Source: Lachnospiraceae bacterium (GTDB taxonomy: Bacteria > Bacillota > Clostridia > Lachnospirales > Lachnospiraceae). From it: a stretch of 64,000 bases of DNA. The stretch's first letter is position 1; each line of letters begins with the position of its first letter. The notes beneath the pieces are model-generated. The model worked only from the letters and a program-made list of their open reading frames with translations. It had not been told where the DNA came from and did no database searches. A program made the translations under genes and the position numbers. The stretch is from contig JAIDFQ010000042.1 in the NCBI GenBank assembly GCA_029054245.1, forward strand, positions 1 through 64,000, read 5' to 3'. Positions 1 to 64,000 of the stretch are shown in pieces.

Positions 1-103
1 ATCTCTCTGTCCCGTTCGTTTCTGAATAATTCTTTTGAATTTTCAGGGTTGCATTGCTGTTCATTTGTCAAGGTCCTGTGTTTTCATCTTGTTCAGACGC
101 AAC
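1..103 (-). other. probable rRNA operon leader (16S rRNA beyond left edge)
   Basis: No coding frame is credible here. Read on the minus strand, this is the transcribed leader downstream of two strong tandem promoters (110-138 and 192-221), and it runs off the left edge without a start codon or ribosome site. Tandem consensus promoters followed by a non-coding leader just downstream of a tRNA gene are typical of rRNA operons in Clostridia, so 16S rRNA is the likely next gene. That gene is not in the window, so this is inference. Confidence 0.5.
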
Positions 104-109
104 TCTGAT

Positions 110-138
110 ATAATATCACGAGTTCATATCCATGTCAA
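110..138 (-). promoter_or_regulatory. sigma-A promoter, proximal of a tandem pair
   Basis: Minus strand: -35 TTGACA (133-138), 17-bp spacer, -10 TATTAT (110-115). Transcription would start near 103 and run left out of the window. Confidence 0.7.
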
Positions 139-191
139 GATGTTTTTTAATTTTTATTTTCCGCCGTTTGTTTCTCGCACGGTGGATTTAC

Positions 192-221
192 ATTATAGCA
201 TTTCTTGCAAAAGCTTGTCAA
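192..221 (-). promoter_or_regulatory. sigma-A promoter, distal of a tandem pair
   Basis: Minus strand: -35 TTGACA (216-221), 18-bp spacer, -10 TATAAT (192-197). Both hexamers are perfect consensus. It lies about 80 bp upstream of the second promoter; such pairing is common for rRNA operons. Confidence 0.7.
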
Positions 222-294
222 TAAACTTATTTCAATTTATTTAGCCAAAAATAATGGCACACATTTGTCAATTATGCTATATGCTTTAGCATCA

Positions 295-332
295 AACAAA
301 AATTTAGAAGTATCATTCAATTCAGATACTTC
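295..332 (-). terminator. intrinsic terminator after tRNA-Ser
   Basis: Minus strand: stem GAAGTATC (325-332) with GATACTTC (307-314), 10-nt loop, followed by the T-rich run TAAATTTTTGTTTG. It sits 21 bp downstream of the tRNA 3' end and separates the tRNA from the rRNA-type promoters. Confidence 0.7.
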
Positions 333-353
333 CAATTCTATTGGCAGCTAAAA

Positions 354-441
354 CGGAGAAAGAGGGATTTGAACCCTCGCGCCGCGTGAACGACCTACAC
401 CCTTAGCAGGGGCGCCTCTTCAGCCTCTTGAGTATTTCTCC
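354..441 (-). tRNA. tRNA-Ser(GCT)
   Basis: The minus-strand sequence folds as an 88-nt class II tRNA. The acceptor GGAGAAA pairs with TTTCTCC, followed by discriminator G. The anticodon loop CTGCTAA gives anticodon GCT, decoding AGC/AGU. There is a long variable arm typical of tRNA-Ser and a GAGGG TTCAAAT CCCTC T-arm. The 3' CCA is not encoded, so it must be added after transcription. It has its own promoter at 498-526 and terminator at 295-332. Confidence 0.95.
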
Positions 442-497
442 ATAATCTGAATTACACCGCTACCAATATTTTATTATTCTTTTGTGACGCAAAAATT

Positions 498-526
498 ATT
501 ATACATAAGCACATTTTGTTTGTCAA
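498..526 (-). promoter_or_regulatory. promoter of tRNA-Ser
   Basis: Minus strand: -35 TTGACA (521-526), 17-bp spacer, -10 TATAAT (498-503), both perfect consensus. The predicted start near 491 gives a leader of about 50 nt before the tRNA. Confidence 0.8.
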
Positions 527-553
527 TGCTTTTTCTTGCAAAAAATAATCCTT

Positions 554-917
554 ATGTAACAGTCCAGCCCACAGGGGCGGTGCAGCAGGGGCGATATGAC
601 ACCTACAGAAAAGAACCGCTGCCGCTGACATCGCGCCCTATCGTTTCAAGTCTCGTCTACAAATCGGATTTCACTAACAGAATTGGATATAGATGATTCC
701 ATACGGACGGGACAGAGCCCAGCGGCATCCGTGCCGCATGGCTCTTAATCCGGCATCCATGCCGGATTCCCCTGATATTCACCAATTCTGTAAGTGAAAT
801 TGCCGATTTTTCGCCAGAGCCTTGAAACGATAGGGCGCGATGTCAGCGGCAGCGGTTCTTTTCTGTAGGTGTCATATCGCCCCTGCTGCACCGCCCCTGT
901 GGGCTGGACTGTTACAT
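554..917. repeat. 364-bp foldback element with perfect 97-bp inverted arms
   Basis: Positions 554-650 and 821-917 are exact reverse complements over 97 bp. Pairing continues inward, with a few mismatches and a 2-nt indel, to about 687 and 782. The central loop holds two smaller hairpins built on the same core: GCGGCA/TGCCGC (722-737, inside GAGCC/GGCTC) and AATCCGGCAT/ATGCCGGATT (747-768). The 4-bp CCTT flanks both outer ends (550-553 and 918-921) and could be a target-site duplication. The element is visibly richer in G+C than its surroundings. No convincing protein is encoded. It sits between the plsC stop (930) and the tRNA-Ser promoter and would form a very stable RNA hairpin 13 nt after plsC. 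A MITE-like element is the best guess; a structural RNA or terminator is the alternative. Confidence 0.85.
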
Positions 918-929
918 CCTTATTATCTT

Positions 930-1637
930 TTAATCCACATACTCAGCAATTGTATTTTCAATCCGCCTCTTAACTTCCTGCGCAATTTCTACCGTCTTCA
1001 TGTTTTTATATTCTTCATAATAAATAGGAGACATATAAATCAACTTAACCGTAACTGGTCGAATCGATTTTTCATCAAAGGGTTTGAACGAGTCAATCAG
1101 TGCACATGGGACAATTGGGCATTTTGCCTTGACCGCACTTTTAAAACTGCCTCCCTTAAATTCCAGCAGCTGATTTCCCATTCTGCTCCGTGTTCCTTCT
1201 GCAAAAATAAGAAAATTCTTTCCCCCTTTTACTTCTTCTGCCATAGAAATAATCACCTTCATGGACTGCTTGATATCCTCTCGATCCATGGCATATGCAC
1301 CAAGCGCTTTGATAACTTGCTTTAAAAGAATAATATCACTTGCTTCTTTCTTGGCAACAAAGGAAAATGGTCTGGGACAAGAATCCAAAAACACAAGCAC
1401 ATCAAACAATCCCTGATGATTAGGATAAAATATAAATCCATCTTCTTTGGGAATATTTTCGATCCCATATGTTTCAACCGTTACTCTTCCTGCATGATTA
1501 GCGATTTGGGTTACTTTTTTAATAAATTGAAAAGATTCATCAAACGAAATTTTACTGCTTACTCCGCACCACCAGATTCTAATAAGATAATATGGAGCTA
1601 TCCAAAAAAGTCTGATGACCATTAATGCAATTCTCAT
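930..1637 (-). CDS. plsC: 1-acyl-sn-glycerol-3-phosphate acyltransferase (PlsC family)
   Basis: 235 aa, the usual length for the family. It transfers the second acyl chain to lysophosphatidic acid, giving phosphatidic acid for membrane phospholipid synthesis at the cytoplasmic membrane face. The catalytic NHxxxxD motif is present as NHQGLFD near residue 73, and the substrate-binding motif as FAEGTRSR near residue 145. A hydrophobic N-terminus (residues 1-22) fits membrane anchoring. The start has GGGAGCAGG just upstream. It follows the fumarase genes by about 20 bp on the same strand and is probably the last gene of that unit. The foldback element begins 13 bp past its stop. Confidence 0.9.
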   Translation of the reverse strand: MRIALMVIRLFWIAPYYLIRIWWCGVSSKISFDESFQFIKKVTQIANHAGRVTVETYGIENIPKEDGFIFYPNHQGLFDVLVFLDSCPRPFSFVAKKEASDIILLKQVIKALGAYAMDREDIKQSMKVIISMAEEVKGGKNFLIFAEGTRSRMGNQLLEFKGGSFKSAVKAKCPIVPCALIDSFKPFDEKSIRPVTVKLIYMSPIYYEEYKNMKTVEIAQEVKRRIENTIAEYVD

Positions 1638-1657
1638 CCTGCCTGCTCCCGTTACAA

Positions 1658-2209
1658 TTAATCCTTTTTATACCGTTCCATCGCTGTTTCGTAAAGATTA
1701 TTTCCATTAGAATCAATCACTACGATAACCGGAAAGTTTTTTACCTGAAGTTTACGTATTGCTTCCGTACCTAAATCATCATATGCAATTACTTCAGAGC
1801 TTATAATTGATTTTGAAAGCAACGCACCGGCACCGCCTACAGCCGCAAAATAAACCGCACCATTACGGATGATTGCCTTCTTTACATCATCACTTCTCTT
1901 TCCTTTCCCAATCATACCTTTTAACCCCAAATCCAGAAGAGAAGGCGCATATTTATCCATTCTGCTTGCAGTTGTCGGACCTGCTGACCCAATCGGGCGC
2001 CCCTGCCTTGCGGGAGAAGGACCCATATAATAAATTACATTCTGGCTTATGTCAAAGGGAAGCTCTCTCCCCTGTTCTAATGCTTCGTACATTCTCTTAT
2101 GTGCGGCATCTCTTGCTGTATAGATGGTACCTGTTATGTACACATAATCACCACTGTGTAGTTCCTTTGCTGTCTGATCATCATATGGCGCCGTAATATA
2201 TCTATCCAT
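1658..2209 (-). CDS. fumarate hydratase, class I, beta (C-terminal) subunit
   Basis: 183 aa. This is the beta half of the split, oxygen-sensitive class I fumarase/tartrate dehydratase family. With the alpha subunit upstream it interconverts fumarate and malate in the cytoplasm. The family-typical GSAGPTTASRMD stretch near residues 75-90 and the GMIGKG motif are visible. I chose the ATG at 2209 (MDRYITAP), which has GAGGG 8 nt upstream; the longer frame from 2248 would overlap the alpha gene and lacks a good ribosome site. Spacing to the alpha gene is 22 bp, so they are co-transcribed. A tartrate or related hydroxy-acid substrate cannot be excluded. Confidence 0.88.
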   Translation of the reverse strand: MDRYITAPYDDQTAKELHSGDYVYITGTIYTARDAAHKRMYEALEQGRELPFDISQNVIYYMGPSPARQGRPIGSAGPTTASRMDKYAPSLLDLGLKGMIGKGKRSDDVKKAIIRNGAVYFAAVGGAGALLSKSIISSEVIAYDDLGTEAIRKLQVKNFPVIVVIDSNGNNLYETAMERYKKD

Positions 2210-2231
2210 AATTATTCCCTCTTGTTCTTTT

Positions 2232-3074
2232 CTATAGTACTCTGACACAATGCCTGTTCACATGACAACAGATATTGACTGCAACCGGAAGCCCCGCAAT
2301 ATGCGTAGGGTAAGTATCAATATTAACTGCAAGCGCCGTTGTACTTCCCCCTAATCCGCCCGGACCTATTCCTGTTCTATTTATTTTATCAAGCAGCTCT
2401 TCTTCCATCTCACATACATAAGAAACAGATGAACGCTGGTTTACCGGTCTTGTCAACGCCTTTTTGGCAAGAAGTGCACACTTCTCAAAGGTTCCACCAA
2501 TGCCAACCCCTATCACCATTGGCGGACATGCGTTAGGTCCCGCATCTTTTACTGCTGTAAGGATGGCATCCTTTACGCCTTCTATACCATCTGCCGGCTT
2601 CAGCATAAAAATCCGGCTCATATTTTCGCTTCCGAACCCCTTAGGCGCTACAGTGATTTTAATCTGATCACCCTCCACAATATCGTAATGGACTACTGCC
2701 GGCGTATTATCCTTCGTATTTTCCCTGAAAATAGGATCACCTACCACCGACTTACGCAAAAATCCCTCCTCATAACCCTGCCGCACACCTTCATTAACTG
2801 CATCTGTCAACAGACCACCTTGTACCTGCACATCTTGACCTACTTCCAAAAAGACAACTGCCATTCCGGTGTCTTGGCAAATAGGAATCTTGTCGTTCGA
2901 CGCAATCTCAAGATTGTCCTCGAGCTGACCCAGAACCTGTTTCCCAAGAGGCGCTTCCTCTTCTTTGACCGAACGCTTCAACGCTTCTATCATATCTTCT
3001 GTCAGATAATGATTTGCCTCAATACACATCTCTTTTACATTTTTTATAATTTCTTCAACATGAATTGTCCTCAT
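2232..3074 (-). CDS. fumarate hydratase, class I, alpha (N-terminal) subunit
   Basis: 280 aa, the normal size for the alpha subunit of two-subunit class I fumarases. It should carry the [4Fe-4S] cluster; candidate ligands include the cysteines in CQDTG (near 66), in ACPP (near 185) and downstream of GTFEKC. The GGLGGSTTAL segment near 240 is also typical. The ATG at 3074 is preferred over TTG at 3083 because GAGGG lies 9 nt upstream. It is the first gene of the fumarase pair and follows the HIT gene by 18 bp. L-tartrate dehydratase is a possible alternative activity. Confidence 0.88.
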   Translation of the reverse strand: MRTIHVEEIIKNVKEMCIEANHYLTEDMIEALKRSVKEEEAPLGKQVLGQLEDNLEIASNDKIPICQDTGMAVVFLEVGQDVQVQGGLLTDAVNEGVRQGYEEGFLRKSVVGDPIFRENTKDNTPAVVHYDIVEGDQIKITVAPKGFGSENMSRIFMLKPADGIEGVKDAILTAVKDAGPNACPPMVIGVGIGGTFEKCALLAKKALTRPVNQRSSVSYVCEMEEELLDKINRTGIGPGGLGGSTTALAVNIDTYPTHIAGLPVAVNICCHVNRHCVRVL

Positions 3075-3092
3075 CCTAAGCAACCCTCATTT

Positions 3093-3503
3093 TTATTCGG
3101 TAATTATTTTCTTTGTTTGTGCCAATTCTTCCTGATCAGGTTCCCCTGCAATGTATTTAAGGATTTCTCCATCATTTTTGTATCTTGGAATCAAATGCAT
3201 ATGGAAGTGAAAAACAGTCTGACCTGCAACTTCTCCGTTATTCTGAACAAGATTAAATCCATCACATTTTAATTTATCAGTCATGGTCTTCATCATTTTT
3301 TTTGCCAGCTTCATGACATCTGCTGCCGTATCTTCCGGTAATTCGTACAGATTTGCATAATGCTGTTTAGGAAGGATAAGTGCATGTCCTTTTGTAGCTG
3401 GTCCCACATCAAGAATGACTTTAAACTGTTCATCCTCATAAAGTGTATGTGATGGTATCTTTCCTGCAATAATTTTACAAAAAATGCAATTGTCCTGTCT
3501 CAT
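3093..3503 (-). CDS. HIT family (histidine triad) protein, HinT-like
   Basis: 136 aa, full family length. It has the N-terminal CIFCKII motif typical of bacterial HinT proteins and the C-terminal triad HFHMHLIPR near residues 98-106. Members are small cytoplasmic nucleotide-binding hydrolases acting on purine nucleoside phosphoramidates and related adducts; the physiological substrate is usually unknown. The ribosome site GAGAGGAG is 8-9 nt upstream. It lies between the flavodoxin/SCP2 gene and the fumarase genes with gaps of about 20 bp, so it probably shares their transcript. Confidence 0.92.
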   Translation of the reverse strand: MRQDNCIFCKIIAGKIPSHTLYEDEQFKVILDVGPATKGHALILPKQHYANLYELPEDTAADVMKLAKKMMKTMTDKLKCDGFNLVQNNGEVAGQTVFHFHMHLIPRYKNDGEILKYIAGEPDQEELAQTKKIITE

Positions 3504-3523
3504 ATTTCTTCTCCTCTCAAACG

Positions 3524-4531
3524 TTAAAATGGTCTTTCCATAAAATTAAATATCTGATCCAATGTACGAAGAACCTTAAAGTCACCTTTCATCTTCATTG
3601 CACCACCCATAAATGCTCTCTGGAACGTCATTCTTGCATAAATGATATCATTCATCGTATCCCTGCTGATCTGCATGTCTACATCGGGATTCTCCACACC
3701 GCCATAGTAGTAATTATGCTCTGCTCCGTCAATTTCTATAATCAACGGTTTCTTTTTTCCTTCTATCTGGATTTTGTAAACAGCTTTAAAACCTGCCTGC
3801 GGTGTAAATCGCTCTTTAAACTCTTCGATAAACTCCTCCTTGTTCTCCTCCTGTTCGCTGCTGCCCATTAAATCCCTGAACATGCTGGTAAGCTCTTGAA
3901 TATCTTTCTTTTGCCGCTTTACATACATATCATCAGAAACGTACTGAGACAATTGTTCTGATTCCTGCGGAGTAAGATTAATATTTTTATCAATCGAGAC
4001 CATCTGCTTTACTGCCTGATTACTTGCAGGAAAACATGCCATTTTCTGATTGATTGTGCGGTACATGTTTTCCGCTTTCTTTTCAATGATTTTAATATAA
4101 TTGTCATTATCATCAAAAATGGATGTGTCTGCAATATAACCACAGATGCCGCTGCAGGGAAGTCCTCCTAAAATTTCCCAAGACTCAGAAAGAGTCAGCT
4201 TTCCTTCTCTCTCCCCATAAGTAGTAGACATGACAACTGGACACATATAGGTCTTTGCAATTTTCTCTTTATCCCCATATAACCAGCAGGCATCCAAAAA
4301 TTGGTGCATATAACCCCCAATTCCATACCATTCCACTGTAGATGCAAGAATGATGCCATCCGCTGTTTTTATCGTTTGTGGCAGCGTAGGTATATTATTT
4401 TTCAGTTCATATAAATTAAATCTCTCAACAGTGACATGGAGTTCCTCTAAAACTCCCTGCATTTTATTGATTACATACAATGTAGGGTCATCCATCAACC
4501 CTCTGCCGCCATAATAGATATTAATCTTCAT
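3524..4531 (-). CDS. NAD(P)H-dependent oxidoreductase/flavodoxin-like protein with C-terminal SCP2 domain
   Basis: 335 aa from the ATG at 4531, which has AGGGG just upstream; the GTG at 4549 has no ribosome site. Residues 1-170 look like a flavodoxin-fold FMN reductase: strand MKINIYYGG, then ADGIILASTVEWYGIGGYMHQFLDAC, which fits an FMN-contacting loop. A linker of about 50 residues is Glu/Gln/Lys rich. The last 100 residues (FKAVYKIQIEG to ILNFMERPF-like end) resemble SCP2 sterol-carrier domains, which bind hydrophobic ligands. The fusion suggests redox chemistry on a lipid-like or quinone-like substrate, which is inference. It is cytoplasmic, with no signal peptide. Confidence 0.7.
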   Translation of the reverse strand: MKINIYYGGRGLMDDPTLYVINKMQGVLEELHVTVERFNLYELKNNIPTLPQTIKTADGIILASTVEWYGIGGYMHQFLDACWLYGDKEKIAKTYMCPVVMSTTYGEREGKLTLSESWEILGGLPCSGICGYIADTSIFDDNDNYIKIIEKKAENMYRTINQKMACFPASNQAVKQMVSIDKNINLTPQESEQLSQYVSDDMYVKRQKKDIQELTSMFRDLMGSSEQEENKEEFIEEFKERFTPQAGFKAVYKIQIEGKKKPLIIEIDGAEHNYYYGGVENPDVDMQISRDTMNDIIYARMTFQRAFMGGAMKMKGDFKVLRTLDQIFNFMERPF

Positions 4532-4582
4532 ATTGCCCCTGCCTTTCACTAAAATACTACATTTAGTATAAAGCGGTTTCTT

Positions 4583-5863
4583 CTATCTGTAAATAAATTT
4601 TAATTTTCCTAAGCGGATTTCATCACCTGGTTCTATTATTTCTGATGCATTGGGGGCAAGACGCATTCCATTTCTAAAAGTTCCATTGGTCGAATTTAAG
4701 TCTGTAACATAGATTTTATTTCCTTCCCTAAAAAATTTGGCATGCATGCGGCTAATACTATGTTCATCAATGACCATATCAACAGCGCCTGCCAGTTTTC
4801 CAACAATAAGCGGAAGTCTCCCAAGATCGATATGGCATTTCATCTTTCTATCCAAACTGTATAATTTATTCTCATAGTTTTCTGTCCAAGGAATATACAC
4901 AGTATTTCCAAAATCCGAATCGGGTATTGATGTGTCATTTTCATAGGTAGGTGCATAGCGATATATCTCTTTTGTATCATTTTGCTCTTCATGACATTTT
5001 CTCTTGGTTATCCGCGAATAAACATACCATGCAGATGATCCTAAAAGCAGCCCTGCCAACACAATCCATCCCGCTATCAGATAAATCTCTTCCTGGTAAG
5101 AAAGTTGATAGGAATACTTGATGTAAGCTAAAATTCCTGCCCCTGCAATTCCTGCTCCCCATGACACAGCAATTGGACTTATCGTACATTTATTTTTTGT
5201 TTCTTCTAATGAAGACTGCGGCGCCGTTTTTGCTTTTTTTTCGTTGAGTTCCTCATATTGGCAATCATTTTTTTCGAACTTGATTTCTTGGCATCGGGAT
5301 TCATTGTCATTTTTTTCTTCTCCCGCAACATCATCCTGAAACCATTTCAATACTTCGTCTAAAACAAACTGTTCTCGGTGAACCAAATCGGCTATTTTAT
5401 AAACCGTTTCCATCGCCTTCATATCTTCATTATCCACTTTGGAAATAAAGAAATCCATCAACTGAAAAAAACTTTTTTCTTCTGCGTTTGGATAGTACAA
5501 AAAAGAATATTCTCCCGTTTCAATATTTTGAAAAACATATTCCGGTAAAAGCAGAAGGCAGCTCCCGTCTAACAAATATTTCTGCAGCATGTCATTTACA
5601 ATCTTCAACTGTAAGAAAAATCTGCAAAGCTCCTCCATTCTGATTTTCTTTCCATCATAAATGCTCAGAAGGCTCTGCCTTGAGGTGATTTCATAATACA
5701 GCAGAATTTCTCCATTAATATATCTTTCCTGACTTGCTAAAAGCCCTTGTATCTTGTTTTCCGTTACCATTTTTCTCTGATACACATTTTCAGATAAACT
5801 ACCATTATCCTTTATAATGAGGTAATTATGTCTGTAATCTTTATAGTACTTTACATCAAGCAT
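4583..5863 (-). CDS. FHA domain protein with N-terminal DUF6382 and two TM segments
   Basis: 426 aa. The N-terminal 180 residues match the DUF6382 type found beside Tad loci in Clostridia. An acidic/lysine-rich linker follows, then two hydrophobic segments (about 230-250 and 258-280). The C-terminal 75 residues are an FHA domain with the conserved SxxH (SISRMH) and NGTF/NG turn (STNGTFRNG). FHA domains read phosphothreonine, so this protein probably links Tad pilus assembly to a Ser/Thr kinase signal; no such kinase is in the window. The start at 5863 has GGAGG upstream and overlaps the TadE stop by 8 bp, so it is the last gene of the tad operon. Confidence 0.8.
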   Translation of the reverse strand: MLDVKYYKDYRHNYLIIKDNGSLSENVYQRKMVTENKIQGLLASQERYINGEILLYYEITSRQSLLSIYDGKKIRMEELCRFFLQLKIVNDMLQKYLLDGSCLLLLPEYVFQNIETGEYSFLYYPNAEEKSFFQLMDFFISKVDNEDMKAMETVYKIADLVHREQFVLDEVLKWFQDDVAGEEKNDNESRCQEIKFEKNDCQYEELNEKKAKTAPQSSLEETKNKCTISPIAVSWGAGIAGAGILAYIKYSYQLSYQEEIYLIAGWIVLAGLLLGSSAWYVYSRITKRKCHEEQNDTKEIYRYAPTYENDTSIPDSDFGNTVYIPWTENYENKLYSLDRKMKCHIDLGRLPLIVGKLAGAVDMVIDEHSISRMHAKFFREGNKIYVTDLNSTNGTFRNGMRLAPNASEIIEPGDEIRLGKLKFIYR

Positions 5864-6287
5864 TTTGTTCCTTCCTCCACTGTCTTATCATCAACACAGG
5901 ATTCCATTTCTGTGATGTCTTTTTTATAACTTTACCGCTCCCCCTTTGTCTGGTCTGCACGAAAATACAGTCCTTGGATACGATACATTCCCCTTCTTCT
6001 GTAGGAAAAAAAGGATAAAATGCCCTTTTGCGCTCTATTCTTTCTTCCACATACTGCTTCGGCTGCCAAAGTGTATCATTTTCCAGACCATAAATTACTT
6101 CTCCATAATGTTCTTTTCCCTCCGTAAATCTTGCTGCGCGCATAGCGAGCAAAAAGTTATTTTGAGAAATTGCACAACGGCAATATAAAAACAATGCACT
6201 AAGAATAATAAGCAGATATAAAAACAACACAATCGGCATAATAAAAGATGCCTCTACCGTAAAGGATCCCTTCCACTTCTTACGCAT
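5856..6287 (-). CDS. TadE-like pseudopilin (short)
   Basis: 143 aa. The N-terminus MRKKWKGSFTVEASFIMP, followed by a roughly 20-residue hydrophobic helix, is the TadE signature. A prepilin peptidase site G7/S8 with Glu at +5 (GSFTVE) is visible. Minor pseudopilins of this type are placed in the membrane and assist Flp pilus assembly. The gene overlaps the prepilin peptidase gene by 8 bp on one side and the FHA gene by 8 bp on the other, so translation is probably coupled. The remainder (about residues 45-143) is charged and would be extracytoplasmic. Confidence 0.82.
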   Translation of the reverse strand: MRKKWKGSFTVEASFIMPIVLFLYLLIILSALFLYCRCAISQNNFLLAMRAARFTEGKEHYGEVIYGLENDTLWQPKQYVEERIERKRAFYPFFPTEEGECIVSKDCIFVQTRQRGSGKVIKKTSQKWNPVLMIRQWRKEQNA

Positions 6288-6702
6288 ACACCAATGCCAC
6301 CTCCATTCCTAATAATAAAAAAGGCACAAAGGGAATCGTCTCTCTTTTCCTTCTGAAAATGCAAACCATTCCCCATATTCCTGCCAACATAATTCCAATA
6401 CACATGACGGTTAAGGCAAACCAGCCTCCTGTCCAAAGCCCTAATGCCAGCACACACATCCCATCGCCATACCCAATATCTTCTTTTGTTAAGAACGCCA
6501 GCAATAAAAGTACGCTTCCCGGAAAAAAACTCCATGAAATCTCATTCCACAAAATTTCATTCCACAAAAACTGTGTAAATACTCGGAAGACTATGCCAGA
6601 AAGAGCAAAAATAAGTACATAATAAACAGATATTTTCTTTTCCTTAATATCCTCTGCCGATAATCCTGCAAGAAACATAAGACTAACACAATATGCCGTC
6701 AT
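6280..6702 (-). CDS. prepilin peptidase, A24 family (TadV/CpaA-like)
   Basis: 140 aa, short form without the methylase half, as usual for TadV. It is an inner-membrane aspartyl protease. The two catalytic aspartates appear as D18 (AEDIKEKKIS) and D80 in GYGD. Four or more hydrophobic segments are visible. The ATG at 6702 is chosen because GGAGG lies 5 nt upstream; the longer frame from 6738 lies within the previous gene. It should cleave Flp and both TadE-like proteins of this operon. A 15-bp tandem duplication encodes WNEI twice near residues 47-55. Confidence 0.82.
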   Translation of the reverse strand: MTAYCVSLMFLAGLSAEDIKEKKISVYYVLIFALSGIVFRVFTQFLWNEILWNEISWSFFPGSVLLLLAFLTKEDIGYGDGMCVLALGLWTGGWFALTVMCIGIMLAGIWGMVCIFRRKRETIPFVPFLLLGMEVALVYA

Positions 6703-6703
6703 T

Positions 6704-7537
6704 TTATCCTCCGCACTTGCTGCAGGCGCTATAGCCATCCGCCTCGCCTAAAGGAATCATATATACCACCCTTTTAAGAGCAGAGCAATCCGACTGACCA
6801 TGATATCGATTTCCATCCTCAGTAATATAAACGATACCCTTTTTTGGAGGGCGACATCTTAAACAGGCGTAATACTTTTCTCCCGCTTGATTTCTCAGAG
6901 AAGACAAGTTATCATAATCTACCGACCTTACCTGTACTCTCAAATAAGTACAATCATATGAAATATGATATTTACTGCCCGTTTTTGTCACATAAACATA
7001 AGTTTCCTGACGTTTTCCCTGTTCTTGCTCCTCAAAACCTGTATACCCTGTAAAGGCATGACTAAAAAAACGATCTTTAATTACAACCTTTCCGATAGGA
7101 AGCCAGTCAATAAACGGTTTTATCTGATATTCTACAGTAAATTCAATACTGCCCTTCTCTTGTATGGCTGACAGATCTTGAATCTTCACCCCATTCTCTC
7201 CACCAGACACACAAAGGTATGGATGCATCTGACTTTCTAAGTACTCTTTTACACGATTCTCAACAGGTATAGGTGATTGATTGGCGTACTTAATCAAATA
7301 ACTTGCAAACCCATATTGATTTCCGGTCTGATGTATTGCTTCCTGCATATCAGATTGAAATCGTACGACCTCCAGATTTAAGAGCACCGTCATCATAAAA
7401 AGCAAGAAAACCGGAAGTACCAAACTCCCTTCCAATGCCATACTTCCCTTTAGTTTTTTGGAAGAAAAGAAAAATGCTCTCTTTTTAAACGCTGCTTTAT
7501 TTTTTTTATTTGCTTTGAGAGAAGAGACCCTTGTCAT
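6704..7537 (-). CDS. TadE-type pseudopilin with two C-terminal Cys-rich modules
   Basis: 277 aa. A basic N-terminus precedes the TadE-like segment GSMALEGSLVLPVF near residues 31-44, with cleavage expected at G31/S32 and Glu at +5. After about 120 residues of extracytoplasmic domain come two tandem modules of about 45 residues (about 175-225 and 230-277). Each reads VYxTxxGxxYHxxxxCxxL then YxAC.xC, the latter as CLRC and CSKC. This pattern resembles small metal-binding Cys/His modules seen at the C-termini of some secreted nucleases. Here they would face outwards, so zinc binding or disulfides are possible. The ribosome site for 7537 is weak; the start is the least certain part. Confidence 0.75.
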   Translation of the reverse strand: MTRVSSLKANKKNKAAFKKRAFFFSSKKLKGSMALEGSLVLPVFLLFMMTVLLNLEVVRFQSDMQEAIHQTGNQYGFASYLIKYANQSPIPVENRVKEYLESQMHPYLCVSGGENGVKIQDLSAIQEKGSIEFTVEYQIKPFIDWLPIGKVVIKDRFFSHAFTGYTGFEEQEQGKRQETYVYVTKTGSKYHISYDCTYLRVQVRSVDYDNLSSLRNQAGEKYYACLRCRPPKKGIVYITEDGNRYHGQSDCSALKRVVYMIPLGEADGYSACSKCGG

Positions 7538-7594
7538 TGTTTTCAGTTACATTGCTTTGTCTAAAGAGAGCACTTTTCCTTTCTTCCATATTTC

Positions 7595-8986
7595 CTAAAA
7601 GTATCCGTATGTCCGCCTTAATTCATAACAGCTTCCATAATCCCCTACGGCAGTTACAATTGCTTCATACCGTTCTATACACCAATCCATTTTAAAATTG
7701 TGATTACCGTCGGAAAGTCTTATATCCATCTCCATAATATCCATTGCACGCAGATTGACGGCTTCTTTTCCTGCAAGCAAAATCAATCCTGCGAGATATT
7801 GCTCATAAGACCAACCTTGATTACCGCCCGTACAATAGAAATTACCATCAAGTACATGCGTAACGGACATACTATGACCAGACTTCCTTACAGGAATACT
7901 CTTTCCTTCATAAATTGCCCTAACATCACTTATGCTTTCAAGAAACGCACAAGCATATAAAATGCTTTCGGCAACAGGTGCCTTTAATTCTTCCTTTAAG
8001 GAAACAGCCAAAAGCTCCTCTGCTGCCGCAAACGCCTCTGCCCTTAAGTCCCCGTCAGCGAGGGCACAAGCTGTATTATCGGCAAAACGCACCCTAAATA
8101 ATTCTTCTGCTGATGCTCTTACATTTTCCAAATCAGAAGCCTTTCCCTCTGCGATATATTCCAATTGGCAGGATAAAAGGGAAGACTGCCTTGCATTCCC
8201 CAGATGCCCCATCTTATTAAAAAGATAGGATAAAAACAAATCATCTTCCTCTTTGAACGCCTGCCTGATACTGCCAGTATTTTCTACTTGTCTGTGCGAT
8301 ATGTAATTTTCAAGAGAAAGTTTTGCGGGACTAATTGTTTCTAAATTTATTCCAGCTAAAAATAAGACATCACTTTGCACCAGATGATAGATTCCGTCTG
8401 CTGGATTAGACAGCGGAACCTCCTCCCAGATTCCTTCTTCATTTAAAATACAGGGAAGTTCCATGCCATCTAACTGTTCCATAATATTGCTCCATTCTTC
8501 CATCGGCGTACTTTGACTAAGTATCTGGATCTCTCCTATTTGTTCCAGTACTTGTTGTTCCTTGCCGAAAATTCCAGTATCTTCTACGTAACAAATTGCC
8601 TGATTCCTCATAGATGCACCCATACCTGCTGCCGCCGTTTCAAAACAAGGGATGACTACCTGTTGAGTGTTTATTTTTCCCCAGGGTGCATCTTTTCCTG
8701 TCAGAATCTTAGTCGTATTCTCTTCTATGTAATACCGGAGTCTGTCTTCCGTATTAGAAATGCAGGGCTGACTTCCCAAATAAGAAGCGTCTATATAAAT
8801 AAGCCCATATCTCTCAAAAAGCGCTATATGAAATTCGGACAAAACAGCGTTCATACTAGTATCAGCCGCACACTCATATCTGACCTTTACCGCATTTTTA
8901 ATGGCATTTCCCGTAAGCAAAAGGATAAAACCTGTCAACAAGGACAACGAAAGAGATAAAAATACCGTTAAATTTCCCCTCATCAT
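7595..8986 (-). CDS. DUF5702 protein (TadG-like component of the Tad locus)
   Basis: 463 aa. The N-terminus MMRGNLTVFLSLSLSLLTGF forms one membrane helix, resembling TadG-type proteins, and the rest has no second clear helix and would be extracytoplasmic. It matches the DUF5702 type found in Tad operons of Clostridia; the biochemical role is unknown. The start overlaps the flp stop by 4 bp (ATGA), so translation coupling is likely. The E+5 pilin cleavage motif is absent, so it is probably not processed like the TadE proteins. Confidence 0.75.
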   Translation of the reverse strand: MMRGNLTVFLSLSLSLLTGFILLLTGNAIKNAVKVRYECAADTSMNAVLSEFHIALFERYGLIYIDASYLGSQPCISNTEDRLRYYIEENTTKILTGKDAPWGKINTQQVVIPCFETAAAGMGASMRNQAICYVEDTGIFGKEQQVLEQIGEIQILSQSTPMEEWSNIMEQLDGMELPCILNEEGIWEEVPLSNPADGIYHLVQSDVLFLAGINLETISPAKLSLENYISHRQVENTGSIRQAFKEEDDLFLSYLFNKMGHLGNARQSSLLSCQLEYIAEGKASDLENVRASAEELFRVRFADNTACALADGDLRAEAFAAAEELLAVSLKEELKAPVAESILYACAFLESISDVRAIYEGKSIPVRKSGHSMSVTHVLDGNFYCTGGNQGWSYEQYLAGLILLAGKEAVNLRAMDIMEMDIRLSDGNHNFKMDWCIERYEAIVTAVGDYGSCYELRRTYGYF

Positions 8987-9168
8987 GCCAGAATAGCAGA
9001 ACTGTCTACCGCAATCTTTTCAAATATCGTACTTGCAAGATCCTGAATCTGTGTCTTGAAGATTAGCACCAGACCAATTAGAACTACAATAATTAATATC
9101 ATTTCCACAGTTCCCATCCCCTGATTATTGCCTTTTTTCTTTATTATTTTTATTACTCTTTTTTTCAT
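8983..9168 (-). CDS. flp: Flp-type type IVb pilin (major pilin)
   Basis: 61 aa, typical Flp length. The leader is basic (MKKRVIKIIKKKGNNQG) and cleavage is expected at G17/M18, leaving MGTVE with Glu at +5. A hydrophobic helix of about 20 residues follows (MILIIVVLIGLVLIF), then a short polar tail. This would be the main filament subunit, exported and assembled by the TadA/B/C machine. The start has GGAGGAAAGGT upstream. An RNA hairpin at 9216-9241 precedes it, which may stabilise the message so that pilin is made in excess over its neighbours. Confidence 0.85.
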   Translation of the reverse strand: MKKRVIKIIKKKGNNQGMGTVEMILIIVVLIGLVLIFKTQIQDLASTIFEKIAVDSSAILA

Positions 9169-9215
9169 ACCTTTCCTCCATTTGTAGTTTTACTATTTTT
9201 GTTAATTGTATTCCT

Positions 9216-9241
9216 TTTAGGGCATTACAGTTGCCCCTAAA
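9216..9241 (-). promoter_or_regulatory. RNA hairpin upstream of flp
   Basis: Minus-strand transcript: TTTAGGGGCA (9232-9241) pairs with TGCCCTAAA (9216-9224) with one bulged G. No T-run follows, so it is not a normal terminator. Its place in the 102-bp gap between tadC and the pilin gene suggests an mRNA processing or stability element. Confidence 0.5.
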
Positions 9242-9270
9242 CATTGCCTTGTCTTTGACACAGACAACCG

Positions 9271-10626
9271 CTAAATGCTTCCAAAGTCTAGATACGCAGG
9301 CAACATAACCAAAAACATGACCACTACCAGCATCAGCATCATTGGAAATAATAACCTTGTACTTGCCTCCTCGCCTGCTTTTCTTGCCATGTTCCTCCTA
9401 TCCTCCTGGGCTCCTTCCGCCTCCTCTGAAAGAAAGGTAAGCAATTGTCCATTTCCCTGTTTTAAATGAACCGCCAGCAAAAAGCTTAGCCTTCGATACC
9501 TCATCTCCCCACATCTTTTTCCAAACTCTCGATAGACCTGTTCCTCCATTACACCATTTTCCAGCTGGCAGCAGGATATTTTCATTTCTTCATACAGATA
9601 TTTTCTTTTCCGTTTCTGCGTATTCTCATAATCTTTCATAATTCTGTAAAATGCATTTTGGACGCTTAGTCCAGCAGATATGTATAGTCTAAGTTTATTG
9701 ACAAACCCCGGATAATCTAAAAGCAGCTGCTTATTTCTTTTTTTGCAGTCTTTTTCCAAATCCTTTTCCATTCCCTTTGCCGCTATCACACAGCCTAGTG
9801 CTGTCAGGAAAAGAAGATAAACTGTATAATTCTTTCCGCCTTCCTTCCATGCAATGGCTTTCCCATCCAGACGATCTGGAAGTATAATCTGTTCACTACC
9901 CTTGTTCGCTAAATCTATGTCACAAAGCAAATCTTCCAATAATCGAAAGAAACGCTCTTCTTCGCTGGACATTTCCGGCAATAATGATAGTTCATAAGTA
10001 AAACTGTTTTTTTCTTGTCCATAAGAGGTTGTCACTGTCAAACTAACTGTTTCTTTTGTATCCATTCCCTTTCGATTTATTTTTCCATTTCTATCTATTC
10101 TCTCCTTATTGCTGCTGTCCCATGTAAGGCGAAACGGATATCCCTCTGCAAATACAGGAAGATGCAAGTCACTGACCACATGCTCAAGATCCGTATTATC
10201 GTTTTTAATCAGATCCGGCAGCTCTGTATAAAGATTCTTTTGTAGTGCCTCTTGTTCTTCTCTGGAAAGTTTTCTTGCTTCCACCAGAAAAGGAATTTCC
10301 CTGTTCCAATTTTCGGCTTCGGCAATCAATGTTATATGATAGTCCCCCGCGTTCCATTCATTCCTGAAAAGACGTGTCCCTTCTGCGAGCCTGCCCTCCA
10401 TCCGGCTGCTCAGATAAAGGCAGATGGCAGACGCAATCCCGATACCTACTATCATAAACATTACCGCCAGTCTCTTTACCTGAAAATAATCATGCAGTTT
10501 TTCCATATTCTCCAATGGATATAATTGTTGCAGCTCTTTGCACACTTTTTGATTCTGCTTTTTTACGATAAATGGTTTCCATCTTCTATATAGCCTTTCT
10601 GCCAGCGGTAAAAATGGATTTTTCAT
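9271..10626 (-). CDS. Tad platform protein TadC (T2SF family) with inserted Ig-like domain
   Basis: 451 aa, longer than the usual 300 or so. The C-terminal 180 residues carry the T2SF fold, with helices near the end (LLFPMMLMLVVVMFLVMLPAYL). The N-terminal helix lies near residues 45-65. Between them, after the first helix, residues of about 80-230 contain a stretch resembling the atrophied bacterial Ig-like domain type (LTWDSSNKERIDRNGKI, then alternating strands), which would sit outside the membrane. Then a second helix (YTVYLLFLTALGCVIAAKG) follows. The ATG at 10626 is chosen because AAGAGG lies 6-7 nt upstream; TTG at 10650 lacks one. It partners TadB. Confidence 0.8.
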   Translation of the reverse strand: MKNPFLPLAERLYRRWKPFIVKKQNQKVCKELQQLYPLENMEKLHDYFQVKRLAVMFMIVGIGIASAICLYLSSRMEGRLAEGTRLFRNEWNAGDYHITLIAEAENWNREIPFLVEARKLSREEQEALQKNLYTELPDLIKNDNTDLEHVVSDLHLPVFAEGYPFRLTWDSSNKERIDRNGKINRKGMDTKETVSLTVTTSYGQEKNSFTYELSLLPEMSSEEERFFRLLEDLLCDIDLANKGSEQIILPDRLDGKAIAWKEGGKNYTVYLLFLTALGCVIAAKGMEKDLEKDCKKRNKQLLLDYPGFVNKLRLYISAGLSVQNAFYRIMKDYENTQKRKRKYLYEEMKISCCQLENGVMEEQVYREFGKRCGEMRYRRLSFLLAVHLKQGNGQLLTFLSEEAEGAQEDRRNMARKAGEEASTRLLFPMMLMLVVVMFLVMLPAYLDFGSI

Positions 10627-10657
10627 TAGATACCTCTTTTTATTATGCAAAATTTTA

Positions 10658-11425
10658 TTAGATTTCTATGGAAATCATATGTACAGACAATACATAAGCA
10701 CATATGTAAACAAACAGGCAAAAACTCATAATGAGAGCCCCCGCAAAAGAATGATACAAATCTTGAAAATAGAAAGGAGATGTAATGTTGATGTAACTCA
10801 TAATGGCAAAAGGCATTATATTCATAATTTTCTGCTCCAGCCTTCTGGCACTTATCAAAACTGCAATTTCTTTTTCAGTTTCTATTTTCTGGATAATAAT
10901 ATCTGCTGTTTTTTCCATTACTGCTGCCATATTGCCGCTGCTTCTTTGCGAAATCTCATACACCTGCGCAAACTCCGTTATTTCTTCAAGATCTATTTGA
11001 TTTCCCATCTGCATCCATAGTACGGAAAAAGAAGTATTATTTTCCCTTCCCGACTTTAAAAAACGCAATATACGACAGACGCTGCTGTCTTCGCCAAATA
11101 ATCCTTTCATATCCTGATAACTTGAAAGAAACGCATTTTCTGCCGAATATCCTGCTTTCTGTCCTGTAGCAGCAGTCAACATCAGTTCTTTAAATTCTTC
11201 CCTAGCAGCTTCTTTTTTCTTTTGGCAGCGTACTCTTTTTTCCAATTGATAGTATCCAGCTCCTATCCCGCAAAGCGGCAGAAACGCCCAAAACGATCTG
11301 TAAAAAAAATAGTCCAAAAATAAGGTAACCAAAAGTGTTTTTCCCAGTAGATATCTTCTTTCTGGAGCGGAAAGTTCAAAAAAATCTCTTCTGTTACTGC
11401 CCAGCCATTTTAAATTTTTCCACAT
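10658..11425 (-). CDS. Tad platform protein TadB (T2SF family)
   Basis: 255 aa. It has a membrane segment near residues 25-55, a cytoplasmic helical T2SF region (EFKELMLTAATGQKAGYSAENAFLS is the family core) and two C-terminal helices (about 200-250). It forms the inner-membrane platform with TadC around which the ATPase acts. The start at 11425 has GGAG 9 nt upstream and lies within the last 32 bp of the cpaF gene, so translation is coupled. Confidence 0.8.
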   Translation of the reverse strand: MWKNLKWLGSNRRDFFELSAPERRYLLGKTLLVTLFLDYFFYRSFWAFLPLCGIGAGYYQLEKRVRCQKKKEAAREEFKELMLTAATGQKAGYSAENAFLSSYQDMKGLFGEDSSVCRILRFLKSGRENNTSFSVLWMQMGNQIDLEEITEFAQVYEISQRSSGNMAAVMEKTADIIIQKIETEKEIAVLISARRLEQKIMNIMPFAIMSYINITSPFYFQDLYHSFAGALIMSFCLFVYICAYVLSVHMISIEI

Positions 11426-12596
11426 GCTTAAGTTCTCCTATTTTTTTAAAATCACCGCATATTCTTCCATTTTCAGAAATTCCCTTTTGCTCAAACCGAT
11501 AAATCGTTCTCATATTTACTTCACCCTCCAAAATTCCTTCTGGCTCTGCAATCTCTAATATACGCCTGCTTCCATCCTTAAGCCTTCCTAAATGAATCAT
11601 CAAATCAAACCCTGATGCAATCTGTCTGCGTATAGCCGAAAGCGGCATATCCATTCCCATAAGCACCATTGTTTCCAGACGGCTGACCACATCCCTGACA
11701 CTGTTTGCATGTACCGTCGTCATTGCGCTGTGCCCTACGTTTATACTCTGCAACATATCTACCGCTTCCTTCCCGCGCACTTCCCCTACAATGATCCGGT
11801 CAGGGCGCATTCTCAAAGATGCTTTTAACAAATCCCGAATGGTTATTTCCCTGCATCCTTCCACATTGGCATTTCTGGTTTCTAAGCTGACCAGATTAGG
11901 AATATTCCTGATTTGTAATTCAGCACTATCTTCAATTGTGATTACTCTCTCTGTTTCAGGAATAAATTTTGACAAAACATTTAAAAATGTTGTCTTTCCC
12001 GATCCTGTTCCTCCGCTTACCAAAATGTTGCATCCTGCCCCAACCAACTCTTTTAACTCCTCTTTACATTCTTCCGAGAGGCATCCCATGGAAAGAAGCT
12101 GTTCCATAGTAATTGGATCCGGCGGAAAACGTCTGATTGTGAGAATCGGTCCGTTGATAGCGATTGGATCTAGCACTACATTTACCCTTGCCCCGTCTGA
12201 AAGTCTGGCATCTACGATTGGCGACGCTTCATTTACTACGCGATTGCATTTTGAGGTAATCTGCCAAATTACCTGTTTTAGTTTTTCTGCTGAATCGAAG
12301 CATATGGCAAGCTTCTCCATTTTGCCTTTTCGTTCTATGAAGATACCTTGTGTTCCATTGACCATAATTTCCGTAATCTGCGGATCTTCAACCAATTGTT
12401 GTAAGATTCCAAGCTGTCTTATGGAATGAAATATTTCTTTTCGGCATCGCTCTCTGATTGAAACCTCCAAGTATCGTTTTTTACTTTCTAATTGAATCTG
12501 CTCGTCTATCAATTCCATAACTTCCTCTTCCGTCATTTCCCTGGACAGATTCAGCCTTTCTATGATCACTTCCTGTAAATCTTTACTATTATCCAT
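11394..12596 (-). CDS. Tad secretion ATPase (TadA/CpaF, GspE family)
   Basis: 400 aa. It is the hexameric cytoplasmic ATPase that powers pilus extension. The Walker A GGTGSGKT is at about residues 195-202, followed by a Walker B/Asp-box region (ERVITIEDSAEL), a His-box-like SAMTTVHANS and the Arg-finger region (RMRPDRIIVGEVRG). An N-terminal helical domain precedes these, as usual for CpaF. The ATG at 12596 is preferred to TTG at 12611 because AAGGAG lies just upstream. It overlaps the tadZ stop by 8 bp (ATGGATAA). Confidence 0.93.
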   Translation of the reverse strand: MDNSKDLQEVIIERLNLSREMTEEEVMELIDEQIQLESKKRYLEVSIRERCRKEIFHSIRQLGILQQLVEDPQITEIMVNGTQGIFIERKGKMEKLAICFDSAEKLKQVIWQITSKCNRVVNEASPIVDARLSDGARVNVVLDPIAINGPILTIRRFPPDPITMEQLLSMGCLSEECKEELKELVGAGCNILVSGGTGSGKTTFLNVLSKFIPETERVITIEDSAELQIRNIPNLVSLETRNANVEGCREITIRDLLKASLRMRPDRIIVGEVRGKEAVDMLQSINVGHSAMTTVHANSVRDVVSRLETMVLMGMDMPLSAIRRQIASGFDLMIHLGRLKDGSRRILEIAEPEGILEGEVNMRTIYRFEQKGISENGRICGDFKKIGELKHVEKFKMAGQ

Positions 12597-13608
12597 CTGA
12601 CTCCTTTCCAAAAAGCATTGGGAAAACCTTTGACTTGATATAACCTGCCAGTTCTCCGTAAGTCAGCTCTTCAAAGTGTAACGGAAGCTGTTTAAAAATC
12701 GGAAGTCTCCATTTTGTTGTTCTGGCTGTGATATCACCATAATTCATGCTTTCCAACACTTTTTCATACTGTTCTATTTTGGCGAGCGCTGCCCCGTCTT
12801 CCCTTGAAATGGTATAGATATAATCACATTCCCGAAGAACATCCCATAAATCCAAGATTCCATCCGACAGATCCAGTATCATAAACTCATATTCGCTGCT
12901 TTTTTCAATTTCTTGAAACAGATCAATCCATTGTGTTCCTCTGATTCCAGCCAAGTTTTGGTAGATTTCCGCAGGCGGTATAAAATCAAGCCCATTCACC
13001 GTCTCTATCATACTTTCCATTCGATACACCAGTTTTTCACGAGCACAGGAAAAATAATACATAAGATCTGCAATATCACTGTCAAAACTCCTGCTCATCA
13101 TTCGGGCAAAGCCTGAATAAATCTCAAAATTTAAATAAAGGGTTTTGTAGCGCTTTGCAAGCATTTGCCCAAGTGTTAAAGAAAATGTGGTCTGCAGACA
13201 TCGTCCTACAGGTGTATATACACCAATGATCTTCATTCTTTTTAATCCCGTCCGCAGTGCTGCGGGTACCTTATCTGACTGATCGGTATAATATTCCATG
13301 ACTTCGTGAAGAATGTTTTCACATGATTGGTACTTATTGATATGACGCAGAGCTTTGTTCAGATTTTCTCCGCTTTCGCTGAGAATGATGATGTGTGGAA
13401 TATTTAAGGTTTCCACTTCCTGTTTATAAGCGTTTTCTGAAATGAGGAGACATTCAATCTCTTTGATCCTGGCACAGGAAAAAAACCTGTTTCCATCTGT
13501 AAAAACATAGACCTCAAAGGGCAGATTCATCTTTCCGCTGATAAATTCCATCAATCGGTATGCGTATCCCTCCTCGCCGTCAAAAATTGCAAGGACTCTT
13601 TTATCCAA
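12589..13608 (-). CDS. TadZ/CpaE-like pilus localisation protein
   Basis: 339 aa. The N-terminal 110 residues resemble an atypical receiver domain (LAIFDGEEGYAYRLMEFISG onwards). The C-terminal part is a ParA/MinD-like P-loop fold in which the Walker A is degenerate: VYTPVGRCLQTTFSLTLG in place of KGGxGKT. Such proteins place the Tad machine in the cell. It is the first gene of the operon. Translation appears to start at TTG 13608, which has GGGGG 6 nt upstream; TTG at 13611 is 3 bp nearer and less likely. Confidence 0.75.
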   Translation of the reverse strand: MDKRVLAIFDGEEGYAYRLMEFISGKMNLPFEVYVFTDGNRFFSCARIKEIECLLISENAYKQEVETLNIPHIIILSESGENLNKALRHINKYQSCENILHEVMEYYTDQSDKVPAALRTGLKRMKIIGVYTPVGRCLQTTFSLTLGQMLAKRYKTLYLNFEIYSGFARMMSRSFDSDIADLMYYFSCAREKLVYRMESMIETVNGLDFIPPAEIYQNLAGIRGTQWIDLFQEIEKSSEYEFMILDLSDGILDLWDVLRECDYIYTISREDGAALAKIEQYEKVLESMNYGDITARTTKWRLPIFKQLPLHFEELTYGELAGYIKSKVFPMLFGKESDG

Positions 13609-13757
13609 CAATAGCCCCCTTTCTGATTCTTAAAAATCAAAATACTTCTGTAGACTTCATAAATTTTAAAATTGAATTTCGGAAGGAATCCTTCCAAATG
13701 AACCAAATTTCTCTGCATCTTAGTATACAGTTATATTGGTCAAGAAAAATGTTAGAT

Positions 13758-13771
13758 CAAGAACGTTCTTG
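13758..13771. promoter_or_regulatory. 14-bp palindrome at tad transcription start (candidate operator)
   Basis: CAAGAACGTTCTTG is a perfect 14-bp palindrome lying about 6-19 bp after the predicted tad start site. A repressor bound here would block initiation or early elongation. It resembles half of a LexA-type site (GAAC/GTTC) but lacks the 4-bp centre expected of the Firmicute SOS box, so the binding protein is unknown. Confidence 0.45.
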
Positions 13772-13783
13772 TTTGTAAAATGG

Positions 13784-13812
13784 ATTATATAAAAAATATT
13801 TCAGCTTGTCTA
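13784..13812 (-). promoter_or_regulatory. promoter of the tad operon
   Basis: Minus strand: -35 TAGACA (13807-13812), 17-bp spacer, -10 TATAAT (13784-13789). The predicted start is near 13777, leaving a 5' leader of about 170 nt before tadZ. It is the only good sigma-A promoter seen ahead of the operon. Confidence 0.65.
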
Positions 13813-13888
13813 TAGATAAGCAATAAATTTTCAATTTTTGTTAAATATTTACAAAATACAAAATAATTTGTCTTATAAAACTCCCTTA

Positions 13889-13910
13889 AACCTTGAAAAA
13901 TCAAGTTTTT
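13889..13910 (-). terminator. weak terminator-like hairpin after bofA
   Basis: Minus strand: AAACTTGA pairs with TCAAGGTTT with a bulge, giving a small stem with loop TTTT. On the plus strand the same stem is followed by TTTTTT. It lies about 50 bp after the bofA stop. The stem is short, so function is uncertain. Confidence 0.35.
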
Positions 13911-13957
13911 TGAATGTCAAAACCTGCTGCAGCAAATCTTTGTCTTCCATTTAATAA

Positions 13958-14230
13958 TCATAAAAGCATGTAAAAATTAATTCCATAAAGCATCGCGATT
14001 CCTGGGAATCCTAGTATCCCGGTCGTCAGAAACGTAATTGCATTATAACCTATCTGCACACCTGGCAGCACGTCTGCAAGCAGGAAGTTCACAAAATAAA
14101 TAGACATCATACCCAAGACGCCTCGGAGCAAAAAATTGATCATCCATTCTGCCCGGCTTTTCATTGTGCCAATCATCAGCACCACGACTAGTATTACAGC
14201 TATCAGAATAACGCCTGTATAGGTATCCAT
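13958..14230 (-). CDS. bofA: pro-sigma-K processing inhibitor BofA family protein
   Basis: 90 aa, normal length. Three hydrophobic segments (about 5-20, 30-52, 62-90) make a small polytopic membrane protein, and the C-terminal FPGIAMLYGINFYMLL is typical of BofA. In Bacillus, BofA with SpoIVFA holds the SpoIVFB protease inactive in the forespore outer membrane until late sporulation. In Clostridia the family is present even where sigma-K control differs. The ribosome site is GGAGGG upstream. It is divergent from yaaL, its neighbour in Bacillus as well, which supports the assignment. Confidence 0.85.
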   Translation of the reverse strand: MDTYTGVILIAVILVVVLMIGTMKSRAEWMINFLLRGVLGMMSIYFVNFLLADVLPGVQIGYNAITFLTTGILGFPGIAMLYGINFYMLL

Positions 14231-14413
14231 ATTGCTTTTCCCTCCTTTCCGTTCAATATATGTCCAAAAATCAATGCATATACCCGAATAAAAGGAAAAA
14301 ATATGCTTATACTCATAACATACAGGTAATTAATGGATAAAATCGGAATAATATGTAAAGAGAAAAGCATTGTCAACACAGACTGCTCAAAATCTTATAA
14401 AAAGAGGTATGCC

Positions 14414-14716
14414 ATGAAAATGTATTTTAGCCAGAGTTCCCGCGTGAACCGTACACTTTCAGAAAAAGAAATCGAACGAAATGCGTTGTTGTCTGATTTA
14501 GAAAAAACAAAAAAGGCACTGGAAATTGCTTATTCCGGTTTTGACAACGTAACAGAGCCGGATCTGATTGACTGCTACATTTATGAAGTGAATTCTGTCT
14601 TAAAACGCTATAAATTCTTATTAGAACAGGCAGCGGCTTTAAGCCTGCTGCCTGAAGAAGATACACATTCTGCACCTTTAGGCACGGAAACCCCGCTCAC
14701 TCCCCTGATTGGCTAG
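14414..14716 (+). CDS. yaaL: YaaL-like DUF2508 protein
   Basis: 100 aa from the ATG at 14414, which has AGAGG 7 nt upstream; the frame is open back to 14333 but without a ribosome site. It is an all-helical, charged cytoplasmic protein (LSEKEIERNALLSDLEKTKK then FDNVTEPDLIDCYIYEVNS), matching DUF2508. Function is unknown; in Bacillus the gene sits between recR and bofA. The last 39 bp overlap the end of fliS on the other strand, tail to tail, so antisense effects on either mRNA end are possible. Confidence 0.75.
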   Translation: MKMYFSQSSRVNRTLSEKEIERNALLSDLEKTKKALEIAYSGFDNVTEPDLIDCYIYEVNSVLKRYKFLLEQAAALSLLPEEDTHSAPLGTETPLTPLIG

Positions 14717-15154
14717 GCTTTCCGTCAATGTATTTTTGCCATAAGTAAGACCGGCGTAAACCGTCTGAGTATTGGACATAACAGAACCAGAAGCGTCCTG
14801 ACTGCTGATTTCCTCATATGCATCATGAAGCTTTTTCATCGTTTTTTCTACGTGATCCAATTCCTCCACAGAATTTCGTATATCAGCCCTTGCCAGTTCT
14901 CTGTTGGCATAAAGATAAAGCTGCAATAAATTCATTGCCGGTTCATACTCAAAATGGAGGGATGCCATCAATTCGTTGAGGCATCCTCTCGATTTCCTAA
15001 TGCCTTCTCTAAAACCATCTCTATCACTTTTTTCATGTGCATCTTTGGCTTCTTCAATATAAGCAAGGAGCATTTCATAAAGAATAACCACCAGCTGCGT
15101 CTTGTTTGCCTGTGTTATCTTAAGTGTGAATTGCTGTTTTAATTCCTTCGTCAT
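14678..15154 (-). CDS. fliS: flagellar export chaperone FliS-like protein
   Basis: 158 aa, slightly longer than the usual 120-130 aa because of a C-terminal extension. The core helical bundle is recognisable: TLKITQANKTQLVVILYEMLLAYIEEA at residues 10-36, then NLLQLYLYANRELARADIRN near 92-111. FliS binds the C-terminus of unexported flagellin and prevents premature polymerisation. It lies 83 bp downstream of flagellin on the same strand, as expected for chaperone and client. Its 3' end overlaps yaaL. Confidence 0.8.
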   Translation of the reverse strand: MTKELKQQFTLKITQANKTQLVVILYEMLLAYIEEAKDAHEKSDRDGFREGIRKSRGCLNELMASLHFEYEPAMNLLQLYLYANRELARADIRNSVEELDHVEKTMKKLHDAYEEISSQDASGSVMSNTQTVYAGLTYGKNTLTESLANQGSERGFRA

Positions 15155-15237
15155 TACTTTTACCTCTTCAAACTTATCAAAAAATCACATCCAGCAACCC
15201 CTTCCTATGATGGCAGTGCTAAAATATGACACGGGGC

Positions 15238-16341
15238 TTACTGTAATAGTTGGAGTACCTGCGCAGGACGTTCATTTGCCTGTGCCAACATGGAAGTACT
15301 TGCCTGGGTCAGCACCTGCACGGTCGTATATTCCGTCATCTCTTCTGCCATATCTACATCCATAATACGAGAATATGCCGCCGTCATGCTCTCACTGGAA
15401 ATGTCCAGGCTGCTGATTGTATGTTCCAAACGGTTCTGGTATGCGCCAAGACCACTGCGTACAGACGAAATATATTTTATTGCGCTTTCCATTCTGCCAA
15501 GAGCATCCTTTGATCCTTCAGCTGTCGATAAATCGATAGAAGAGATTCCGATATTCTCCAGATTCACTTTCGGAATCCGAATGCCCAGCTGTTGCCCTTC
15601 ATTTGCACCAACCTGCATATCCATAGCGCCAAAGCCTACCAGATCCATAGTCGCATTTATAGTTGATGATCCGCCGTCTTCAATATGAAGCTTAAGCTCA
15701 AATCCCTGACTTCCCTTGATTGTTACCATGTTTCCATCAATCTGGCTGATTTCAGCATCTGCGGGAAATTCGGGACCTCCGGTAAATCCTCCTACCTCAT
15801 CAATCGTTCCGTCAGCTTTAAAGGTGACCCCTGTCAAGGATATATTATATATCCCACTTTTTATTGCGTCACTATAATATGTTACTTTAACATTTTCCTG
15901 ATCTGTGTAACCCTTTAAATCAAAAGAGCCATCCAGAAGCTTTTGACCATTAAACTCTGTCTCAGAAGAAATTCTGGTGATTTCTTCCATCAATTGCTGA
16001 ACTTCCGCATCAATCAGTCTTCTATCATCATCTGTAAGGATTCCGTTGTTAGATTTCACAGAAAGCTCATTGATTCTCTGAAGCATATCATGGATTTCCG
16101 AAAGACTGCCGTCGGCAATTTCAATAATGGAAACACCATCAGAAGCATTCTGTGTCGCCTGATCAATTCCTTTAATCTGGGCATTCATACGTTTTGACAT
16201 CGCAAGACCGGATGGATTGTCTTTTGCATTTACGATCTTTAGACCGGAAGATAATCTTCCCAGTGACTGCTGAAGTCTGTTGTCATTTCTGTTTAACTGG
16301 TTTGTGGCAATAGCTGCCGATGCATTATAACTGATTCTCAT
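15238..16341 (-). CDS. flagellin
   Basis: 367 aa. The conserved D0/D1 N-terminus (MRISYNASAAIATNQLNRND, SSGLKIVNAKDNPSGLAMSKRM) and C-terminus (AYSRIMDVDMAEEMTEYT, then ending VLQLLQ) are both intact. The central region, about residues 140-260, is a modest-sized variable surface domain. It is the main subunit of the flagellar filament, exported by the flagellar type III system and capped until export by FliS. It starts inside the last 17 bp of the DUF6240 gene with AAAGGAAA upstream, so the two are co-transcribed. Confidence 0.95.
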   Translation of the reverse strand: MRISYNASAAIATNQLNRNDNRLQQSLGRLSSGLKIVNAKDNPSGLAMSKRMNAQIKGIDQATQNASDGVSIIEIADGSLSEIHDMLQRINELSVKSNNGILTDDDRRLIDAEVQQLMEEITRISSETEFNGQKLLDGSFDLKGYTDQENVKVTYYSDAIKSGIYNISLTGVTFKADGTIDEVGGFTGGPEFPADAEISQIDGNMVTIKGSQGFELKLHIEDGGSSTINATMDLVGFGAMDMQVGANEGQQLGIRIPKVNLENIGISSIDLSTAEGSKDALGRMESAIKYISSVRSGLGAYQNRLEHTISSLDISSESMTAAYSRIMDVDMAEEMTEYTTVQVLTQASTSMLAQANERPAQVLQLLQ

Positions 16342-19336
16342 AAGCTGTATTTCCTTTCTTCATTCCAATTTCCTGTACATATCCAATAAATGCCTTAGCT
16401 GCCTTATAAAGCATCTGTGAATCGTTTCCTGTCTTTCGGTTCTGTGTTTCCTTTAAAGAGAACTCCGTCATATCCAGATTCTCTCCAACAGCAAAATAAA
16501 TCTCTCCTACCTGAATTTTCTCTCCTTTTAATTTGCGTTCCAAAATATCCTTGTTATCATTCAAAAGTCTGCATCCATCTTTGGATCCACAGATACCAAA
16601 CCCCGAAAGCCCTTGTTTTGTCATCTTAAACTCAGCGGCAGTCTTGCCAATCAATTCTGATTCAAAGGTTATGGCAACTTTGCTTTCCTTAGCATCATTA
16701 TGTATGATCTTTAAGTTGATTGAGGTAAGCACGCCGCCTACATCTGTAGGTATCTCGTAATTTTCTTCTCTTGCCATGTTGCCCATAAATGAAATCTGTT
16801 TATAAAGAACACTCATGGTCCTCACATCCAGCGCCGCATAAGAATCAGAAAATGCCATATTTTTCATCATTCCCTGAAGCTTCTCTACAAATCCTTGGTA
16901 CGCCTTTTGTGCACCTTCCTGATCTACGAGATGGTCTATGATTTCTTCTCCAGCTCCCTCTAAAACATCATCTGTTTTATCCTGTTTATTAAGTCTGTCA
17001 AATTCTTTCCAGATTTCTTTTGGATTTTTTAAAAGGGCTCCGGCTGCCATAAGGTAATCAGCGCTTACCGGCTGATTGTAATCACTTAGATACTTTAACA
17101 CAGTTTCTTCGGATTTTACTGCCGCACGTACCTGCTCATACATCATGCGGTCAAATTCTTCCCCAGCGCGGTCACTTCCTGTATCATCAAGAAACTGTTC
17201 CAATTCCTGCTTGGTAAATCCCTTGGCAATCTGATCGGTAATACTTTCCCTTCCAGTATCCCGGGCATTCACCCCGCCAAAGGTATCATCCACAGAATAA
17301 TCCATCCTGCCGCGTTTGCTGCTGCGCAGAGCACTTAGGAGATTTCCCAGTGTAAATTCACCACCTGCCTGCCAGAGCGCGCCTATCGCCGCATCGTCTG
17401 CCTTTTCAACCTGATGAACCAATCTGTAAATACCAATATAGGCACTTCTTTCTTCTTCGGTTATCCCTTTTTGATTTTCCAGCTTATAAAGAAATCTGCT
17501 GTAAGATTCCATCTCATCCGCCGTATCCGCCTGTTGATTAAAGTAATCCTTAAGTTCATCCAAAGACATTGTGAGGGGATTGACCCCTTCTCTGATCATA
17601 TTCAAAACCCGCCCCGGCTTCATCTCTTTTACCACACTGCCGAGCAAATCATCTTTATCTCTTATTTCTCTGATGTTATCTTCCGTAATTTCAAGGCTGT
17701 TGTAGCCAAGGATACGGACAGCACGCCTGTTTGCATCCGAAAGTTCCAAATCCATATCTTTCAGAATATCATCCACATTCCTGAATGCCTTTTGTATGGA
17801 ATCCCCCATATCTCTTCTGGGCGCTGTCATCAATGCTTCATAGGTCTGCCCTGCTTTTTCATATGCAAGCCGGCGGTTATTACCATAAGCATATATTTCC
17901 CGCAAGTTATCTGACGATGAAACTTCCGCAAGAATTGCCGCAGGAGAAGCGCTAATGCCCTGCAAGGTCTTAAGCGTTTCCTGATACAAGGATTTCTTTT
18001 CCTCTGCTTCGGAGGCATCTATCTGCCCGGTCAATGCCTTTGCAAAACTGCTTTCTGCCTCTTTGAGTTTTGTAATCAGTGCCTCTAAGGAAGCTGTCTC
18101 TATCTGATATCCGCTACGCAAAAGACGTATGTTGGCTTCTATCGTCATGGACAATCTGACTTCTTCAAGTAGCCGCCGTCCTCGTATATTTTCTGTAAGG
18201 TCCTTCGTCTCCAAAGCCCTTCCATTCCTGCCGAATATTTCGTCCTGTGCAGCAAGAAGATTTTTCAATGTAAGCGGAAGATCCCTTGCAAGAATTACAT
18301 CAGCTGCTTCCGCTTCAATGGATGCTGTTTTCTCCACAAGATCCGCTGCTTCTTCTGCAAAGGTCGATTCTTTTCCTAAATCCGCTTTTACCGGCGCCGT
18401 TCCATCGGCAATCGCACAGGCGGCAGTAGCGGCAAACGCCTCATAAGTTATAGGAAACTGCTGCTTCTTAATGTCACAAAGCAAGGAAAAGGTTTCTGCA
18501 TTTAGCGGAATGCCTTTTTCTACCAGCCATCTGGCATTTTGAAGGTTTTCTTCATCTGCTATATAACCCGCCTCTTCAATGACTTTTTCCATTTGAGGAC
18601 GCAGCTGTTCAAAATCCACTTGTTCAGGCTTTTTTGCATAATAACCTGCAACTCCGCCTGCTGCATAATAGCCCCTTCCCTGACGGTCGGTATCATCAAG
18701 CGCCGAGTACTTTGCTGTGTAGAAATTCTCCGGCGTAGGCGAAAGATCATTTTCAATCATATATTTCACGCTTCCGTCAGAAGGTGTACCTGCTTCCGTC
18801 AGCATATGAAAAGCTTTTGTAACAGCGGTAATATTTTCTTCCGTCAAAGGAATATCCCGTCTGGCAAACTGCTTTTTCAATTCCTCCGTGAAAGCTTCGC
18901 TTCCCGTAATATCCCGAATTGCATCATCACTGACGGTATCCGTATATCCGGTGATTTGTTCACCACCTTTTAATAGCGCCGTTTTAATGTGATCTACTAT
19001 CGTCACGACTGTCTCAATGTCTGTGCTTCCGGGATGAAACCCTTCCTTCTGGAGCTTGGCAAAATCCTCATCTGACATAGTATTAGACATTACTGCCATA
19101 TAGTTGCGCTGGACAGTGATATCTTCCTGTCCTGCTGCCAGCATGATCTCTTCTGCGGTCCGTCCGTGACCTGCGTATGCGCTGTTATCCATAACTGTGC
19201 CAGAAATGTCTAATGCAAACCCGCCTGACTCTGTCTTCTCCGTCTCCTGCGGGGTACGATATGAAGTTGTTCTGGTGCCTGCATTTACATGGGTCTGGGC
19301 AGTCTTGGTTTCTGCCCCTTCAAGTATAATATTCAT
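16325..19336 (-). CDS. DUF6240 protein, large helical repeat protein of the flagellin operon
   Basis: 1003 aa from the ATG at 19336, which has AGAGG 6 nt upstream. Function is unknown. It lacks a signal peptide or TM segment and is predicted mostly helical and acidic. A short motif of the form LPLTxENLxA recurs at intervals of about 37-78 residues (near 160, 197, 275, 351 and further on), suggesting a repeat scaffold. The C-terminal 130 residues (INLKIIHNDAKESKVAITFE, FGICGSKDGCRLL) vaguely resemble the FliK-like C-terminal domain, so a hook-length or filament-associated role is conceivable. It overlaps flagellin by 17 bp and has a sigma-28-like promoter, tying it to motility. Confidence 0.6.
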   Translation of the reverse strand: MNIILEGAETKTAQTHVNAGTRTTSYRTPQETEKTESGGFALDISGTVMDNSAYAGHGRTAEEIMLAAGQEDITVQRNYMAVMSNTMSDEDFAKLQKEGFHPGSTDIETVVTIVDHIKTALLKGGEQITGYTDTVSDDAIRDITGSEAFTEELKKQFARRDIPLTEENITAVTKAFHMLTEAGTPSDGSVKYMIENDLSPTPENFYTAKYSALDDTDRQGRGYYAAGGVAGYYAKKPEQVDFEQLRPQMEKVIEEAGYIADEENLQNARWLVEKGIPLNAETFSLLCDIKKQQFPITYEAFAATAACAIADGTAPVKADLGKESTFAEEAADLVEKTASIEAEAADVILARDLPLTLKNLLAAQDEIFGRNGRALETKDLTENIRGRRLLEEVRLSMTIEANIRLLRSGYQIETASLEALITKLKEAESSFAKALTGQIDASEAEEKKSLYQETLKTLQGISASPAAILAEVSSSDNLREIYAYGNNRRLAYEKAGQTYEALMTAPRRDMGDSIQKAFRNVDDILKDMDLELSDANRRAVRILGYNSLEITEDNIREIRDKDDLLGSVVKEMKPGRVLNMIREGVNPLTMSLDELKDYFNQQADTADEMESYSRFLYKLENQKGITEEERSAYIGIYRLVHQVEKADDAAIGALWQAGGEFTLGNLLSALRSSKRGRMDYSVDDTFGGVNARDTGRESITDQIAKGFTKQELEQFLDDTGSDRAGEEFDRMMYEQVRAAVKSEETVLKYLSDYNQPVSADYLMAAGALLKNPKEIWKEFDRLNKQDKTDDVLEGAGEEIIDHLVDQEGAQKAYQGFVEKLQGMMKNMAFSDSYAALDVRTMSVLYKQISFMGNMAREENYEIPTDVGGVLTSINLKIIHNDAKESKVAITFESELIGKTAAEFKMTKQGLSGFGICGSKDGCRLLNDNKDILERKLKGEKIQVGEIYFAVGENLDMTEFSLKETQNRKTGNDSQMLYKAAKAFIGYVQEIGMKKGNTAYENQL

Positions 19337-19383
19337 AAAAATCCTCTCATATATTGCAGCCGTATGCACACCTCATTGTGTGC

Positions 19384-19416
19384 AAAAAGGGCAAATGCTT
19401 TACACATTCACCCTTT
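19384..19416 (-). terminator. intrinsic terminator of glgB
   Basis: Minus strand: AAAGGGTGAATG (19405-19416) pairs with CATTTGCCCTTT (19386-19397) over 12 bp including two G-T wobbles, loop 7 nt, followed by a T5 run. It lies 35 bp after the glgB stop. A second small hairpin, GCACAC/GTGTGC, follows at 19366-19383. Confidence 0.75.
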
Positions 19417-19443
19417 ATTTCGGCATATATTTTCTTTTTCTTA
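19417..19443 (-). promoter_or_regulatory. sigma-28 (flagellar) type promoter for DUF6240-flagellin-fliS
   Basis: Minus strand: -35-like TAAG (19440-19443), 15-bp spacer, -10-like GCCGAAAT (19417-19424). The sigma-28/sigma-D consensus is TAAA-N15-GCCGATAA, so spacing is exact and 9 of 12 bases match. No good sigma-A promoter is visible in this gap. The start site would fall inside the glgB terminator stem. Confidence 0.55.
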
Positions 19444-19450
19444 ATATCTG

Positions 19451-21370
19451 TTAAAAAACAAATATCGCTGCACAATAAGGAGGAAGATCAAGCGTAATGC
19501 TGTAATCTTTGTAGTCACAGTAATCTTTTACCGCTGTAACCTCTTTAGGAAGCGCCGCGCCCGTGCCGCCAAACCTTTCTTCTGCACTGTTTAGCAGCAG
19601 TTTATATTTTTTCTTTGCTGGCACACCCAGCTTATAATCTTTCCATTCTATGGGCGTCATATTGATGATAAAGAGCAGATTATTCCTGCCTGTCGCACTC
19701 TTTCTGCAAAAGCTGTAAGTGCTTCTTTCTTTGTCGTCACAATTAAGCCACTCAAAGCCATCCCAACAGTTATCAAACTGATACATACAAGGATATTTCC
19801 TGTAAATTTTTAAAAGCTCCTTCATGTATTCGTGAAGTCCCTTATTCAAATTTTCGCCCAGAAGATGCCAGTCCAGCTCTCTTTCTTCACTCCACTCTCT
19901 TTCCTGTCCAAAATCCTGTCCCATGAAAAGAAGCTTCTTACCCGCATGACCGAACATATAAGTGTAACCGCACCGTAAGTTTGCATATTTATCCACCTTG
20001 TAGCCAGGCATCTTATTAACCATGGAACATTTCAAATGCACCACCTCATCGTGGGAAAGAGGCAGAATATAATTTTCACTGTCATTATAAGACATTGCAA
20101 AAGTCATCGCATAATGATTGTCCTTCCTGAAATAGGGATCCAGCTTCATATATTCACAAAAATCATGCATCCAGCCCATATTCCATTTAAAGGAAAATCC
20201 CAGCCCATCGTCTTCCACCTTGCCTGTCACTTTAGGCCACGCCGTAGATTCCTCGGCTATCGTCAAAAATCCAGGATAAGTGCCAAGCACCACGGAATTC
20301 AGATGTTTGAAAAATTCAATGGCTTCCAGATTTTTATTTCCGCCATATTTATTTGCAACCCACTGACCTTCTTTTTTACCATAATCAAGATACAGCATAG
20401 ACGCCACCGCATCCACACGGATACCGTCAATATGGTATTCCTTGATCCAGAATAAAACGTTAGCAATCAGGAAATTCTTGACTTCTGTCTTGCCGTAATT
20501 AAAGATTTTTGTTCCCCAATCAGGATGTTCTCCTTTCCGGGGATCGGGATCTTCAAAAATACACTGTCCGTCAAACCGTCCAAGTCCATGGGCATCTGTG
20601 GCAAAATGTGCCGGCACCCAGTCAAGAATGACACCTATTTTATTTTTATGCAGTTTATTTATAAGATACATAAAATCTTCCGGATCACCATACCTAGAGG
20701 TAGGCGCATAGTAGCCTGTTACCTGATATCCCCAAGAACCGTCAAAGGGATATTCTGCAATACCCATAAGTTCAATATGAGTATATTTCATCTCTTTTAA
20801 ATACTCCACGATCCGGTCCGCAAACTCGCGGTAATTGTAAAATCCCTGTGCATCCGGTTTCGGATGACGCATCCAGGAACCAATATGGCATTCGTAAATT
20901 GCCAGAGCTTCATGATTATAATCTTTTCCCTCACGCTCTTTCATCCAGGCATCATCTGTCCATTTGAATCCAGAAATATCTGTTGTGCGGGAAGCCGTCC
21001 CTGGGCGAAGCTCCGCGCTATTTGCAAAGGGATCTGATTTGTACAGTTTTTCACCATAAGGTGTGGTAATCAAAAATTTATACAGTTCATTTACGCCGAC
21101 TCCCGGAATGAATACTGCATGGATGCCCCCCGGTCCCAGCTTCGTCATGGGATTTGCCGTTTCATTCCATCCGTTGAAAGTGCCTATGACATGAACGCTT
21201 GCCGCATTCGGCGCCCAGACGCCAAAGAACATACCCTTTTGCCCGTCTTTCCAAGAAGGATGCGCACCCAATTTTTTATAGATATCATAGTGCGTTCCCT
21301 GTGCAAACAGATATTGATCTGCCTCAGAAATAAAAACTTCCGTCTCTGCCTTTTTCCCTGTTACTTCCAT
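19451..21370 (-). CDS. glgB: 1,4-alpha-glucan branching enzyme (GH13)
   Basis: 639 aa, normal for the family. An N-terminal CBM48 domain (GVWAPNAASVHVIGTFNGW near 50-68) is followed by the GH13 barrel with its conserved regions: DWVPAHFATDAHG, DGIRVDAVASMLYLDY containing the nucleophile Asp, EEST with the acid/base Glu, and PLSHDEVVH. It makes alpha-1,6 branches in glycogen. No other glycogen gene is adjacent. The ribosome site is GGGGGTTTTAAGGT. It follows the TPR/AAA gene by 17 bp and ends at a strong terminator. Confidence 0.95.
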   Translation of the reverse strand: MEVTGKKAETEVFISEADQYLFAQGTHYDIYKKLGAHPSWKDGQKGMFFGVWAPNAASVHVIGTFNGWNETANPMTKLGPGGIHAVFIPGVGVNELYKFLITTPYGEKLYKSDPFANSAELRPGTASRTTDISGFKWTDDAWMKEREGKDYNHEALAIYECHIGSWMRHPKPDAQGFYNYREFADRIVEYLKEMKYTHIELMGIAEYPFDGSWGYQVTGYYAPTSRYGDPEDFMYLINKLHKNKIGVILDWVPAHFATDAHGLGRFDGQCIFEDPDPRKGEHPDWGTKIFNYGKTEVKNFLIANVLFWIKEYHIDGIRVDAVASMLYLDYGKKEGQWVANKYGGNKNLEAIEFFKHLNSVVLGTYPGFLTIAEESTAWPKVTGKVEDDGLGFSFKWNMGWMHDFCEYMKLDPYFRKDNHYAMTFAMSYNDSENYILPLSHDEVVHLKCSMVNKMPGYKVDKYANLRCGYTYMFGHAGKKLLFMGQDFGQEREWSEERELDWHLLGENLNKGLHEYMKELLKIYRKYPCMYQFDNCWDGFEWLNCDDKERSTYSFCRKSATGRNNLLFIINMTPIEWKDYKLGVPAKKKYKLLLNSAEERFGGTGAALPKEVTAVKDYCDYKDYSITLDLPPYCAAIFVF

Positions 21371-21387
21371 ACCTTAAAACCCCCAAT

Positions 21388-24210
21388 TTAATAATGCATA
21401 AAATCTTTTTCTCTCAGAACAATCATGTCCTCATCATCATAACGCTTTCCGAGCAACACATCAAAGAAATGCTTCGGTGTCTTTTTGTCTGCATAGTAAA
21501 TCGCTTCATCCACCAACTCTTCAATCTCACCCAGCGTAACTTCGTGATCGCTGGTCTGCATATCTGCAATCCTTGTATGTAACGCAAGCACACCCAGCTC
21601 ATCAATGGCATATTCCTGATCAAGTGCATATTTTTTGGCATATTTTACCAGCGTCTGATCATCCAGCGCCTCTAGATCCACCCTCAAATTAAAAGCACCT
21701 GTCAAATCGGCGTATTTTGCCAGAAAATCATTCATTCTTGCTTTGGTGTCTTCCATAAGGATAATCAGTCCCTTTTCTTCCTGATTCAATTCCTTCAAAA
21801 GCTGACCCACCGTTGCTTTTCTCATGCCGGCAGCACTTTCTATAATAAGTGCACCGTTCGATAGTTTGGACAAAGTTGACGCAACATCCTTCTTATTCAT
21901 GGTCACACCTGAAATCTTTGCCACTTTTCCGGAAAAATTACTGTCCGAAAGCTGTATCTCTTTTACGAGAAGCTTTGCAAGTTCAATTGCTCCCGTACCT
22001 TCCTCTCCGGTGATAACCACATTTCCGGTGTAAGATGCCATGCTGATGTTGTCAATTGCCTCCACAATCTGCCTTCTGGTACGTTTATGATGTATAAAAG
22101 GTGCAAATTGCTCCTTCTCACTGCCTGTCATTTCTCTAGCAGTATATTTGTTTTCTCCTTCTTCCTCCTCCTTTGCCTTTTGTTCTCCGGGAAATTCTAA
22201 AACAGCTGCTTTCTCATGTTCGTTCCCGGCTTCTTCTTTGGTTAAAGCTTTTTCTGTATCTTTATTTTCTATTCTTTTCTTTTTCCCTTTTTTCCTAGGT
22301 CCAGATCCAGTCTTTGCTGCCTCTTCGCCCTCTCCTGGCGCTTGTGCATCCTGTAACGGTTCCTCAGAAGATTCTTTGACCGCCGCATCTTCCGGTAATT
22401 CTTCTTTTATCTCTTCTGCTTCTTTTGTTTCACTAATTTCCTCAATTTCTTCTGCTTCTTCGAGTTCTTCGATCTGTACCTCCTTAAGATCCTCTAATTC
22501 CTCAATGTCCTCCGGTTCTTTCGTAAGGATCTGTTCTTCTTCCTGCTTATCAATATCAGCTACCTTGACCACTTTAGGACGTTCCTGTGCTGCCTTTTTC
22601 TTTTCCTCTTTGATGGCGGCTGTTACCATCGCCTTCTCAAGGTTTTCTAAAAGACCGGATTTGGTGGATTCATCAAAGTCGGCAAAAAGTGTATCTGTCT
22701 GCTGCTGAACACGCTTACGAATTTCTTCCATGCGCTTTCGCTCGTTCTCCTGCTTCATCCTTTCCCATTCAGCCATGATATCTTCAATGCTGAGCTGACC
22801 AGTAATCTGCTTTTCTACTTTTTCCTGCTCTGGAACCACCAGCGAAATTTGACCATCATATTCCTGCGTAAGCATATCATCATATCCTGAAGGCTTATGA
22901 AAAGTCCTGATTACACCCGTATTACTGATTGCCGGATTGGGACTGGCTGCCGCAAGGGAAGGTTTCTGCTCCTTGGGCTGAGAGTCCGCAATAGGTATCT
23001 TTGGCATCTCAACCTGCTCGCTCACAGGCGCAAATAACGTACCAGAGCCGTTTTTCTGCGCCAGTTCAGTAACCAGATCCTGAATATTTACTTCTTCTGT
23101 ATTTCCAAAAAAGACTTCCTCGGATCCTTCACTTGCATCCTCCTCTTTTGCGGGTGTATCTGTTTCTTTCCTGCTGTTATGTAATTCTTCATCTGTAGTC
23201 ATCTGCATCTCATCTGTATGTTGATGCAGCAAAGCTTTCGATCCCTCATTTTCAGCAGGTACCGGGCTGTCTATTCCTGTAACAGGCTCATATACCTTGG
23301 TTTTTAAAAGCTCATTCGTCTCCTGTACCGGAATCTCCTGAGTCTTATTCTGCTCCAAAAACTCCTTCATGCTTTCTGCAAGTTCTTTTTGCAGATTGAT
23401 GGTATTATACTGGCTTACATCAACCGTCTTTACCTGTATATCCATCTCTTCTTTTCCGGGAATCTCCTGGGTATCATCTGTAAGGATATTTTCTTCCAGG
23501 CTGAACTCATTGTCCTCTTCATCCTCTGTTGCTTCTCCAGCCTTTTCCTGTATCTCCTTTTGATCCACAACATAATCAGGCGTGATAAAGCCTCCTGTCT
23601 GTTTCATCTGGTCATATTTAAACTGCTGCTCCTCACTTAAAGGTTCATGAAGCATCTTAAGCTCTAACGCCTTTAATACATGCCTTCCCTCGCCAAACCA
23701 AAGGAACATTTCATCACATTCCTCAACACACTTGGAAGCAAGACCGACTCTGTGATAAAGATATGCCAGTTCATAAGCCCACTTTTCCCGATAATCCCGT
23801 TTTTTAAGCTCCTCGAGTACCTCGATTCTTTCCTCCAAGCTCACTTCCTGCGCTTCATATAGCTTGTACTGAAGGATATATCTTCCGCTATCCTTAGGGG
23901 CAAGCTGGACAAATTCCTTATAATACTCAAGCGCCTGGACAAACTCACCAAGCTTAATGGATAGTTCGCATAAGGAGTAAACAATCAGACGTCCCCCTGC
24001 ATGCCTTTCATAGGCAAGCAGAAGGATGTCTCTACTATCTTCGTATCTTCTATTGATTTTATATAAATCACTGATGGTGCACAGCATCATTACGCTTTTT
24101 ACTCTTCGCCAGTCGATGCTGTCTGCTATTTTCACCGCTTCATCATACTCTCCCTGAGAAATCAGGGACTTTATTTCATCTGCACGTACTTTGTATTCAT
24201 ACTTATCCAA
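21388..24210 (-). CDS. TPR protein with acidic linker and degenerate AAA+ (CbxX/SpoVK-like) domain
   Basis: 940 aa from the TTG at 24210, which has GAGGTG 6 nt upstream; the ATG at 24252 lacks a ribosome site and adds 14 unrelated residues. Residues 1-220 form a TPR-like helical array. Residues 240-680 are a low-complexity, Glu-rich linker. Residues 690-940 resemble the AAA+ fold of the CbxX/CfxQ/SpoVK group, but the Walker A reads GEEGTGAIE and lacks the essential lysine; the Walker B position is ALIIES. So it is probably a non-hydrolysing scaffold. Function is unknown. It lies 85 bp downstream of rsmA. Confidence 0.65.
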
Positions 24211-24295
24211 GGTACTCACCTCATATATACTCTTGCCGCAAGGCACAGTCATCCTAATTTTATTTTTTTTAGTTTACCATATGCTCATTTGGATG

Positions 24296-25174
24296 TCAAA
24301 AGAGATTGCTGAACTTCGCAAATTCTTCTAATGTTAGCGCTTCTCCTCTGATTGTCTGACTTAAGCCCATTTGATCAAGAATGGCACATACTTCGTCCCT
24401 TGTTATCTTTTTATTTTTGCCGTCTTCTCTTATAATCGCAGATGAATTTGCAAGTGCATTTGCCAATGTCTTTCTGCGTTGATTAAACGCTGACCGTATG
24501 ATGGAAAAAAACTTTTTTTCATCGGCGACATCTACGGGCGGCTTTGTAAATCTGGTAAGTCTGATCACACTGCTGCCCACGCCCGGCTTCGGCATAAAAC
24601 ATGCTGGCGGCACATTCATGATCACTTCCGGTTTTGCATAATACTGCACTGCAAGACTCAGCGCACCATAATCCTTTGTGCCGGGTCCTACTTGCATACG
24701 GTCTGCCACCTCTTTCTGAACCATGATGGTAATGCTTGATAAAGGCACGTTGCTCTCAAACAGCCCCATGATAATAGGCGTCGTGATATAATATGGCAAG
24801 TTGGCGACTATTTTGACCGGTCTTCCCCCATTTTTTTTATCTGCAAGTCCGGCAATATCTACTTTTAGAATATCATCATTGATAATGGTCACATTGTCAT
24901 ACTCTGAAAGTGTATCTTCCAATATGGGGATCAAATTTTTATCTATCTCCACAGCCACCACTTCCCTTGCATGTTCCGCCAGATATTGGGTCATGGTTCC
25001 TATGCCGGGACCAATCTCAATCACACAGTCGTCCTTTGTAATCTTTGCCGCCCGGATAATTTTTTCTAAAATATTAGCATCTATCAGGAAATTTTGTCCA
25101 AATTTTTTTTGAAAATGAAAACCATGCTTCCTTATGATTTCCGATGTTGCTGTAGGTGTTGCCAGATAAGCCAT
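24296..25174 (-). CDS. rsmA: 16S rRNA (adenine(1518)-N6/adenine(1519)-N6)-dimethyltransferase
   Basis: 292 aa, normal length. It dimethylates two adjacent adenines in the 3' hairpin of 16S rRNA. The family start KKFGQNFLIDANILEKI (residues 23-39), the SAM-binding VIEIGPGIGTMT (near 50-61) and catalytic NLPYYITTPI (near 122-131) are clear. The ribosome site AAAGGAG is 6 nt upstream. It follows tatD by 32 bp, the common tatD-(rnmV)-rsmA order; the RNase M5 gene usually between them is missing here. Confidence 0.97.
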   Translation of the reverse strand: MAYLATPTATSEIIRKHGFHFQKKFGQNFLIDANILEKIIRAAKITKDDCVIEIGPGIGTMTQYLAEHAREVVAVEIDKNLIPILEDTLSEYDNVTIINDDILKVDIAGLADKKNGGRPVKIVANLPYYITTPIIMGLFESNVPLSSITIMVQKEVADRMQVGPGTKDYGALSLAVQYYAKPEVIMNVPPACFMPKPGVGSSVIRLTRFTKPPVDVADEKKFFSIIRSAFNQRRKTLANALANSSAIIREDGKNKKITRDEVCAILDQMGLSQTIRGEALTLEEFAKFSNLF

Positions 25175-25206
25175 CCCTTTTCTCCTTTATCTCATCCCTG
25201 CGGCAG

Positions 25207-25980
25207 TCAAAGACTCCCGCCAAAATAAAAATTCTTTGCATTCTGCATGGTCTGAACAAATATCTCTTCTTTGCTTATTTTTTTGATTTCTGAAAGCCGC
25301 TCTGCCACCAGATCAAGATAGGTCGATTGATTCCGCTTACCCCGGTATGGTTCCGGCGCCAGATAAGGGCAGTCTGTTTCCAGTAAAATCCGATCCATAG
25401 GAATGTATTCTACAGCCTCAATCAATTTTTTGGCATTTTTAAAGGTAAGCACCCCGCCAATGCCAAAGTAATAATCCATATTCAGATACTCTCTTGCGAT
25501 TTCTTTGGTATAGGAAAAGCAATGAATGACCCCTCTTGTCAGATCTTTCTTCCAGCTTTTCAGTATGTCCAGCGTGTCCTGTGCCGCATCTCTTGAATGC
25601 ACAATAATAGGCAGCTTTGTTTCGCCCGCCAGCTGCAGCTGCTTTTCAAACCATTTCTTCTGAATCGCCTTATCCGGGTCTGGCCAATAATAATCAAGAC
25701 CAATCTCCCCTATTGCAACTACCTTGGGTTTTGCTGCCTTTTCTTTTAACCAGACAATGTCCTTTTCGGTCAATTCCCCACTCTCAGACGGGTGCACGCC
25801 TACTGCCGTATATAAAAAGGGATATTTATCAGCAAGTTCCAGCGCTTTTTTTGTGGAATCCATGCTTGCTCCCACATTTACAATAAATTCCACGCCATTT
25901 CTATTCATCCCCTTAAGCAGCTCGTCTCTGTCCTTGTCAAATGCCTCATCATCATAATGTGCATGCGTATCAAATATCAT
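25207..25980 (-). CDS. tatD: TatD family metal-dependent hydrolase (3'-5' DNase type)
   Basis: 257 aa, normal length. It has a TIM-barrel metallohydrolase fold with the metal ligands visible: DTHAHYDD at the N-terminus, GEIGLDYYW (near 92), HSRDA (near 129), HCFSY (near 154) and ETDCPYLAPEP (near 203). Homologues have Mg-dependent deoxyribonuclease activity in the cytoplasm. It is the first gene of a leftward unit with rsmA. A TATAAT at 26055-26060 on the minus strand, with a poor -35, may be its promoter, back to back with that of tRNA-Lys. Confidence 0.95.
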   Translation of the reverse strand: MIFDTHAHYDDEAFDKDRDELLKGMNRNGVEFIVNVGASMDSTKKALELADKYPFLYTAVGVHPSESGELTEKDIVWLKEKAAKPKVVAIGEIGLDYYWPDPDKAIQKKWFEKQLQLAGETKLPIIVHSRDAAQDTLDILKSWKKDLTRGVIHCFSYTKEIAREYLNMDYYFGIGGVLTFKNAKKLIEAVEYIPMDRILLETDCPYLAPEPYRGKRNQSTYLDLVAERLSEIKKISKEEIFVQTMQNAKNFYFGGSL

Positions 25981-26038
25981 TTATTTATTCCCGCACTTTC
26001 TCATTAAAATATTTGTTAAAAAATTTTTAAAAAAATAC

Positions 26039-26067
26039 TTGCAAACTACAAAACATTATACTATAAT
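26039..26067 (+). promoter_or_regulatory. promoter of tRNA-Lys
   Basis: Plus strand: -35 TTGCAA (26039-26044), 17-bp spacer, -10 TATAAT (26062-26067). The predicted start near 26075 gives a leader of about 35 nt. Confidence 0.7.
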
Positions 26068-26108
26068 AACTCTTGCGTTGTAAATGAGACAACTAATAAA
26101 TCTTGTAC

Positions 26109-26181
26109 GCGTCTTTAGCTCAGTTGGTAGAGCACCTGACTCTTAATCAGGGTGTCCAGGGTTCGAGCCCCTGAAGACGCA
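26109..26181 (+). tRNA. tRNA-Lys(CTT)
   Basis: 73-nt cloverleaf: acceptor GCGTCTT pairs with AAGACGC, discriminator A. The anticodon stem CCTGA/TCAGG encloses CTCTTAA, giving anticodon CTT (decodes AAG). The T-arm is CCAGG GTTCGAG CCCTG-like. CCA is not encoded. It stands alone between tatD (divergent) and the ArsP_2 gene (convergent). Confidence 0.95.
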
Positions 26182-26185
26182 TTGT

Positions 26186-26235
26186 AAGTACCATTTTTGA
26201 GGACTTATGAGCCTTGGGGATGGTGCTTTTTTTTT
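26186..26235 (+). terminator. intrinsic terminator of tRNA-Lys
   Basis: AAGTACCAT (26186-26194) pairs with ATGGTGCTT (26220-26228) with one G-T wobble, followed by a nine-T run to 26235. The loop is long (25 nt). It ends at the stop of the convergent ArsP_2 gene. Confidence 0.7.
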
Positions 26236-26236
26236 C

Positions 26237-27094
26237 TTAAAACACGAATCCTGTCATTTCAATCAGAATACCCATTACGACTCCAATTCCGTAAAGCATC
26301 AACGTAATCCTTATATTTTCTTTCAAGTTATCATTTACCCTGTAGAGCACCAAAAGTCCCACGCCTGATCCGGCAAGCAATCCGGCAATCATAGAACCGG
26401 CTCCTAAAACGCCCTCTAAATAAAGCTGTGTCAGTACGACAGAAGAAGCACAATTCGGTATCAGACCAATCAGCCCTGCTACTACCGGTCCAAGAACAGA
26501 TTTTTCTGAAATAAACGCTGCCAGCATATCTTCCCCTACATACCCGATTAACAGATTCAAAAGAAAAGAAATAAGAATGATAAAAACAAAAATCTGCAGC
26601 GTGTGGCTTACCGCTGACTTTACAATCTTTCCCTCTCCGCAATGGCAATGCTGATGATCGCACATATGCTCAATGCGAAGTTCCTCCTGCTCCATCCCCT
26701 TTTTAACTTGTATCATAAAATCGATTACAAGTCCTGCCAAAACGCCTGCTGCCGCCTTCACCAAAAGAATGCGAAAAATCGTGTTGGCAGGCGCCTTTTG
26801 TGAAATCAATATGGGGAGCATTTCATCGGAAGTGGATAAAAACACCGCCGAAAGCGTGCCCAGCGTGATAATACGTCCCGCGTATAAGTTGGAAGCCGCC
26901 GTTGAGAACCCACATTGCGGCACGATTCCCAGAATACCTCCGATAACCGGTCCCCATTTCCCCGATCTTTTCATAACCTTCCGAGCCTTCCGACTAGTTT
27001 TATGCTCTATATATTCCATTATCAGATAAGTTACAAACAAAAACGGAAGAAGCTTTATTCCGTCTGACAAAGTATCAATGATTATATCTTGCAT
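26237..27094 (-). CDS. ArsP_2-type (putative 10-TM heavy-metal exporter) membrane protein
   Basis: 285 aa from the ATG at 27094, with GGAAAAGGG upstream; the longer open frame to 27265 runs back through the promoter and is not used. It has eight to ten hydrophobic segments in two similar halves, each containing a PQCGFS or PNCASS element (ILGIVPQCGFST and LIGLIPNCASSV), a pattern of the ArsP_2 family. A cytoplasmic loop near residue 135 carries the Cys/His cluster MCDHQHCHCGEG, a likely metal-binding site. Manganese, arsenic or another metal are possible substrates; the sequence does not decide. Confidence 0.7.
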   Translation of the reverse strand: MQDIIIDTLSDGIKLLPFLFVTYLIMEYIEHKTSRKARKVMKRSGKWGPVIGGILGIVPQCGFSTAASNLYAGRIITLGTLSAVFLSTSDEMLPILISQKAPANTIFRILLVKAAAGVLAGLVIDFMIQVKKGMEQEELRIEHMCDHQHCHCGEGKIVKSAVSHTLQIFVFIILISFLLNLLIGYVGEDMLAAFISEKSVLGPVVAGLIGLIPNCASSVVLTQLYLEGVLGAGSMIAGLLAGSGVGLLVLYRVNDNLKENIRITLMLYGIGVVMGILIEMTGFVF

Positions 27095-27119
27095 TATCCC
27101 TTTTCCTTTATAAATCAAT

Positions 27120-27165
27120 AACATCCTTTTTGCAGCATACAAAGTATACCACATAAAAGGATGTT
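27120..27165. repeat. 11-bp inverted repeat flanking the -10 of the ArsP_2 promoter
   Basis: AACATCCTTTT (27120-27130) and AAAAGGATGTT (27155-27165) are exact inverted copies 24 bp apart. One arm lies in the promoter spacer and the other just after the start site. This suits a dimeric or looping repressor, possibly metal-responsive (inference). Confidence 0.5.
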
Positions 27166-27171
27166 TACCAA
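27143..27171 (-). promoter_or_regulatory. promoter of the ArsP_2 gene
   Basis: Minus strand: -35 TTGGTA (27166-27171), 17-bp spacer, -10 TATACT (27143-27148). The -35 abuts the stop codon of the upstream gene. The predicted start near 27136 gives a leader of about 40 nt. Confidence 0.65.
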
Positions 27172-27939
27172 CTAAAAAATTATCGCTAAAATTCCGTATA
27201 TCAGCGGCTGATGTAACATATAAATAATGAGAGAATGTTTGCCAAAAAAAGAAAGCAGAGAGCATTCTTTCCTAAAGAATAGATCCATGTACTGCCCGTC
27301 TTTTACTTCTTTTATCACATGAAATAAAAAATAACCCACAAGGTACAAAAAAAACCATGGTAAAAAAGAAAAATAATCGGTAGAGTAAAACCCAGGCTCT
27401 GTAAATCCGAGAAAAGTCATGATGCTGCCCCGATAAAGGAACTTAGGTAGTTTTAACAGATTCCATCTTTCAAATCCCAAGTATCCACCATTGATATTAC
27501 GAGTCAGAAAAAACAATCCCGCACTCAATATCAAACCGGCAAAGGCACGAACCTTCTCTATTACTTTTGACAAAACTGCCATAAAAAGCATACAGCTTCC
27601 AATCAGTGTAAGAACGCCGAATACTACCTTGTTTTCCGGCATAAGTAAAATGGTAACAAGGGAAACGACCGCTCCCCCGGCAAATACAATGCTGCCTCGC
27701 TTTACAGGATGTTTCCCTAGCGACCAGCAAAAGCCGGAAAGTAGAATGAAACTCCAGCAGATACTCTGCTGCCAGATATATGCGCCCGTCCCTGTATACC
27801 AATTCCAATCTCTCCCGAAAATATAGACCAGATCCCAGCATGCATGATATAGTATCATACTAATCAATACAAGCCCTCTTAGACTATCAAGAAGACCATA
27901 TCTAAAGCTTTTTTTTCCTTCTTCTTTATTCATTTTCAT
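27172..27939 (-). CDS. DUF1624/HGSNAT-like acyltransferase membrane protein
   Basis: 255 aa with about seven hydrophobic segments. The N-terminal RYGLLDSLRGLVLISMILYHACWDL contains the LDxLRG motif and the helix-borne His of the heparan-alpha-glucosaminide N-acetyltransferase-like (DUF1624) family. Such proteins are thought to move acetyl groups across the membrane onto sugars; the substrate here is unknown. The ribosome site is weak (GGGAG about 20 nt upstream). It lies 90 bp downstream of another membrane protein gene on the same strand. Confidence 0.7.
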   Translation of the reverse strand: MKMNKEEGKKSFRYGLLDSLRGLVLISMILYHACWDLVYIFGRDWNWYTGTGAYIWQQSICWSFILLSGFCWSLGKHPVKRGSIVFAGGAVVSLVTILLMPENKVVFGVLTLIGSCMLFMAVLSKVIEKVRAFAGLILSAGLFFLTRNINGGYLGFERWNLLKLPKFLYRGSIMTFLGFTEPGFYSTDYFSFLPWFFLYLVGYFLFHVIKEVKDGQYMDLFFRKECSLLSFFGKHSLIIYMLHQPLIYGILAIIF

Positions 27940-28029
27940 ATGTAATAATTAATTCTATTATGCTCCCACTTCATTTTTTCTGACAAATCCGCATAAACTT
28001 TATCATAAATCTTATCCCTTTTCCAGCCT

Positions 28030-28758
28030 TTACGCAAAAAATTCTTCCAGGAGATCTTCCAACTCCTCCTGATAAGATCCTGAAGAAGACACAGCGACTG
28101 CTTCCTTGGGATTTTCCGTCATTTTCTGAAGCGCTTCTTTTGGCGCTTCCTTTTGTATTTCTATCTTTGCAAATTCACCTGCAAATTCTTTTGCATATTT
28201 TTCCCGTTTCCGGATTCCTTCTTCCATAGCATTTTCCCGTTCTGTCTCCAGTCTGGGTGTAAAATGATTTTCCAGGTAATCCATCAGATTTATCTTCAGA
28301 ACTTTTCTTTTTTCCTGTATATCTACAATTCCAGAAATAGAAAAATACAAATACAGCCCCAGTATACTCATTAAATAATAGGGTATAATCTGAAATAAGG
28401 TGTCTCCTGCCGCAAGCAGCAGACAGATGGTCACTCCTGCCGCCAATATAGACAACATCATTAACTGCCCCGAGATATGAGAAATTTTAACCAGCTGTAT
28501 TCTTGCAATACAGATTCTTTGCAAAAACTTGTCCACAAATACATCTGTATTAACCATCTTGCCATTTAACTTGTAATAATTGGCATATTTTTGCTTGCAC
28601 TGCTTCAGCAGCTTGTTTTCCGTAGCAGACATGTTATCTGTCTCCGAAATCATCTTCTGATAAATCACACCACACACAATTTGGCATATGATACTGGATA
28701 ACAGAAAAAAAGAAATGAAACCTGTAAGCAATTTGTGTTCAAATAATATTGTAAACAT
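28030..28758 (-). CDS. uncharacterised membrane protein
   Basis: 242 aa from the ATG at 28758, with GGGAGG 6 nt upstream. I do not recognise the family. It has an N-terminal membrane helix (about 9-32), a cytoplasmic or external stretch with several Lys/Tyr, two further helices (about 92-115 and 120-140), then a long charged helical tail of about 90 residues rich in Glu and Lys that ends in an acidic cluster (EELEDLLEEFFA). No catalytic motif is seen. It precedes the DUF1624 gene by 90 bp and may share its transcript. Confidence 0.6.
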   Translation of the reverse strand: MFTILFEHKLLTGFISFFLLSSIICQIVCGVIYQKMISETDNMSATENKLLKQCKQKYANYYKLNGKMVNTDVFVDKFLQRICIARIQLVKISHISGQLMMLSILAAGVTICLLLAAGDTLFQIIPYYLMSILGLYLYFSISGIVDIQEKRKVLKINLMDYLENHFTPRLETERENAMEEGIRKREKYAKEFAGEFAKIEIQKEAPKEALQKMTENPKEAVAVSSSGSYQEELEDLLEEFFA

Positions 28759-28939
28759 ATTTCCTCCTTCCCTTATTATATTATAGTGGAAGGCTGTTTT
28801 TCCCTCAAGGAAGAAGAGGCTGTAAGGCATCGTCATTTTTCTCCAAAAAAATGATAAATCCAAACAGAAATCCCTTTTCATACTAGAAATAAGATGCATT
28901 TTCTGCTATACTTATCCATTAAAGAAAGGATGAGTGATT

Positions 28940-29188
28940 ATGAAATATCAAACAAAGGGTACTTGCTCAACCGCTATTGATATCGAGGTAGAGGACGGCA
29001 AAATTAAATTTGTTGAATTCTTTGGGGGCTGCAATGGAAATTTAAAGGGTATTGCAAATCTGGTAACCGGCATGCCTGTAGATGATGCCATATCCAAGTT
29101 AAAGGGCATCCGCTGTGGCTTTAAACCTACTTCCTGCCCGGATCAGCTGGCACATGCACTGGAACAGATGAAAAATGGTGATTGTTAA
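28940..29188 (+). CDS. TSCPD domain protein (TIGR03905 type)
   Basis: 82 aa. It matches the small TIGR03905 family: YQTKGTCSTAIDIEVEDGKI at the start, FFGGCNGNLKGIANLV in the middle and the name-giving TSCPD near residue 69. The domain is related to the C-terminal part of some class II ribonucleotide reductases, and its cysteines may bind metal; the function of the stand-alone form is unknown. The ATG at 28940 is preferred to GTG at 28934. It is 18 bp upstream of murG and probably co-transcribed. Confidence 0.85.
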   Translation: MKYQTKGTCSTAIDIEVEDGKIKFVEFFGGCNGNLKGIANLVTGMPVDDAISKLKGIRCGFKPTSCPDQLAHALEQMKNGDC

Positions 29189-29206
29189 AATTGGGAGGTC
29201 TTCTTC

Positions 29207-30301
29207 ATGAGCAACTCAAATATTACCAAAAAAATAGTTCTCACCGGGGGCGGTACTGCCGGGCATGTAACACCCAATATTGCCCTGCTTCCATCGCTAA
29301 GGGCGGCAGGATATGAAATTTCCTATATTGGCTCCTATGAGGGAATCGAAAAGAAGCTGATCACAGATTTCGACATTCCTTATTACGGAATTGCCACAGG
29401 AAAATTTAGGCGTTATCTTGACATTAAAAACCTGACCGATCCTTTTCGGGTAATCAAAGGCTTTACCCAGGCAAAGAAACATTTGAAAAAAATCAACCCA
29501 GACATCGTTTTTTCAAAGGGCGGATTTGTAAGCGTTCCGGTGGTGCGCGCTGCCGCAGCACTGCATATCCCCTGCATCATTCATGAATCGGATATGACCC
29601 CTGGTCTTGCCAATAAACTGTGCCTTTCCGCCGCCAAAAAGATATGCTGCAATTTCCCTGAGACCCTTTCCATGCTGCCTAAGGAAAAGGCGGTGCTGAC
29701 AGGTTCACCTATCCGTGAGGAACTGACCAAAGGCGACAAATTATCAGCTCTCGACCTATGTGGTTTTACGGCAAATAAACCTGTCATTTTAGTAATTGGC
29801 GGCAGCCTCGGCGCTGCTTCCATCAACAAGGCAGTAAGAGAGGCGCTGCCAAAACTCCTTACGGATTTTCAGGTCGTGCATATTTGTGGAAAAGACAAAA
29901 TAGACAACATGCTTTTACATGTTGAAGGATATATTCAGTTTGAATATGTAAAAGCAGAATTGAAGGATCTTTTTGCAATGGCTGATGTAGTCATTTCCCG
30001 GGCAGGCGCAAACTCCATTTGTGAGCTCTTAGCTTTGAAAAAACCCAACCTTCTGATTCCGCTCTCCGCTGAAAACAGCCGCGGTGATCAGATTCTAAAT
30101 GCTAAATCCTTTGAATCCCAGGGATTTTCTATGGTGATTGATGACGATTACCTTTCACCTGATCTGCTAGTAGAAAAAGTAGTGGAATTATACTTTATGC
30201 GACAGACTTATATAGATGCTATGGGGAAAAGCGGTCAACTCGGATCAATCAAAGCGATTATGAATCTGATTCAAAATGAGACCGCACAGAAGAGAACATG
30301 A
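29207..30301 (+). CDS. murG: UDP-N-acetylglucosamine--undecaprenyl-PP-MurNAc-pentapeptide GlcNAc transferase
   Basis: 364 aa, normal length. It adds GlcNAc to lipid I to make lipid II on the cytoplasmic membrane face. The N-terminal GGGTAGHVTPNIAL (13-26), IHESDMTPGLANKL (near 125-138), the UDP-binding VIGGSLGAASIN (near 196) and SRAGANSICELLALKKPNLLIP (near 263) are all as expected. The ribosome site GGGAGG is upstream. It lies away from any mur/fts cluster, with a TSCPD gene before it and a small unknown overlapping its stop by 4 bp. Confidence 0.92.
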   Translation: MSNSNITKKIVLTGGGTAGHVTPNIALLPSLRAAGYEISYIGSYEGIEKKLITDFDIPYYGIATGKFRRYLDIKNLTDPFRVIKGFTQAKKHLKKINPDIVFSKGGFVSVPVVRAAAALHIPCIIHESDMTPGLANKLCLSAAKKICCNFPETLSMLPKEKAVLTGSPIREELTKGDKLSALDLCGFTANKPVILVIGGSLGAASINKAVREALPKLLTDFQVVHICGKDKIDNMLLHVEGYIQFEYVKAELKDLFAMADVVISRAGANSICELLALKKPNLLIPLSAENSRGDQILNAKSFESQGFSMVIDDDYLSPDLLVEKVVELYFMRQTYIDAMGKSGQLGSIKAIMNLIQNETAQKRT

Positions 30302-30561
30302 CAATAGATACTTTATGGCAAATGCTAATCGATCATCAAACTGAGACTTTTTATACCATGAAAAAACTGCCTTTCTGCTACCACGTGAAGGGCGGTGAGA
30401 TTTTCGTGGACAGACGCTCTAAGTCTATCACGAAAGCAACCTTTGAACAGGCTTTAAATAAGCTAAACGATAATCCAAATAAAATAACTGGTCCGAAATC
30501 TTTAAATGTTTTCGGTGCGCCTTATATCTGGGCAATCTTGAAAACCTTTGGCGTCGTATAA
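30298..30561 (+). CDS. small uncharacterised protein coupled to murG
   Basis: 87 aa. The ATG overlaps the murG stop (ATGA), so translation is coupled. I do not know the family by name. Visible features are an N-terminal helix, a YHVKGGEIFVDRRSKSITKAT segment with a small beta hairpin feel, a helix (FEQALNKLND), and a C-terminal GPKSLNVFGAPYIWAIL motif that recalls small single-domain proteins of Firmicutes. No signal peptide or TM segment. Codon use and length support a real gene. Confidence 0.7.
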   Translation: MTIDTLWQMLIDHQTETFYTMKKLPFCYHVKGGEIFVDRRSKSITKATFEQALNKLNDNPNKITGPKSLNVFGAPYIWAILKTFGVV

Positions 30562-30573
30562 ACTAAAGCTTTC

Positions 30574-31650
30574 TTATTCATCATAAATATCAACTTTTAT
30601 TCTGTCCTCATATGGCTTTATAAGTTCTTCTGTTATCTTATAAGATAAAGATCGCATATCATCAATGTTTTCCTTGTAATTGTCTATATTGATCTGACCT
30701 TTCCCGTCAATCATGCTGTCACAGATATAATGATTAATCTGTGGTGAAAAGTGAAGGATATCCATGTAATTTTCCAAATTTGTTATGACATCTGCGTCAT
30801 TTTGGAAATAAAAAAGCTTAACATTGCTGCATGCAAGCAACGCTTCCATTGCCTTTTCCAAATTATAAAGATAAGCCTCTGTATCTCCTTCCCGATAAAT
30901 ATTATCCCACCACAACATAGAATAGGGCGGAATGAATACATAAAAATGAGTGTCTGGATGGGCATTGATGCATTTTGTAAGCAAAGCAATATTCTCATTT
31001 CGCACATCCTCATAATAATTTTCCGGTTTCATCTCCGAAACAGAAGGCTTGCGGATATAAAGCCCTAATGCCATGTCAGAATTAAATTCCTTCCACTGCG
31101 CCCAGTTATAGGAATCACTTTCGTCATAATCCCCTACGAGGGAATGGGCAACCAGATACGGAATCTTTTCCATAAGAACACCCTTATTCAGCCAGTATTC
31201 CACATCATTGATATAATTATCGTCATATAGGTACATGGGACATCCCGTAAGTTCATAGGTGGTCTCAGGATCAGCTACCAGCGCTGAAGGATCAAGATTG
31301 TAGAAAACATACTTCAGTTCCCGACGCTCAAATGCAATATCCAAAAGATAGCATAAATCCGCCGTTGCACCGTAAGAACGAATCGCCTTAATCGTCTTAC
31401 AGTGAAAACCCTGATCGAACCAACCGTTATTATAATTTTCTGCAACAGAGGAGCCTGCAATCACACTGTCATACTCCAACGTCTTAAGGGAACCCACACA
31501 CTGATATTCCTTGTCTGTAAGCACGGCTTTTAGTCCCGGCAATGGCTTGTGGTACTGAAAAAAGGGATCGAACAACACCACTGCCAGAATGCAGAGAAGC
31601 AATAAACTGATACTACCGAAAAAAAATCGTTTTATAAATTTCTGTGACAT
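30574..31650 (-). CDS. SGNH-like membrane-anchored accessory protein of an MBOAT O-acyltransferase
   Basis: 358 aa from the ATG at 31650. An N-terminal membrane helix (about 7-28) anchors an extracytoplasmic domain with a GDS-like Ser motif (VIAGSSVAENY near residue 62) and a DxxH-like element (MDILHFSPQ near 310), the catalytic pair of SGNH/AlgJ-like proteins. It is paired with the MBOAT gene upstream, as in AlgI/AlgJ or DltB/DltD systems, where the SGNH partner hands an acyl group to an extracellular polysaccharide. The ribosome site is weak. The spacer upstream holds 22-bp tandem repeats. Confidence 0.72.
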   Translation of the reverse strand: MSQKFIKRFFFGSISLLLLCILAVVLFDPFFQYHKPLPGLKAVLTDKEYQCVGSLKTLEYDSVIAGSSVAENYNNGWFDQGFHCKTIKAIRSYGATADLCYLLDIAFERRELKYVFYNLDPSALVADPETTYELTGCPMYLYDDNYINDVEYWLNKGVLMEKIPYLVAHSLVGDYDESDSYNWAQWKEFNSDMALGLYIRKPSVSEMKPENYYEDVRNENIALLTKCINAHPDTHFYVFIPPYSMLWWDNIYREGDTEAYLYNLEKAMEALLACSNVKLFYFQNDADVITNLENYMDILHFSPQINHYICDSMIDGKGQINIDNYKENIDDMRSLSYKITEELIKPYEDRIKVDIYDE

Positions 31651-31680
31651 CTTTCTTTTCCATTCTTGTCTTATCAAACC

Positions 31681-31753
31681 AAACGCTGTCGCTTATTGAA
31701 CCAAACGCTGTCGCTTATTGGACCAAACGCTGTCGCTTATTGGGTCAAACGGC
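31681..31753. repeat. tandem repeat of 22 bp, 3.4 copies
   Basis: Three near-identical 22-bp units beginning AAACGCTGTCGCTTATTG at 31681, 31703 and 31725, and a truncated fourth at 31747. Differences are limited to the two or three bases before each ACCAAAC. They fill the intergenic spacer between the MBOAT stop (31760) and the SGNH gene. No spacers of unique sequence exist, so it is not a CRISPR array. Confidence 0.9.
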
Positions 31754-31759
31754 TTTGAT

Positions 31760-33256
31760 TTAAAAATTGAAATAAATAAAGGTGCTGACCTGTGAAAAGG
31801 AAATCACAGACCATACGAAAATAATCACAACAAAAAAACATAGCTTTTTATCCAATGGATGCTCACGGACAATCTGAAGCGCATTTTTCCGCGTTAAAAT
31901 GAATGCACTGACTGCCAAAAGCAAAATAAATACTGCTAGATAAGCATAATTAAGCAGTTCTGGTTTCGTTAAGTTAATTACCTGTTTAAATAGATAAAAT
32001 TCAGGCACATCCAATTTCTCCGCCGCCTTATAAATATATCCTGTATTTTTAAACGCAAAAATATTTTTAAACATTTGAAAGGCATTCGCCATACTGTCAC
32101 TGCGGAAAAAGAACAAGGATAAATTAAAGAAACCAAATGTAAATAACCACCCCAGCCATCTCGGAATATAGAATCTGGCAGGAACCTTTTCATTGCTGCC
32201 CTTCACTCCTACAATTCCCAAGTTATCCCAGATCACCAAAAGCCCCTGCATCGTTCCCCATGCTACATACGTCCAGTTTGCCCCATGCCACAGACCACTT
32301 AAAAAGAAAACCATAAAGGTATTAAAAATCGTCCTTACTCTTCCTTTCCTGCTGCCTCCTAAGGGAATGTAAACATATTGTATAAAGAACCTTGACAGCG
32401 TCATATGCCATCTTTGCCAAAGTTCCTTTACAGAGCAGGCTTTATAAGGAGAGTTAAAGTTTATGGGCAGCTCTATATTGAACATTTTTCCCAGACCTAT
32501 CGCCATATCACTGTATCCGCTAAAGTCAAAATAAATCTCAAAAGTGTATGCCAGAATAATCAATAACGTGGTCGGCGTATCGAGAAACGCGGTCTGCTCA
32601 AATCCGAAATTGACTGGCAGTGCAAGTACGTCGGCAAGCAATACCTTTTTCCCCAGACCCAGTGTAAAAAGCACAATTCCCTGTGCAAAGTTATCTGGAT
32701 TCCATTTCCGGTTCGATCTGTCTTCAAACTGCGGCATCATTTCCTTGTAGAGCACAATGGGTCCCGCAATCAGCTGCGGAAAAAAGGTCACAAAAGTCAG
32801 GTAGTTAATAAAAGAATAATGCTCCGCCTTTCCGGTACACCTGTCCACAATGAACGATAATTGTTGAAACGTAAAGAAACTGATTCCAAGGGGAAGTAAA
32901 ATATGCTTTAAGTTAAAGTCGGCATGAAAGATAAAATTAATATTTTCAAAAAAGAAATCGTAGTATTTAAAGTAAAACAAAAATCCCAGATTTAGCAAAA
33001 TACCGGCAGCAAGCCCAAGGCGCGAGGTCAACTTCGCACACGAAAACTTCATCAAGTAGCTGAGCGCATAATTTCCCAATATACTGACAACAATGACGGC
33101 AAGATAATACGGATTAAAATACCCATAAAACCACAATGACATACCTGCCAGAAAAAGTTTGGCAGGCTCATATGCTTTGAAATGATTTAATATATACCAG
33201 CCGGCAAGCGTCAGCGGCAAAAACAAAAATATAAAAATATATGAATTGAACAGCAT
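31760..33256 (-). CDS. MBOAT family O-acyltransferase (AlgI/DltB-like)
   Basis: 498 aa with about eleven hydrophobic segments, the usual length. The family's core is clear: the catalytic-type His in LSGLWHGANWTYVAWG near residue 320, preceded by RWHMTLSRFFIQYVYIPLGGS near 280, and HMPDxSGYSD-like EIYFDFSGYSDMAIGLG near 240. Members transfer acyl groups, often acetyl, across the membrane to cell-surface glycans. The ribosome site GGGAG is 7 nt upstream. The SGNH partner follows on the same strand; the DUF4358 lipoprotein is divergent. The glycan acceptor is not identifiable. Confidence 0.92.
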   Translation of the reverse strand: MLFNSYIFIFLFLPLTLAGWYILNHFKAYEPAKLFLAGMSLWFYGYFNPYYLAVIVVSILGNYALSYLMKFSCAKLTSRLGLAAGILLNLGFLFYFKYYDFFFENINFIFHADFNLKHILLPLGISFFTFQQLSFIVDRCTGKAEHYSFINYLTFVTFFPQLIAGPIVLYKEMMPQFEDRSNRKWNPDNFAQGIVLFTLGLGKKVLLADVLALPVNFGFEQTAFLDTPTTLLIILAYTFEIYFDFSGYSDMAIGLGKMFNIELPINFNSPYKACSVKELWQRWHMTLSRFFIQYVYIPLGGSRKGRVRTIFNTFMVFFLSGLWHGANWTYVAWGTMQGLLVIWDNLGIVGVKGSNEKVPARFYIPRWLGWLFTFGFFNLSLFFFRSDSMANAFQMFKNIFAFKNTGYIYKAAEKLDVPEFYLFKQVINLTKPELLNYAYLAVFILLLAVSAFILTRKNALQIVREHPLDKKLCFFVVIIFVWSVISFSQVSTFIYFNF

Positions 33257-33415
33257 AGTTACTCTCCCTGTAGGGATATCTTATCACAACTCTACATATT
33301 TTGTCTAATACATGGAAATACTTAGTAACAAAAGAAAATTAGCTTAAACAGTGTTACTGGCTAACCTGTAAATAGTAACATTTAGCCGGCATTAATGCAA
33401 AAAGGAGGGCAGATT

Positions 33416-34033
33416 ATGAAAAATAAATGTTTCTTTGCTGTAATCTTCTGTACACTTTTATTTGTTACCGGATGTACAGATAATTATGATAAAAATCAAG
33501 GAAGTAATGCCTATGTAGACGAGGGTAACGGGCAGGAGGATGCCATCAACACTTTGCAAATAGGAAGCAAGTACAAAATCGTCGGTCCCATGGATGATTT
33601 GAAGGATGCCGTTGTGGGTATCTTAGGCGAAAATTATTGGCCGGACACTCTCTTAAGTGCAGAAGAACTAGCGGAACGGACGGGTGTATCTGAAAATATG
33701 TATGAAGATTTTATGGCGGAATATCAGCACACTGAGGCAGGCATTGACATGATGATCCTTGTCAAAGCAAAACCGGGAGAAATCGAAAACGTGGAACATT
33801 ACCTAAACGAATACCGTGAAGTGCTGCTAAAAATTTATGAGCAGCAGCCTCAAAATAAAGCGAAAGTGTTCGCATCCAGAATCGAAATCATAGACGATTA
33901 CGTCTGCTATATCCAGCTTGGAGCAAATATTGCATTACTTGAAAATCAGGGAGAAGAAGAGATGATTGCCTATTGTCAGCAGGAAAATGAACGTGCCCTG
34001 GATATTATCGAAAAGCAGATCCTTAACTCCTAA
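33416..34033 (+). CDS. DUF4358 lipoprotein
   Basis: 205 aa from the ATG at 33416, with AAAGGAGG upstream. The signal peptide ends in the lipobox LFVTGC, giving a lipid-modified Cys at residue 20, so it is anchored outside the membrane. The mature part matches the DUF4358 type, a small alpha/beta domain of unknown role. DUF4358 lipoproteins are often found beside MBOAT/SGNH pairs in Clostridia, as here, which suggests a part in the same surface acylation process. Confidence 0.78.
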   Translation: MKNKCFFAVIFCTLLFVTGCTDNYDKNQGSNAYVDEGNGQEDAINTLQIGSKYKIVGPMDDLKDAVVGILGENYWPDTLLSAEELAERTGVSENMYEDFMAEYQHTEAGIDMMILVKAKPGEIENVEHYLNEYREVLLKIYEQQPQNKAKVFASRIEIIDDYVCYIQLGANIALLENQGEEEMIAYCQQENERALDIIEKQILNS

Positions 34034-34117
34034 TTTTTGATTTTATATCTGTTTTTTATGCTTAAGTTCAAGTATAATAATAGATATTTAATACACTATT
34101 TGGAAAGGATTATACCT

Positions 34118-34876
34118 ATGAAAAAATTTATCTCCTGGAATGTCAATGGTCTGCGTGCCTGCGTGGAAAAAGGATTTCGGGGTTTCTTTCAGGAAGCGGA
34201 TGCTGACATTTTCTGCCTGCAGGAAACCAAGCTTCAAGAAGGGCAAATCAACTTAGACCTGCCTGGGTATCATCAGTATTGGAATTATGCGGAAAAGAAA
34301 GGCTATTCAGGAACAGCCATATTTACAAAACAGGAACCTTTATCAGTCTCCTATGGATTAGGGATAGAAAAGCACGACCATGAAGGACGCGTCATCACTC
34401 TGGAATTTGAGCAATACTATATGATTACCGTCTACACCCCCAATTCACAGGAGGAATTGAAGCGATTGGATTACCGGATGGAATGGGAGGATGATTTTTT
34501 ATCTTATCTCAAGAATCTGGAGAAAAATAAACCCGTCATCGTCTGCGGCGATATGAATGTGGCACATAAGGAAATTGACCTGAAAAACCCAAAGACCAAC
34601 CGCAGAAATGCGGGATTTACAGACGAAGAGCGCAGCAAATTCACAGCACTTTTAGATGCCGGATTTACCGATACCTTCCGTTACTTCTATCCTGACCTTG
34701 AAGCCGCCTACTCTTGGTGGTCTTATCGATTTAAAGCAAGAGAAAAAAATGCCGGATGGCGTATCGATTATTTCCTAACATCCGCATCTTTAAATACTTC
34801 CCTAAAGGACGCACTGATTTACAAGGATATCTTAGGATCAGACCATTGTCCTGTAGGACTTATCCTAGAGGATTAG
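34118..34876 (+). CDS. xth: exodeoxyribonuclease III
   Basis: 252 aa, normal length. It is a Mg-dependent 3'-5' exonuclease and AP endonuclease of base-excision repair. The start [24 protein letters not shown] (Mg-binding Glu), [12 protein letters not shown], and the C-terminal GSDHCPVGL (catalytic His) are all present. The ATG at 34118 has GGAAAGG upstream; the frame open back to 34037 has no ribosome site. The stop lies in a hairpin shared with the convergent PII-like gene. Confidence 0.95.
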
Positions 34877-34892
34877 CCGTCGGCTAATCCTC
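34868..34892. terminator. perfect 11-bp hairpin shared by two convergent stops
   Basis: GAGGATTAGCC (34868-34878) and GGCTAATCCTC (34882-34892) with a 3-nt loop. It includes both the xth stop (34874-34876) and the stop of the PII-like gene (34884-34886). T-runs on either side are poor, so it may act as a weak two-way terminator or mRNA 3'-end stabiliser. Confidence 0.5.
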
Positions 34893-35561
34893 CATTAATC
34901 TAAGACCTGCCGTGTCCGTCACAGGAAGCGAAAAAACGATGGATTTTGCCCGGCTGTCCATGCCGGCTTTTTCCATGATTGCTTTCATGATATCATTTTT
35001 CTGTTCTTTCTTTGCAACGATGAAAATCATTTCCTTTTCCGCTGCCAGCGAAACACCCATAAACTGTTCCGCCTTTTCCATGCCGGTTCCACGGGCGTGA
35101 ATGACTGTGCCGCCATATGCACCTGCTTCTCTTGCAGCATCCATGATCAATTCAATATTTCCCTGATTTGCAATCACGATGATAAGTTCCCGTTCTGTAT
35201 CCTTCAAGGTTGACTCCTCCTCTTTCTGATATTCCTGCTTCTCTAAAAGAAACTGCAGCGCCTTCTTCCCTCCGATACTGCTCAAAGGAATAATAAAGGC
35301 AATTCCCCCTCCCGGAGCATCGATTTTCAGTTTCTGCTGTAGCTGCTTTTTAATCAGAAACCAATCATCTTCCTCATGAACAGAAAAGACAACCAGTTTT
35401 TCCGCCTTATCCAGACCAAGATAATCCAGCATATCACTAGATGCAGTGCCTTCCCCCAGACTTGTAAACATAACATGCTGCTCGTTTGCCTTATATAATT
35501 CCAAATATCTTTTTCCTACTTTTCTATCGACAATCGTCGTCATTAAATACAATTTACCCAT
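34884..35561 (-). CDS. tandem PII-like protein, probable regulator of the DUF1538 membrane protein
   Basis: 225 aa made of two PII-like ferredoxin-fold halves (about 1-110 and 118-225). Each half has a beta-alpha-beta pattern, and the second half has ELIIVIANQGNIELIMDAAREAGAYGGTVIHARG, close to the PII-like T-loop region. It is cytoplasmic. It lies 14 bp downstream of the DUF1538 gene. PII-like proteins that sit next to transporters usually bind the transporter and an adenine nucleotide or other effector, so gating of the DUF1538 protein is the likely role (inference). Confidence 0.72.
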   Translation of the reverse strand: MGKLYLMTTIVDRKVGKRYLELYKANEQHVMFTSLGEGTASSDMLDYLGLDKAEKLVVFSVHEEDDWFLIKKQLQQKLKIDAPGGGIAFIIPLSSIGGKKALQFLLEKQEYQKEEESTLKDTERELIIVIANQGNIELIMDAAREAGAYGGTVIHARGTGMEKAEQFMGVSLAAEKEMIFIVAKKEQKNDIMKAIMEKAGMDSRAKSIVFSLPVTDTAGLRLMED

Positions 35562-35575
35562 ATGTCATCCCATCT

Positions 35576-37114
35576 CTACAATTCGATAATTTCCATATCT
35601 CCAAAAGCTTCCAGCGGAACCAGACCTTTCTTGTGGAATGCCTTTTTGTGCAGACTGCTTTCCTTCAACTTAAATACCAGACCCATGATCTGGATGGCAA
35701 TAAGCGGCGTCATTGCTACCATGGCTACAATTCCAAAAGCATCCGTTATAATATTTCCTCCCAAAGCTCCGCACGCACCCATGGCAAATGGCAGTAGAAA
35801 AGTCGCCGTCATGGGACCAGATGCCACACCGCCAGAGTCAAAGGCAATGGCTGTAAAGATTTTGGAAACAAAAAAGGTCAATACCAGTGCAATGGTATAT
35901 CCGGGAATCAGAAACCACATAATGGAAATGCCCGTAAGCACTCTCACCATGGCAAGCCCTACCGATGCAGATACACCCAAAGACAAACTGGTTCCCATTG
36001 CTTTGGCAGATATGGCGCCGGACGTCATCTCTTCTACCTGCTTTGTGAGGACGAATACAGCCGGCTCTGCGCGTACAATAAAATATCCAATTATCATGCC
36101 TATGGGAACGATTACCCACGCATAGGAAAATCCGGCAATTGTCTGCCCCAGATAATTACCCGCCGGCATAAATCCCACATTGACGCCTGTAAGGAAAAGT
36201 ACCAGACCTATGTATGTATAAACCAGACCAATCCCAATCTTAATGAGTGTACGTTTATTGATATCTCTGGAAACCAGCTGAAACAATCCAAAAAAAGAAA
36301 CAATGGGCAGAAGGGACATCGCCATCTCTTCTAAATAGGTGGGAATTTCCCTGGTAAACAATCTTCCAAGTTCTACGGTATTATCAATGACAGGAATTGC
36401 TTCAGAAACGCTCTCGCTTTGCCCCGGATTATAAATCATCCCCAACACTAGAACTGCCAATATAGGACCGATGGAACATAGGGAAACCAGACCAAAACTA
36501 TCATCAGCTGCATGCTTATCACTTCTGATTGCTGAAATACCAATACCAAATGCCATAATGAAGGGCACCGTCATAGGTCCTGTAGTAACACCCCCAGAGT
36601 CAAAAGCAATGGCAAGAAAATCTTTCGGCACAAAAAAGGTCAAAAGAAAAACTGCTACATAAAAGACCACCAGCAAATGCGGAAGCGCAACTCCAAAAAG
36701 CATACGCATTAACGCAATGAGCAGAAAAACTCCCACACCTGTGGCTACTGCCAAAATTAAGATCATATTTGGTATGGAAGGAATCTGCTGGGCAAGAACC
36801 TGTAAATCCGGTTCTGAAATAGTGATAATGAATCCCATGATAAAACCAATCAAAAGCATAATCGAAAGCTTTTTTGATTTCGTCATAATGGTACCCACTC
36901 TTTCACCCATAGGTGTCATAGATAATTCCACACCAACGTTAAAAAGCAGCATTCCCACAATTAAAAACACCGCTCCTATCAAAAATGCCATTAAAATACT
37001 AGGAGGGATGGGCGCAATCGTAAAACATAAAATCAAAACGATTGCAAGGATGGGAAAAACTGCTTTTAAAGTTTCGGATAATTTTTCTTTTAACTTTGAA
37101 CGATTAAACTGCAA
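35576..37114 (-). CDS. DUF1538 integral membrane protein, internally duplicated
   Basis: 512 aa, about twelve hydrophobic segments in two similar halves. The most obvious repeat is FLAIAFDSGGVTTGPMTVPF near residue 165 and FTAIAFDSGGVASGPMTATF near residue 415, a signature of DUF1538. The inverted or parallel duplicated design is common in transporters; the substrate is unknown. The start is probably TTG at 37114, with GAAAGG rather far upstream, so the exact start is uncertain. It is followed by a PII-like gene, suggesting nucleotide-controlled transport. Confidence 0.75.
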   Translation of the reverse strand: MQFNRSKLKEKLSETLKAVFPILAIVLILCFTIAPIPPSILMAFLIGAVFLIVGMLLFNVGVELSMTPMGERVGTIMTKSKKLSIMLLIGFIMGFIITISEPDLQVLAQQIPSIPNMILILAVATGVGVFLLIALMRMLFGVALPHLLVVFYVAVFLLTFFVPKDFLAIAFDSGGVTTGPMTVPFIMAFGIGISAIRSDKHAADDSFGLVSLCSIGPILAVLVLGMIYNPGQSESVSEAIPVIDNTVELGRLFTREIPTYLEEMAMSLLPIVSFFGLFQLVSRDINKRTLIKIGIGLVYTYIGLVLFLTGVNVGFMPAGNYLGQTIAGFSYAWVIVPIGMIIGYFIVRAEPAVFVLTKQVEEMTSGAISAKAMGTSLSLGVSASVGLAMVRVLTGISIMWFLIPGYTIALVLTFFVSKIFTAIAFDSGGVASGPMTATFLLPFAMGACGALGGNIITDAFGIVAMVAMTPLIAIQIMGLVFKLKESSLHKKAFHKKGLVPLEAFGDMEIIEL

Positions 37115-37326
37115 TGATATCAGACGCCTTTCTTACTGGATAATGATACTCTTCATGGTTGCTTTCATTAGATTAAAACACAATAGACTAAGACTATAAT
37201 ATATATGCTTACTTCTCTTAAATTATGGTCTGAACTTATCATACCATAAAAAAAAGAAAATTCTTAGTATCTGAATCATTTTTAATATTTTTTTTACAAA
37301 ATAATATTTATCTAATTTTATTGTTC

Positions 37327-37375
37327 TTATTGATCACTAATAAATTTTTATTGAATATCAATAAATATTTATTGA
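37327..37375. promoter_or_regulatory. cluster of TTATTGA elements and 18-bp palindrome (candidate operator)
   Basis: TTATTGA occurs on the plus strand at 37327-37333, 37348-37354 and 37369-37375, each exactly 21 bp apart, two helical turns. An inverted copy at 37358-37364 makes, with the third, the perfect 18-bp palindrome TCAATAAATATTTATTGA (37358-37375), which overlaps the -35 hexamer. The HTH protein encoded by the operon is the obvious candidate to bind (inference). Confidence 0.55.
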
Positions 37376-37400
37376 CAATCAATTTCATCAATGTTATAGT
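37372..37400 (+). promoter_or_regulatory. promoter of the DUF2975-HTH-DUF4173 operon
   Basis: Plus strand: -35 TTGACA (37372-37377), 17-bp spacer, -10 TATAGT (37395-37400). The predicted start is near 37407, with AGGGAGG as ribosome site for the DUF2975 gene. The -35 overlaps the palindrome described at 37358-37375, so repression by a bound protein is easy to imagine. Confidence 0.75.
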
Positions 37401-37435
37401 GCAAATAAAGCAATCCATAGACAGGGAGGTTTCAT

Positions 37436-37882
37436 ATGAACAATAAATTAATCATATTTACGAAAGTGCTCTTAGACTTTCTATTTTACACCGGAATCAT
37501 CGTCACGATCTTTGTTCCTTTTATCATCATCAAATACGGAGACTACAATTCTTACTTTGCGCATAATGCTCCTCAGCTGAGCGTCATTTTCATCCTTTCC
37601 GGTATCTTTGCAGTTTTAATCATCCGTGAACTGCGCAGGATATTCAAATCTGTGCTGCAAGATGACTGTTTCATTCGAGAAAATGTAAAAAGCCTTAACA
37701 AAATGGGCACCTACAGCTTCCTGATTGCACTGATCACCTGTTGCCGCCTGTATCTCTATATTACGCCCGCTGTCATTATTGTCATTCTGGTTTTCATAAT
37801 TGCAGGACTTTTCAGCAAAGTACTTTCCTATGTATTTGACAAAGCTGTAACTTACAAACTGGAAAATGACCTGACGATTTAG
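37436..37882 (+). CDS. DUF2975 membrane protein
   Basis: 148 aa with four hydrophobic segments (about 10-32, 46-64, 95-112, 114-132). It matches DUF2975, small four-helix membrane proteins of unknown function that are nearly always followed by a short YozG-like HTH gene, as here. The conserved-looking soluble loop between helices 2 and 3 (RELRRIFKSVLQDDCFIREN) is the family hallmark. The ribosome site is GGGAGG. It may be a membrane sensor or sequestering partner for the regulator (inference). Confidence 0.8.
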   Translation: MNNKLIIFTKVLLDFLFYTGIIVTIFVPFIIIKYGDYNSYFAHNAPQLSVIFILSGIFAVLIIRELRRIFKSVLQDDCFIRENVKSLNKMGTYSFLIALITCCRLYLYITPAVIIVILVFIIAGLFSKVLSYVFDKAVTYKLENDLTI

Positions 37883-37892
37883 GAGGATTCTT

Positions 37893-38129
37893 ATGGCAAT
37901 CAAAATCAACCTTGACGTAGAAATGGCAAAGCAGAAAAAGGGATTAACAGAGCTTGCAAACGAAGTTGACATCACCCTTGCAAACCTTTCTATTTTGAAA
38001 AACAATAAAGCAAAAGCCGTCCGGTTTTCTACCTTAAATGCCATCTGTAAGGCACTTAACTGTCAGCCCGGCGACATTTTGGAATATGTGGAAGATGCTG
38101 AAAATAATCATGAAATGGAGGATCTGTAA
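37893..38129 (+). CDS. small HTH transcriptional regulator (Xre/YozG-like)
   Basis: 78 aa, a single Xre-type helix-turn-helix domain: LDVEMAKQKKGLTELANEVD is helices 1-2, ITLANLSILKNNKAKAVRF the recognition part, and LNAICKALNCQPGDILEYVED the closing helices. The family is YozG-like and travels with DUF2975. The start is 10 bp after the previous stop with AGGAGG upstream. It probably binds the TTATTGA cluster in front of the operon and regulates it (inference). Confidence 0.85.
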   Translation: MAIKINLDVEMAKQKKGLTELANEVDITLANLSILKNNKAKAVRFSTLNAICKALNCQPGDILEYVEDAENNHEMEDL

Positions 38130-39662
38130 ATGGAACCAATCAAAGAAGAAGTTCTGCCAAAAGATAACCAGGAGAAGAAAAATCCCTTGTTTCCCTTTAT
38201 AGGCATCGGAAGTCTTATTTATGCTGCGTTTTATACATTTTGTCTGTATAAGAACAGTTCAGGTATTACCTACCCTTTTTTCGTAGGCGGAACCTGCTTG
38301 TTTTTCTTCTTTTATTTGAAAAAGTCAGGAATTACCGCCAAAAAGTTCTCCCTTTTTCTCACCGCTAGCCTGATCTTACTTGGTCTTAACACCTGCCTGA
38401 CAGATTCTTATGTCCTGATTACTTACAATAAGCTGGGTATTTTCTTTCTGTTTTTTTACATGGTGCTGCACAATCTGTATAAGGATAAGGACTGGAATAT
38501 ACCCAAGTACTTAGGTTCCATCATCACCCTTGTGTTTACCAGCCTGGTGTTTCTTTTCAGACCCTTTACAGACTTTTATGCATTTTTGAATGAACAGAAA
38601 AAGCAAAACCACAGATTTGGCGGCAAAGGAAAATACGTATTTTCAGGTGTTTTAATTGCAATCCCCCTTTTATTTGTCATTCTGCTGTTTCTCTACGAAG
38701 CGGACGCTGTATTTTCCAACTTATTTGATCAAATCATCTTTTTTCATATTTATGTTGATTTTTCAGATCATATATGGGGAATTACTTTTCTATTCCTCTT
38801 TATATTTTTTGCATCCTACTGCATCACAACCCGCATCTCAATTCATGATTTAAAGGAAGAGGTTGCTGATAAACGGACGGCGGAACCTGTTACAGGCATC
38901 ACCTTTACCGCTCTGATTTCTTTGGTATATCTGGTTTTCTGCTATATACAGGTGGTCTATCTTTTTGGGGGATTTGGTACATTGCCTGAAGGCTACACCT
39001 ATGCCTCCTACGCAAGAGAAGGATTTTTCCAGCTGGTGTTTGTATGTTTTATCAATTTGGCACTGATACTTATCTGTATGAGACGGTTCAGGGAGAATAG
39101 AATTTTAAAAGGCATCCTTACCTTTATCTCTATCTGCACTTACATCATGATTGCCTCCAGCGCTTACCGGATGATACTCTACATTCAGACTTATTACCTG
39201 ACTTTTCTGCGCCTTTTTGTTTTGTGGATGCTGCTTGTTCTGTCCATGCTTATGGCAGGCGCTCTGGTCATGATTTATCGAGGATCCTTCCCACTAACCC
39301 GATATTATGTGATAACGATTACCATACTCTATCTGGCATTTTCCTTTTCCCGTCCTGATTACTGGATTGCAAAATATAATCTAAGCCATATTTATCTGCC
39401 CGAGGAAACCACAACAGAATATCAGTATCGATATGGATATGACGACTTTTATTATCTGATGCATTTGTCCGATGATGCCGCGCCTGTGATTTTTGCAAAC
39501 GCAGAAAAGTTGGACTACAAAGAAGAAAACTGGTTCCTCATTTATGCAGATAATATAAAAGAGGAAATTTCTGAATGGGAGGAGGGAAAACCGTCCATCA
39601 GAAGTTGGAACCTTTCCCGATGGATGGCTATGAAGCTGCTTTCATCTCATTTAACACACTGA
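38130..39662 (+). CDS. DUF4173 multi-pass membrane protein
   Basis: 510 aa with about twelve hydrophobic segments. The motif YTYASYAREGFFQLVFVCFINL near residue 290 identifies DUF4153/DUF4173. The C-terminal 100 residues (after about 425) appear soluble. Function is unknown. The ATG follows the HTH stop directly and uses GGAGG inside the HTH gene, so it is the third gene of the operon. The last 35 bp overlap the end of the convergent MATE gene. Confidence 0.75.
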   Translation: MEPIKEEVLPKDNQEKKNPLFPFIGIGSLIYAAFYTFCLYKNSSGITYPFFVGGTCLFFFFYLKKSGITAKKFSLFLTASLILLGLNTCLTDSYVLITYNKLGIFFLFFYMVLHNLYKDKDWNIPKYLGSIITLVFTSLVFLFRPFTDFYAFLNEQKKQNHRFGGKGKYVFSGVLIAIPLLFVILLFLYEADAVFSNLFDQIIFFHIYVDFSDHIWGITFLFLFIFFASYCITTRISIHDLKEEVADKRTAEPVTGITFTALISLVYLVFCYIQVVYLFGGFGTLPEGYTYASYAREGFFQLVFVCFINLALILICMRRFRENRILKGILTFISICTYIMIASSAYRMILYIQTYYLTFLRLFVLWMLLVLSMLMAGALVMIYRGSFPLTRYYVITITILYLAFSFSRPDYWIAKYNLSHIYLPEETTTEYQYRYGYDDFYYLMHLSDDAAPVIFANAEKLDYKEENWFLIYADNIKEEISEWEEGKPSIRSWNLSRWMAMKLLSSHLTH

Positions 39663-40971
39663 TTGCAAGCGGAACAGAGAGAATAAACGTACCTACATCC
39701 GCTGCCGCCTGCGTCATCTGTACACCCAAAAGACCAAATGCATAAGCCAGGATCCTAATAAGCGGAATAAAGAAGTACCCCTGCCTTGCCCCTGCGATGA
39801 TGGAAGCCTTTAATGCCTTGCCAATGGACTGCAGCATCATATTACTCATGACGATCCAGGCATTCAGCGGAAACGTAATGCATTGCAGTCGCAACGCCAG
39901 CGCCCCTGTTTCTATCACCGCCTGATCCTCTTTGCGGAATAAAGCCACGATATTCGGTGCAAAAATTCCGCAGAGAGCAGAAATAAAAATTAAAAATACA
40001 AATGCATATTTTACACAGAAGAAAAACCCTTCTCTGACTCTCTTAAACAGACCGGCGCCGTAATTAAATCCACAAACTGGCTGAAATCCCTGACCAAATC
40101 CAATAAGTGCGGAATTTGCAAACATAGTTACTCTGTTCACAATAGACATGCCCGCTATTGCCGCATCTCCATATACGCCTGCCGCGTGATTCAAAAAAAT
40201 GACTGCGATACTTGCAAGCCCCTGCCTGCAAAGTGAAGGAATTCCTCCCCGGAAGATTTCTTTTAAAAAATAGGAATTTATTTTTAAATTTTTATAGCTA
40301 ATAACGATGCTTCCGCCCTTTCTCGTCATTACTACTAAAAGCACAAAGCTGCTAAGCTGACTGGTCACTGTAGCGATTGCCGCTCCCGAAACGCCCATAT
40401 GAAAACTTAAAATCAAAATAGGATCAAGCACTATGTTGAGCACTGCGCCCGTCACAATTCCCACCATTGCAAAGGAAGCCCTTCCCTGAAATCTGAGCTG
40501 ATTATTTAAGACCAAAGAAGAGGTCATAAAGGGCGCGCCCAAAAGAATGATCCTTAAATATTTTTTGGTATAAGGCAGGATCGTGGGGGTGGAACCCAGT
40601 GCAACTGACAAAGGATTCAAAAACAAAATTCCGCAGACGGCAATCAAAATACCAGAAAGGAGAGATAAATAAAATCCATTGGCTGCCATGGCAGAAGCGT
40701 CTTCTAATTCTTTACTTCCCAATTTTCTGGAAATATAATTCCCCGAACCATGTCCGAAAAAGAATCCCACTGCTTGAATAATCGCCATCACAGAAAATAC
40801 CACACCCACTGCTGCTGTGGACTGAGTATCCAGTTTTCCCACAAAGAACGTATCCGCCATATTGTAAAAGGACGTGACCAGCATACTGATGATAGTGGGC
40901 ACTGCCAGAGAACAGACCAGCTTCGGAATCGGCGTGGTCGTCATTTGTATATATTTTTCTTCCTGATTCAA
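39628..40971 (-). CDS. MATE family efflux transporter
   Basis: 447 aa, twelve TM segments in two six-helix halves, the usual size. The N-terminal PIPKLVCSLAVPTIISMLVTSFYNMADTFFVG is typical of the NorM/DinF-like bacterial group. Such proteins exchange Na+ or H+ for cationic drugs or metabolites. The start is probably TTG at 40971 with AAGGAAG upstream; an in-frame ATG at 40944 is possible. No regulator is adjacent. It is tail to tail with DUF4173 and 90 bp downstream of the 15-bp repeats. Confidence 0.9.
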   Translation of the reverse strand: MNQEEKYIQMTTTPIPKLVCSLAVPTIISMLVTSFYNMADTFFVGKLDTQSTAAVGVVFSVMAIIQAVGFFFGHGSGNYISRKLGSKELEDASAMAANGFYLSLLSGILIAVCGILFLNPLSVALGSTPTILPYTKKYLRIILLGAPFMTSSLVLNNQLRFQGRASFAMVGIVTGAVLNIVLDPILILSFHMGVSGAAIATVTSQLSSFVLLVVMTRKGGSIVISYKNLKINSYFLKEIFRGGIPSLCRQGLASIAVIFLNHAAGVYGDAAIAGMSIVNRVTMFANSALIGFGQGFQPVCGFNYGAGLFKRVREGFFFCVKYAFVFLIFISALCGIFAPNIVALFRKEDQAVIETGALALRLQCITFPLNAWIVMSNMMLQSIGKALKASIIAGARQGYFFIPLIRILAYAFGLLGVQMTQAAADVGTFILSVPLAISVLNEMKAAS

Positions 40972-41063
40972 TTACATCACTTCCTTCTTTCTTACTCTTA
41001 TACCTGTTATATTTGAAAACATTGTAGCATGTGCCTATTCCTTTGTACATAATCATTTCAAGA

Positions 41064-41119
41064 ATTATAATTGCACCAATTACAATTGCACCAATTACAA
41101 TTGCACCAATTATAATTGG
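41064..41119. repeat. tandem 15-bp repeat reaching into the ABC-F stop
   Basis: Near-identical 15-bp units ATTACAATTGCACCA (with T/C variation in the fifth base) run from 41064 to about 41108, closing with the perfect palindrome CCAATTATAATTGG (41106-41119). The ABC-F gene reads into the palindrome and stops there. Probably a slippage-prone 3' untranslated repeat. Confidence 0.85.
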
Positions 41120-42660
41120 ACAATTTGCGTTGCCGTGTTTTCCATAAATGCTCTATCATGTTCCACTAATATCATGGTGGGTTTAAATTTTAAAATCAAA
41201 TCTTCTATCTGCATTCTTGAAAATACATCGACAAAATTAAGCGGTTCATCCCAGATATAGAGATGTGCCTGCCTGCAAAGACTTCCCGCCAAAAGTACCT
41301 TTTTCTTCTGACCGCCGCTGTAATCTTCTATCCTTTTTTCAAACTGGATTCTGGAAAAATCTAATTTTCTAAGAAGCGCCATAAACAATGTTTCATCGAT
41401 ACCATTGTCCGCTGCATATTCCTTTATTGTCCCATGAAGCATAGAAGTATCCTGAGAACAGTAAGAAACAACCATCTGATTGGGCGTCACGATCTGCCCA
41501 TTTTTTAAAGCAGGCATCGCCATGGTCTGATTTACAAAACTTTGCGATTTGGTTTCTCCATTCTGTTCAAGAATCTGATGCAGAATCGCTTTCATGATGG
41601 TAGATTTTCCGCATCCGTTTTTCCCCTTTAGAAAAATTCTGTCCCCTTGCCTCACCTCAAGATGAAAATCGCGAATGATTTCGCTGCTTTTTCCATATCC
41701 GATTGTGCAGCCTTCCATAACGACCAGCTTTTCTTTATAGTGGCTTAAGGGAATGATTTTTAAATCTTCTACTGTTTCCAGATTTTTTAGTAAACCAGAC
41801 TTTTCCTCTATTTCCCTTTCCCGTCTGCGTTCCAAATTTTTTCGGCGCATCTGCATTCTGCGGGATTTTTCACCTACATATGCCCTAGTATCAATACTCT
41901 TTTCATACTTAAGAGACTTTACTCCTATTTTTGTAGCCTCCACATTATCCGCCCATTGGCTTGCCTTTCTGGCAGACTGTGTCAGCCGCTTAATATCTTT
42001 TTTTAACCGTTCATTTTCTGCAAGCTCATAAGCATCCTGTCTTTGTTTATTTTCCCACCAGGAACTGAAATTTCCCTGCTGTACTTCAAGATCCGACTTA
42101 TTGATTATAAGCACATGATCCACACAGCCATCCATAAAGTCTCTGTCATGGGAAACCAGAATAAATCCTTTTTTGCTGCATAAATACTGTTTTAATAGCT
42201 CCCTTGCCTCCATATCCAGATGATTGGTAGGCTCATCAATCAAAAGGAAATGATTTTCTTTGGAAAAAAGAAGCGCCAGCATGACCTTTGTCTGTTCCCC
42301 ATTACTCAGCGTACGAAACGGTCTATAAAAAACTTCCCCATCTACCTTTAAGAAATTAAGCTCCCGGCACACTTTCCAGAATTCATAATCAGGATAAATT
42401 TCTTCGATTACATCAATTGTATTTTTATCTTTATCCTTAACCTCAAACGGAAAATAATCAAATAAAACAGACGCGCTGATTTTTCCCTGAAATTCATACT
42501 GTCCCATCAGTAACTTCAAAAAGGTGGTTTTCCCTTTTCCGTTTCTTGCGATAAACCCTAGCTTCCAATCGGTATCAACTTGAAAAGATACCTTCTCAAA
42601 AATATAATCATAACTTCCCTCATAGCAAAAAGTTAAATTGCTTACACTAATTTGTGACAT
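41110..42660 (-). CDS. Lsa-like ABC-F ribosome-protection-type ATPase
   Basis: 516 aa from the ATG at 42660, with AAGGAGG 7 nt upstream; the ATG at 42666 is too close to the ribosome site. Two ABC domains without TM segments: Walker A RNGKGKTT near residue 40 with LSNGEQTK signature, and KGKNGCGKST near 350 with YSGGQKKK signature. The interdomain linker is long and basic, as in antibiotic-resistance ABC-F. The N-terminus closely resembles Lsa proteins (resistance to lincosamides, pleuromutilins, streptogramin A). A leader peptide and attenuator upstream support drug-induced expression. Substrate range is inferred, not shown. Confidence 0.82.
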   Translation of the reverse strand: MSQISVSNLTFCYEGSYDYIFEKVSFQVDTDWKLGFIARNGKGKTTFLKLLMGQYEFQGKISASVLFDYFPFEVKDKDKNTIDVIEEIYPDYEFWKVCRELNFLKVDGEVFYRPFRTLSNGEQTKVMLALLFSKENHFLLIDEPTNHLDMEARELLKQYLCSKKGFILVSHDRDFMDGCVDHVLIINKSDLEVQQGNFSSWWENKQRQDAYELAENERLKKDIKRLTQSARKASQWADNVEATKIGVKSLKYEKSIDTRAYVGEKSRRMQMRRKNLERRREREIEEKSGLLKNLETVEDLKIIPLSHYKEKLVVMEGCTIGYGKSSEIIRDFHLEVRQGDRIFLKGKNGCGKSTIMKAILHQILEQNGETKSQSFVNQTMAMPALKNGQIVTPNQMVVSYCSQDTSMLHGTIKEYAADNGIDETLFMALLRKLDFSRIQFEKRIEDYSGGQKKKVLLAGSLCRQAHLYIWDEPLNFVDVFSRMQIEDLILKFKPTMILVEHDRAFMENTATQIVQL

Positions 42661-42685
42661 ACACATTCCTCCTTATAAATAGTGC

Positions 42686-42721
42686 GCGTTGTGCTTTATA
42701 AAATGCACTTTCCTACAACGC
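42686..42721 (-). promoter_or_regulatory. second leader hairpin before the ABC-F ribosome site
   Basis: Minus strand: GCGTTGT (42715-42721) pairs with ACAACGC (42686-42692), with a possible inner stem GTGC/GCAC. It begins in the T-run of the upstream terminator and ends about 11 nt before AAGGAGG. It could be part of an alternative fold of the leader. Confidence 0.4.
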
Positions 42722-42755
42722 AAAATAACGGTGCAGAAGCCTAAACTCTGCACCG
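42721..42755 (-). terminator. attenuator terminator in the ABC-F leader
   Basis: Minus strand: CGGTGCAGA (42747-42755) pairs with TCTGCACCG (42729-42737), 9-nt loop, followed by TTATTTTG. It stands between the leader peptide and the ABC-F gene, where an intrinsic terminator would cut off transcription unless the leader refolds. Confidence 0.65.
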
Positions 42756-42837
42756 CGTATATCATCATGTATCATCACAAATAATAGAAGTAATGAAATA
42801 TAAATCACAAATATTTTGTTTATCGTAATATAGAGAC

Positions 42838-42903
42838 TCAGATGTTTTTCTTCCACACACAAACTATTAAGTTACTTATTGAGCGGAAAAATAAAACATC
42901 CAT
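42838..42903 (-). CDS. leader peptide upstream of the ABC-F gene
   Basis: 21 codons: MDVLFFRSISNLIVCVWKK then NI and stop. AAAGGAG lies at 42908-42914, only 4 nt before this ATG. A second ATG at 42899 in another frame has the same ribosome site at 8 nt and encodes the seven-residue MFYFSAQ. Either could be the regulatory peptide. Its place, 20 nt after the predicted start site and before a terminator, fits ribosome-mediated attenuation as known for erm and ABC-F genes. That mechanism is inference here. Confidence 0.45.
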   Translation of the reverse strand: MDVLFFRSISNLIVCVWKKNI

Positions 42904-42929
42904 ACATCTCCTTTCCATATGTTACAACA

Positions 42930-42958
42930 AACTTATCAAAAAAGGATTCGTTTGTCAA
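42930..42958 (-). promoter_or_regulatory. promoter of the ABC-F leader
   Basis: Minus strand: -35 TTGACA (42953-42958), 17-bp spacer ending in TGa (extended -10), -10 TAAGTT (42930-42935). The -10 itself is weak. The predicted start is near 42923. The -35 lies 3 bp downstream of the stop of the GGDEF gene. Confidence 0.55.
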
Positions 42959-42961
42959 TCA

Positions 42962-44077
42962 CTAATAAACAATTCTGTCTCTTCCTTGTTCTTTTCCTAG
43001 ATACAGCTTTTCATCTGCCTCTTTAATGGCGGCTGACAGATCACTATTGAAATCATATTCTGTAAGACCAAATGTCATGGTCACACCCACCTCAGTCTCG
43101 TCCTTTTTTACTTTCATCTCTTTTATTTTATTACGGAGATGAGAGACCTTTAAAAAGGCATCGTCACCATTACAGTCAGGGAATAACAAAAGAAATTCTT
43201 CACCGCCCCATCTTGCCGCAAAATCTTTCCCTTTTAATTCCTTGTTAAAAACTTTGGAAATACCTTTTAATACTTCATCCCCAAAATCATGACCATAAGT
43301 GTCATTCACCTTCTTGAAAAAATCTATATCACATATGCAAATACTAAATGCCCCATATTCTGCTGACCTTTTTACAAGAATCCCCATATAATCCAAAGCT
43401 TTTCTTCTGTTATTCAGACCCGTAAGCGCATCTGTATTTGCTAGTTCTTCCAGCTGCATATTATAGTCCATCAATTTTCTTTCAAGTTCCTGACTATTAT
43501 TGCTGAATATAAATACTACCACAGATAAACACCAGAAAATCGTAATTGTATTTATAATCTGAAGCGCGTTCTCATCTGCTGCCGCCAAAGACCACAAGGG
43601 TTCCCTGTAGCGATAAATATAAAAAAGCAGGATACGGAAGGCACACAGAAAAACAGCGTACATGATTTTTTTTGTATACTGCTTATAACTTGAAAAGAAA
43701 AATAGTACCAGCAGCACCATCAGAAAATGCTGAACCCCTATATTCCATCCAAACAAATGAAGAATCACGCAGATCCAGACAATCATCCCCAGATTGAAAA
43801 CACCCAGAGTAACTATCGATCTGCAAAAATAAGAAATAGCAAAAAGACCTGCAAAAACAGCAAAAAACAAAGTATAAAACAATATAACCGCAAGATCTAA
43901 TTTTGTATTATTAAATATTCCGTTTATAGAAAAATATACCATAACGGAAATCAATAAAATCCTTATGACAACCGTCAGTTTTTTCGTCTCGTTTTTCGCT
44001 TTTACATCTTTACCAATAAAATCTACTATTTTCTTTAAAAAATTTCCGGATTTTGCTTCCGACACTTTACTGTCCAC
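42962..44077 (-). CDS. GGDEF domain diguanylate cyclase with N-terminal membrane sensor
   Basis: 371 aa. Six hydrophobic segments (about 28-190) form a membrane sensor region. The C-terminal GGDEF domain begins near 215 (DALTGLNNRRKALDYM) and has an intact active site RWGGEEFLLLFP near 300, so cyclic di-GMP synthesis is likely. The inhibitory I-site RxxD upstream of GGEEF is replaced by KGKD, so product inhibition may be lost. Translation starts at GTG 44077 with AGGTGG upstream. It is a single gene, with a possible link to the flagellar and Tad systems through c-di-GMP. Confidence 0.88.
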   Translation of the reverse strand: MDSKVSEAKSGNFLKKIVDFIGKDVKAKNETKKLTVVIRILLISVMVYFSINGIFNNTKLDLAVILFYTLFFAVFAGLFAISYFCRSIVTLGVFNLGMIVWICVILHLFGWNIGVQHFLMVLLVLFFFSSYKQYTKKIMYAVFLCAFRILLFYIYRYREPLWSLAAADENALQIINTITIFWCLSVVVFIFSNNSQELERKLMDYNMQLEELANTDALTGLNNRRKALDYMGILVKRSAEYGAFSICICDIDFFKKVNDTYGHDFGDEVLKGISKVFNKELKGKDFAARWGGEEFLLLFPDCNGDDAFLKVSHLRNKIKEMKVKKDETEVGVTMTFGLTEYDFNSDLSAAIKEADEKLYLGKEQGRDRIVY

Positions 44078-44173
44078 TCTTCCACCTGTATGCTATAAAA
44101 AATGCAAATTAATTATATTTTATCATACACCATAGCAGGCTAAAATGCAACAAATCCATTACATGAAAAGTCT

Positions 44174-45376
44174 TTACCACGTCTTTTCAAACGCTAAATT
44201 CCAGTCAACATTAAAGGGACTGTCAGATGCCGATTTCAAATCTTCATAAACTCCGCGTCTTTCATCGCTAAGCTCCTCTGCCCAGTATTCATATCCGATG
44301 AAATAGCTTTCCATAAAGCTGTCCCATGAGTCAAATGAACTCTGGATTTGGGCAGCCAAAGCCAATGAAGCATCCAGTGCTTCTTCTTTTGTATAATACC
44401 CTGAAAGGTAATAACTTGCATAGAGCCACATTGCACGGCTATAGTCCCATGCCGCTATGGTATCGTCGCCATATTGTTTATATGCTCCATACCCATTTGC
44501 ATAACACTGGGCTTCTTCCTCTTCTACCTCAAAGTTATCAAAAATAAACTTTGCCCATTCTTCTTCGGCAACATCACCAATTCCAGATTCCTCAAAGAAC
44601 TGCATATCTACCACAAAAGAAGCGCGGTGTCCCTCACTAAGGAGCCAGTCCATCGTTTCATCCGCTGTAGCACGGTCTGTAACATCCCAAGAACTATCGA
44701 GTCCTTCCTGCCTTAAAGCCATTACGGATTCACTGGCAGGCTGTCCTCCAAATATAGTGCAATCCCATCCATTCAAATCTGTCAAAACTGCACAGGTTGC
44801 GTTAAACCAGAGGATCGTATCTGTAGTCTCTATAGAAGCTCCTGCTTCCACCTCAGGCGCTATCTCCTTAAAGGTTTCACAAACATTTTTAAAATACTCT
44901 GTCTTCTTTGCGCTTATTCTTGGAGCAATATAAATAATACTGTAATATGCATAATCCGTTTCACCATACAAAATCATACCGCTTCCCTTTGTTCCATCTG
45001 ATACGAGAGTACATTTATAAGTCTCTACATTTTCAAGATCAGCAATAGCCGGATTATCTGTTTTTTCCGGATCTTGTATGCCAAAGGATTCTTCTGTCAA
45101 TGACTTTAGGCTGCTCATATCCGCAATGTTACTTCCATAAAGTGCTTTTTCATACTGCATGACAACGATTCCTTCATTGCCATTGCTTGTAAATGCACCA
45201 AAATCAATGCCTGTATCAAGATCATCGATTGCCCAGCTTTCATCCATACAGATACTCACCGTATCCCCATCCAGCATAAATTCTTTTAACTCCACATTAC
45301 TTCCGCTTCCACATCCGGCAAGCATAATCGCCATCAATAACACTAAAATTACCAGTAACTTTTTTGACTTCTTCAT
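44174..45376 (-). CDS. DUF1266 lipoprotein
   Basis: 400 aa. The signal peptide ends in the lipobox IMLAGC, giving an exported, lipid-anchored protein. The C-terminal half matches DUF1266 (ATADETMDWLLSEGHRASF, then YSRAMWLYASYYLSGYYTKEEALD, and SWDSFMESYFIGYEYW), a helical domain of unknown role. Residues 25-190 form a separate alpha/beta region. The ribosome site is GGGAGG. It has its own promoter (45412-45440), directly after the kinase gene, so it is not simply part of that operon. Confidence 0.75.
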   Translation of the reverse strand: MKKSKKLLVILVLLMAIMLAGCGSGSNVELKEFMLDGDTVSICMDESWAIDDLDTGIDFGAFTSNGNEGIVVMQYEKALYGSNIADMSSLKSLTEESFGIQDPEKTDNPAIADLENVETYKCTLVSDGTKGSGMILYGETDYAYYSIIYIAPRISAKKTEYFKNVCETFKEIAPEVEAGASIETTDTILWFNATCAVLTDLNGWDCTIFGGQPASESVMALRQEGLDSSWDVTDRATADETMDWLLSEGHRASFVVDMQFFEESGIGDVAEEEWAKFIFDNFEVEEEEAQCYANGYGAYKQYGDDTIAAWDYSRAMWLYASYYLSGYYTKEEALDASLALAAQIQSSFDSWDSFMESYFIGYEYWAEELSDERRGVYEDLKSASDSPFNVDWNLAFEKTW

Positions 45377-45411
45377 AGTTTCCTCCCTAAAAATTAAATA
45401 AAATTATATTT

Positions 45412-45440
45412 ATTGTATGAACTGCGGTACGGTTTGTCAA
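45412..45440 (-). promoter_or_regulatory. promoter of the DUF1266 lipoprotein gene
   Basis: Minus strand: -35 TTGACA (45435-45440), 17-bp spacer, -10 TACAAT (45412-45417). The -35 abuts the stop codon of the kinase gene. Confidence 0.75.
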
Positions 45441-46709
45441 TTAAAAAACCAAATGAAGACTCATTCCATCTTTTTCCCTGACTGCAAAAATTTCTCCTCC
45501 CATCTTCCGCATAATTTCTCTACAAATATATAAACCTAAACCATTTCCTTCCTTTTCGTCTGCATTGCTTCCCCGGAAAAAACTGTCAAAAAGGTGAGGC
45601 ATTTCTTCTTCTTTAACAGGTTTTCCTGTATTTTTAATCTTCATCAACAGACAGCCTTCTTCTTCATAAAAAGAAATCTCAATTCTTTTTCCATCTCCAT
45701 ATTTAAACGCATTCTCCATGATGTTTTCCACCACTTCAAAAGAACTATCTATGTTGCCCCTTAAAAGCTTATTTTCAAAGGCTCCAATGAAAAAATTCGT
45801 CATAATCAATTTACACTTAGGTTCATAATATTGCCGGATCATATCAACCAGATCTTTTATATAAAATTCGGACGCCTCCACTTCTATGGGAATGATTTCC
45901 TGACTGGATGTCTTTACGATTTCTCTTACAAATGCATCGATTTCCCCCGATAAATTTTCTATCTGTCCCGCTGCCTTTTTTTGTTCTTCATCTGTATCAT
46001 AAACGCCTTCCTTTAAAGCCTTAGCGTATAATTTGATAGAGTTAAGAGGCGTCTTAATGTCATGAGAAATAGATAACAATAACATCTTCTTTTCCTTTTC
46101 CAATTTCAGTGTCTGCATCTGGGAGGTCTTCAAATGATCCTTAAGCATGGAAATACCCCATACGAATTTCCCAAAAAAACGATCCTTATTTTCCCTAACC
46201 TCCCCTTCAAGCCTGCCCTTTGATAACTCATAGGGCATATCTCGCAGGATCAGAAAAGGTTTGATTAGTTTTTCTTTCAGATAGACCAGAACAAGAATTG
46301 ACGCTATCCCCGACAATGCGATGATTCCCTCCATCAGCCAAAATACATTTCCTGCCTCCACGACGCGTCTATAATCAAAACGTACATATCCGTATACTTC
46401 GTCTCCCAGAGTCAAAGGTTCTATATGGGTATCATACTGATTTCTATGTTTAAAAAACGTATTTATACTTTTTAAATCTTTGCTGTCCTCTATTTTTAAA
46501 AAGGAAACTACCTCTATCTGCTTCATTTCACGTAAATCAGGCATGGAAAAACTGCCCTGCTCTTCCATGCCTCTCATGATTCTATTAATTTCCACCAGAT
46601 ATTCTCTTCCGGTCTCATCTGTCTGTCTTTTATAAAGCATTCCTGCTGCTAAGAGCAAAACCAGATAAAAGCAGACGACACCTGCCATACACAAATTAAG
46701 CTTCTTCAT
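45441..46709 (-). CDS. sensor histidine kinase
   Basis: 422 aa from the ATG at 46709 (GTG at 46724 is possible). Two TM helices (about 5-25 and 138-160) frame an extracellular domain of about 110 residues, so it is not the intramembrane-sensing BceS type. HAMP-like linker, then the H-box SISHDIKTPLNS near 215 with the phospho-accepting His, N-box ENAFKYGDG near 325 and the G-boxes GNGLGLYICREIM near 385. It overlaps the response regulator gene by 14 bp, so they form a pair. It likely senses a signal related to the ABC module upstream. Confidence 0.92.
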   Translation of the reverse strand: MKKLNLCMAGVVCFYLVLLLAAGMLYKRQTDETGREYLVEINRIMRGMEEQGSFSMPDLREMKQIEVVSFLKIEDSKDLKSINTFFKHRNQYDTHIEPLTLGDEVYGYVRFDYRRVVEAGNVFWLMEGIIALSGIASILVLVYLKEKLIKPFLILRDMPYELSKGRLEGEVRENKDRFFGKFVWGISMLKDHLKTSQMQTLKLEKEKKMLLLSISHDIKTPLNSIKLYAKALKEGVYDTDEEQKKAAGQIENLSGEIDAFVREIVKTSSQEIIPIEVEASEFYIKDLVDMIRQYYEPKCKLIMTNFFIGAFENKLLRGNIDSSFEVVENIMENAFKYGDGKRIEISFYEEEGCLLMKIKNTGKPVKEEEMPHLFDSFFRGSNADEKEGNGLGLYICREIMRKMGGEIFAVREKDGMSLHLVF

Positions 46710-47379
46710 ATCGATACCCCACACCCCATACGGTTTTTATCCTTTTCGGCTTTCCCAGTTCTTCTTCGATCTTATCACGCAGCATTTTCACGTGCACGGT
46801 CAGGGTCTGATTTTCACTAAAACTGTCTGCTCCCCAAACTTGGTCAAACAGATATTCTTTACTCAATGTCTTCCCGGGATTTTTTACAAATAACAGCAAA
46901 AGTTCATACTCTTTTACCGTAAGGTAAAGCTCTTTGTCATGGAAAAATACCTGTTTTGCATCTTGATCGATTAAAACAGCGCCAGAATGCAGCAGCCTGT
47001 TTTCCTGCCTTAGGCTATAGTTCCTCCTCATCAGCGCTTTGATTTTTGCAAGAAGCAGATCTATATCCACAGGCTTTTCCAGATAATCATCTGCCCCTTG
47101 CGCAAAGCCGTTCATCTGATCCTCTTTATCCACTCTGGCACTCATGATGAGGACAGGGACATTGCTCCTTTTTCTTAGAGCTGCACAAAATGCAAATCCA
47201 TCCATCCCCGGAAGCATAATATCTAAAAGAATCATTTTTACTTTATGCTCTTTAAGAAAAGCGATAGCATCCTCTCCGCTTTCCCGGACAACTGCCGAAT
47301 ATCCGTCTTTTTCAAGAAAGGTTTTGATTAATCCTGCCAACTCTTTATTATCTTCTATGAGAAGAATATCCATCATCAT
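46696..47379 (-). CDS. OmpR/PhoB-type response regulator
   Basis: 227 aa. The N-terminal receiver has the acidic pocket (LLIEDN) and phospho-accepting Asp in MILLDIMLPGMDG near 53, plus the conserved Lys in EKPVD near 103. The C-terminal winged helix ends with the usual VWGVGYRYEE. The start is at one of three adjacent ATG codons (47379, 47376, 47373). It is probably activated by the kinase encoded next and controls the permease/ATPase operon it belongs to. Confidence 0.93.
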   Translation of the reverse strand: MMMDILLIEDNKELAGLIKTFLEKDGYSAVVRESGEDAIAFLKEHKVKMILLDIMLPGMDGFAFCAALRKRSNVPVLIMSARVDKEDQMNGFAQGADDYLEKPVDIDLLLAKIKALMRRNYSLRQENRLLHSGAVLIDQDAKQVFFHDKELYLTVKEYELLLLFVKNPGKTLSKEYLFDQVWGADSFSENQTLTVHVKMLRDKIEEELGKPKRIKTVWGVGYRYEEA

Positions 47380-47402
47380 CTATCTATCCTTTTCCATTCC
47401 AT

Positions 47403-48179
47403 TTAGAATCCCATCTCTAAAAGCCATCCCGAAAGCCATCTCTCCCTGTCTCTGGCTCCGTCCTCTTCCTTATACTTTCCTAGGTTTAACTCTCCCTTGA
47501 TTGTTCCATCTTCTATATAAAGCACTCTGTCGCTTTTGGCTGCCACCTTGCTATCATGTGTAACCAGCATGATGGTCGTACCTTCCCTGTTAATTCTGTT
47601 TAGTTCCCTCATAACTTCCTTTGAATTCTGTTGATTGAGCGCTCCGGTAGGCTCATCTGCAAAAATCATCTCTGGATTATTGATTAAACTTCTGCAGATA
47701 CATGCTCTTTGCAGCTGCCCGCCTGAAACTTCCGTAATATCGTTCTCGGCAATCTCCATAATGCCAAGCTTGCGCATAAGCTCTTTTGCCCGTTCGTTTA
47801 TTCTGGCACGTCCCGCTTTTTCTTTATCTGCCTGATAAGCCGGCAAAATAATATTATCATAGATTGTCAGATTTTTTAACATATACATCTGCTGAAAAAT
47901 AAAGCCCATTTCTGTAAGACGAATCCTGCTCATCTCTTTGGCGCTTAAACTATCTATTTTCCTTCCGTGAAAGGTCACTTCCCCCGCAGTTGCAGTATCC
48001 ATTCCGCTGACGGTATATAAAAGAGTTGATTTACCGGAACCGGAAGGACCCATCACAGCAACCATCTCCCCAGCCTCTACCGTCAAATTTATATTACGCA
48101 GCACATTATTCTGCCTTTTATTTACAATATATGTTTTACACAAGTCCTTTACAGCTAATTGATTCATTCTGATATCCAT
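47403..48179 (-). CDS. ABC transporter ATPase (LolD/MacB/BceA type)
   Basis: 258 aa. It has Walker A GPSGSGKST near 43, Q-loop, signature VSGGQLQR near 150, Walker B MIFADEPTG near 168 and the switch His in VTHD near 206. These belong to the MacB/LolD/BceA group that works with FtsX-like permeases. Translation may start at 48179 (MDIRMNQL) or 48167 (MNQL); ribosome-site spacing is unusual for both. It lies between permease and response regulator genes with gaps of about 13-24 bp, so it is in one operon with them. Confidence 0.92.
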   Translation of the reverse strand: MDIRMNQLAVKDLCKTYIVNKRQNNVLRNINLTVEAGEMVAVMGPSGSGKSTLLYTVSGMDTATAGEVTFHGRKIDSLSAKEMSRIRLTEMGFIFQQMYMLKNLTIYDNIILPAYQADKEKAGRARINERAKELMRKLGIMEIAENDITEVSGGQLQRACICRSLINNPEMIFADEPTGALNQQNSKEVMRELNRINREGTTIMLVTHDSKVAAKSDRVLYIEDGTIKGELNLGKYKEEDGARDRERWLSGWLLEMGF

Positions 48180-48192
48180 TCCTTTCTCTGCT

Positions 48193-50571
48193 TTATTCCA
48201 ATGTATTGATTTCTTTTAAATCAACTTTTGTAATTTCAAAAGCACATAAATAAGATGTGATTCCCGTAACAATAAGTAAAATCAAAGGATAGATCACATA
48301 TGCCTCAAGAGAATCTGTGACAAGCTTTATGCTGGTCGCTCCCATCATGGCAAAAATTGGTCCTACTGTCACAGGCGCTAAAAAATGAGAAAGCATCGTC
48401 CCTAATAAAATGGCAGAAATAAGGACAAGCAATATCCGCGTACACTGCCATCCTTTGATGGTTTTTTCTGCAAAACCAATACTCTTTAACATGGCAATTT
48501 CTCCTCTTTCCCTGGTAATTAGACTCTTCATGGTGAGCAATGTAATCAACATATTGATAAAAAGGACTGTAACCGTAATCAGCCATATCAAATCATCCAT
48601 TTGATCTGATATCCCTATCATCTCACTTATATATTCTTTTCCGCTTTTTATCGTATAATTAGGAAAGCAATCCTGCATCTTTTCCAAAAGCTCTATAGAG
48701 TTTAAGTCTGTCTCAATATCCGCCTGTAAACTAAAACATCCGCTTAAATACTGATCAGGCAATTCTGCCGTTTTGCCCACCCTTAATCCATTTCCCATAT
48801 TCATCATAGATTGAAAGGTTCCTGTCACAATAAATTCCCTGACTTCTGTGGGAAATTCAAAGTAAACAATATCACCGATCTTAACGGCAAGTTCTTCTGC
48901 CGTCTTTTCTGTCACCATGATTTCATTAGGAAATACAGGTACTGTTCCTTTTATCACCTCATAATCATCCTCATCCTTTCCCATCTGCTGCTGGGTGTAA
49001 TAAGAAACTTTCTGATTAGGATCATTTCCATAACATGGAATCATATAATCAAGCTCCACCCAGACATTTGCATCCATCCCTTCCTGCTTCAGCTCTTCTT
49101 CTATGCGCTCCATATAAGAATTCATTCCCGACCTGCCCTTTTGTACCAAATATTTTTCCAGATCACTTGTTTCTATAAATACAGAAGAAGACTGAAAACC
49201 AAAAAGCCGTATGATTCCTTCATCCTGCAAGGTATGAACCGCCTTAAGGGGAAGAAGAATTAAAATGGTCCCCATGCAAAAAACTGCTGCTAATACAAGA
49301 TATCTTTTCGTATTGCTCATCACATCATTAAATGCCATATAGACAGCCGGAAGCATTCTTTTTCTTTTATATAACTTCAACAAATTTTTTGTTTGATACC
49401 GTTCACCATTACCGCCTTTGCGAATGGCTTCTATCGCCGTAAACTTACTTACTTTTCCTGTGCTTAAAAAACAAAACAGCAGAATAATAACGATAATTCC
49501 CAGAGCACATAACAAATGAATCCCAATATTGCTGTTTGTGTCAGGCGCCATAATATTTTCCATAGATTCAGAAATCAAAAACCTTCCAAAAGGAAAACTA
49601 AACACCAGTCCAATCACTGCCCCTGCTAAAGCAATTGCTAAATATTTCATTAAGTAAATTCCTTTGATGCCCATATCTGTTATGCCAATCGCCTTCATAA
49701 TACCGATTTCCTTATAGTCTTCCTGCAAAGTGAAAACAATCGTAAACCGTAGAATCAAAAAGGAAATTAAAATAAGGCAAATGCTTACCACAATCAGAAT
49801 ACCGATCAATAGCATATCAAAAATATAACACATTTTTACGGTAGCTTTATCAAGCATACTGAAAACCTCAAAACTGTTTTTCCTGTATTCCTTCAAAAAT
49901 TCTTTTTCATCTGAACAATTCACATTGTATAGCAGTGTGTGAAAGGAAGGCTCTTCACCCACAAGATCTTCATAGTCCTCTTTGGAAATAAACAATCTTT
50001 TATATCCCATATGAGAAGTGCCAAATATGGCATCCTTAACAATGGTCCGTATGGTAAATTCTTTTTCCCTTCCTTCACAGCTTATTTTAATGATATCTCC
50101 TACTTGAAGGTTATTCTTTTCTGCCTGAATTTTGGGAAATGCAATTTCCCCTGTACTTAGATAAAGCTGCTCTCCGTTTTCATCAAAAACTTTCGCAAAA
50201 TTTTCTGGCACAGGATTAAGGGATAAGATATCCCCTTTTTCATATTTTGTCCTTCCCAAATCCTGCGTACATTTAACGATTTCTATGTTCTCATCCATAA
50301 GCATGTAAGCATCGATTACCTCGTATTCTGTTACGTACTCACATTTTTCCAGAAACTTTTCAATCGGCGTCTCAGATTCCTCACTGCCCGCTACGATAAG
50401 ATAATCAGCCGTCTTTGCAGTCTCCAGAAAATAATCCACTGCACCCATAATCTTAATCAGATTACTTACACTGCTTGCGAGAAATATGGTTGCCAGGACA
50501 ATGAACAATAGCAGTATCATATTCATTGTCCGTTTTCTTTTTAAATCCTTTTTTAGTATGTGAAACAACAT
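48193..50571 (-). CDS. FtsX-like ABC transporter permease
   Basis: 792 aa from the ATG at 50571, with AAGGAG 7 nt upstream. There are about ten hydrophobic segments: one at the N-terminus, a group of three after a 200-residue extracellular domain (about 260-370), then one near 430, another extracellular domain of about 200 residues, and three to four at the C-terminus. So there are two MacB/FtsX-type modules. Such permeases handle peptide antibiotics, lantibiotics or lipids rather than small solutes. Being paired with a two-component system, it may be a cell-envelope stress or defence module. Confidence 0.85.
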   Translation of the reverse strand: MLFHILKKDLKRKRTMNMILLLFIVLATIFLASSVSNLIKIMGAVDYFLETAKTADYLIVAGSEESETPIEKFLEKCEYVTEYEVIDAYMLMDENIEIVKCTQDLGRTKYEKGDILSLNPVPENFAKVFDENGEQLYLSTGEIAFPKIQAEKNNLQVGDIIKISCEGREKEFTIRTIVKDAIFGTSHMGYKRLFISKEDYEDLVGEEPSFHTLLYNVNCSDEKEFLKEYRKNSFEVFSMLDKATVKMCYIFDMLLIGILIVVSICLILISFLILRFTIVFTLQEDYKEIGIMKAIGITDMGIKGIYLMKYLAIALAGAVIGLVFSFPFGRFLISESMENIMAPDTNSNIGIHLLCALGIIVIILLFCFLSTGKVSKFTAIEAIRKGGNGERYQTKNLLKLYKRKRMLPAVYMAFNDVMSNTKRYLVLAAVFCMGTILILLPLKAVHTLQDEGIIRLFGFQSSSVFIETSDLEKYLVQKGRSGMNSYMERIEEELKQEGMDANVWVELDYMIPCYGNDPNQKVSYYTQQQMGKDEDDYEVIKGTVPVFPNEIMVTEKTAEELAVKIGDIVYFEFPTEVREFIVTGTFQSMMNMGNGLRVGKTAELPDQYLSGCFSLQADIETDLNSIELLEKMQDCFPNYTIKSGKEYISEMIGISDQMDDLIWLITVTVLFINMLITLLTMKSLITRERGEIAMLKSIGFAEKTIKGWQCTRILLVLISAILLGTMLSHFLAPVTVGPIFAMMGATSIKLVTDSLEAYVIYPLILLIVTGITSYLCAFEITKVDLKEINTLE

Positions 50572-50602
50572 GCCTCTTCTCCTTTTTGCCATAGCATATT
50601 TT

Positions 50603-50612
50603 ATACCGGTAT
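50603..50612. promoter_or_regulatory. ATACCGGTAT palindrome upstream of the ABC/two-component operon
   Basis: A 10-bp perfect palindrome about 30 bp upstream of the permease start, within a region that also contains TATAAA and TATAAT on the minus strand. It may be a regulator site or chance. Confidence 0.3.
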
Positions 50613-50696
50613 GAGAACATTATAAAACAGTAAATATTAAAAAATCCTTAAAAAATATCATGAATGTCACATTTTATGATTGATATTATAGAACTC

Positions 50697-50755
50697 AAAA
50701 AAGAATATCCCATAGAAAATCATTTGTTAAAAACAATGATTTCCACGGGATATTC
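50697..50755 (-). terminator. intrinsic terminator of araA
   Basis: Minus strand: GAATATCCC (50747-50755) pairs with GGGATATTC (50703-50711), and inside it AAATCATT pairs with AATGATTT, giving a long stem with small internal bulges; a T6 run (50697-50702) follows. It lies about 50 bp after the araA stop and insulates the next operon. Confidence 0.8.
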
Positions 50756-50803
50756 CTATTCTTCGGTAAAAGAATTAAAAATCAGTATTAACCGACAACT
50801 TCC

Positions 50804-52276
50804 TTACTGTAGCTTCCAAGCCAAATCATTTAAGAACAATTGCTGTTTCATACTCTCTATCGTTGTCTCTTTGGTAATATGAATAAATTCTATACCCATA
50901 ATGTCTGCCCAATCTTCCATCATCTGTGCCGTTACCTGCGTGCTCAATACACTGTGATGCGCGCCGCCCGCCATTATCCAACACTTTAGTCCTGTTAGCA
51001 GATCCGGCTCTGCTTCCCACATAACCCGTGCCACTGGAAGATTCGGCATTTCTAAAATTGGCTTAATACAGTGAATGTCTTGTACAATCATCCGCATGCG
51101 ACCACCCATATCTATCACAGAAACTACAATACCTTCCCCTGGTTTTCCTTCAAATACCAACCTTGCCGGTGGCTGTCTGTCACCAATCCCCAAGGGATGT
51201 ACTTCAATCCGCGGTTTTTCCGCTGCTACAGAAGGACATACTTCCAACATATGCGCACCCAAAGAAACTTCTTTTCCAAGCTCTAAATCATAGGTATAAT
51301 CCTCCATAAATGCAGAACCACCTTCTAATCCTTCACCCATCTGTTTTATAATAGTGGTCATGGCTGCAACTTTCCAGTCGCCTTCCCCACCATAACCCAT
51401 ACCATCCGCCATAATATTTTGCGAAGCCAGACCTGGTAGTTGTTCCATTCCGTATAAATCTTGAAAGTTATTGGAAAAAGCCATCGCCCCTTCTCTTTCC
51501 ATGATTTTACGAATCGCAAGTTCCTCTTTTGCCTGATATCTCACGGCATCCCTGTTCTCTGTTGCAAATTCATACCTTTCTTCATATTCTTCCATTTTGG
51601 CATCAATTTCTGCTTCTGTTACCCCATCCATGGTTTCTACCAAGTGTCCTACCGGCCAGTAATCCACCGTCCAGCCAAATTTTATAGCTGTTTCTACTTT
51701 ATCTCCTTCTGTCACCGCTACGTCTCTCATGTTATCACCAAAGCGAACAACTTTCAATTTTCTCGAATATGCAGCCCCTACGGCAGAACGCATCCAGTCT
51801 CCCAGCTCCTTCTGGACAGTTCTATCCTCCCAATATCCGACCACGATTTTATGATTTTTCCGCATCCTTGTTCCAATAAATCCATGCTCCCGATCCCCGT
51901 GGGCTGCTTGATTCAGGTTCATAAAATCCATATCTATTTCTAGATTGGGAATTTTACGGTTATACTGAGTAGCAAAATGACACCAAGGTTTCTGAAGCAG
52001 GTTAAGTCCGTGAATCCACATTTTAGACGGAGAAAACGTATGACACCAAGTAATCACACCCGCACAACGCTCATCCATATTTGCCTGTTTCATTACCTCT
52101 ATACACTCTTTATCATTTTTAATCGTGGCTTTATATATAATCCGGCAGGGAATATCTGACGCTCCACTCAATCGAACTGCCATTTCCTCTGCCCGCTCCC
52201 TTACGGTATCCAAAACCTCTGATCCATATAAAAGCTGGGAGCCTACCACAAACCAAAACTCATAATCTTTAAGCAT
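50804..52276 (-). CDS. araA: L-arabinose isomerase
   Basis: 490 aa, normal length. It converts L-arabinose to L-ribulose with Mn2+. The N-terminal EFWFVVGSQLLYGSEVLDTV is highly typical, as are CAGVITWCHTFSPSKMWI near 70-90, WAHGDREHGF-like AAHGDREHGFIGTRM near 125-140, and the metal-site Glu/His region AMTTIIKQMGEGLEGGSAFMEDY near 305-330. The ribosome site is GGAAAGG. It is transcribed alone, ending at a strong terminator, with araD and araB 9 kb away. Confidence 0.97.
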   Translation of the reverse strand: MLKDYEFWFVVGSQLLYGSEVLDTVRERAEEMAVRLSGASDIPCRIIYKATIKNDKECIEVMKQANMDERCAGVITWCHTFSPSKMWIHGLNLLQKPWCHFATQYNRKIPNLEIDMDFMNLNQAAHGDREHGFIGTRMRKNHKIVVGYWEDRTVQKELGDWMRSAVGAAYSRKLKVVRFGDNMRDVAVTEGDKVETAIKFGWTVDYWPVGHLVETMDGVTEAEIDAKMEEYEERYEFATENRDAVRYQAKEELAIRKIMEREGAMAFSNNFQDLYGMEQLPGLASQNIMADGMGYGGEGDWKVAAMTTIIKQMGEGLEGGSAFMEDYTYDLELGKEVSLGAHMLEVCPSVAAEKPRIEVHPLGIGDRQPPARLVFEGKPGEGIVVSVIDMGGRMRMIVQDIHCIKPILEMPNLPVARVMWEAEPDLLTGLKCWIMAGGAHHSVLSTQVTAQMMEDWADIMGIEFIHITKETTIESMKQQLFLNDLAWKLQ

Positions 52277-52400
52277 TGCTATCTACCTTTCCTAATTTAC
52301 AATTCTCAATCACTGCCTTTTTATGTCTCTAACATAATCTTAAAAGAATTCATATATGCGCAAAAGCCCTGCACATCCTCCGTATATGTATTCTGTCAAA

Positions 52401-52435
52401 TTCGAAAAGGGGCAAGCAAATGCCCCTTTGTCGAA
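52401..52435 (-). terminator. intrinsic terminator after the GH4/ABC importer operon
   Basis: Minus strand: TTCGA then AAAGGGGCA (with one bulged base) pairs with TGCCCCTTT then TCGAA, loop TTTGCT, ending in a short TTTT that overlaps the stem. It separates the GH4 gene (stop 52479) from araA (start 52276). Confidence 0.75.
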
Positions 52436-52478
52436 CGCTGGAAATTAATTGCCTCTCAGATTTCTGCCTTTTTACGCA

Positions 52479-53813
52479 TTATTTAAATCCTTCCAAATAT
52501 GCTTTATTCACTTCAATCAGCTCGTCCACCATTGAAGTAATCTGTTTTAAGGTACAATTTGCCGCTGTCATCGGATCCAGCTTCACACCTTCATAGATAT
52601 ATTCATACTTTTTCTCCACCATTGCTTTTGCCATCATCTGATGAACCACGATATTGCTTGTATTCAAAGCTGCCAGCTGTGTCGGAATCTCTCCTACATA
52701 ACAAGGATGAATTCCTTCTGAATCTGCATAGCAGGGAACTTCTACTACGGAATCGTTGGACAAATTAGTAATCAATCCTGTATTTGGAACATTCAAATTC
52801 GCACGGAACGGCTTTCCTGCCAAATTTGCATGGATAATTTCCGGCGCATATTCAAAGGATTTGCTGATTGGAATTTCTTTATTTTCACGAATCAATGCCT
52901 CCAATTCCTCAAAATACTCGTCTCTTCCTTGTTCCTGACGCAGCCACCATCTGTCCTCAATCTTATATTCCTTGATCATCTCCTCATTTTTACGGAAATA
53001 GGGACAATATTCGCCCATGTGGAATGGGGATTCAGATACATATTTTCCAAAGTTCTGCATAATTTCAAAACGTACAAAATCGTATACTTTGGCGTCATAA
53101 TGGCAGTAATCCGGCTCTACCTTTTGAAGCTCTTCAATTCTCTTCCAGTCTTTTGCAATCTCAAACAATTCCGGATAGGCATCTTTTCCATCTACCTTGT
53201 ACTGAAGGAACCAATCCATATGGTTAATACCTGCTGCCCAGAAAGATACATGATCCATAGTAGTTCCCAGATAAGCAGACAGCTGCAGAGCTGTACTCTG
53301 TACGTTATGACAGAATCCAAATACTTTAATCTTTGTCGCCTTGCTTAAAGCCAGGCAAAGCGCTGCCATGGGATTCGTATAGTTGAAGAAATAAGCATCT
53401 GGGCAAAGCTCTTCCATATCTTTACACATTCCCAGAATTGCCGGGAATGCACGCAGACCACGGAACATACCGCCAGGTCCTATGATATCGCCCACATTTT
53501 GAATACATCCATATTTTTCTGGAATTTGTAAATCTTTCTCATAAAGCTCTACGCCGCCGACACCGATGGTATTAATAACATATTTAGCATCTTTCAAAAC
53601 GTTTCTGCGCTCTGTGCTCGCTTCGATTACGGTATTTTTTCCAAGCTGCTTTACAATTTTATTAGCAACCTGCTCCATGACATGAAGCTTATGTTCATTA
53701 ATATCTACCAGACCAATCGCATCAATGTGCATATCATCATAGGTCAGTACGTCACAGATTAATTTTTTAGAAAACATGCCGCTTCCCGCGCCGATAATTA
53801 CTATTTTGTTCAT
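52479..53813 (-). CDS. GH4 family NAD-dependent glycosidase (MelA/alpha-glycosidase-like)
   Basis: 444 aa. An N-terminal Rossmann fold (MNKIVIIGAGSGMFSKKL) binds NAD+. The family-specific elements are YFFNYTNPMAAL near 143, FGFCHNVQSTA near 170 (Cys and His of the Mn2+ site) and FWAAGINHMDW near 190. GH4 enzymes cleave alpha- or beta-glycosides by an oxidation-elimination mechanism; known activities include alpha-galactosidase, alpha-glucosidase, alpha-glucuronidase and 6-phospho versions. It is the last gene of the importer operon, so its substrate is probably what the importer brings in. No signal peptide. Confidence 0.85.
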   Translation of the reverse strand: MNKIVIIGAGSGMFSKKLICDVLTYDDMHIDAIGLVDINEHKLHVMEQVANKIVKQLGKNTVIEASTERRNVLKDAKYVINTIGVGGVELYEKDLQIPEKYGCIQNVGDIIGPGGMFRGLRAFPAILGMCKDMEELCPDAYFFNYTNPMAALCLALSKATKIKVFGFCHNVQSTALQLSAYLGTTMDHVSFWAAGINHMDWFLQYKVDGKDAYPELFEIAKDWKRIEELQKVEPDYCHYDAKVYDFVRFEIMQNFGKYVSESPFHMGEYCPYFRKNEEMIKEYKIEDRWWLRQEQGRDEYFEELEALIRENKEIPISKSFEYAPEIIHANLAGKPFRANLNVPNTGLITNLSNDSVVEVPCYADSEGIHPCYVGEIPTQLAALNTSNIVVHQMMAKAMVEKKYEYIYEGVKLDPMTAANCTLKQITSMVDELIEVNKAYLEGFK

Positions 53814-53885
53814 CTCATTTTCCTTCTTTCTTAGAGTGTTATTCCCGCAGGCAATAAGCCTAGGCGGATTTATTTGGTTTTCTAG

Positions 53886-54842
53886 TTACTTAATCGCACT
53901 TCCTGTTTTCCGATCCGTTGTAATCGCCACAACTGCCAGGAAAATCAATCCCTGAATCAACTGCTGTACACTAGGATCCAATTTCAGCATAACCAGACCG
54001 TTGTTCATAACCGCACACAGCAGACAACCAATAACGACCGTTGAAAAGTGTGCTTTCGCTCCTCCATTAATCGGCATACCACCCAGAACCAGAGCAATCA
54101 AAATATTGGTTTCTATCAGATTTCCGCCAGTAGCGGTAATGGAACCTACTTTAAGAAGGTTGATAAACGCCGCCAAACCTGTCAAACATCCTGCCGCTGT
54201 AAAAACCAGCAATTTGATTTTATCTACTTTAATTCCAGAGTAGCGGGCACCCGTTTCTCCTGCACCTATGGCCTTAATCTTGATTCCCAGCGTCGTATGC
54301 CGGTACAATATATAGCCAATCACCAATACCACCAGCGTAATAGGCAGCTTTATCGAGTGAATGTCATAGTCCATAATACTTAAAGGTGCCGAAACCGGAG
54401 CGTTGGTTGTCAAATACTTACACACACCCCTAAACAGGAACATTGTACAGATTGTAACAATAAAGGAGGGGATCTTTAAAAATACATTCATAAAGCCGTT
54501 TAATAGACCAATCACACCTCCGGTTAAAATTCCACAGATTATCGCCAGAATCAAATTATAGTGAGCCAGCGTTGCAATCACTATCCCCACTACTCCCACG
54601 ATGGATCCCTGAGAAAAATCCAGTCCACCAATTGTCATAATGAAGAATACGCCTGTCGCAGCAATTAGAAGCACATAGGCTTGATTCAAAATTAGCAGCA
54701 GGTTCCTGCCCCCCACAATACGACCTTTAGTCAAAATAGAAAAAACAATTAACATGGCTACAAGACCAATCAGAGGAAACAGCATGCTTCCGAATCGTTG
54801 TATTACACTGCTTTTTTTCGCAGCTACTTTTTTCTCGCTCAT
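53886..54842 (-). CDS. sugar ABC transporter permease (RbsC/AraH/YjfF-like), second of two
   Basis: 318 aa with about eight to nine TM segments; family core GGLDFSQGSIVGVVGIV near residue 70 and GLINGFMNVFLKIPSFIVTICTMFLFRG near 110-137. It forms the membrane pore with the other permease of this operon. Two different permeases plus one double ATPase recall the YtfQRT-YjfF galactofuranose importer. The ribosome site is GGGAGG. Gaps to neighbours: 11 bp upstream, 72 bp to GH4. Confidence 0.88.
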   Translation of the reverse strand: MSEKKVAAKKSSVIQRFGSMLFPLIGLVAMLIVFSILTKGRIVGGRNLLLILNQAYVLLIAATGVFFIMTIGGLDFSQGSIVGVVGIVIATLAHYNLILAIICGILTGGVIGLLNGFMNVFLKIPSFIVTICTMFLFRGVCKYLTTNAPVSAPLSIMDYDIHSIKLPITLVVLVIGYILYRHTTLGIKIKAIGAGETGARYSGIKVDKIKLLVFTAAGCLTGLAAFINLLKVGSITATGGNLIETNILIALVLGGMPINGGAKAHFSTVVIGCLLCAVMNNGLVMLKLDPSVQQLIQGLIFLAVVAITTDRKTGSAIK

Positions 54843-54853
54843 TGTTGTCCTCC

Positions 54854-56356
54854 CTACACCATTGCTTTGATGATATCTTCTTCAGACAGTAACTCGCTTC
54901 TTTCAAACTCTCCGCTGAATCTGCCGTCTTTCATGACGATAATCCTATCGCTCATGCCGATCAATTCCATTATTTCTTCAGAAATCATCAGAATTGCCTT
55001 GCCTTTTGCCTTAATTTTTTCCATCAAAGCATAAATATCTGCTTTTACTTTAATATCAATGCCACGGGTTGGACTATCCAAAATCAAAATGTCAGAATCC
55101 TTACCTATCCAACGGGCTAGGACCACCTTTTGTTTATTACCGCCGCTTAAGTTTGACACAAACTGATCTGTGCCTTGCATCTTAACGCTCATTAATTCCG
55201 CATATTCTTGAGCAAACTGATTCTGCACTTTATCGCTTATCAGTACTTTTCCAGAAAGTTCGCTCAGAGACGGAAGACAGATATTGTCGCGAATGCTCTG
55301 ATTCAAAATACAAGATTCTGTATCCCGATTTTTCGAAGCATATGCAATTCCACTGTTAATCGCCGTGTAAATCGAATCAATGGATATTCCCTCTCCTGTC
55401 TTAACTGTCCCCGACCGATTATAGGAAGCACCAAATAATGCCTTGCCCAACTCGTGCATACCAGACTCACTTAAACCTCCGATGCCCAGGATTTCTCCCT
55501 TTTTCAACGTCAAAGAAACATCTTCCAAAAGACCTGGAACAGATACATGTTCAACTGACAGAGCCACCTCATCCATAGATGACGCCGTATAATCAGTACG
55601 AAAATACTTTTCATCCAGCTCCCGACCCACCATCAAACGTTTCAGGTCATCTTCCGTCATATCCGCGCTATTGACTGTATCAATATACTGACCATCACGA
55701 AATACTGAAATTGTATCTGTTTTATCCAGCACTTCCTGCAGATCATGGGAAATGAATACAACCGTACCGCCCTCATCCCGAATCCGTTTCATTTGCTTAT
55801 ACAGCTCTTCACGTCCGCTCTGGCTTAAGGCAGTCGTCGTCTCATCTACAACGAAAATCTTTAAATCGAAACAAGTGGCTTTTACCAACTCTACCAACTT
55901 TCTCGTCTCAAAATCATAGGTATCAATCAACGCCGCTGCATCAATAAAATCATAGCCATAGCTTTTTAAAATCCGGTTTGCATCCTCCTTCATTTTCCCG
56001 ACATTTTTAATTCCAAATTTAACATATTTATCTTCTTTGCCCAGGAAAATATTCTCCGCCACCGTCAGACCTGAAAGAGTACCGCTTTCCTGCACAACAA
56101 TGGAAACCCCGTGATAGTTCGCATCCACTTGATTCAAAGGCGCATAAGGTGCGCCGTCCAGAATAAATGTACCACTGTCTATTTTCAAGATTCCACAAAG
56201 CATGGATACAAATGTAGATTTTCCGGATCCATTTTCTCCAATCAGACCACGAATTTCTCCCTTATTCAACTGGAGAGAAACATGATCCACCGCTTTTGTG
56301 ATGTCGAAGGTTTTACAAATTTCTTCTGCCCGCAAAACCACTTGCCTTTCTTCCAT
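54854..56356 (-). CDS. sugar ABC transporter double ATPase (RbsA/AraG/MglA-like)
   Basis: 500 aa, two ABC domains in one chain as usual for the pentose/hexose group. Domain 1 has Walker A IGENGSGKST near 42; its signature region is variant. Domain 2 has a degenerate Walker A (GIGGLSESGMHELG near 290), normal for this family, and the signature LSGGNKQKVVLARW near 400 followed by ILDSPTRGID. Energises import of the sugar bound by the lipoprotein. It lies between the two permease genes with 10-11 bp gaps. Confidence 0.92.
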   Translation of the reverse strand: MEERQVVLRAEEICKTFDITKAVDHVSLQLNKGEIRGLIGENGSGKSTFVSMLCGILKIDSGTFILDGAPYAPLNQVDANYHGVSIVVQESGTLSGLTVAENIFLGKEDKYVKFGIKNVGKMKEDANRILKSYGYDFIDAAALIDTYDFETRKLVELVKATCFDLKIFVVDETTTALSQSGREELYKQMKRIRDEGGTVVFISHDLQEVLDKTDTISVFRDGQYIDTVNSADMTEDDLKRLMVGRELDEKYFRTDYTASSMDEVALSVEHVSVPGLLEDVSLTLKKGEILGIGGLSESGMHELGKALFGASYNRSGTVKTGEGISIDSIYTAINSGIAYASKNRDTESCILNQSIRDNICLPSLSELSGKVLISDKVQNQFAQEYAELMSVKMQGTDQFVSNLSGGNKQKVVLARWIGKDSDILILDSPTRGIDIKVKADIYALMEKIKAKGKAILMISEEIMELIGMSDRIIVMKDGRFSGEFERSELLSEEDIIKAMV

Positions 56357-56366
56357 ATTTCCCTCC

Positions 56367-57317
56367 TTATTTTACAACGGTGCCCTTCACGCGCTTTGTT
56401 GTCACAGCCACGATCAGCAGTAAAATCGCACCTACAATCACATTCTGTATCGTTGACGGAACACCCAGAGCCAGCAGACCATTCAGCATCATGTAGATGA
56501 TAAATTCACCCACTACAATAGCAGTAATCGGACAATTATATTGTTTAAATGCCATACCGAAAAAACATCCCATAACCGGAATATAATTTCTTCCTCCGCT
56601 GGCCATACCCGTCTCTGCTTGTATAGAACTTCCGTAACTAATTGTCAGGATACTCATGATGCCAACAAAACCACCACAAATAGCAAAAGCAAGTACTTTA
56701 TACTTATCCACACGAATACCCATATTTTTCGCAACTGACTCATTGCTTCCGATTGCATATGTATAAGTTCCAATTTTCGTATACCGCAAAATAACAACTG
56801 CTAAAACAAAGGCAATTACTGCTAGTATATAATTCCAGGGAGTTCTGGCAAATGCCTGCAGATCTCTGCTGATTCCCATCAGTTTTCCTTGAGAAATCAT
56901 AGATGCAATACATTCATACAACATCATCATACCAACTGTTACAATAATGGACGGAATTTTAAGCCTGATATAGATTATTCCGTTGATAAGTCCTATTAAG
57001 GCACCACAGATAATTGCACCAAGAATCAAGCCTGGATATCCCGCAACAGATGCACAAATGGAGCCTACAATGGCTGATAAAATAATGTTAGAACCTAAGC
57101 TGAAATCAAACAGTCCCATTACCATAATGAAGTAAAATCCGCACGCAGCCGTTGCCTGAATAATACATTGCTGCGCATAAGAAGATAAATTCGCTAATGA
57201 CCCAAAGTTATTCGGCGTCAATATTTTAAATATCAGGTAAATAGAAACTGCAAAAATTAACAGCACTGTTATTCCAAAACCTGTACTACGATTCTTTTTC
57301 ACATTTAACTTTTGCAT
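56367..57317 (-). CDS. sugar ABC transporter permease (RbsC/YtfT-like), first of two
   Basis: 316 aa, about eight TM segments, same family as the later permease. The core is FDFSLGSNIILSAIVGSICAS near residue 70 and LINGIIYIRLKIPSIIVTVGMMMLYE near 107-133. It pairs with the second permease to form a heterodimeric pore. It follows the binding-protein gene by 21 bp; the ribosome site is AAAGGG. Confidence 0.88.
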   Translation of the reverse strand: MQKLNVKKNRSTGFGITVLLIFAVSIYLIFKILTPNNFGSLANLSSYAQQCIIQATAACGFYFIMVMGLFDFSLGSNIILSAIVGSICASVAGYPGLILGAIICGALIGLINGIIYIRLKIPSIIVTVGMMMLYECIASMISQGKLMGISRDLQAFARTPWNYILAVIAFVLAVVILRYTKIGTYTYAIGSNESVAKNMGIRVDKYKVLAFAICGGFVGIMSILTISYGSSIQAETGMASGGRNYIPVMGCFFGMAFKQYNCPITAIVVGEFIIYMMLNGLLALGVPSTIQNVIVGAILLLIVAVTTKRVKGTVVK

Positions 57318-57338
57318 TTTTATACCCTTTACTAATAA

Positions 57339-58565
57339 TTATTTTCCATGGCGCTCTGTAACATCATTAATGGACAGTGTTGCAGCAGTTTTCTGTAATT
57401 CTTCAAAGCTTCCATCTGCCATAGCTTTAATTTCTTCCGCATTATAAGGAAGCTCGTCTACAAAATATTTTTCATAGGCTGCATAGTCATCTGTAGATGC
57501 TACATACAGATAAGGGAACATTACCTCATAATAAGAGCTCTCTGATCTGGTATAGTTTCCTTTAATCGTGTTATAAACCATCATGAAGGAGAACAAGGGA
57601 TCTGCATAATGTCCGCCGGACATAGCTGCCAGCTCATTATTTGCCAGCTGTTCACCCAAAGTAGCAGTAAAGTCTGTGGATACAACATAGTAATCACCTG
57701 TTTTTCCCCGTCCATCAATAGCTGCAAGGGTTCCGTCCAGAGCCATTCCGCCCCCGCCGACTACGATGATTGCATCCATTTCTGGATATGTATCAATCAG
57801 ACCTTCAACAGCTGCACGTGCTTCTTCTGAGGTGTATTTATCATCAGCCAACGGATACAACTCTACCTGATCGTCTGGATTTTCATTATTCCATTCTTCA
57901 ACTGCTTTCTGATATCCCTCCTGCCTTGCAAGGCTAGTGGTATCACCTACACGCCATGCAGTCCAACCAATATGGCGTGCACCTTTTTCTTCAATCAGGA
58001 TTTTACCCAAGTTATAACCATTATCTACCTCTGCCTCATGGGTACATCCCACATAATAAGAAGAAGCCAACGCCTGTGCTGCAATTTCTTCATCACTGAT
58101 TACACGGAAAAACTGTGAAACATATACGCCGTATTCATCACACGTTTTGATGACAGAAGCCATCTCTGAATCCGCGGAATTACAGATTACAATACCATCT
58201 ACACCTGCTGCACAAAGATTTTCCACACCTGCTACTACCTGCTCAGAAACATGTTCCTGCTCATCATAAATCAAGGTAACACCAAGCGTATCCGCTGCTG
58301 CATCCAACATTGCCTTACAAGATGAACCAAGAGAATCGCTGGTTCCCCAAATAGATACACCGATTGTAATGTCAGAATCTTTTACTTCTTCTTCCTTACC
58401 TTCATCATTAGATGAAGAAGCCTCCTCCTGGCTATTCTCCGTGCTTTCGTTGACATTTCCACTTGCCTCATTTCCAGTTGCCTCATTTCCATTAGAACCG
58501 CCACAGGCTGTCAACGATACTGCCATACCCATAGCCAAGACAAACGCTAATACTTTTTTCATCAT
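57339..58565 (-). CDS. sugar-binding lipoprotein of the ABC importer
   Basis: 408 aa. The signal peptide ends in the lipobox SLTAC (Cys near 21), followed by a low-complexity Asn/Glu/Ser linker to about residue 63, common in Gram-positive lipoproteins. From DITIGVSIWGTSDS on, it is a type I periplasmic-binding-protein fold (ribose/galactose-binding group), with CAAGVDGIVICNSAD and MDAIIVVGGGGMALDG typical of the hinge areas. Sugar specificity is not readable. First gene of the operon, promoter at 58656-58684, AGGAGG ribosome site. Confidence 0.9.
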   Translation of the reverse strand: MMKKVLAFVLAMGMAVSLTACGGSNGNEATGNEASGNVNESTENSQEEASSSNDEGKEEEVKDSDITIGVSIWGTSDSLGSSCKAMLDAAADTLGVTLIYDEQEHVSEQVVAGVENLCAAGVDGIVICNSADSEMASVIKTCDEYGVYVSQFFRVISDEEIAAQALASSYYVGCTHEAEVDNGYNLGKILIEEKGARHIGWTAWRVGDTTSLARQEGYQKAVEEWNNENPDDQVELYPLADDKYTSEEARAAVEGLIDTYPEMDAIIVVGGGGMALDGTLAAIDGRGKTGDYYVVSTDFTATLGEQLANNELAAMSGGHYADPLFSFMMVYNTIKGNYTRSESSYYEVMFPYLYVASTDDYAAYEKYFVDELPYNAEEIKAMADGSFEELQKTAATLSINDVTERHGK

Positions 58566-58602
58566 TGATCCTCCTTTTAATTATGTTGTTTTAAATCTTT
58601 TG

Positions 58603-58635
58603 ATGATATAAATATTTAGTTACTATTTATATCAT
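58603..58635. repeat. 11-bp inverted repeat in the leader of the importer operon
   Basis: ATGATATAAAT (58603-58613) and ATTTATATCAT (58625-58635) with an 11-nt centre containing part of the TAAATATTTA element. It lies about 15-45 bp after the predicted start site and could be an operator or RNA hairpin. Confidence 0.45.
58609..58618. promoter_or_regulatory. TAAATATTTA element 1 (candidate LacI operator)
   Basis: 10-bp palindrome, part of a 14-bp block (ATAAATATTTAGTT) that recurs inverted at 58767-58780, 160 bp away, on the other side of the divergent promoters. A pair of such sites fits DNA looping by a LacI-family repressor, but the region is very A+T rich, so chance is possible. Confidence 0.4.
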
Positions 58636-58655
58636 TTACTCAATTGCTTTAGTAT

Positions 58656-58684
58656 ATAATACTTAATTATATTTCATAATTCAA
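58656..58684 (-). promoter_or_regulatory. promoter of the sugar importer/GH4 operon
   Basis: Minus strand: -35 TTGAAT (58679-58684), 17-bp spacer, -10 TATTAT (58656-58661). Predicted start near 58649, giving a leader of about 85 nt. Confidence 0.6.
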
Positions 58685-58768
58685 GCTTTTTCAGCAATTT
58701 TAACTATATTCAGCATTTTTAACAAATTCTTTTCGTCTTTTTTGTAGTATATCTCATTTTTCAAGAAC

Positions 58769-58778
58769 TAAATATTTA
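58769..58778. promoter_or_regulatory. TAAATATTTA element 2 (candidate LacI operator)
   Basis: Second copy of the palindrome, inverted block AACTAAATATTTAT at 58767-58780. It lies about 25 bp upstream of the -35 of the LacI gene. See element 1. Confidence 0.4.
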
Positions 58779-58803
58779 TCTAAATTTCTTTACTCGTTTT
58801 TTA

Positions 58804-58832
58804 TTGATTTTTACTTTTTTCTTTTATATAAT
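58804..58832 (+). promoter_or_regulatory. promoter of the LacI-family regulator
   Basis: Plus strand: -35 TTGATT (58804-58809), 17-bp spacer, -10 TATAAT (58827-58832). Predicted start near 58839, 25 nt before the start codon. Confidence 0.65.
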
Positions 58833-58863
58833 AAAAATACTAATAAATTAAAAGGGTACGCAA

Positions 58864-59916
58864 ATGAATATAACTGCTAAAGATATCGCAAAGAATTTAG
58901 GCATTTCTACCTCTGCCGTCTCACTGGCCATGAACAGAAAACCTGGAGTCAGCGTCGCAACTAGAGAAAAGGTACTGGTTGAAGCCGCCCGAATGGGATA
59001 TTGCGTCAAAAAAGAGCCCATAGCTAAAAACCAGAACATTCGATATGTGATTTTTCTGGAGGGAGAAGCAACTGTAAAAGAAACTTCCTTTTATTCTATT
59101 TTGTTGCATGGAATTGAAGTTACAGCCAAAAAATATGGATATAACGTACTGATCAACTATTTTGATGCCAAGCAAAACTGGTCTGAACAGATTGCAACCA
59201 TTACTAAGGATGTATCGGGATTGATTGTTTTGGGAACCGAAGTAGAAGACCGGCATATCTACACTGCAATCGAAAATGGACTTGGGAATATCAATATTCC
59301 TCTCGTTATGGTAGACAATGCCACTAGTATTACAAACATTGACAGTGTAGTCGCTGACAATCTGCGGGGGGCTTATCACGCCGTCACTTACCTGCTGAAC
59401 AAAGGACATAAAGACGTAGGATATTTGCGTTCTACTAGCAGAATCGACAGTTTTGATGAACGTCAGCTTGGTTACCTGAAAGCCCGAAGAGAACATGGAC
59501 TTCCAGAACATGTTAAACCAATAATCATAGACGTTGGCATTTCTTCCGAAGATGCCTATAACGATATGTGTCATTGGTTGGACACAGGCAATCAGCCTTG
59601 TTCCGCCCTGTTTGCAGAAAATGATATCATTGCTGCAGCATGCATACGAGCATTAAAAACTCATAATTATCGAGTACCAGAAGATGTTTCTATCGTCGGC
59701 TTTGATGATATGCCCCTGTGCACCATGATTGACCCTCCTCTAACCACAATCCAAATCATGAAAGAACAGATGGGTATGGTTGCCATGGAAATTTTACACC
59801 ATCGGATACAAGAGGGGACTCATGCATTAAACAGCAAACGAATCGGTGTCTACCGTGTTGCAATTTCCACCCACTTAATAGAACGCAACAGCGCTAATGA
59901 ATATAAATTGCTTTAA
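58864..59916 (+). CDS. LacI-family transcriptional regulator
   Basis: 350 aa, normal length. The N-terminal HTH ITAKDIAKNLGISTSAVSLAMN is typical and followed by the hinge helix region. The effector domain is a periplasmic-binding-protein-like fold (VPEDVSIVGFDDMPLCTMIDPPLTTI near 280-305 is the family's C-terminal mark). Divergent from the importer operon, which it most likely represses until its sugar appears. The ribosome site is AAGGG 8 nt upstream. Confidence 0.93.
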   Translation: MNITAKDIAKNLGISTSAVSLAMNRKPGVSVATREKVLVEAARMGYCVKKEPIAKNQNIRYVIFLEGEATVKETSFYSILLHGIEVTAKKYGYNVLINYFDAKQNWSEQIATITKDVSGLIVLGTEVEDRHIYTAIENGLGNINIPLVMVDNATSITNIDSVVADNLRGAYHAVTYLLNKGHKDVGYLRSTSRIDSFDERQLGYLKARREHGLPEHVKPIIIDVGISSEDAYNDMCHWLDTGNQPCSALFAENDIIAAACIRALKTHNYRVPEDVSIVGFDDMPLCTMIDPPLTTIQIMKEQMGMVAMEILHHRIQEGTHALNSKRIGVYRVAISTHLIERNSANEYKLL

Positions 59917-59930
59917 TAGGCAAAAAGTTT

Positions 59931-59966
59931 CGGCTCTCGCTTTCTTACAGTGCAGAGCCATTTCTT
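59931..59966 (+). terminator. weak terminator-like hairpin after the LacI gene
   Basis: GGCTCT (59932-59937) pairs with AGAGCC (59954-59959) with a 16-nt loop, followed by ATTTCTT. The stem is short and the T-run poor. Confidence 0.3.
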
Positions 59967-60058
59967 CGCTCTATTTGACCATGTTTTTAATATGATTATT
60001 GGAACGCTTACGCATCATAATTAATTTTGCCGCACGTTCAGGCAATCTGAAAAGATGC

Positions 60059-61375
60059 TTATAAAACAATACGCAATATCTGAACTTTATCCTGATAATC
60101 AATTATATCTGTATAAATATTTTTATTTAAAGTTCCCTCTATAGACGACACCTGATAGAAATAATAAGTTCCCTTTATAAGTTCAGGACTGCTGTATACT
60201 GCAATATGATAATCATTAACCGCACAAAAAGCCATGATAGGATTTTCTTTATCATCCGTCATCATTATTAAATCGTTTTCCTTTATTTTCTCATTGAATT
60301 CAAGTACTATAAATAGCTGCTTGGAATCTTCACTCACTTCATCATACATATTTCCAGTAGTAAAAAGTATGCCTCCGTTGATATAAATACCTTTATTGGA
60401 ATCCAAACCGCTATCAATACTTTCCGAATTTGCACATGCTATCACGAATCCCCCGTTAATAACAAGATAACCGTTAGAATCAATTCCATCTCCTTCCTCT
60501 CCAAATCCAGAATTACAGATGAGAGTTCCTCCATTCATGGTAAAGACTGATACATCATCTTTATTTGTATTAATAGAATCATCAGCGGCATTGATAATGA
60601 TCTCCCCATTATTAATCGTCATATGAAGGTTACTGGATATTCCTTCATTTTCTGCATTTACAATCAATTTACCGTTTTCCTCAGAATCTATATTAAAGGA
60701 AATCTGACTGTCTATGGCGGCGTCAAATTTATATTTCTTTTTAACATCTTTGTTTTTCATATCTTTCTCTGTGGTACCATCTTCATAGATCTTTGCAACA
60801 TATGAACCATAAATCACATTTTCACTATCCTCTGCAAGTATCAAATGAAAGCCCGCGTTTTTGGTATCCACAATGGGACCAGCATCCTTTTTATTGCTGC
60901 TTCCGCATTCATAGGCATTATAAACCACAATCGCAGGAGCAACACTGCAGTGAATTTCCACATTATTTAAAATCAGGCTTACTACTGCATCTTCATCTTC
61001 CTTGGATTCATCTCCAAGATCAATTGCAATCTGACCGTATGAAATCTTTCCGCTCACTTCATAAATTCCAGGTTTAGTAATGGTGATGACCGTATGTGCC
61101 TCTGCCTCCTGCACGCTATGCGCATCTTTTTTACTTCCTTCGCCGTAAGTTTTATCTTTTCCTTCCTCATAGTAAACGATATCTGCTCCTGTATACACCG
61201 CATCCTTTTTATTTTCGGACGCCTCCCTGCCATCTACTATTATTTTTTCATCCGATAAAACAATAGAAATAATATGATCTTCTTTACAATTCTTTTCTGA
61301 TTCTATAGCAGAACATCCATATAATAAAAATACGAATGCGATAACTAATAAGAAAAATCTGTTATACTTATTCAT
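60059..61375 (-). CDS. carbohydrate-binding lipoprotein, Cthe_2159/DUF4353 type
   Basis: 438 aa from the ATG at 61375, with GGGAG 7 nt upstream. The lipobox is LLYGC (Cys near 21). The mature part has the repeating short strands of a right-handed beta-helix, with runs such as MTINNGEIIINAADDSINTN, FTMNGGTLICNSG, LVINGGFVIACANSESIDSG and IYINGGILFTTGN. This is the pattern of Cthe_2159-like proteins, which bind polygalacturonic acid with Ca2+. The protein would sit on the cell surface and hold pectin. It has its own promoter and lies between the LacI and araD genes, which fits pectin/arabinan use. Confidence 0.75.
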   Translation of the reverse strand: MNKYNRFFLLVIAFVFLLYGCSAIESEKNCKEDHIISIVLSDEKIIVDGREASENKKDAVYTGADIVYYEEGKDKTYGEGSKKDAHSVQEAEAHTVITITKPGIYEVSGKISYGQIAIDLGDESKEDEDAVVSLILNNVEIHCSVAPAIVVYNAYECGSSNKKDAGPIVDTKNAGFHLILAEDSENVIYGSYVAKIYEDGTTEKDMKNKDVKKKYKFDAAIDSQISFNIDSEENGKLIVNAENEGISSNLHMTINNGEIIINAADDSINTNKDDVSVFTMNGGTLICNSGFGEEGDGIDSNGYLVINGGFVIACANSESIDSGLDSNKGIYINGGILFTTGNMYDEVSEDSKQLFIVLEFNEKIKENDLIMMTDDKENPIMAFCAVNDYHIAVYSSPELIKGTYYFYQVSSIEGTLNKNIYTDIIDYQDKVQILRIVL

Positions 61376-61402
61376 ATTGATCTCCCATTCATTTGACTTA
61401 TA

Positions 61403-61444
61403 AAAGCATAAAGCTATCAAATAAACTTAACAACCTTATGCTTT
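61403..61444. repeat. 9-bp inverted repeat at the start of the Cthe_2159-like gene
   Basis: AAAGCATAA (61403-61411) and TTATGCTTT (61436-61444), 24 bp apart, the right arm touching the -10. Candidate operator; spacing is the same as for the repeat at the ArsP_2 promoter but the sequences differ. Confidence 0.4.
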
Positions 61445-61473
61445 GTATAAATCAATATATAATTTTTAGTCAA
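61444..61473 (-). promoter_or_regulatory. promoter of the Cthe_2159-like lipoprotein gene
   Basis: Minus strand: -35 TTGACT (61468-61473), 18-bp spacer, -10 TATACA (61444-61449). It starts 6 bp after the araD stop. Confidence 0.6.
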
Positions 61474-61479
61474 CCACTG

Positions 61480-62172
61480 TCATTGTCCATAATAGGCATT
61501 GGTGCCATGTTTTCTAAAGTAGTGCTTATCCTGTAACTCCGAAGGTGCAGGTGACACTTTGGGGTGAATAATTTCGGTTCGGTATGCCATTTTTGCCACT
61601 TCCTCCAGTACAACTGCATTATGCACTGCATCCATGGCATTTTTTCCCCAGGCAAAAGGTCCATGGTTTTTACATAACACTGCCGGAACTACCATAGGGT
61701 CTTTATTCAAACGTTTAAACTCATTTACAATCAAATGTCCCGTATTTTCTTCATAAGCATCTTCAATTTCTTCCTTTGTAAGACATCTAAGACATGGTAC
61801 TTCTCCGTAAATATAATCCGCATGTGTCGTGCCATAGCATGGAATGCTTCTTCCCGCCTGAGCCCAACTAGTCGCATAGGAAGAATGCGTATGCACAATG
61901 CCACCAATCTCTGAAAAAGCCTTATATAACTCTAAATGAGTGGCAGTATCAGAAGAAGGTTTATAGTTTCCCTCTACCTTATTTCCCTGCAAATCCATGA
62001 CCACCATATCTTCCGGCTTCAGTTTATCATAATCCACGCCGCTTGGCTTGATAACGAACAATCCGCTCTCACTGTCGATGCCGCTTACATTTCCCCATGT
62101 AAAAGTAACAAGACCATATCTGGGCAGTTCCATATTTGCTTTATAAACTTGCATTTTCAATTCTTCTAACAT
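61480..62172 (-). CDS. araD: L-ribulose-5-phosphate 4-epimerase
   Basis: 230 aa, normal length. It converts L-ribulose-5-phosphate to D-xylulose-5-phosphate, the last arabinose-specific step. Class II aldolase fold with [12 protein letters not shown] near 23, [10 protein letters not shown] near 43, the Zn-binding [14 protein letters not shown] near 94, [11 protein letters not shown] near 115 and [23 protein letters not shown] near 165. The ATG at 62172 has GGGAGG upstream. It begins 13 bp after araB. Confidence 0.95.
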
Positions 62173-62185
62173 TATTTTCCTCCCA

Positions 62186-63778
62186 TTACTTAAGAGCATT
62201 TACTGCCGCATGTTCAATTTTAAGACCAGCCATATAACGCTTCATAAATTGATTAAAACCTTCTACATCTTCCTTTACCGGTTCCATACTGCTGCCGCTT
62301 TGATCTGCAAATATTTTTTGACTTAAATAATCCTGTAGGCTTTCATATTCATTTTTATTCTTCATATAGTCTGCAAGGAGGGCGATTCCCCATGCACCGC
62401 CTTCACCTGCTGTTTCCATTACGGAAACAGAAGTATTCATAGCTGCTGCTGCCACTCTCTGACCAACGCCCTTGGTCTTGAACAAACCGCCGTGACCAAA
62501 CATCTTATCTACTTTCACTGATTCTGATTTAAATAAAAGATCAAGACCCGCCTTTAAAGCTGCCAATGAAGAATATAAATGTACCCTCATAAAATTTGCA
62601 AGATTAAACTGATCTTCTGCTTTTCTGACAAACAGTGGAGCTCCTTCATCAAATCCGGTAACAGGCTCACCTGAAAAATAATTATAAGAAATCAAACCGC
62701 CACAATCTGCATCCCCTTCCAACGCTTTGTTATAAAGAACAGAAAATAATGTATTTTTATCAATCTTCGCACCTATGGTTTTAGCAAACTGATCAAAAAT
62801 ATTTACCCATGCATTTAAATCGGATGTACAGTTATTACAATGCACCATGGCAACTAAAGCGCCGTCCGGCGTTGTTACAAGATCAATTTCGGGATATACT
62901 TTACTAAGTTCCCTTTCCAGAACAATCATGGCAAATACAGAGGTACCTGCAGATATATTTCCAGTTCTTACGCCTACGCTATTCGTTGCCGCCATACCCG
63001 TACCTGCATCTCCTTCAGGAGGACATACTAAGATTCCTGCTTCCAGTCTGCCAGAAGGGTCTAAGAGACGGGCACCTTCTTCTGTCAAACTTCCTGCTGC
63101 CTCACCTGCCATCAATACTTGCGGAAGAATTTCTTCTAATTTCCATAAAAAACCTTCCTCACGAATAAGATGATTAAATTGACGGGTCATTGTCTGATCA
63201 TAATTTCCTATTTTTATATCGATAGGGAACATACCGGATGCGTCACCTACGCCAAGAACCTTTTTCCCGGTTAGCTTATAATGAACATAACCTGCCAAGG
63301 TAGTCAGAAATGCAACATCTTTGACATGCTCCTCTTTATTTAAAATAGCCTGATATAAATGCGCAATACTCCACCTTTGGGGAATATTATAATTAAATTC
63401 TTTCGTCAGCTTGCTTGCTGCTTCTTCCGTAATCGTGTTTCTCCACGTTCTGAAAGGAACCAAAAGATGATCTTCCTTATCAAAAGCAAGATACCCATGC
63501 ATCATGGCAGAAAAACCAATAGACCCTATCTGTGTAAGTTCCACATCATATTTTTCCTTTACATCCCCCACAAGATCCTGATAGCAGCTTTGAAGTCCCT
63601 TCCACACATCATCAAGATTATAGGTCCATATACCGTTTACATATTGATTTTCCCATTCATAACTTCCAGAAGCAAGCGGCGTGCCTCCCTCCTCAATAAG
63701 AACTGCCTTAATTCTGGTAGAACCAAATTCGATTCCCAGAGATGTTCTTCCTTCTTTTACAATTTCTTTTTTGTCCAT
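62186..63778 (-). CDS. araB: FGGY-family sugar kinase, probable ribulokinase
   Basis: 530 aa. Two actin-like domains: phosphate-1 motif [18 protein letters not shown] near 14-31 and the ATP-site [12 protein letters not shown] near 470. The catalytic-type Asp is in [14 protein letters not shown] near 260. The sequence differs from classic AraB (about 560 aa), so the activity is given by context: it directly precedes araD. It would phosphorylate L-ribulose. Another pentulose is possible. The ribosome site is GGAGGG. It follows a LacI-type regulator gene by 70 bp. Confidence 0.85.
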
Positions 63779-63848
63779 ACCTTCCCTCCAATTTTTGTTT
63801 ACTTATTTCAAATGTTCAGCAATCTTTTTAAAACATTCTTTTCTATAA

Positions 63849-64000
63849 TTAAATGGTATAACTTGTATGCTTATTATTACAAGTTGTTTTTTTGCAGGAA
63901 TTTCCCACAACAATTTCCGGTTCAATCAGTATTTTTTTATTATTTTCCGATTCCTCCCAATTTTGAATCAAATTAAGCAAAAGCTCTGCTGCCATCTCTC
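63849..64000 (-). CDS. LacI-family regulator, C-terminal fragment (runs off right edge)
   Basis: The last 49 complete codons of a gene whose 5' part lies beyond the window. The visible end (EMAAELLLNLIQNWEE, then ILIEPEIVVGNSC and a Cys/Lys-rich tail ending HTSYTI) is the standard LacI/GalR C-terminus: a helix of the effector domain and the IxPxLxxRxSC-like strand. It precedes araB on the same strand and is probably its regulator; the sequence outside the window is needed to confirm it. Confidence 0.75.
   Translation of the reverse strand, partial: EMAAELLLNLIQNWEESENNKKILIEPEIVVGNSCKKTTCNNKHTSYTI
63860..63885. repeat. 8-bp inverted repeat in the end of the regulator gene, upstream of araB
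   Basis: AACTTGTA (63860-63867) and TACAAGTT (63878-63885), 10 bp apart. The half-sites contain TTGTA/TACAA as in the Bacillus AraR box, but the spacing is different. It lies inside codons of the truncated regulator gene, 80-105 bp upstream of the araB start, so a role as an operator is possible but unproven. Confidence 0.4.

Follow-up and report, generated by a model that had tools for sequence, protein, structure and literature searches.

REP/BIME sequences are many dispersed hairpins lying between genes, which often stand as inverted neighbours. In a 2010 listing, the TwoAYGGAY motif (Rfam RF01731) was given as a probable RNA to which no function was assigned (PMC2864571), and it was later proposed to be a CsrA-binding RNA (PMC4333381). 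Among the insertion sequences, the active ISDge4 of the ISBst12 group was described with the tips GTGACTACTCAGCA/GTAACTGCTCAGCA, an 8-bp direct repeat and a single transposase ORF of 449 aa (PMC12898284). Template switching between inverted repeats has been reported to homogenise their arms and to invert their spacers (PMC8604942, PMC8794818).

The foldback analysed here lies in a 64,000-nt stretch of DNA from a Lachnospiraceae bacterium (hereafter the window, meaning the whole stretch), in which only two inverted pairs of at least 24 nt and no more than 700 bp apart were found. The arms of 97 bp, which the original prediction had called identical, were confirmed as the longest perfect inverted arms (554–650 versus 821–917), and when mismatches were allowed, they extended to 540–654/817–931 (115 nt, 95%). 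RNA folding of the 540–931 segment gave −291.1 kcal/mol, while 100 dinucleotide shuffles of it gave −114.63 ± 5.59 (z = −31.57). The two look-alike apical hairpins were also found as predicted, with the motifs CGGCATCCGTGCCG and CGGCATCCATGCCG starting at 723 and 751, that is, 28 bp apart. The CCTT noticed at both ends of the foldback is indeed present, but it is not the whole repeat: it belongs to a perfect 8-bp direct repeat (8/8), ATCCTTAT. Since CCTT is part of this repeat, the element proper was delimited to 556–915 (360 bp). It has the tips GTAACAGTCCAGCC and perfect terminal inverted repeats of 95 bp, while the two outermost bases of the 97-bp arms fall outside of it (Table 1). No transposase-like frame was seen in the 360-bp element when the ORF list was inspected by eye. 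The second inverted pair of the window (41063–41117) is an imperfect one of 26 nt with 81% identity and a 3-nt spacer.

Table 1. Features of the foldback element and of its insertion site (positions in the window)
Feature	Position	Strand	Evidence
tRNA-Ser(GCT)	353–442	−	ARAGORN; Rfam tRNA at 354–441
Promoter-like TTGACA (521–526) and TATAAT (498–503), 17 bp apart, before tRNA-Ser	498–526	−	Read from sequence
Left target duplication ATCCTTAT	548–555		Exact match to 916–923
Left arm, starting with tip GTAACAGTCCAGCC	556–650	+	Perfect inverted match to 821–915
Core, Rfam RF01731 TwoAYGGAY	654–816	−	85.3 bits (gathering score 43), model 1–168 of 168
First hairpin GCGGCATCCGTGCCGC, GGA in minus-strand loop	722–737	−	Sequence; motif start 723, paired in fold
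Second hairpin AATCCGGCATCCATGCCGGATT, GGA in minus-strand loop	747–768	−	Sequence; motif start 751, paired in fold
Right arm, inverted tip at its end	821–915	+	Perfect inverted match to 556–650
Right target duplication ATCCTTAT	916–923		Exact match to 548–555
plsC-like acyltransferase gene, preceding the element in minus-strand direction	930–1637	−	ORF of 235 aa

The core of the element was identified by cmscan as TwoAYGGAY over the whole length of the RF01731 model, and the two apical hairpins proved to be the namesake motifs of this family viewed from the opposite strand. The structural RNA that had been considered among the possible identities of the foldback was thus partly right. The genome contains 45 RF01731 matches, 44 of which are above the cut-off, and a DNA search of the genome listed 69 matching segments, both strands counted. 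Approximately a dozen sites have long arms related to those of the window element, some of them partial or without the core. The remaining RF01731 copies at first appeared to have no more than a core of approximately 192 bp in common; judged by their flanks, these copies are foldbacks, too. Among 60 relatives, all of the same genus and with this genome counted, 17 contained RF01731, and across the order it was detected in 34 of 392 sampled genomes, representing 20 of 174 genera.

The element stands between tRNA-Ser and an ORF which, from its sequence alone, we take to be plsC. The TTGACA and TATAAT boxes of the predicted tRNA-Ser promoter also precede this gene in the relatives. Here, 491 bp separate the end of plsC from tRNA-Ser. 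Of the 26 further plsC loci compared in the genus, 25 have a gap of 78–260 bp and one is truncated by a contig end; the absence of the element at these loci was judged from the gap length, and the sequence was inspected for 14 of the 26. These gaps show that the element is not at the plsC/tRNA-Ser site in the relatives, and the recent insertion that had been offered as one reason for the perfect arms was borne out by the same site being empty at the 25 loci. The window copy is therefore not one conserved in place, nor is it single; a single copy conserved in place had been named in the original prediction as pointing to an RNA rather than to a mobile element.

Mobility was also apparent from the ends of the copies. 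The tip pattern GTWACMGTTCAGMC had 15 matches in the genome, while the reversed control pattern had 0; the tips of the window element carry one C for T compared with this pattern and hence are not among the 15. At the loci examined, which were chosen by core or tips and not by duplications, 29 facing tip pairs were found, some of them being chance pairs. Nineteen of the 29 were flanked by 8-bp duplications that differed at no more than one position, 10 of them being perfect, while by simple arithmetic random 8-mers are expected to match to this extent in about 4 of 10,000 cases. Two tip-only remnants (54 and 136 bp) are flanked by perfect duplications, and several tip-bearing copies (for example, L078, L027, and L016) have no duplication. 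We concluded from the comparison of these loci that 556–915 is a palindromic element that has been transposed and exists in many copies, its tips resembling those of ISBst12/IS66 and its target duplication measuring 8 bp. The dispersed copies anticipated for a mobile element were thus found, although their duplications proved to be 8 bp and not 4 bp long.

Two further kinds of tip-bearing sequences were encountered. A second set of elements, 143–154 bp long and with the same tips, was found by the tips at L116, L117, L119, and L120, with similar ones in the genomes G001 and G002, and most of its members have 8-bp duplications. The copy at L078 (2054–2087; G000:C37:208353–208386) is a 34-bp remnant palindrome with the element tips, located between converging ORFs, where it could act as a terminator.

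The GTAAC...TCAGC-type tips and the 8-bp direct repeats are the features known from the ISBst12 group of the IS66 family (PMC12898284). A candidate helper with corresponding tips occurs in the same genus: the element at L112 is 1,824 bp long, has GTAACTATTCAGCC at both ends and a perfect 8-bp duplication, and encodes a single-ORF IS66-type transposase of 493 aa with the domains PF03050 (IS66 transposase, 72.5 bits) and PF20042. The 478-residue frame at L090 matched PF03050 with 133.1 bits; the tip at this locus starts as that of L112, and no matching duplication was found. The tips GTAACTATTCAGCC in L112 and GTAACTATTCAG in L090 compare with GTAACAGTYCAGCC; against the assignment of the helper, its tips have TA for AG at positions 6–7 of those of the element. 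A DUF6444 domain (PF20042) opens both GTAACTATTCAG-tipped IS66-type transposases (L090, 1015–2448; L112, 679–2157).

Unlike these insertion sequences, the window element lacks a transposase gene, carries the TwoAYGGAY core in its middle, and has arms that are inverted over almost 100 bp, far beyond the tips. A helper encoded by the genome of the window element itself was considered and rejected: no element-type tips were found beside the PF03050 (IS66-type) fragments of this genome, and a search with the L112 transposase detected no relative at E 1e-20. On the basis of the tips, the duplication length and the L112 element, the window element was read as a non-autonomous element of the ISBst12/IS66 type, that is, these features point to a MITE of this kind. 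The suggestion that the foldback is a MITE moved by a transposase encoded elsewhere was therefore supported by the dispersed copies, the duplications, the empty sites and the tip-matched IS66-type element.

Inverted arms of 33–171 aligned columns and 89.6–100% identity surround 43 of the 45 RF01731 matches of the genome, and one of the two armless matches sits at a contig end. Arms were called by local alignment of both flanks, a procedure that favours matching columns. By the same approach, 44 of 48 RF01731 loci in 15 other genera, which were taken from the best scores of 21 genomes and not at random, proved to be armed, often with shorter or less perfect arms. The arm sequence mostly differs from copy to copy, while within each copy the two arms are near-perfect mirror images. 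Comparison of seven orthologous pairs between species revealed 83 aligned columns that had changed in both arms and 16 that had changed in one arm, and in one of the seven pairs (L062b/L064b) mirrored changes were absent. The process is clearly seen in L054/L146, where the core is conserved and the arms have been altered in mirror fashion. In the long subfamily of 8 copies, the 28 pairwise comparisons, which are not independent, gave 495 mirrored and 90 not mirrored changes. These alignments show that the arms are near-perfect within copies, including orthologous copies that have diverged between species.

Active correction, the other explanation that had been proposed for the perfect arms, was likewise upheld, as older copies common to different species keep mirrored arms. 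Capture of gene pieces as the source of the differences between arms is unnecessary, because the orthologous arms drift in place by mirrored changes. Identical arms and inverted spacers are also the outcome of template switching at quasipalindromes, but the cases described there are for the most part short repeats of yeast, rRNA genes and microRNA genes (PMC8604942, PMC8794818, PMC7202029), whereas the arms studied here span 33–171 columns in a dispersed mobile family. At one orthologous intergenic site (L029, 2025–2364; L139, about 1430–1920) the core lies in opposite orientations relative to the flanks, which may have arisen by inversion of the spacer or by a second insertion at the same place. 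For the idea that the foldback is a recombination substrate, the inverted core at this site was the one hint obtained.

The hairpin loops of the core were analysed on both strands. Of the 99 cores of the genus, 79 have at least two GGA hairpin loops on the Rfam strand, while the opposite strand reaches this number in 1 of 99 and shuffled sequences do so in 13 of 990; part of this enrichment follows from the definition of the RF01731 family. In the other genera, at least two such loops were found in 19 of 48 cores. The window core has two of them on the minus strand, and paired GGA loops fit the published CsrA-binding proposal, making the core a putative CsrA ligand. Since csrA was found in this genome, read-through from plsC would give a two-site ligand of this protein. 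Altogether, csrA was found in 50 and RF01731 in 17 of the 60 genomes, this genome having both. The gene was detected in 15 of the 17 genomes with RF01731 and in 35 of the 43 without it. In two copy-rich genomes, G004 (36 RF01731 matches) and G034 (31), the search for csrA was negative; both are less than 90% complete.

Considering all these data, we regard it as likely that the window element is a mobile IS66-type foldback, whose arms are corrected by template switching and whose TwoAYGGAY core is kept via its GGA loops. An ISBst12-group (IS66 family) transposase would act in trans on the tips. The arms would stay mirrored if the hairpin allows template switching at the replication fork, with one arm being copied from its partner, by which any change in a single arm would be either erased or mirrored. 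The core might be kept, although this step is weaker than the previous ones, because the GGA loops of its two hairpins are recognised when single-stranded, the most plausible form being an RNA bound by CsrA upon read-through from a neighbour such as plsC.

An alternative that we consider unlikely is that the element is primarily a functional RNA, where selection for the long helix keeps the arms paired by compensatory changes and transposition merely spread it. That the core is an Rfam family and that the GGA loops are kept on one strand are in line with this alternative. Selection for RNA pairing predicts that the leftover mismatches are G-U rather than A-C. The arms in this genome showed no such preference, with 35 G-U, 46 A-C and 15 other mismatches over 3,892 pairs (p = 0.27; this and the following p values are too small, because the copies are related). 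Neither was it seen in the core pairs of the 99 genus copies (11 G-U, 23 A-C; p = 0.058), a count in which two subtypes were aligned jointly and part of the covariation lies between the subtypes, nor in the apical stems beyond 4 bp in the genus (1 G-U, 15 A-C). In contrast, the other genera lean towards G-U both in the arms (95 G-U, 58 A-C, 93 others; p = 0.003) and in the one core hairpin that was alignable (10 G-U, 0 A-C), an excess that pure correction at the DNA level does not predict and that therefore counts against the explanation favoured here. The core of the copies of G415 alone, a genome from another genus, was nevertheless near even (7 G-U, 5 A-C). The arm mismatches of this genome and of the other genera, counted without the armless places (2 of 45 and 4 of 48, respectively), differ from each other (Fisher p = 0.008).

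A fixed orientation to the neighbouring genes, which were called from ORF length only, was not found either: 23 of the 45 copies lie between tandem, 10 between divergent and 8 between convergent neighbours, 4 being undecided, and among the tandem ones the Rfam strand is the same as that of the neighbours in 9 and the opposite in 14 cases. The lack of a G-U preference in this genome and genus suggests that DNA-level correction dominates in this genus, while the G-U excess elsewhere suggests that the element is used as RNA there, too; we conclude that some hosts at least probably make use of the Rfam strand in RNA form.

Far less probable is that the inverted neighbours are the ends of a larger cassette or belong to a REP/RAYT-like system with a Y1 transposase. 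Many RF01731 matches indeed stand in minus-then-plus order: 12 of the 13 neighbour pairs inspected were minus-plus and one was plus-plus, and five of them (L062–L066) have ORFs between the copies, as judged by eye. Dispersed intergenic hairpins and inverted neighbours are common to this family and REP/BIME, but the window family has 8-bp duplications and IS66-type tips. Moreover, the duplications bound single elements and the two cores are less than 700 bp apart in 8 of the 13 pairs, which disfavours such a cassette. That the arms are an assembly artefact is hardly credible, since, even though window and contig start together, 547 bases ahead of the element, arms are present at 43 of the 45 places in this genome and at 44 of the 48 loci from other genera, including the one-contig genome G415, and the window copy is bounded by a target duplication.

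Compared with TwoAYGGAY as described so far, the window core matches the whole RF01731 model, but mobility, copy number and long variable arms do not appear in the available portions of the published description (PMC2864571, PMC4333381). Our literature searches returned no publication on a TwoAYGGAY that moves. Each of the components (MITEs, IS66 elements, TwoAYGGAY, template switching) is already known; new, as far as these searches reach, is the finding that TwoAYGGAY forms the centre of a family of mobile foldbacks whose mirrored arms are specific to each copy. A more far-reaching view, which we put forward tentatively and which may well claim too much, sees in TwoAYGGAY the payload of a palindromic, mobile DNA element rather than an ordinary stand-alone RNA. 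According to this proposal, template switching would make much of the pairing covariation seen in the genus, and transposition would scatter paired CsrA-type hairpins beside dozens of genes, whereby an element of parasite-like nature would load or rewire a global regulator.

The preferred explanation, a mobile IS66-type foldback with corrected arms, provides a way in which an Rfam family listed in 2010 without function can move, as well as a picture of its copy numbers. The family moreover gives a natural example of mirrored changes, usually taken as evidence of a functional RNA helix, that are common (83 versus 16 columns) in the genus without the G-U intermediates which RNA selection would lead one to expect. 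The share of RNA covariation that is due to DNA template switching would be testable here, as each genome provides dozens of natural replicates.
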